Shown: positions 1-20,709 of the stretch, in pieces
Layout of the letters: every line of letters begins with the position of its first letter
Numbering within the stretch: the first letter of the stretch is position 1
Notes under the pieces: model-generated
Told to the model about the DNA's origin: nothing
Database searches by the model: none
What the model saw: the letters and a program-made list of their open reading frames with translations, nothing else
Made by a program: the position numbers and the translations under genes
Source of the DNA: a virus
Strand: one strand, 5' to 3'
IMG/VR virus record: IMGVR_UViG_3300045135_000596
Coordinates: 1-20,709 of that record
Length of the DNA stretch: 20,709 nucleotides

Positions 1-143
1 AGCCTAAGATCGGCTTCAAGACTCGTTACGGCATGATCGCTAACCCATACGTTACACAATCTGATGGTACTACTGACGGTGATACATTCACTGCTGATCG
101 TAACCAGTACTACAGAAGCGTTAAGGTAACCAATTTGATGTAA
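1..143 (+). CDS. 23: Major capsid protein gp23, C-terminal fragment
   Basis: The frame opening at base 3 gives 46 residues beginning PKIGFKTRYGMIANPY and ending SVKVTNLM before a TAA stop at 141-143. This tail resembles the C-terminus of T4-like major capsid proteins (gp23), where the K-x-RYGM-ANP stretch is well conserved. gp23 forms the hexamers of the phage head after prohead proteolysis. The start of the gene lies outside the window. A strong terminator follows at once, as expected for a very highly expressed late gene. The identification rests on a short stretch, so it is good but not certain. Confidence 0.85.
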   Translation, partial: PKIGFKTRYGMIANPYVTQSDGTTDGDTFTADRNQYYRSVKVTNLM

Positions 144-161
144 GCATCAAAAATAAAAAGA

Positions 162-210
162 ATTGCTTAAAGCAATCACTTTTGAAAGGGCTCTTCGGAG
201 CCCTTTTTTT
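162..210 (+). terminator. Tandem hairpins with rho-independent terminator after gp23
   Basis: A GGGCTC/GAGCCC stem closed by a UUCG tetraloop (188-203), extended by A/T pairs and followed by seven T residues (204-210), is a textbook intrinsic terminator. Just upstream lies a smaller hairpin ATTGCT/AGCAAT (162-176). Together they should end the capsid transcript and separate it from the cytochrome/monooxygenase genes, which have their own late promoter. Confidence 0.93.
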
Positions 211-257
211 ATGTCTGTGAGAAAGTGTGACAAACTAGTAATGTGATTTCATCGTAT

Positions 258-265
258 TATAAATA
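258..265 (+). promoter_or_regulatory. T4-type late promoter (TATAAATA)
   Basis: This is an exact TATAAATA octamer 32 bp upstream of the first cytochrome/monooxygenase start codon. In T4-like phages this is the only essential element of late promoters and is read by host RNA polymerase carrying gp55, which is encoded in this window. It implies late expression of the two downstream cargo genes. A GAAGG ribosome-binding site (287-291) sits six bases before the ATG. Confidence 0.85.
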
Positions 266-297
266 GTATACATTCATTCAATTAACGAAGGTGTATT

Positions 298-1584
298 ATG
301 AAAAAACTACTATCGATGGTTACATTTTTTGCTGTAGGATTTGTTGCAGGCGGAGTCAACGCACAAACATATACAGAAGAAGTGGCAAATATTATTAACG
401 AGAACTGTGTAGTATGTCACCGTCAAGGCGGCATCGGTCCAATGAGTTTCGAAACTTATGAGCAAGTGCGTCCATGGGCACCACTGATTGCTATGAAAGT
501 GGCTTCACGAGAAATGCCTCCTTATGCTTACGATCATGGTATAGGAGTACAAGACTTACAAGGTGATTGGCGACTAGCACAAGAAGACATTGACACAGTA
601 GTAGCATGGGTCAACAGCGGTTCTATTTACGGTGACGCTGACACAGTAGTACAAGCACCAGAGATGAGAGATCCAGAAGCATGGAACTTTGAAGGCGACT
701 TCGGTGCACCAGACGCAATCATCCCTAGTGTAGCAATTGATATTCCTGCAAACGGCAATGATCTATGGCACAAGCATCTAGTACCAAGCGGTCTCACTGA
801 AGATCGTTGCATCAAAGCAGTACAAGTAAAGCCACGAGGTGCAGCAAAGTCTGTAGTACACCACGCTAACTCAAGTATTCTCACAGCAGAAGGGCGTGAA
901 GGCATGCTCACCGAGTACGCTATGGGAAAGTGGGGAGAGATTGTACCAGAAGGAGTTTGTCGTACAATCCCAGCAGACGCTCAAATCAGTTGGGATATTC
1001 ACATGTTCCCAGGTGGTCTTGGAGCAATGGCCCCAGGTTCTGTCATCAAAGACAATGTGGTAGAGATTGGTCTTTGGTTGTACACCGAAGAGGAAAGCGA
1101 ACAATTAAAATACAAACAAGACTTGAGTTTGTATCGCTTAGGGGATCAGGACGACCTAGTTATCCCACCGAATGGATATGCAATGACACAAGGTTTCCAT
1201 TCTTTCGACCATCCTGTGCGTTTAGATAGTTTTCAGCCACACGGTCACTTGCGTATGAATGCAGCAAGTCTAGAAATCTTCTATCCTGAAACTGGTCGTA
1301 CAGAACAAGTCAGTCAGATTTCTAAGTGGTCAGCAACATGGCATCACAGTCATTTGTATGCTCCTGAAGCAGCACCATTAATTCCAGCAGGCGCAGTTAT
1401 CATTCTCAAGCAGTGGTACGATAACACGGCAGCGAATCCAAACAACCCAGATCCAGATATGTTTGTAATGGGTGGTTCACGCACAGGTGATGAGATGACT
1501 CACGCTTGGCTTGCTATTACTCATTTAGATGACGAAGGATTTGAACAATTGAAATCACAGAGGATGATAGCAGGAAATGACTAG
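298..1584 (+). CDS. Exported cytochrome c / type II copper monooxygenase-like protein 1
   Basis: This 428-aa protein has an N-terminal signal peptide (Lys-rich start, hydrophobic core, predicted cut after VNA-23 region). Next comes a c-type haem site C37-x-x-C-H41 with a likely distal Met in REMPP (Met73). The rest matches the dicopper layout of peptidylglycine/dopamine monooxygenases: H188-H189 and H235 for one copper, H315-x-H317 and Met400 (GDEM) for the other. Known members of that superfamily hydroxylate substrates using copper, oxygen and an electron donor; here the fused haem domain could supply electrons (inference). It overlaps the next gene by 8 bp and follows a late promoter. It is unrelated to any T4 structural gene and was probably acquired from a bacterium. 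The substrate is unknown. Confidence 0.85.
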   Translation: MKKLLSMVTFFAVGFVAGGVNAQTYTEEVANIINENCVVCHRQGGIGPMSFETYEQVRPWAPLIAMKVASREMPPYAYDHGIGVQDLQGDWRLAQEDIDTVVAWVNSGSIYGDADTVVQAPEMRDPEAWNFEGDFGAPDAIIPSVAIDIPANGNDLWHKHLVPSGLTEDRCIKAVQVKPRGAAKSVVHHANSSILTAEGREGMLTEYAMGKWGEIVPEGVCRTIPADAQISWDIHMFPGGLGAMAPGSVIKDNVVEIGLWLYTEEESEQLKYKQDLSLYRLGDQDDLVIPPNGYAMTQGFHSFDHPVRLDSFQPHGHLRMNAASLEIFYPETGRTEQVSQISKWSATWHHSHLYAPEAAPLIPAGAVIILKQWYDNTAANPNNPDPDMFVMGGSRTGDEMTHAWLAITHLDDEGFEQLKSQRMIAGND

Positions 1585-2827
1585 ACTAAACGCAGCAGTA
1601 ACTACATTTGGCATACTAGTTTTACTTGCAGGCGCAAGAGCACAAGCAGATGAGATTGATTATGCGAGAGATGTTGCTCCTATTTTTGTAGAGCAATGTC
1701 AATCGTGTCACAGAGAAGGTGGTATTGCTCCATGGGCAATGACTAACTATCAAATGCTACAAGGCTTTGCACCTGCAATAAAAGAAGCTATCGTTGAGAA
1801 GCGTATGCCTCCAGGTCAAATTGATCGTAAGTATGCAGGCACAATTATCAATCACAGAACTCTAAGCAATAGAGAGATTGATACTATTGTAGAGTGGATT
1901 GACGCAGGCGCACCTGTTGAGGGAGATGTTGATCCTCTAACAGAAACAACTTACTCTACTTCAGAGTGGGTTCACGGCGAGCCTGATATGATTGTTGAAG
2001 TGCCACCACAAGAGATTCCAGCATTTGGCACAATGGGTCCTAATGCGATTCCATACAGATATACTAGTGTTGATCTTGGTCTCACAGAAGACAAGTGGTT
2101 GCGTGGATCACAGTTCTTGCCTAGCGAGCCTACTGTAATGCATCACATGCTGAACACAGTAAATATTCCAGGTGAGCGTAATGGTAACTTGTTAGGCGCA
2201 CAGGGCGAAGGACAAGGCGATATGAACTATGCTACTATTAGCGCATATGTTCCTGGCGGTGATCCTGATTACTATGACGAGAACACCGGTGGTTTGTTAC
2301 GAGCAGGTTCAATTGTGAATCTACAGCTACACTACACTCCTGATGGTACAGCAAGAACTGACAGAGCAAGAATCGGACTATACTTCCATGATGAAGGCGT
2401 AGTACCAGAAGAGAGAATGGCAGGCGATTGTGCTTGTATCTTCCCTAACAACTGGACACCGATTCCACCCTTTGATCCTAACTTTGTACAGACAGCAGAG
2501 ATTACTCTAAAGAATGATATTAGACTACACACTTTCTTACCACACATGCATTTCCGTGGCAAGAGTATGCGAGCTACTGCAATCTACGCTGACGGCACAA
2601 GGGAAGAACTAATAGACATTCCTAGGTATGACTATGCTTGGCAGTTGTCATACACATGGAAAGAGCCTAAGTTTATTCCTGCAGGTACTCGTTTATTTGT
2701 AGAAGGTGCGTTTGATAATAGTACAGACAATCCAAAGAATCCAGACCCCGCAAGAGAAGTACCGTGGGGACAGATGTCGGAAGACGAAATGTTCTTCGGT
2801 GCATTTACTTGGAAGAATGTAGAATAA
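1577..2827 (+). CDS. Exported cytochrome c / type II copper monooxygenase-like protein 2
   Basis: This 416-aa protein is a diverged paralogue of the preceding one with the same architecture. It has a signal peptide (hydrophobic residues about 7-20, AxA-type cut near ARA-22), haem site C41-x-x-C-H45 and Met77 in KRMPP. Copper-ligand candidates are H189-H190, H252 (LHY), H323-x-H325 and Met405 (EDEM). The C-terminal stretch with DNSTDNPKNPDP and WGQMSEDEM is characteristic of bacterial homologues annotated as copper type II ascorbate-dependent monooxygenase-like. Its start lies inside the upstream gene, so the two are translationally coupled and may form a periplasmic pair. It is followed by a structured spacer rather than by another metabolic gene. 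Reaction and substrate cannot be told from sequence. Confidence 0.87.
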   Translation: MTRLNAAVTTFGILVLLAGARAQADEIDYARDVAPIFVEQCQSCHREGGIAPWAMTNYQMLQGFAPAIKEAIVEKRMPPGQIDRKYAGTIINHRTLSNREIDTIVEWIDAGAPVEGDVDPLTETTYSTSEWVHGEPDMIVEVPPQEIPAFGTMGPNAIPYRYTSVDLGLTEDKWLRGSQFLPSEPTVMHHMLNTVNIPGERNGNLLGAQGEGQGDMNYATISAYVPGGDPDYYDENTGGLLRAGSIVNLQLHYTPDGTARTDRARIGLYFHDEGVVPEERMAGDCACIFPNNWTPIPPFDPNFVQTAEITLKNDIRLHTFLPHMHFRGKSMRATAIYADGTREELIDIPRYDYAWQLSYTWKEPKFIPAGTRLFVEGAFDNSTDNPKNPDPAREVPWGQMSEDEMFFGAFTWKNVE

Positions 2828-2829
2828 AC

Positions 2830-2866
2830 TGACAGTATAGTTACACAAAGTAACAACACACTGTCA
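2830..2866 (+). other. Nested imperfect hairpin after the monooxygenase pair
   Basis: An outer 7-bp inverted repeat TGACAGT (2830-2836) / ACTGTCA (2860-2866) encloses an inner GTTAC (2840-2844) / GTAAC (2850-2854) with a five-base loop. It begins three bases after the stop codon. There is no proper T tract, so it may be a transcript-stabilising 3' hairpin or a weak terminator. Confidence 0.4.
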
Positions 2867-2895
2867 CTTATCTACTCATTTTAGGTTCTAAAAGT

Positions 2896-2933
2896 TATAT
2901 ATAGTAGTGAGAGTTTATCGTGGCTCTCATTAC
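2896..2933 (+). promoter_or_regulatory. Variant late promoter with 5' leader hairpin
   Basis: TATATATA (2896-2903) differs by one base from the TATAAATA late element. Directly after it, 2904-2913 can pair with 2924-2933 in a 10-bp stem (one G-U pair) around a 10-base loop. If transcription begins a few bases past the octamer, the RNA would start within or next to this stem. It precedes the 34-aa peptide gene by about 35 bases. Confidence 0.45.
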
Positions 2934-2968
2934 TCTAACTTTTCTGCTCACAAGGCAAGGACCTAAAA

Positions 2969-3073
2969 ATGAAAATCGGCGCAAAGACAGCCAAACTTGA
3001 AGCAATCGTTACTTTTGCATTGGCATTAGTAGTGACTTCACCCGTAGTATTCGCAGCAATCGCAGTAATCTAA
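2969..3073 (+). CDS. 34-residue hydrophobic peptide
   Basis: ATG at 2969 is preceded by AAGGA (2957-2961) at a good 7-base spacing, and TAA ends the frame at 3071-3073. The peptide has a short basic start (MKIGAKTAK) and then about 24 almost uninterrupted hydrophobic residues including SPVVFAAIAVI, so it is a probable single membrane-spanning segment or a cleaved leader. It lies alone between the monooxygenase pair and the tail tube gene, with its own variant late promoter and leader hairpin. I do not recognise a family. It could be a holin-like or membrane-signalling micropeptide, but nothing proves function. Confidence 0.6.
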   Translation: MKIGAKTAKLEAIVTFALALVVTSPVVFAAIAVI

Positions 3074-3078
3074 ACCGT

Positions 3079-3086
3079 TATAAATA
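3079..3086 (+). promoter_or_regulatory. T4-type late promoter (TATAAATA) for gp19
   Basis: Exact TATAAATA, six bases after the stop of the 34-aa peptide and 26 bases before the gp19 ATG. An AAGGA ribosome-binding site (3101-3105) follows. Late expression suits a tail tube gene. Confidence 0.88.
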
Positions 3087-3112
3087 GTAGTATCTAAATT
3101 AAGGATATTACT

Positions 3113-3694
3113 ATGGTTGATGTATTAGCAAATGTCACAGAAGCAACATGGGACGCTGGGAATCCTGGAGAACTAGACTATCTTAAACCGAATGGCTTTA
3201 AGTTTGTAGTTCACAACCTTCCCAATGTCTCATTCTTCTGCCAATCCGCAAACATACCTGATGTTTCAATGGGTTCACCTCAAGTACCAACACCTCTCGT
3301 AGATTACTATGAGCCGGGTGATAAACTTGCATACGGCGAATTGTTGATTCGTTTTATCATTCAAGAAAACATGGCTAACTATAATGAGCTTTACGAGTGG
3401 CTCATCGGTCTTGGCTTTCCTGAATCGCACAAGCAGTATACAGACTTTTCTAATAGTCAGTCTTACCGCTTTCCTGATATAAATCCTGCAAAACAGAAGT
3501 CGTTAGGAAACTTTAGTGACGCATCTCTTTTCGTATTAGACTCCAACAATAATCCGCAGATAAAAATTGTGTTTCAGGATGCGTTTCCTGTGTCTCTTAG
3601 CGGCCTTGAGTTTGAATTGTCTTCTGGCAACACTGATTATTTTCAAGGAGTTGCTGCGTTTAGATACAGACAGTACAAGATAGAGACACTATAA
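3113..3694 (+). CDS. 19: Tail tube protein gp19-like
   Basis: This 193-aa protein has the pattern of T4-like tail tube subunits: an N-terminal NGFKFVVHNLPNVSFFCQSANIPDV-type segment (residues about 27-52), the PTPLVDYYEPGDKLAYGELLIRFI block (about 60-82), then MANYNELYEWL and a late FELSSGNTDYFQGVAAFRYRQYKI segment. gp19 subunits stack as hexameric rings to form the inner tube of the contractile tail. It is somewhat longer than T4 gp19 (163 aa). It has its own late promoter, and its stop codon overlaps the next one. gp54 (tube cap) shares distant features, but position and motifs favour gp19. Confidence 0.85.
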   Translation: MVDVLANVTEATWDAGNPGELDYLKPNGFKFVVHNLPNVSFFCQSANIPDVSMGSPQVPTPLVDYYEPGDKLAYGELLIRFIIQENMANYNELYEWLIGLGFPESHKQYTDFSNSQSYRFPDINPAKQKSLGNFSDASLFVLDSNNNPQIKIVFQDAFPVSLSGLEFELSSGNTDYFQGVAAFRYRQYKIETL

Positions 3695-3697
3695 ATA
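3690..3697 (+). promoter_or_regulatory. T4-type late promoter overlapping the gp19 stop codon
   Basis: Exact TATAAATA whose bases 3-5 are the TAA stop of gp19 (3692-3694). It lies 24 bases upstream of uvsY, which has GAGG at 3711-3714 as its ribosome-binding site. Confidence 0.85.
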
Positions 3698-3721
3698 GAT
3701 TATATATTATGAGGTTTTATT

Positions 3722-4165
3722 ATGATTACATTGAACGAGTTGCAGGATCAGTGGAAAGCTGACTGCAAAATTGATGAGTTGAATCTCGGTAGTGAGTCTA
3801 CAAAAACTCCAGAGTTACACGCTAAGTATCTCAACCATCTCACGACTTTCAAATTACAACTGAGAAAATACGAAGCTCAGATGTATTCTTTGCGCCGTAT
3901 TAAATGGCGCTACTTTAGAGGCGAACTGTCTCAACAAGAACTGGTAGATTTAGGTTGGGAACAATACTTGGGTCCTCAGCCTCTGAAAAATGAGATGCAA
4001 GAGTATCTCGACAGTGATTCAGATATTATAAAAATCGTAGATAAGATTGAATACATTAAGGCGTGTTTATATCAGTGCGAGTTTATAATGAAGTCTTTGA
4101 ACAGTAGAACTTGGGATATCAAGAACGCTGTAGAGTGGACCAAGTTTACTAACGGATTGATGTAG
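3722..4165 (+). CDS. uvsY: UvsY-like recombination mediator
   Basis: 147 aa, close to T4 UvsY (137 aa). It is charged and mostly helical, with basic patches (YSLRRIKWRYFRGELS near residues 56-71) and acidic segments. UvsY loads the UvsX recombinase onto single-stranded DNA displacing gp32. The call rests on size, character and above all on its position directly before uvsW, the order also found in T4-like genomes. It has a late promoter, and its TAG stop overlaps the GTG start of uvsW by one base. No diagnostic catalytic motif exists for this family. Confidence 0.75.
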   Translation: MITLNELQDQWKADCKIDELNLGSESTKTPELHAKYLNHLTTFKLQLRKYEAQMYSLRRIKWRYFRGELSQQELVDLGWEQYLGPQPLKNEMQEYLDSDSDIIKIVDKIEYIKACLYQCEFIMKSLNSRTWDIKNAVEWTKFTNGLM

Positions 4166-5649
4166 TGATAAAAGTAACGAAAAGAAATGAAGCATATCTA
4201 AAGATTGATACTGATCCTGGCACAGGTCAAGAGCTATGCGATTTCTTTACATTTGATGTTCCTGGTGCTAAGTTTATGCCTTCGTACCGTTCTCGTTTGT
4301 GGGACGGCAAGGCTAGACTTTACAACATGTATCGTCAAGAACTCTATGTCGGTCTGCTGCCTTACTTAAAAGAGTTTGCACAGACGCTAGAGTACAAGTT
4401 AGAAGTAGATATAAAAGACATAGGCGATCCTGTGTCAACGCAGTATGTAGAAAACTTTGCTAAAAAACTAAAACTACAAAGCGGAGGCAAGGACATTGAG
4501 ATCCGAGACTACCAAATCGAAGCTGTCAGACACACAATCAACGAAGGGCGAGCACTCTTACTCTCCCCTACTGCCTCTGGCAAGTCTCTCATTATATACA
4601 GCCTTATGCGTTACCATCAGCATTTGGGCAGGAAGCAACTCATCATTGTGCCAACAACCTCACTCGTTGAGCAAATGTATGGGGACTTCCAAGACTATGC
4701 AACAGCAGATGCCTGGAAGGTCTCTGAGAACTGTCATAGAATCTACGGTGGAAAAGAAAAGTCAAACGAATATCCTATAACGATATCTACCTGGCAGTCT
4801 ATCTACAAGTTTCCTAAGTCTTGGTTTGAGCAGTTTGATGTTGTGTACGGAGACGAAGCACATAACTTCAAAGCAAAGTCTCTTACTACCATTCTAGACA
4901 AGTGTGTGAATTCGCCTTATCGTATAGGTACTACAGGTACGCTTGACGGCACTAAGACGCATAAACTAGTACTAGAAGGCATCTTCGGCACAGTAAAAAA
5001 AGTAATTACGACAAAGAAGCTGATGGAAGACAAGAGTGTAGCGAGTCTTGCTATCACTTGTTTGCTTCTAGACTACAGTGATCCTGATCGTCAAGCAGTA
5101 AAGAAGATGACCTATCAAGAAGAGATGGACTGGATCGTTACTAATCCTAAGCGAAACAACTTCATTCGCAATCTCTGTATATCCCAGAAAGGCAATACGC
5201 TAGTTCTGTTTCAGTTTGTAGAGAAGCACGGAAAGATTCTTAATGAGATGATAAAAGAAAAAGTCGCTGAGGGCCGTAGTGTGTTCTTTGTATATGGCGG
5301 TACAGACACCGAACAGAGAGAAGAGATACGAGCATTGACTGAGAAAGAGAATGATGCTATTATCATTGCTTCGTATGGTACATTTTCAACAGGCATAAAT
5401 ATTCGTAACTTACACAATATTGTTTTTGCTTCTCCGAGTAAAAGTAGAATCAGAAACTTACAAAGTATTGGTAGAGGGTTGAGAAAAGGCGACAACAAGA
5501 CTTCTTGTGAGCTTTTTGATATTGGTGATGACTTATCTTGGAAGTCTAAAAAGAACTACACGCTTGGACACATGGTTGAGCGAGTAAAAATATATAATGA
5601 AGAAGGGTTTGAATATAAAATGGTAAAGGTACCTATCAGTGGAAACTAA
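4165..5649 (+). CDS. uvsW: UvsW-like recombination DNA helicase
   Basis: 494 aa, close to T4 UvsW (503 aa). It is a superfamily 2 helicase: N-terminal substrate-recognition domain (residues 1-110), Q-like RDYQ motif (114-117), Walker A SPTASGKS (134-141), DEAH (230-233), TTGT motif III, then motif VI QSIGRGLRKG near residue 435. UvsW unwinds R-loops and branched DNA, helping the switch from origin-dependent to recombination-dependent replication. The start is GTG at 4165, overlapping the uvsY stop by one base and with only a weak ribosome-binding site, so it is probably coupled to uvsY. A consensus promoter at 6100-6128 on the minus strand points back into this gene. Confidence 0.93.
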   Translation: MIKVTKRNEAYLKIDTDPGTGQELCDFFTFDVPGAKFMPSYRSRLWDGKARLYNMYRQELYVGLLPYLKEFAQTLEYKLEVDIKDIGDPVSTQYVENFAKKLKLQSGGKDIEIRDYQIEAVRHTINEGRALLLSPTASGKSLIIYSLMRYHQHLGRKQLIIVPTTSLVEQMYGDFQDYATADAWKVSENCHRIYGGKEKSNEYPITISTWQSIYKFPKSWFEQFDVVYGDEAHNFKAKSLTTILDKCVNSPYRIGTTGTLDGTKTHKLVLEGIFGTVKKVITTKKLMEDKSVASLAITCLLLDYSDPDRQAVKKMTYQEEMDWIVTNPKRNNFIRNLCISQKGNTLVLFQFVEKHGKILNEMIKEKVAEGRSVFFVYGGTDTEQREEIRALTEKENDAIIIASYGTFSTGINIRNLHNIVFASPSKSRIRNLQSIGRGLRKGDNKTSCELFDIGDDLSWKSKKNYTLGHMVERVKIYNEEGFEYKMVKVPISGN

Positions 5650-6073
5650 CTATCATGTTGTTCGCTTATCTAACAATTTAAATCTTGTTGGGGATGTAGA
5701 ATATACCGCAGAAGGTATCTGCATTAAGTTTCCTCTGGAAGTGACTGCTAAGCCTATCAATGATGATACAGGTAAAATCATTGGCGAACATATGGTTCTT
5801 CGTCCATTCTTAGTTATGACCGATGACAGAGAAGTTGTAGTTGATTTATTTAATGTAGTGTGCATGAACAGCCTGAGTCAGAGGCTTTCTCCTTCATATG
5901 AAGAAATGGTAGAGAATGTGTACGGTAAGGTTGTTGCTTTTGACGGAGACTTCTACAAAGAAGAAAAAGATTCTGAAGCCAAAGAAGTAAAAGATTTAAG
6001 TGTTGAAGAGGCTGAATACTTACAAGAGCAGTTACAACAATTTATTTCTGATGATGATAAGGTAATTCATTAG
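5639..6073 (+). CDS. Small acidic protein of unknown function downstream of uvsW
   Basis: 144 aa starting at GTG 5639, preceded by AAAGG at 5625-5629, and overlapping the uvsW end by 11 bases. The N-terminal half (residues about 1-80) reads as alternating beta strands with LVGDVEYTAEGICIKFPLEV and a GEHMVLRPFLVM stretch, a pattern that recalls small Sm-like or SH3-like barrels in other phages (hunch only). The C-terminal half is strongly acidic and helical. No catalytic motif is visible. Co-translation with uvsW suggests a role in replication or recombination. Confidence 0.75.
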   Translation: METNYHVVRLSNNLNLVGDVEYTAEGICIKFPLEVTAKPINDDTGKIIGEHMVLRPFLVMTDDREVVVDLFNVVCMNSLSQRLSPSYEEMVENVYGKVVAFDGDFYKEEKDSEAKEVKDLSVEEAEYLQEQLQQFISDDDKVIH

Positions 6074-6099
6074 AGTATACCTTTCTTCCTAACAAAACA

Positions 6100-6128
6100 A
6101 TTATAACAACACGGCGCAACCCTGTCAA
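6100..6128 (-). promoter_or_regulatory. Consensus sigma70-type promoter on the minus strand (antisense)
   Basis: Read on the minus strand: TTGACA (6128-6123), a 17-base spacer, and TATAAT (6105-6100), a 12/12 match to the consensus. Transcription would start near 6092 and run backwards through the 5639-6073 gene and uvsW, where no convincing minus-strand gene exists. It stands back to back with the gp55 promoter. Confidence 0.7.
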
Positions 6129-6156
6129 GCATTTATTTACATTTATTTACTTGACA
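6123..6156. repeat. Inverted -35 boxes flanking a 10-bp tandem repeat
   Basis: TGTCAAG (6123-6129) and CTTGACA (6150-6156) are exact inverted repeats, each containing a -35 box of one of the divergent promoters. Between them a 10-bp unit, ATTTATTTAC, is repeated twice in tandem (6131-6150). The arrangement could be an operator or UP-element-like region shared by both promoters. Confidence 0.6.
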
Positions 6157-6179
6157 CCGCAATCTTTTTTTAGTATTAT
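6151..6179 (+). promoter_or_regulatory. Sigma70-type early promoter for gp55
   Basis: TTGACA (6151-6156), 17-base spacer, TATTAT (6174-6179, 5/6). It is 28 bases before the gp55 ATG, in the only intergenic gap of this area. Early production of gp55 by unmodified host polymerase is the expected logic for a late sigma factor. Confidence 0.85.
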
Positions 6180-6207
6180 TGTATTATGAATTTAATTGGA
6201 GTGACTC

Positions 6208-6771
6208 ATGACTAAAGAAAAAAACGCACATTACGTGGATAACAAAAAGTTCTTTGCGGCTATCAAGGACTGGAAAGAAGAGTGGGATGCAGCAGTGGAA
6301 GCAGGAGAGCCTACTCCTCAGTGTACTCACTATCTCGGTGAGTGCTTCGTGAAAATTTCAAATCATCTTGCATACAAGTCGAACTTCGTCAACTACACCT
6401 TCCGAGACGAAATGATTCTTGATGGCATTGAGAACTGTTTACGGTATGCTGACAGGTTCAATCCAGAGAAGTCAAAGAATCCTTTCGCTTACTTCACACA
6501 GATTACCTACTACAGTTTTATTCGCCGAATCAAGAAAGAAGCTCGGCAAACTGAGACTAAGCTAAACTATCTCGCAAGCATCGACCTACAACAACTCCTA
6601 GATGAAATTGAAGGAGACTCTGGTAACTACGAGTATCTAAAATGGGTACAAGAGCAGATAGATTCTAACGCCAAAGACAAGAAAGATATTGGCAAGGTAT
6701 CTGAAACAGCTCAGCCGAAACGGCGTCCTAAATATTTTGATAAAAAAGAAGAGTCGGTGCTTGACATATGA
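6208..6771 (+). CDS. 55: Late-transcription sigma factor gp55
   Basis: 187 aa, nearly the T4 length (185). It is a minimal sigma factor: the central block with FRDEMILDGIENCLRYADRFNPEKSKNPFAYFTQITYYSFIRRIKKE (residues about 65-112) corresponds to sigma region 2, including the aromatic/basic face that opens promoters. The C-terminal end (ESVLDI) is a short acidic/hydrophobic tail like the sliding-clamp-binding tail of gp55 proteins. gp55 directs host RNA polymerase to TATAAATA, found three times in this window. GGAG at 6198-6201 is the ribosome-binding site. The last codons carry the -35 box of the queE promoter. Confidence 0.92.
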   Translation: MTKEKNAHYVDNKKFFAAIKDWKEEWDAAVEAGEPTPQCTHYLGECFVKISNHLAYKSNFVNYTFRDEMILDGIENCLRYADRFNPEKSKNPFAYFTQITYYSFIRRIKKEARQTETKLNYLASIDLQQLLDEIEGDSGNYEYLKWVQEQIDSNAKDKKDIGKVSETAQPKRRPKYFDKKEESVLDI

Positions 6772-6789
6772 CCTAAATACTAGTATACT
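6761..6789 (+). promoter_or_regulatory. Sigma70-type early promoter for the queE cassette
   Basis: TTGACA (6761-6766), 17-base spacer, TATACT (6784-6789, 5/6). The -35 box lies in the last codons and stop of gp55. It is 26 bases upstream of the queE ATG and would drive the entire deazaguanine cassette. Confidence 0.8.
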
Positions 6790-6814
6790 ATCAGGATACT
6801 AATAGGACTATGTT

Positions 6815-7702
6815 ATGAAAGTACGATTCTCTGAGATATTTTATAGTTTTCAAGGCGAAGCTGAACTTGCCGGCACTCCGACTACATGGATACGGTTCTT
6901 TGGCTGTAATCTTGAGTGTAACGGATTCGGTCAAGAAAAGCCGGCAGAGCCAGAAACATATAAACTACCTTACAAAGACTATGACCCTTCTAATATTATT
7001 GCAGTAGAAGAGTTGCCTGTGTGGGAATACGGCTGTGACTCTTCATACTCTTGGTCAATGAAGTACAAGCATCTAGCACAAGATACTACGCCGGAAGGTG
7101 CGTGTGACAAACTAGAAGCACTTCTGCCTCATGGCAGATTTACTCATCCTCACACAGAACAAGAAAACATGTTGGCATTCACAGGCGGCGAGCCGATGCT
7201 TCAACAGAAACAAATGAAAGCTATCGTGAACGAGTTTTTGATTCGTGGCAATGTCCCGAAACTCATCACAGTTGAAACAAACGGAACTAAGAAACTAAAC
7301 AAAGAACTACAAGAGTTTATCAATGTCTACCTGTCTGAGATGGGTGTACGATGGCATTGGTCTATCAGTCCTAAAATACTACACACTTCAGGTGAAAAGA
7401 ACGCAGTTGATGTAGACATGTACATGAGCTATATCGAAGGCACAAAGAGCACTGGATGCCTGAAGTTTGTTTGCAACGGCACAGAAGAATCTTGGAATGA
7501 AATAGATTACTTTGTTGCTGACACGATGCTCTACTGCAAGGATGCAGAGATACCTATGCCTGATGTTTGGATTATGCCAGCAGGAGCTACGAAGGAAGAG
7601 CAAGAGCAAGTCGCTCACATTGCGAACGAAGCAATGCAGCGAGGGTATAAAGTAGCGACACGAAATCACGCTTATGTTTATGGAAATCAGATAGGGACTT
7701 AG
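6815..7702 (+). CDS. queE: 7-carboxy-7-deazaguanine synthase (QueE-like radical SAM enzyme)
   Basis: QueE converts 6-carboxytetrahydropterin (CPH4) to 7-carboxy-7-deazaguanine (CDG) using S-adenosylmethionine and a 4Fe-4S cluster. This 295-aa protein begins with the QueE signature EIFYSFQGE (residues 7-15) and GTPTTWIRFFGC. It also has the GGEP motif (124-127), VETNGT and SPK. The cluster cysteines are C31, C35 and C74 (GCDSSYSW), giving C-x3-C-x38-C: about 36 residues are inserted where compact QueE has x2. This insertion probably forms a lid near the cluster. It is first in a cassette with folE and dpdA. A NrdG-type activase is an alternative, but the FQGE start and CDSSYSW fit QueE better. 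Confidence 0.87.
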   Translation: MKVRFSEIFYSFQGEAELAGTPTTWIRFFGCNLECNGFGQEKPAEPETYKLPYKDYDPSNIIAVEELPVWEYGCDSSYSWSMKYKHLAQDTTPEGACDKLEALLPHGRFTHPHTEQENMLAFTGGEPMLQQKQMKAIVNEFLIRGNVPKLITVETNGTKKLNKELQEFINVYLSEMGVRWHWSISPKILHTSGEKNAVDVDMYMSYIEGTKSTGCLKFVCNGTEESWNEIDYFVADTMLYCKDAEIPMPDVWIMPAGATKEEQEQVAHIANEAMQRGYKVATRNHAYVYGNQIGT

Positions 7703-7703
7703 T

Positions 7704-8129
7704 ATGGACTTTAGAGACGACAAACTGTTTGTAGATTGGATGGATATCGATGCGCTTTGTTTAGATATTGCGAACGATGCTAGGCATTTAGGTATTACTA
7801 AAATTGTTGGCATAACACGAGGCGGTTTGATTCCAGGTGTTATTCTATCTCACATGCTGAATGTCCCGTTTGAGCCTGCCACTTGGCAAACACGAGACGG
7901 ATTGATCCAGGACGCTGATCTTATTATTGAAAATAATCTCAGCACTACCTTGTTTGTTGATGACATATGCGACAGTGGTCTTACAATGGAAGATGTTGCT
8001 GAGTTAGCGCCGGAAGCTAAGCGAGCAGTCCTCCTAAATAAAAGAAACGATATGGGTATTGACATCATGGGTCAATCTTTATATAATGTAGATGAATGGG
8101 TAGTCTTTCCTTGGGAATCGGAAGAATGA
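7704..8129 (+). CDS. Type I phosphoribosyltransferase
   Basis: 141 aa with the hallmark PRPP-binding loop TLFVDDICDSGLTM (residues 82-95: hydrophobics, two acids, then small residues) and a TRGGLIPG segment (38-45) that binds pyrophosphate in xanthine/guanine phosphoribosyltransferases. Enzymes of this class attach a base to PRPP, or release it. Sitting one base after queE and ahead of folE, it could salvage guanine toward the GTP that feeds FolE, or act on a deazaguanine base; both are inference. An internal sigma70 promoter lies near its 3' end. It ends with an ATGA overlap into the next small gene. Confidence 0.85.
   Translation: MDFRDDKLFVDWMDIDALCLDIANDARHLGITKIVGITRGGLIPGVILSHMLNVPFEPATWQTRDGLIQDADLIIENNLSTTLFVDDICDSGLTMEDVAELAPEAKRAVLLNKRNDMGIDIMGQSLYNVDEWVVFPWESEE
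8059..8087 (+). promoter_or_regulatory. Consensus sigma70-type promoter inside the phosphoribosyltransferase gene
   Basis: TTGACA (8059-8064), 17-base spacer, TATAAT (8082-8087), a 12/12 consensus match, embedded in coding sequence. It is 39 bases upstream of the 66-aa gene and would separately boost that gene, folE, the exonuclease and dpdA. Confidence 0.75.
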
Positions 8130-8326
8130 AAAAGAGTAGCGTTATAAGAAAAGTGCCTTGCTTTGGCGACGGTAATAACGGACCTGATACAATGTATGTC
8201 GTAGACATGTATGAAAACGAACGCAAAGTAGGCACTAATGAATTTCCTGGCAAGAGTATACACTTTGTAGAATCATTTGTAGAAAATTGGGAACAAGGCA
8301 TTTTAGATGATAAGCGAACAGATTAA
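8126..8326 (+). CDS. 66-residue protein of unknown function
   Basis: The start is set at ATG 8126, which overlaps the phosphoribosyltransferase stop as ATGA and has GGAAG just before it (8119-8123 region); an upstream in-frame start at 8096 would bury it deeper in that gene. The product begins MKKSSVIRKVPCFGDGNNG and ends acidic (GILDDKRTD). It overlaps folE by 20 bases. I recognise no family. Its location between two pathway genes suggests it is an accessory to the cassette, and the single Cys in PCFGDGNNG is notable but unexplained. Confidence 0.65.
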   Translation: MKKSSVIRKVPCFGDGNNGPDTMYVVDMYENERKVGTNEFPGKSIHFVESFVENWEQGILDDKRTD

Positions 8327-8990
8327 AACAAGACTGCAACGAGCAGGTAAACGATTTCATGCGGCAGATAATATCTCTGAATTTTTGCATGAAGGAGACC
8401 GTGAAGCTCTCATAGAAGAATTGACTGAAAAGTTTGAAGGTGTTCTCAGTAGTCTAGTTATCGATACTAAGAATGATCCTAACAGTCAAGGCACAGCAAA
8501 GCGTCTATCTAAAATGTATGTAAATGAGCTAATGTCGGGTCGTTATGATTCAATGCCGAATGCAACAGCCTTTCCTAATCATGTAGATGGGGGATACGAA
8601 GGCATGTTGGTTGTTCGTAGTGAGTTAAAGTCTATGTGTTCTCATCATCATCAGCCTGTTAGTGGTGTTGCATATATAGGTATTATTGCTGCTGATAAAC
8701 TTATTGGTCTCTCTAAGTATACTCGTATTGCACAGTGGTGCGCTCGCCGAGGAACTTTACAAGAGGAGCTATGCAACGATATTGCAAAAGAAATACAGTC
8801 TGCTACCGGCAGTGAAAACGTAGCAGTCTATATACAGGCAACACATGGTTGCTGTGAGAATCGTGGTATTATGGCACACAGTTCGTTGACTCAAACAACA
8901 GTGTTGAGGGGCAGTTTCTTCAAAGACCCTAGCACTAAGAAAGAGTTTTTTGATAACATTAAATTGCAACAGGAACATTCGTGTAAATGA
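8307..8990 (+). CDS. folE: GTP cyclohydrolase I (FolE)
   Basis: FolE opens the guanine ring of GTP to give dihydroneopterin triphosphate, the first step of folate and 7-deazaguanine synthesis. 227 aa with all key blocks: GTAKRLSKMYVNELMSGRY (62-80), zinc site C111-S-H-H-H followed by QPVSGVAYIGI, GLSKYTRIAQWCARR (134-148), and THGCCENRG (179-187) holding the second zinc Cys and the catalytic region. AAGG at 8295-8298 is the ribosome-binding site. It ends with ATGA into the exonuclease gene. In this context it most likely supplies QueD and QueE rather than folate. Confidence 0.93.
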   Translation: MISEQIKTRLQRAGKRFHAADNISEFLHEGDREALIEELTEKFEGVLSSLVIDTKNDPNSQGTAKRLSKMYVNELMSGRYDSMPNATAFPNHVDGGYEGMLVVRSELKSMCSHHHQPVSGVAYIGIIAADKLIGLSKYTRIAQWCARRGTLQEELCNDIAKEIQSATGSENVAVYIQATHGCCENRGIMAHSSLTQTTVLRGSFFKDPSTKKEFFDNIKLQQEHSCK

Positions 8991-9529
8991 GAATAAAGCC
9001 TACTGACAGACAAGTTGTAGTAGACCTGGAGACACTTAGCACTCGCCCTAATTCGTGCATTGTTTCTATAGGTGCAGTCGCTTTCAATCTGCAAGATGGC
9101 ATACTAGACAACTTTTTTATCAATGTAGATGCATCTTCTAGCAAGTCACATGGTCTGCATATAGATTCAAACACTATTGAGTGGTGGCAGAAACAATCTA
9201 AGGAAGCGCAACGATCTTGGCAGAAGGATCCTCAACCTCTGGAATATGCGCTAGAAAAATTTGCTGAGTTTTATCAAAAGGGAAATCCGATATGGGGTAA
9301 CGGCTCTAGTTTTGATATTACAATATTAGAGTCTGCATATTATGCTGTTGGTTGGGATAAAGACAAGCAGTACGGCGATCATTTGCCCTGGAAGTTTTGG
9401 GATATATATGATATGAGAACATTAACTTCTATTCTTGGTCGTAAGCTAGAAAAGACAGGTGTCAATCACAATGCATTGGACGATGCTATGGCAGAAGCCA
9501 AACTATTAATTGAGATGTTAAAATCATGA
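8987..9529 (+). CDS. DEDDh-type 3'-5' exonuclease
   Basis: 180 aa with exonuclease motifs in order: V-D13-L-E15-T (motif I), WGNGSSFD110 (motif II) and H161-N-A-L-D165-D (motif III, DEDDh type). Such enzymes use two metal ions to trim 3' ends of DNA or RNA. The compact size and GLHIDSNTIEWWQKQS segment fit the Rv2179c-like 3'-5' exoribonuclease group. T4 DexA is a functional counterpart. It is joined by ATGA overlaps to folE upstream and dpdA downstream, so it is expressed with the DNA-modification genes. It may act on unmodified host nucleic acid or on RNA, but this is not shown by sequence. Confidence 0.85.
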   Translation: MRIKPTDRQVVVDLETLSTRPNSCIVSIGAVAFNLQDGILDNFFINVDASSSKSHGLHIDSNTIEWWQKQSKEAQRSWQKDPQPLEYALEKFAEFYQKGNPIWGNGSSFDITILESAYYAVGWDKDKQYGDHLPWKFWDIYDMRTLTSILGRKLEKTGVNHNALDDAMAEAKLLIEMLKS

Positions 9530-10965
9530 AACTAGAATATGTTGCTTCGGGTACTTCTTTTATGTGCCTTGGCAAGCCTGTTATAAGCAAAGATCCGCAG
9601 CTTGCTGATGTTATAAACAATATTTTTACAGAGTTTTTCGGTGATCAACCTAATCATACGTTTTCTATATTATATAATGCATGGGCAGAAAAAAGCTATG
9701 GTGAAAGACTCAGTAAGTTCAAGACATCTGTACACAACCTACATGCTGACTCTGGCGGTCTGCAAATGGTTACTCTATCTCATAAGCTAAAGCCCGGTAC
9801 GAATATGGACGAACTTCGTGAAGAAGTTTACAACAATCAAGCAGACTGGGCAGATGTTGGTATGTCTTTCGATGAGATACCTGTTGTTGTGCTGCCTAAC
9901 ATAAAGAAAGTTTTTGATAAAGAGTTAAATAAAGAAGTAGAAATAGATGTAGGTTCTGATAGGAATGACACTCGTTTTAGGTATTTTGATAGAGAAAATC
10001 GTCAAAAATACGCCAAACAAACTGCTGAAAATATAAAGAGACAGATAGAAGTCTTTAAAGCTAAAAACAGCACATGTAAACCTTTTATGATTTGTCAAGG
10101 TGGTGACTTAGAAACGTATCTAGAGTGGACTAATACTATCTTAGAAACTGTGCCGAAAGAAGATCACAAAAATATCGCAGGCGTTGCTATGGGAGGTGCT
10201 GCATTAGGCACCGGTCCTCTAGAAGATATACAGAAAGCATTCTTTGCAAGTCAAGTTCCAGTTAGGGACGAAAACGGAAAGCTAAATCTTCACGTTCTAG
10301 GAGTAGGTTCAGCATCACGAATGATTCCTTATCTAATCTTCTTACAGAATGGTTTATATGGAAATGTTCATATCTCTTATGACTCTACTACACATTCACG
10401 AGCAGTAGACACTGGTATGTACTATATGCTAGGAGAAATAAAGAATGGTGTATATGTAGAGGGCAAGCCCAAGACATTAAACTTTACACGAGCTACAACA
10501 AATGAAGATGTTCTGCCGGGAGAAAAGCCAAAAAACAGAGAGCCTGATGTAAACTATAGAGTCATGTTAGAAGATGTAAAAAAATATTATCCTTTGGATC
10601 TAAGTTTGGATAGGTTTCATGAAATTCTCAATGTACCGAGTGTACCTTATCTTAAGAAATATGGCTCTTTGGTAGATTGGTATGAAGTAAGAACTGCGTT
10701 TTGTTGTGCAAGTATCAAAAATTTCATGTGTACTATAGAAAATCTGATGCATGATAAAGAGGCTTTAGTAGCACTAGCAAATACTAAATATCCTGCAGGA
10801 GCCGCTGAGCAATTATTTGATGTGAAGGATATCGATACTTTTAATGTTTGGTTAAATAAATGGTCTAATGTGTTTGAAGAAAAGAATCTTTCTAAGAGAA
10901 TCGTTCACTCCTATGAAGATACTGATTTAGGAAACAATATGGAAGTTGATTTGTCGGGGATATGA
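9526..10965 (+). CDS. dpdA: DpdA-like transglycosylase (7-deazaguanine insertion into DNA)
   Basis: 479 aa, related to tRNA-guanine transglycosylases. HADSGGLQ (residues 73-80) matches the TGT base-binding DSGG(F/Y)Q motif. ICQGG (189-193) and VAMGGAALGTG (220-230) match the VQGG and GLAVGG regions. Following LGVGSAS, the segment HISYDSTTH (282-290) puts Asp286 at the nucleophile position. The canonical TGT zinc ligands C-x-C-x2-C are not evident; in DpdA enzymes the target is DNA, where guanine is exchanged for a 7-deazaguanine. The neighbourhood (queE, folE, queD) supports DpdA over a tRNA enzyme. It is coupled by ATGA on both sides. The exact base inserted is unknown. Confidence 0.85.
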   Translation: MKLEYVASGTSFMCLGKPVISKDPQLADVINNIFTEFFGDQPNHTFSILYNAWAEKSYGERLSKFKTSVHNLHADSGGLQMVTLSHKLKPGTNMDELREEVYNNQADWADVGMSFDEIPVVVLPNIKKVFDKELNKEVEIDVGSDRNDTRFRYFDRENRQKYAKQTAENIKRQIEVFKAKNSTCKPFMICQGGDLETYLEWTNTILETVPKEDHKNIAGVAMGGAALGTGPLEDIQKAFFASQVPVRDENGKLNLHVLGVGSASRMIPYLIFLQNGLYGNVHISYDSTTHSRAVDTGMYYMLGEIKNGVYVEGKPKTLNFTRATTNEDVLPGEKPKNREPDVNYRVMLEDVKKYYPLDLSLDRFHEILNVPSVPYLKKYGSLVDWYEVRTAFCCASIKNFMCTIENLMHDKEALVALANTKYPAGAAEQLFDVKDIDTFNVWLNKWSNVFEEKNLSKRIVHSYEDTDLGNNMEVDLSGI

Positions 10966-11495
10966 TATTGAACAACTGTGTGAAATTAGATTACAATTTT
11001 GATATAACTAATTTAAAAAAAGAATGCCACGACATTATTGAAAAGGTAGGTCTTCACTCTGAAACAAATCAAATTTCTTTAAAACACACCGCTGAAAGAG
11101 ACGATAGAAATCTTTGGTATGAAGGCGTAGGTTCTTTTAGAAAAGAAACTAATTTAAAAAGATTGCAACAAAAAGATTTTACTGAATTAAATAAAAATAT
11201 TTTAGATACATACATCGGTCAGGTGTATAAAGAAATAACAAAAGAATATGACACAGGAAGATGTCGAATAATGGGTCTTCCTGGTCAAAAATGTATGACT
11301 CTTCATTACGATATGACTAAAAGAATTCATATACCAATAGAAACGAATGAAGACTGTTTGATGATTATTGATAACGAAGTTATACACATGCCCGCCGACG
11401 GCAGCGTATACCTGACAAATACTTTCAAGAGGCATACTGCGTTGAATGCTAATTGGGATTTTATGAGACTACATCTAGTCTTTGATTTGCTATAG
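10962..11495 (+). CDS. 2OG-Fe(II) oxygenase-like protein coupled to dpdA
   Basis: 177 aa. The C-terminal half reads as a double-stranded beta-helix with iron triad H115-x-D117 and H158 (KRHTALN), plus R169 (MRLHLVF) placed to bind 2-oxoglutarate, like aspartyl/asparaginyl beta-hydroxylase-type phage oxygenases. Such enzymes hydroxylate or demethylate proteins, nucleic acids or small molecules. It starts inside dpdA (ATGA) with a GGGGA ribosome-binding site, so the two are co-translated. The gene is visibly richer in A/T than its neighbours, which hints at separate acquisition. Action on the deazaguanine base is an attractive inference only. Confidence 0.75.
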   Translation: MILNNCVKLDYNFDITNLKKECHDIIEKVGLHSETNQISLKHTAERDDRNLWYEGVGSFRKETNLKRLQQKDFTELNKNILDTYIGQVYKEITKEYDTGRCRIMGLPGQKCMTLHYDMTKRIHIPIETNEDCLMIIDNEVIHMPADGSVYLTNTFKRHTALNANWDFMRLHLVFDLL

Positions 11496-11505
11496 GAACT
11501 ATATT

Positions 11506-11736
11506 ATGGATGCACAAAAAGTACGCAACTCTATTGTTGAAATCTCTAACTCTATGACTCGTATGGATGCAGAACGAGATTTGATTAAAGAGATAATCAA
11601 TAAAGTCCACGAAGAAGAACTTCTGGACAAGCGAGTTATCCGAAAGATGGCTCGTGTTTACCACAAGCAAAACTTTGCGGAAGAAACTACCATCAACGAA
11701 GAATTCGAGACTACATTTAAGAACATTATGTCTTGA
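11506..11736 (+). CDS. DsbA-like double-stranded DNA-binding protein
   Basis: The start is ATG 11506 with AGGAAC about seven bases before it; an in-frame TTG at 11482 would overlap the upstream gene. The 76-aa product is helical and charged. Its C-terminal half (LDKRVIRKMARVYHKQNFAEETTINEEFETTF) lines up in character with T4 DsbA (length 89), including the ALYHKDN / RVYHKQN match. T4 DsbA binds double-stranded DNA near late promoters. The gene is followed by a sigma70 promoter that begins inside its stop. The resemblance is short, so the call is moderate. Confidence 0.65.
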   Translation: MDAQKVRNSIVEISNSMTRMDAERDLIKEIINKVHEEELLDKRVIRKMARVYHKQNFAEETTINEEFETTFKNIMS

Positions 11737-11761
11737 CACCCCGGATCTTCTGTGTTACTAT
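11733..11761 (+). promoter_or_regulatory. Sigma70-type promoter upstream of the 181-aa gene
   Basis: TTGACA (11733-11738), 17-base spacer, TACTAT (11756-11761, 4/6 but with the key A2 and T6). It overlaps the stop codon of the DsbA-like gene and is 25 bases before the next ATG, which has AAGGAG as its ribosome-binding site. Confidence 0.6.
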
Positions 11762-11786
11762 ATAACGGTAAACTAAGGAGATCATC

Positions 11787-12332
11787 ATGAATATATTTGC
11801 TCTAGATAAAGACCCTGTTGTGTCGGCACAAATGCATTGCGATAAGCATGTGGTAAAAATGATCATTGAGTACGCTCAACTTATGTCCACTGCTCATCGT
11901 GTGCTAGACGGCACAATGTATCAGGACAAAACTGCCAACAACCGCAACATTAAACGGTGGCGTTTAGCCGATACTGTCCTTGAGAACGATGTTTACAAAG
12001 CATCGCACATCAATCACCCATCCGGTATATGGACAAGGGCAACTAGAGCAAACTATGAATACATGTACAAGTTATGGATTGCTCTGTGTCAGGAGTACAC
12101 TCACCGCTATGGTAGAATTCACTTGACACAGAGCAAATTAGAACATATACTATGTACTGCACCGTCAAACATTCCTGACGGTCAACTAACAGAAATCCCA
12201 CAAGCAATGCCTGACGATGCAAAACTTCCGAATGTGATAGAAGCATATCGCAATTACTATCGTGTATATAAAAAGGACTTTGCTAGGTGGACTAAGCGAC
12301 AAACACCGGAGTGGTTCTATGCCAGTAACTAG
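11787..12332 (+). CDS. Conserved phage protein of unknown function, 181 aa
   Basis: The protein starts MNIFALDKDPVVSAQMHCDKHVVKMIIEYAQLMSTAHR and carries further distinctive blocks, HPSGIWTRATRANYEYMY and a C-terminal FARWTKRQTPEWF. I recall the MNIF-LD-DP-AAQ--CDKHVVKM start from uncharacterised proteins of other T4-like phages; no function is established in my knowledge. Conserved Cys18, Asp19, Lys20 and His21, His42 and the aromatic/arginine clusters could form an active or metal site. Its promoter is sigma70-type, so it is early. A second early promoter lies inside the gene (12123-12151) for the genes that follow. Confidence 0.85.
   Translation: MNIFALDKDPVVSAQMHCDKHVVKMIIEYAQLMSTAHRVLDGTMYQDKTANNRNIKRWRLADTVLENDVYKASHINHPSGIWTRATRANYEYMYKLWIALCQEYTHRYGRIHLTQSKLEHILCTAPSNIPDGQLTEIPQAMPDDAKLPNVIEAYRNYYRVYKKDFARWTKRQTPEWFYASN
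12123..12151 (+). promoter_or_regulatory. Sigma70-type promoter inside the 181-aa gene
   Basis: TTGACA (12123-12128), 17-base spacer, TATACT (12146-12151, 5/6; same -10 as the queE promoter). It lies 168 bases before the 117-aa gene and could drive that gene, the glycosyltransferase, galE and queD. Confidence 0.6.
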
Positions 12333-12672
12333 TAGGCAAATTCGTGTTAGCTTTCAGAAAGAAGGCATACACAAATATCCAGCAGCTAAAGATTTACCGG
12401 GGGTAGAGTTTCTACAATACCCTCATCGCCACATCTTTCATTTTTATGTGCAGTTAGAAGTGTTTCATGATGATAGAGATGTAGAATTCATTTTGTTCAA
12501 GCGTGAACTTGAAGGACTATTTGATAGCGGTGTCATGCAAGCAGATTTTATGTCCTGTGAAATGTTGGCGAACGATCTAATTGAGTATGTTGAAAAACAT
12601 TACCCTAATCGTATATGTCAGGTAGAAGTCTTTGAAGACGATGAGAACGGAGCGATACTAAGCAATGCGTAA
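12319..12672 (+). CDS. 117-aa protein, possible T-fold (QueD-like) relative
   Basis: The start is taken as ATG 12319, with GGAG (12308-12311) seven bases upstream; a longer in-frame extension to 12262 would lie wholly in the previous gene. The product has YPHRHIFHFYVQLEVF (residues about 33-48), then FILFKRELEGLF, SCEMLANDLIEYVEKHYP and a final VEVFEDDENGA. The order (H-x-H in a beta strand, a middle acidic/basic helix, S-x-E-x-L-A helix, strand with E near the end) parallels the QueD/PTPS T-fold, where H-G-H binds zinc and a late Glu binds the pterin. This is a pattern resemblance only. It overlaps the upstream gene by 14 bases and the glycosyltransferase by 8. Confidence 0.8.
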   Translation: MPVTSRQIRVSFQKEGIHKYPAAKDLPGVEFLQYPHRHIFHFYVQLEVFHDDRDVEFILFKRELEGLFDSGVMQADFMSCEMLANDLIEYVEKHYPNRICQVEVFEDDENGAILSNA

Positions 12673-13858
12673 ACTTTTTTATATGGGGTTAGAAAGCTAT
12701 GAAGCACGATACACTCTTCAACTTCAAGAGTGGAACGAACGAGTGTTTAATCTGCGAGGGATTGATTATGAGGTTATCCATGGCGAAGAACTAGATAACA
12801 GTAAAGCTATTGTAACCGGCAGTGTGCTTGACGCTCATGGTAGAACATACTACAGCATGTCACAGCATATGAATCTCATTCAAAAGATGAAGAACGGTGA
12901 AGTCACTAGCGATGATGTTATTTTCTATGAGGATATGTTTACTCCTGGTCTAGAATGTTTGCCTTACATCATGGATCAAAGCCCTGAGGAATATCGTCCT
13001 AAAGTCTTTTTGCGCTTCTTAGCACAGACTACAGATCCCGATGACTTCTTGATTCGTGAAGGCATGTTTGATTGGATGCGTAAATACGAAGAGATGGTAG
13101 ATCAATTTGTCGATGGCATCATGGTTGCGTCAGAAGAGTTTGTCGCACATCTTCGCATTGCAGGTATCAAATGTCCTATATATGTAACAGGCCTACCCTT
13201 CGGCAAGAGTGAAGTACAAGAAAGAGTTCCTGAGCCAAAGTTTATAGGCGAGAGAACTAGGCGAGTAGCATTTTCATCTCGATGGGACGATGAGAAACAA
13301 CCTCACTTCTATATGGATTTGGCAGAAGCATATTACAAAATTGATCCTACAGTAGAATTTGCTATTTTCTGCGGACACCCTGAACTGAAAAGCAATGATC
13401 AGTCATATGTAGATCGTGCTTATTCTTTGACGTTAGGCAACAAGGCAAACTTTAAAATTTACACAGGTCTCAGAAAGAACGACTACTATTATTTGCTTTC
13501 AGATACACAGGTTCTTTTCAATTGTGCGTTACAAGATTGGGTCAGTAACACAGTTAGCGAAGCAGATAGTCTAGGTGCATTGACGTTGTTCCCTGCGTAT
13601 AGAAGTTTCCCGGAAGTCTTTGCTAACAATGCTAATCATCTTTATGTCCCTTGGTCAGTTAATGATGCTATAGACAAACTCAAAAAAATGTTTGTGTCTA
13701 TTGACAACGGCACTCTGTGGAAGTATAATATTGGTAAGATTAGTGACTATCAGAATGGAACTATTGACAGGACTCTAGATAGTATTCTAACTGAACACTC
13801 TAATCGCAGAGACAGTACAACATTCCGTAAACATGTAGCAAAGGCAAAGTATGAGTAA
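12665..13858 (+). CDS. GT-B-fold glycosyltransferase-like protein
   Basis: 397 aa. The C-terminal half has the Rossmann-like pattern of retaining GT4-type enzymes: VAFSSRWDDEKQPHFYMDLAEAY (donor-site strand/helix start), then VEFAIFCGHPEL, FKIYTGLRKNDYYYLLSDTQVLFNCALQDW and SEADSLGALTLFPAYRSFPEVF with the acidic residue expected near the nucleotide sugar. Such enzymes move a sugar from UDP- or GDP-sugar to an acceptor. The overlapping epimerase gene downstream suggests a UDP-hexose donor. Acceptors could be virion protein, host envelope or modified DNA; the sequence does not say. It contains a consensus promoter near its 3' end. Confidence 0.75.
   Translation: MRKLFYMGLESYEARYTLQLQEWNERVFNLRGIDYEVIHGEELDNSKAIVTGSVLDAHGRTYYSMSQHMNLIQKMKNGEVTSDDVIFYEDMFTPGLECLPYIMDQSPEEYRPKVFLRFLAQTTDPDDFLIREGMFDWMRKYEEMVDQFVDGIMVASEEFVAHLRIAGIKCPIYVTGLPFGKSEVQERVPEPKFIGERTRRVAFSSRWDDEKQPHFYMDLAEAYYKIDPTVEFAIFCGHPELKSNDQSYVDRAYSLTLGNKANFKIYTGLRKNDYYYLLSDTQVLFNCALQDWVSNTVSEADSLGALTLFPAYRSFPEVFANNANHLYVPWSVNDAIDKLKKMFVSIDNGTLWKYNIGKISDYQNGTIDRTLDSILTEHSNRRDSTTFRKHVAKAKYE
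13701..13729 (+). promoter_or_regulatory. Consensus sigma70-type promoter inside the glycosyltransferase gene
   Basis: TTGACA (13701-13706), 17-base spacer, TATAAT (13724-13729), 12/12 consensus. It lies 122 bases upstream of the epimerase start and would give galE and queD independent early expression. Confidence 0.7.
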
Positions 13859-14795
13859 AAATGTATTAGTGACAGGCGGTAACGGATACATAGGTTATCA
13901 AACGGTATTGCAACTACAAGAAAGTGGTTACACTCCAATCGTTGTTGATTGGATCAATGATGAATTGAAATCGTCATATACTTATTCGTTTGATGACAAC
14001 CGTGTTCTTGATATCATGAAGTTTCATGAAATAGAAACTGTCATACATTTTGCAGCAGATCATGAAGTAGGCCGCAGTGTTGAAGAACCTTCTGTGTTTT
14101 ACAATAATAATATTGTTGCAAGCATTAAGTTCCTAGATCGATGCATACAAGCAGGAGTTAAAAACTTTATTTTTAGTAGTTCTAGTAGCGTGTACGGGGA
14201 CAACGTAGAGTTTCCGACAACAGAGTCTACTAGAAAAAATCCTATGTCTCCTTATGGCAGGACTAAGGATATGTTTGAAGAAATTCTAAAAGATTATGAA
14301 GATGCATATGGTATACAAACACTCTCTCTTAGATATTTCAATGCTGCCGGCGCTGACCCTCTCATCAGACATGGTTATGTGCAGGAACCTCAGTCACACT
14401 TAGTTCCTATTCTTGCAAGATGCTTCGGTCAAGACTTGCCCTTTACTGTATTTGGAGATGACTACGACACTCCAGACGGTACTTGTATTCGTGACTACAC
14501 TCATGTATGGGATATTGCAAATGCACATATCGCAGCTATTGAGTATCTAAAAGATGGCGGTCCTCATCAGGCATTCAATATAGGCAAGGGCAATGGCGAA
14601 AGCGTTTTAGAAGTTATAAATGCTTTTGAGAGATACACAGGGAAACAAATTGAAGTTAAGACAGGCACGAGAAGAGCAGGTGACCCTCCTAAAACTTTTG
14701 CTGATATTACACTAGCAATTAATGAACTAAAGTGGTTCCCTAAATATACATTAAATGATATCGTAGAACACGCTTACAAGTGGGAGAACAGATAA
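13851..14795 (+). CDS. galE: UDP-glucose 4-epimerase-like (GalE)
   Basis: 314 aa short-chain dehydrogenase of the extended type. NAD-binding VTGGNGYIG (residues 7-15), FAADHEVGRSVEEP (68-80), catalytic SSSSSVYG (109-116), Y135-x3-K139 (YGRTK), RYFNAAGA, and the GalE-type C-terminal DGTCIRDYTHVWDIANAH. GalE interconverts UDP-glucose and UDP-galactose, or related sugars. It is slightly shorter than E. coli GalE (338 aa). It overlaps the glycosyltransferase by 8 bases, so both likely serve one glycosylation reaction. Sugar specificity (glucose, N-acetyl sugars or a uronic acid) is not decided by these motifs. Confidence 0.88.
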   Translation: MSKNVLVTGGNGYIGYQTVLQLQESGYTPIVVDWINDELKSSYTYSFDDNRVLDIMKFHEIETVIHFAADHEVGRSVEEPSVFYNNNIVASIKFLDRCIQAGVKNFIFSSSSSVYGDNVEFPTTESTRKNPMSPYGRTKDMFEEILKDYEDAYGIQTLSLRYFNAAGADPLIRHGYVQEPQSHLVPILARCFGQDLPFTVFGDDYDTPDGTCIRDYTHVWDIANAHIAAIEYLKDGGPHQAFNIGKGNGESVLEVINAFERYTGKQIEVKTGTRRAGDPPKTFADITLAINELKWFPKYTLNDIVEHAYKWENR

Positions 14796-15238
14796 TGCAT
14801 TACAGTACAAAACATTACGGTCACAACATCGGTTTGTCAGCAGTCTTTCGTCAACCGAATGCAGATCACTCACACTGTCATTTACTACACGGCTACAGTC
14901 TAGCATTTACTTTCACTTTTGCTTGCAAAGAACTAGACAACAAGAACTGGGTAGTTGACTTCGGCGGTTTAAAACAATTGAAGGCATGGCTAGAAGATAG
15001 CTTTGATCACAAAGTTGTTGTAGATAAAAACGACCCGGCACTTGGTACTATGATAGGCTTAGAGTCAAAAGGACTAGCAGAAATTCGTGTGTTTGACGGC
15101 GTTGGTGCAGAGAAGTTTGCAGAACACGCATGGGCATTTGCTGATCAGTTAGTTAGGAAAATGACAGATGACCGCTGTTGGTGCGTGAAAGCAGAAGTAG
15201 CAGAACACGGTGCTAACTCAGCTATCTACGAGGCATAA
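14795..15238 (+). CDS. queD: 6-carboxytetrahydropterin synthase (QueD-like)
   Basis: QueD turns dihydroneopterin triphosphate (FolE product) into CPH4, the QueE substrate. The start is ATG 14795 (TAATG with the galE stop) with GGGAG at 14782-14786; a GTG at 14780 is less likely. The 147-aa protein shows the catalytic Cys/His cluster HSHCHLLHGYS (25-35), VVDFGGLK (53-60), DHKVVV, and a C-terminal AEVAEHGANSAIYE where the Glu contacts the pterin. The usual HGH zinc motif reads HGY, a variant I also associate with a QueD-like subfamily. It lies about 3.8 kb from dpdA but completes the FolE-QueD-QueE set. Confidence 0.85.
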   Translation: MHYSTKHYGHNIGLSAVFRQPNADHSHCHLLHGYSLAFTFTFACKELDNKNWVVDFGGLKQLKAWLEDSFDHKVVVDKNDPALGTMIGLESKGLAEIRVFDGVGAEKFAEHAWAFADQLVRKMTDDRCWCVKAEVAEHGANSAIYEA

Positions 15239-15240
15239 CT

Positions 15241-16302
15241 TTGAAATTTGCAATGGTAACAGACTTGCACTTCGGCGCAAGAAGTGATTCACTTGCCTTT
15301 GACAATCACTTTCGTAAGTTCTATGAGGAAGTATTCTTTCCAGAACTAGATCGTCAAGGCATCAAAACTGTTTTTGATTTAGGCGACACATTCGACCGAA
15401 GAAAGTATATCAACTTTAATACTCTAAAGAGTTGTAAAGAATATTTCTTTGACGAATTAGAAAAGCGTGGAATCGATTTGCATATGATTCCAGGCAATCA
15501 TGATACCTATTTTAAAAACACTAACGATGTAAACTCTCCTGATCTTTTGTTGAGAGACTACAACAACATTGCCCTCTATCAGAAAGTTACTGAAATCAAA
15601 ATGGGTGAAAGCACAGTATTGTTTGTGCCTTGGATATGTAATGAAAACTATGAAGAGTCATTCGAAATCATCTCTAACTCAAAAGCTGATATCTGTCTGG
15701 GACACTTTGAGTTCTCTGGCTATGACATGTATCGTGGATCCCCTAATCCTCATGGCATGGATCCTGGTATGTTTAAGCATTTGCCTATGGTTATTAGTGG
15801 TCACTTTCATCACAGGCATACTAAAGGTAATATTACATACATGGGGAATCCTTACGAGATAACCTGGTCTGACTATGACGATCCAAGAGGCTTCGCAATC
15901 TATGACACAAAAGAAAAACAGCTTGAATATATCGACAATCCGAACAAGCTCTTTCACAAGATTTATTATGATGACACCGACACTGGACTTTTTACTGGTG
16001 ATTTTGTTTACGATTATGACGCAATACGAGGCGGTTGTGTAAAGGTAATCGTAGTAAAGAAAACTGATTTTGCTAAGTTTGATGCGCTTATAGATAATCT
16101 TTATCAATGCGATCTCATTGAACTTAAAATCATTGAAGACCTGTCTGAATTTGAAGACGAGGCAGTAGGCGAAGATGTTGACTTGGAAGATACTATGACA
16201 CTACTGAAAGAGTATGTCGATGGCATCGAAGTCACAGTCGATAAAGAACGACTCAAAGCCTTACTACAGTCACTCTATGTCGAAGCACAAGACGGACTTT
16301 AG
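15241..16302 (+). CDS. 47: Recombination nuclease subunit gp47 (Mre11-like)
   Basis: 353 aa (T4 gp47 is 339). The start is TTG at 15241, seven bases after GAGG (15230-15233), giving MKFAMVTDLHFG. Metallophosphoesterase motifs follow in order: D8-x-H10, GDTFDRR (48-54), GNHD (85-88), GHFEFSG and GHFHHRH. With gp46 it forms the Mre11/Rad50-type complex that resects DNA ends for recombination-dependent replication and helps degrade host DNA. It is separated from gp46 by 36 bases. Identification is secure. Confidence 0.95.
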   Translation: MKFAMVTDLHFGARSDSLAFDNHFRKFYEEVFFPELDRQGIKTVFDLGDTFDRRKYINFNTLKSCKEYFFDELEKRGIDLHMIPGNHDTYFKNTNDVNSPDLLLRDYNNIALYQKVTEIKMGESTVLFVPWICNENYEESFEIISNSKADICLGHFEFSGYDMYRGSPNPHGMDPGMFKHLPMVISGHFHHRHTKGNITYMGNPYEITWSDYDDPRGFAIYDTKEKQLEYIDNPNKLFHKIYYDDTDTGLFTGDFVYDYDAIRGGCVKVIVVKKTDFAKFDALIDNLYQCDLIELKIIEDLSEFEDEAVGEDVDLEDTMTLLKEYVDGIEVTVDKERLKALLQSLYVEAQDGL

Positions 16303-16338
16303 TGATTTTAACTCATATATTATAGGGTTTTTGAACGA

Positions 16339-18015
16339 ATGATAAAGTTTAGTAAGATACGATGGAAAAACTTCCTTTCTACAGGTAATGCCTGGACTGA
16401 AGTTATGTTAGACAGAAGTAGCAGTACTCTGATTCTGGGTGACAACGGGTCAGGCAAATCAACTCTGCTTGATGCTATTACATTTGCTTTGTTCAACAAG
16501 CCTTTCAGAAACATTTCAAAGCCTCAACTAGTCAATAGTGTGAATCGCAAAAACATGCTAGTGGAAGTGGAGTTTACGATAGGCTCTAAAGAATATCTGA
16601 TTCGGCGTGGCAGCAATCCAGGCGTGTTTGAGATTGAGATAGACGGAGACATGGTTGATCAGAACGCTAGTGTCCGTGACTATCAAAAGCACCTCGAAGA
16701 AAACATCCTCAAGCTAAACTACAAGTCATTCACGCAGATTGTGATACTTGGCAGTGCTTCGTTTACTCCTTTCATGCAGTTGACTCCTAATATTCGTAGA
16801 GAAATCATCGAAGACATTCTGGACATTCGTATCTTTACTACGATGAAAGAAGTTCTAAAATCTAAAGTCACTGACCTTAAAGAGAAGTTAAGATTCATTG
16901 AAGGCGAGATAACTGTCACTAAAGAGAAGGCGAAAGTACAGAAGCAGTACATTGATACGCTTGAGAGCGACAAGAAAGAAAGAGTTGAAAAGATTCAAGG
17001 CGAGATTACAGGTCTAGAAACTACACTGTCTACTCTACAGAAGCAAGTAGAATTTGATGTAGAAGTAAAAGAAAGTTTCGGTGACATTGAAACGAAGAGA
17101 AAGAAACTAGAAGCCTTCAAGACAGAGTTTGCTCGCAAGATACGAGAGCAAAAGAAAGAGCTGGACTTCTATCACAATCACGATGACTGCCCTACTTGTA
17201 AGCAAGGTATTCCACACGACTTCAAAGAAACAATTACTTCTGAAAAAGAGTATAAAATAAATGAACTTGAAGAAGGCAACACTAAGCTCGCTGAACAATG
17301 GGAAGAACTAGACAAGTCATACGAAGAGTTCCTTGATATACAGCAGAAAATCATTGACACTAACAACAGTATCATGTCTACACAAACATTGCTACAGCGC
17401 CTAGTAGTTGAGAAGACTGATGCTGAAAACAAAGTAGGTGACATTGAGAAAGAAACATCAAAGTTAAAAGAGATTGCGAAAGAGTTAGTCAGCAAGAGCG
17501 ACCAACGAACTTCTTATAATGAAGAGCAAGAGTACAATAGTATCGCTGAATCATTGTTGAAAGACTCAGGCATCAAAACTAAAATTATTCGTCAGTATTT
17601 ACCCGTGATAAATAAATTAGTAAACAAGTATCTGAAGGCAATGGACTTCTTTGTTCAGTTTGATCTTGACGAAACATTCAAAGAAACTATCAAGTCTCGC
17701 CACAGAGACAAGTTTAGTTACGCTTCGTTCAGTGAAGGCGAGAAGCAGAGAATTGACTTAGCACTTGTTTTTACATGGCGGACAATTGCCAAGATGAAGA
17801 ACAGCGCAAGTACTAATCTGCTCCTACTTGATGAGGTATTTGATAGCTCACTAGATGTGAACGGAACAGACTATGTAATGCAGCTTCTAAATACTATTGG
17901 TGAAGAGACAAATGTTTTTGTAATCTCTCACAAAGGAGATCAACTCTTCGATAAGTTTAGAAGTGTAATACGATTTGAGAAAAAGAACAACTACTCAGTT
18001 ATGGCGGTTAAATAA
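16339..18015 (+). CDS. 46: Recombination ATPase subunit gp46 (Rad50-like)
   Basis: 558 aa (T4 gp46 is 560). It is an SMC/Rad50-type ATPase: N-terminal Walker A GDNGSGKS (34-41), then a coiled coil of roughly residues 165-400 interrupted by a zinc-hook CPTC motif (DDCPTCKQG), and a C-terminal ABC signature SFSEGEKQR, Walker B LLLLDEVFD and H-loop SHKGD. It pairs with gp47. ATG 16339 has only a weak ribosome-binding site (AGGG at 16324-16327). Its TAA overlaps the next ATG by one base. Confidence 0.96.
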   Translation: MIKFSKIRWKNFLSTGNAWTEVMLDRSSSTLILGDNGSGKSTLLDAITFALFNKPFRNISKPQLVNSVNRKNMLVEVEFTIGSKEYLIRRGSNPGVFEIEIDGDMVDQNASVRDYQKHLEENILKLNYKSFTQIVILGSASFTPFMQLTPNIRREIIEDILDIRIFTTMKEVLKSKVTDLKEKLRFIEGEITVTKEKAKVQKQYIDTLESDKKERVEKIQGEITGLETTLSTLQKQVEFDVEVKESFGDIETKRKKLEAFKTEFARKIREQKKELDFYHNHDDCPTCKQGIPHDFKETITSEKEYKINELEEGNTKLAEQWEELDKSYEEFLDIQQKIIDTNNSIMSTQTLLQRLVVEKTDAENKVGDIEKETSKLKEIAKELVSKSDQRTSYNEEQEYNSIAESLLKDSGIKTKIIRQYLPVINKLVNKYLKAMDFFVQFDLDETFKETIKSRHRDKFSYASFSEGEKQRIDLALVFTWRTIAKMKNSASTNLLLLDEVFDSSLDVNGTDYVMQLLNTIGEETNVFVISHKGDQLFDKFRSVIRFEKKNNYSVMAVK

Positions 18016-18533
18016 TGGAAAAAGAAAAACTAATATCATTCACAGATCCTCTATTGAAGAAAGAGCCAGAGAGATTTGACTTTGAGAAGGAAGACGCTAA
18101 AGCAATTAGCGAAAGGCTTCTTGCGGGCATGAAACAGTTCGGCGGCGTGGGTCTTTCTGCTAATCAGATTGGTCTAGACATGAAAGTTTTTGTCATCGGT
18201 GGTTCAGGACTACAAGAAAAAGCATTTTTTAACCCTGAACTATTGACAGTATCACAAACAGGTGTTACTATGAGAGAAGGATGCCTATCTTATCCCGGTC
18301 TTTGGTTGAATCTGACTCGTCCTGATTCGTGTACCCTACGGTATCAAGATGAAAATGGAGAAGTTATCATTGAAGAGTTCGGCGGAGTATATGCAAGAGT
18401 AGTACTTCACGAATATGATCATATGGTCGGCCAGAACTTCACTATGCGAGCATCGAGTTTAAAGATTCAACGAGCACTGAAGGCGCTAGACAAGAAAGTT
18501 TTGCGTCAGATGAAACGACAGAGGGCAGCATAA
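18015..18533 (+). CDS. def: Peptide deformylase
   Basis: 172 aa with all three deformylase motifs: GVGLSANQIG (residues about 44-53), EGCLSYPG and HEYDHMVG, supplying the metal ligands Cys and two His and the catalytic Glu. The enzyme removes the formyl group from new N-terminal methionines. Phage versions are known in marine phages, including cyanophages, where processing of short-lived photosystem proteins has been proposed; no such target appears here. It is coupled to gp46 (TAATG). The basic C-terminal tail (KKVLRQMKRQR) is unlike the short phage forms and may bind ribosomal RNA (inference). Confidence 0.94.
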   Translation: MEKEKLISFTDPLLKKEPERFDFEKEDAKAISERLLAGMKQFGGVGLSANQIGLDMKVFVIGGSGLQEKAFFNPELLTVSQTGVTMREGCLSYPGLWLNLTRPDSCTLRYQDENGEVIIEEFGGVYARVVLHEYDHMVGQNFTMRASSLKIQRALKALDKKVLRQMKRQRAA

Positions 18534-18534
18534 C

Positions 18535-18903
18535 ATGTCAGATAATTGGGACTTTGGATTCACTGCGGTAGATGACATACCTTCAACACCGAGTGAACCA
18601 GCACAGCCAGTAGTAGCGCAAGTAGATGACGCACAGTTACAGTCTATCATGGACAAGTTAGAACGATTAGAGGGACTAGTTCTCACTACCAACAACGATG
18701 ACATGATAAACGAGCATAGAAGTTTGTTGCAGCAAGATGTTGCAGCTAAATTGAAGCAAGTAGAAGACCTTATCTTACCTCTACTTTTTAATCTTCAGAA
18801 AAATCCTGATAAGGATTACATACTGTGGCCCAATAGGACAGCAATTCTAGATAAACAGATAGAAAAGATAAAAGCAGTGACACGATATTACGAAAATATA
18901 TAA
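18535..18903 (+). CDS. 122-aa conserved phage protein, coiled coil
   Basis: The protein starts MSDNWDFGFTAVDD, has a Pro/Gln-rich linker (PSEPAQPVVAQ) and then a predicted coiled coil with DDAQLQSIMDKLERLEGLV. It ends with a distinctive ILPLLFNLQKNPDKDYILWPNR segment. I recall the LPLL-NL-KNP-K-YI-WPNR motif from uncharacterised proteins of marine T4-like phages; function is unknown. It is one base downstream of the deformylase gene and one base before the frame of the protease gene, so it is cotranscribed. A scaffold or adaptor role is possible from the coiled coil only. Confidence 0.85.
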   Translation: MSDNWDFGFTAVDDIPSTPSEPAQPVVAQVDDAQLQSIMDKLERLEGLVLTTNNDDMINEHRSLLQQDVAAKLKQVEDLILPLLFNLQKNPDKDYILWPNRTAILDKQIEKIKAVTRYYENI

Positions 18904-18916
18904 AATGGAGTTGAGT

Positions 18917-19543
18917 ATGGCTAAGATGGGTAAAGAAAAAGAATTTGAAGTTGCTCCGGTAGTTAGGGGAGTATTTAATCGTCCGACAGGTCAGATACTA
19001 GACTTCTATTTGAACAGCGCAATTGGTAGTCCAGAAGAATACGCAGAGTGGAATCAGATTCTACGCTCGTCTGGCGAACAAGATGTAGTCTATCTACATA
19101 TCAATTGCTACGGCGGTCAAGCACTAACAGCAGTTCAGTTGATGCGAGCAATTTCAGAATCACGAGCAACGGTTGTCGCCTCAGTTGAAGGCGCTTGTAT
19201 GTCGGCAGCAACATTCTTGTTTCTAATGGCAGATGTGTGTGAGATTTCAGATCACAGTATCTTCATGTTCCACAATTTCTCTGGCGGCACTATCGGCAAG
19301 GGCAACGAGATGATGGCACAAGTTCATCACAATGACAAGTGGGCTAGAAACTTGATGGAAAGTATTTACCAAGACTTCTTTACACAGGAAGAAATTGATA
19401 GTATACTAGAGGGTAAAGACTATTGGTTATCTCCAGATGAGGTTACCGAGAGACTACAAAAGCGCAATGAGATACTGGAAAAGCAGAAAATTGCTGCCGA
19501 AACACCAGAGAAACCGACTAGAAAGAGGGCTAAGAAAGCCTAA
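18917..19543 (+). CDS. ClpP-like serine protease
   Basis: The start is set at ATG 18917 because GGAG (18907-18910) lies six bases before it; an ATG at 18905 lacks a ribosome-binding site. The 208-aa product has the ClpP/crotonase fold: HINCYGGQALTAVQLM, then GACMSAATFLF with the nucleophile Ser, SIFMFHNFSGG with the catalytic His, and a downstream Asp in EGKDYWLSPDE. ClpP chambers degrade proteins with a Clp ATPase. In phages, ClpP-like enzymes may instead act as prohead proteases. The basic C-terminus (KPTRKRAKKA) is unusual. No ClpX is visible here, so a host ATPase or ATPase-free role is likely. Confidence 0.9.
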   Translation: MAKMGKEKEFEVAPVVRGVFNRPTGQILDFYLNSAIGSPEEYAEWNQILRSSGEQDVVYLHINCYGGQALTAVQLMRAISESRATVVASVEGACMSAATFLFLMADVCEISDHSIFMFHNFSGGTIGKGNEMMAQVHHNDKWARNLMESIYQDFFTQEEIDSILEGKDYWLSPDEVTERLQKRNEILEKQKIAAETPEKPTRKRAKKA

Positions 19544-19572
19544 GTCATTGATTTTATTAGAGAAATGAATGC

Positions 19573-19601
19573 TTGACATCCTCACAACCAGGTGCTATAA
19601 T
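19573..19601 (+). promoter_or_regulatory. Consensus sigma70-type promoter for the CobT-like gene
   Basis: TTGACA (19573-19578), 17-base spacer, TATAAT (19596-19601), 12/12 consensus, in the 96-base gap after the ClpP-like gene. The spacer contains the left arm of the inverted repeat described at 19579-19632. Confidence 0.88.
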
Positions 19602-19632
19602 AGTAGTACAAAATGAGAAAAGGTTGTGAGGA
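19579..19632. promoter_or_regulatory. Perfect 11-bp inverted repeat spanning promoter and ribosome-binding site
   Basis: TCCTCACAACC (19579-19589) and GGTTGTGAGGA (19622-19632) are exact inverted repeats 32 bases apart. The left arm is inside the -35/-10 spacer; the right arm contains the Shine-Dalgarno GAGGA. In a read-through RNA they would pair and hide the ribosome-binding site; RNA from the local promoter would lack the left arm. Confidence 0.75.
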
Positions 19633-19639
19633 CCGTCAT

Positions 19640-20709
19640 ATGAAAATCGAAACAAAGTCAATTCTAGCTAAACTACTAGCTACCGAAAACATCTCAGTAG
19701 AGCAGAAAGAGATTCCTACTGCTGCTTTTGATCCTACTAAGCGTGTGCTGTACATTCCTAACTGGAAAGATATGTCCAACAGCCTTCAAGACCTGTTGAT
19801 CGGTCACGAAGTCGGACACGCTTGGGATACTCCTGCTGAAGGTTGGCACGATGCAATTTGTGAAGACCCTACACTCAAGGGCTTCTTGAATGTAATCGAA
19901 GATGCTCGCATCGAGCGCAAAATCAAATCACGATATCCTGGTCTCGTAAAATCATTCTACGCAGGCTATCGTGAATTGTTTGAGCGTGACTTCTTTGGCG
20001 TCAAGGATGTAGATGTAAATTCTCTTCCTCTTATTGATCGCATCAATCTACACTTCAAAGTAGGTCCTTTTCTCAGCGTTAAGTTCTCTGCTGATGAGCA
20101 AGAAATCGTTGACCGTGTATCAAAGACTGATACTTGGGAAGATGTTGAGGCAATCGCTCGTGAACTTCACACTTCTGCCCAAGAAGATGCTGATGAAACA
20201 CTTGAAAACATTGCGGAGATGTTCGATGAGTTGATGGAAGACCTCAACGACATGGACGAAGATTCAGGTGAGTCTGACGGCGATGAAGAATCTGATACAG
20301 AACAGCTCGGTGGTTCTGATGCTACTGAATCCTCTGATGACTCTGACGGCGATGAAGAATCTGATACAGAACAGCTCGGTGGTTCTGATGCTACTGAATC
20401 CTCTGATGACTCTGATGAGTTAGAAGATGCTGGATTCTCTGGCAACAATCAAGATGAATTCGACAAGTTGTTTAGCGAGACTGAACAAGAGCAAGATGCT
20501 CCTCAAGAAATTTCAAAGTTTACACAGGATGGCGGTGTTGGTTCTATCACTGACAATAACTTCCGTGATAACGAGCAGAGGTTAGTTGACACTTCTCCGA
20601 CTAAAAAAGAAACTGTCTATGTTACTATTCCTAAAAACATAAACGCTCAAAACTATATTGTCAGCGCAAAAGACATTTACAAGTTTGAGAACTTTAAATT
20701 TTACAATAA
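19640..20709 (+). CDS. CobT-like HEXXH protein, 3' truncated by window
   Basis: ATG 19640 follows GAGGA (19628-19632) at seven bases. The frame stays open to the window end (356 codons). The N-terminal domain has LIGHEVGHAWD (HEXXH at residues 56-60) and FLNVIEDARIERKI (83-95), the pairing seen in zinc-metallopeptidase-like domains of CobT-type proteins. A long Asp/Glu/Ser-rich linker follows (about 170-290) with an exact 23-residue duplication (212-234 and 235-257). In CobT a VWA domain follows such a linker; here it would lie beyond the window. CobT-like proteins pair with a MoxR/CobS-type ATPase, and CobS-like genes are known in marine phages. Whether it acts in cobalt insertion, proteolysis or protein remodelling is open. 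Confidence 0.85.
   Translation, partial: MKIETKSILAKLLATENISVEQKEIPTAAFDPTKRVLYIPNWKDMSNSLQDLLIGHEVGHAWDTPAEGWHDAICEDPTLKGFLNVIEDARIERKIKSRYPGLVKSFYAGYRELFERDFFGVKDVDVNSLPLIDRINLHFKVGPFLSVKFSADEQEIVDRVSKTDTWEDVEAIARELHTSAQEDADETLENIAEMFDELMEDLNDMDEDSGESDGDEESDTEQLGGSDATESSDDSDGDEESDTEQLGGSDATESSDDSDELEDAGFSGNNQDEFDKLFSETEQEQDAPQEISKFTQDGGVGSITDNNFRDNEQRLVDTSPTKKETVYVTIPKNINAQNYIVSAKDIYKFENFKFYN
20273..20415 (+). repeat. 69-bp exact tandem duplication in the acidic linker
   Basis: Unit 20273-20341 is repeated without a mismatch at 20342-20410, with five more matching bases. It encodes two identical 23-residue Ser/Asp/Glu-rich blocks in frame. DNA-level identity, including synonymous positions, points to a recent duplication or active copy-number change. 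Confidence 0.95.

Follow-up and report, generated by a model that had tools for sequence, protein, structure and literature searches.

The question raised by this locus is why a T4-like phage should carry, between the genes for its major capsid protein and its tail tube, two overlapping genes for what appear to be exported proteins, each with a haem-binding motif and a set of copper ligands. The locus lies in a 20.7-kb virus record (20,709 nt) from a T4-like phage, which was analysed at its full length and is referred to here as the window. The genes are arranged in the order gp23 end, hairpin, TATAAATA, A, B, a 34-aa ORF, a second TATAAATA, gp19, uvsY, uvsW, and gp55 (Table 1), ORFs A and B overlapping by 8 bp. 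A preliminary description of this DNA had proposed that A and B are cytochrome c/copper monooxygenase-like proteins that a T4-like phage exports late in infection, and that no phage gene set of this type had been described.

Table 1. Positions of features in the gp23-gp19 region of the window
Feature	Position	Strand	Basis or comment
gp23 (major capsid protein), 3' end	3..143	+	Frame reads PKIGFKTRYG...TNLM-stop
Terminator-like hairpin AAAGGGCTC-TTCG-GAGCCCTTT and T run, between gp23 and A	185..210	+	Read from sequence
TATAAATA, T4-type late promoter motif, exact	258..265	+	Conserved 5' of A in T4-like loci
Gene A, putative exported monohaem cytochrome c/PHM-DBM-fold copper protein, 428 aa	298..1584	+	ORF, fold, bacterial identity
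A predicted Sec signal peptide (MKKLLSMVTFFAVGFVAGGVNA)	298..363	+	By eye
A haem-binding motif CVVCH, residues 37-41	406..420	+	Invariant in 68/68 viral A
A CuH ligands His188, His189	859..864	+	Invariant
A CuH ligand His235	1000..1002	+	Invariant
A CuM ligands His315-Gly-His317	1240..1248	+	Invariant
A CuM ligand Met400 in GDEM	1495..1497	+	Invariant in viral A; 66/67 bacterial rows
Gene B, putative exported monohaem cytochrome c/PHM-fold copper protein, 416 aa	1577..2827	+	Paralogue of A
B predicted signal peptide (MTRLNAAVTTFGILVLLAGARA)	1577..1642	+	By eye
B haem-binding motif CQSCH, residues 41-45	1697..1711	+	Invariant in 54/54 viral and 34/34 bacterial B
B CuH ligands His189, His190	2141..2146	+	Aligned with PHM His107, His108
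B CuH ligand His252	2330..2332	+	Aligned with PHM His172
B CuM ligands His323-Met-His325	2543..2551	+	Aligned with PHM His242, His244
B CuM ligand Met405 in EDEM	2789..2791	+	Aligned with PHM Met314
34-aa hydrophobic peptide ORF MKIGAKTAKLEAIVTFALALVVTSPVVFAAIAVI, between B and gp19	2969..3073	+	
gp19 tail tube gene	3113-3694		phrog_45, E 7e-33

The gp23-gp19 Locus

An assembly or binning artefact that fused bacterial and phage DNA would be one explanation of such an arrangement, and the preliminary description had named misassembly as a finding that would overturn it. Such fusions do exist: the one match in a search of genome contigs, L153 (MAG contig JALRBG010000283.1, Pseudomonadales bacterium HM.19), is itself chimeric, with GC-rich bacterial DNA over the first 4.2 kb or so (junction at about 4110-4210) followed by a phage-like truncated A and B. 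It was rejected as a bacterial carrier of the pair, the genuine bacterial relatives coming from a separate search of genomes. However, a search of viral genomes for the pair beside gp23 and gp19, as had been suggested, recovered it in many T4-like contigs; order and spacing are identical in many independent viral contigs, the gp23-A-B-gp19 order being seen, for example, in L007, L026, L032, L035, L051, L057, and L072, and the virus-like promoter 5' of A is conserved. Misassembly is therefore excluded, hardly any probability being left to it, and the locus is a real phage locus. The gp23 C terminus directly 5' of A is 89-98% identical in related T4-like loci. Counterparts of the 34-aa ORF 3' of B, 64-94% identical, occupy the equivalent position in many T4-like loci; this peptide may be a small membrane partner or the product of an unrelated late gene, and its membership of the cassette may go either way.

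The UvsW protein of the window has its closest counterparts in Kyanoviridae phages that infect OM43, Synechococcus, and SAR11 (53-56% identity). In cultured relatives the gp23-gp19 site is empty: in two of these phages, Melnitz-3 and Mosig, the next gene starts within about 100 bp of gp23, where A and B lie in the window. Elsewhere in the window, a QueE-like gene (6815-7702), GTP cyclohydrolase I (FolE, 8307-8990), a TGT/DpdA-like gene assigned by eye (9526-10965), and a PTPS/QueD-like gene (14780-15238) look like a 7-deazaguanine DNA-modification set, with database support for FolE and PTPS only. An aspartyl/asparaginyl β-hydroxylase-like protein (PF05118, E 5e-7) is encoded at 10962-11495, and 2OG-Fe(II) oxygenases recur near uvsW/gp46 in the Pelagibacter phage Mosig.

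Fold and Ligands of the Copper Domains

A and B share one layout, consisting of a signal-like start, a CXXCH motif with a conserved downstream Met, and about 290 residues of β-sandwich; they are paralogues with 27% identity whose profiles align along their length (E 1e-64). In a fold search with the model of A, DBH was the top match (Z 19.1), followed by 25 PHM entries (Z 18.2-15.4), whereas the first unrelated fold reached no more than Z 8.4; the PHM/DBH match spans residues 135-414, and Foldseek gave E 7e-12 for PHM. With the model of B, ranks 1-26 were all PHM or DBH chains (Z 11.6-10.1, the next match being at Z 7.3), and the weaker score relative to A is attributed to the low confidence of the B model (pLDDT 57). 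Both proteins thus have the two-domain β-sandwich of PHM, and both have the CuH (three His) and CuM (two His and one Met) ligands. For B, the ligands were identified by aligning rat PHM, the residue letters of which were verified against PDB entry 1opm, with the B-family profile, in which all six copper ligands were matched; for A, they were assigned through the A-B profile alignment. The alignment of B with the single PHM sequence by hhalign was weak (E 0.008, probability 5%) yet correct at every ligand, and A gave no alignment at that level. Within the limits of fold matching and ligand alignment, the copper geometry of PHM, the comparison that had been proposed as a check of the original assignment, is retained in both proteins, which presumably load metal and act as catalysts.

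Sequence databases give little hint of this relationship. The curated Pfam cut-off was not reached, B scoring 11.9 bits against Cu2_monoox_C (cut-off 23) and A having no match; 19 of the 35 B-family members match Cu2_monoox_C at E values of at most 0.01, the best being 8.5e-6. Searches with A and B of PHROGs, NCBIfam, and PDB sequences returned nothing useful, and none of the matches that Foldseek listed for viral structures was convincingly PHM-like (TM about 0.2 at best).

The likeness to PHM/DBH (Cu2_monooxygen/Cu2_monoox_C) extends over a fold of about 235-260 residues, all six copper ligands, and the local motifs MHHML/VHHML, LQLHY/LQVHY, HMHFRGK/HTHHLGK, and DEM, but identity is only 11-16%, and A and B add an N-terminal cytochrome c domain. 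The fold and ligands might be those of a true peptidylglycine α-amidating enzyme that acts on peptides; however, the positions of PHM Arg240, Asn316, and Tyr318, which we take to be the residues that bind the peptide carboxylate, are occupied by Leu321, Phe407, and Ala409 in B and by Gln313, His402, and Trp404 in A. Because these peptide-binding residues are missing, peptide amidation is very improbable, and the substrate should differ.

Haem Domains and Predicted Export

In both proteins the CXXCH motif is accompanied by an invariant downstream Met (Met73 in A and Met77 in B), the combination of CXXCH and distal Met that characterises class I-type monohaem cytochromes c, and this Met is presumably a haem ligand. 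The cytochrome c Pfam matches of A and B are weak (E 0.006-0.008), and the cytochrome domain of A is modelled with low confidence. The signal peptides were judged by eye from hydrophobic cores and plausible cleavage after VNA and ARA, and they suggest that A and B are located in the periplasm. Fold, ligands, haem motifs, and signal-like starts agree, and together they uphold the earlier assignment of A and B as putative exported cytochrome c/PHM-like copper proteins.

Late Promoter Motif

The exact T4-type late promoter motif that had been noted ahead of A is present, and it also occurs before gp19 (3079) and uvsY (3690). Its three sites in the window compare with 1.15 expected, and 10 of 100 shuffles reach three, so that its frequency is mildly above chance. 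The comparative signal is clear: TATAAATA lies at most 120 bp upstream of A in 16 of 17 T4-like loci versus 5 of 49 other loci. The pair would thus be made late in the T4-like phage, alongside the structural proteins. In a non-T4 virus group (L010, L012, L091, and similar loci), a different motif, TGTGTTTAAATA(T/G), recurs upstream of A and is possibly the group's own promoter.

Distribution and Selection among Viruses

Relatives of A and B are encoded in 259 and 120 IMG/VR stretches, respectively. There were no protein matches to either among 50,697 phage records, and none in cultured phages and plasmids; the carriers are many uncultured, probably marine, viruses of several lineages. The haem motif and all copper ligands are unchanged in 68 of 68 distinct viral A and 54 of 54 distinct viral B proteins, and with median dN/dS values of 0.09 (A) and 0.10 (B) and a maximum of 0.21, purifying selection acts on both. 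A is directly upstream of B in all 45 cases, and 14 of 57 A genes are without B; since B never occurs without A upstream, B depends on A. Shortly downstream of one solitary viral A, a taurine-catabolism-dioxygenase-like protein (phrog_24590, E 4e-71) is encoded (L119, 9861-11012).

Outside T4-like contigs, the pair is found near genes for ribonucleotide reductase, NAD-dependent ligase, or large endolysin/virion proteins. On both trees, at least 10 changes of the label T4-like/other are needed, which indicates exchange between viral lineages. The description of A and B as a gene pair of a T4-like phage therefore stands for this locus but not as a restriction to T4-like phages, the pair being common to unrelated viral lineages.

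Bacterial Relatives and Probable Host

Of 61 genomes sampled from one genus, 60 have homologues of A, as do 106 of 137 genomes of its family (Pseudomonadales), with 1-16 copies per genome and up to 86% identity to A of the window. At E 1e-40, there were none beyond the query genome in 368 class-wide or 397 phylum-wide genomes. A phylogeny against these bacterial homologues, as the preliminary description had advised, places viral A within the diversity of this one family's A proteins. A first tree indicated several separate captures of A, but a better model did not reject a single viral clade (AU p 0.66), so that A may have been captured once or several times. Given the gp23-gp19 setting and the nesting of A among bacterial proteins, A is a host-type metabolic gene in a verified viral genome and a candidate auxiliary metabolic gene; the promoter motif and the purifying selection hint indirectly that it may be expressed and of use during infection. 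Gene similarity suggests that the host of these viruses is most likely a member of that Pseudomonadales family, the family to which the genome containing L153 also belongs.

The bacterial A proteins (about 445 residues, uncharacterised) have the same domain layout as viral A, but many of their genes are in tandem and adjoin genes for MFS transporters, hydrolases, and cupins, whereas viral A lies beside B under viral control. An exported protein of about 310 residues without a Pfam match adjoins A in 13 of 20 bacterial regions (e.g. L245, 11096-12031) and is a probable bacterial partner of A; it is absent from the viral loci, in which the bacterial A neighbours c1-c8 were also sought and not found.

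Viral B forms one group on its tree. Its nearest bacterial relatives, redoxin-cytochrome c-PHM proteins of about 570-620 residues, are 54% identical to it in the cytochrome c and PHM part and share all ligands, but they have an N-terminal AhpC/TSA-Redoxin domain that is missing from the shortened viral B. In the 20 bacterial regions read, these closest relatives do not adjoin A; the B-like gene found next to A has 35-40% identity to viral B and is a paralogue further removed from it. The viral A-B pairing thus looks as if it had been assembled by viruses. The redoxin domain of the bacterial relatives, and the presence of haem and copper sites in each protein, could point to periplasmic redox or copper handling, in which O2, peroxide, or NO is reduced via haem c, or copper is stored, and the infected cell is protected or its respiration sustained. 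However, this domain is exactly what viral B has lost, and the monooxygenase ligand set, including the Met of CuM, is fully conserved; we consider such a role decidedly unlikely.

Proposed Function

The explanation that we favour, and to which as a whole we give about an even chance of being right, is that A and B are exported, haem-fed copper oxygenases with the PHM/DBM fold, a host-derived A and a shortened B, that act in the periplasm late in infection. Viruses would have taken A from one Pseudomonadales family, their likely host, and joined it to the shortened B, and in the T4-like phage its own promoter would drive late transcription of the pair. PHM and DBM activate O2 at two uncoupled copper sites to hydroxylate a C-H bond, and the electron source of the animal enzymes is ascorbate. 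By analogy, the two copper sites of the viral proteins would activate O2 in the periplasm for the oxidation of an organic compound at a C-H bond, and the fused cytochrome c would shuttle electrons between the periplasmic electron chain of the host and the copper sites, haem c taking the role of ascorbate as electron carrier. B would need A in order to work; it may be a partner subunit or act on the next step. The substrate would be one of the compounds dealt with by the many A paralogues of the host family. The bacterial copies are multiplied and have transporter, hydrolase, and cupin genes as neighbours, an arrangement suggesting that diverse organic compounds are oxidised outside the cytoplasm; it is this gene neighbourhood that suggests a catabolic role for the A family, and the benefit to the virus would come through host catabolism or energy supply. 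Points that speak against this explanation are the weak hhalign score of B, the low model confidence for B and for the cytochrome domain of A, and the lack in viral loci of the exported protein of about 310 residues.

The same late promoter motif and export signals are also what would be expected if the pair altered a component of the host envelope (a lipid, glycan, or surface protein) late in infection, blocking superinfection or helping lysis rather than serving metabolism. A viral function different from the bacterial one is compatible with the tree, and viral B is a group of its own without the redoxin domain. Nevertheless, bacterial proteins of up to 86% identity at 1-16 copies per genome fit a metabolic role better, and envelope-related neighbours do not recur, so that an envelope role appears unlikely. 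Electron extraction, detoxification of a compound, and envelope modification, the three uses suggested in the preliminary description, stay conjectural. A more specific form of the oxygenase explanation can be put forward tentatively, as possible but doubtful: that the two proteins are a virus-built haem-copper oxygenase, of host-type A and a virus-specific redoxin-less B that always needs A, and that this cassette has been passed between unrelated lineages infecting one family and performs in the periplasm of dying cells a reaction that is, in this form, foreign to the uninfected host.

Relation to Known Viral Metabolic Genes

The earlier statement that no phage gene set of this type had been described agrees with the present searches: no report of such viral genes was found in the open-access literature (subscription papers and supplements being outside the scope), and the phage records likewise contained none. 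Known viral metabolic genes act mostly inside the cell. Since A and B have a known fold and relatives in bacteria, they are to be regarded as a viral metabolic cassette and not as a new category. Marine viruses encode oxidase and reductase genes such as amoC, norB, and nirK (PMC8115048). These, too, are auxiliary metabolic genes that specify metal enzymes of energy metabolism, but the enzymes belong to unrelated protein families, and none is a haem c/PHM-type copper protein.

The pair would be an exported haem-copper oxygenase cassette that is strictly conserved, is found in several viral lineages, and is linked to a protein family that is a hallmark of one bacterial family. Many uncultured viruses thereby gain a candidate host. 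The pair also suggests that an uncharacterised family of bacterial haem-copper oxidases is important enough, for the host or for the viruses that infect it, to have a place on phage genomes. Identification of the substrate would open bacterial and viral metabolism alike.
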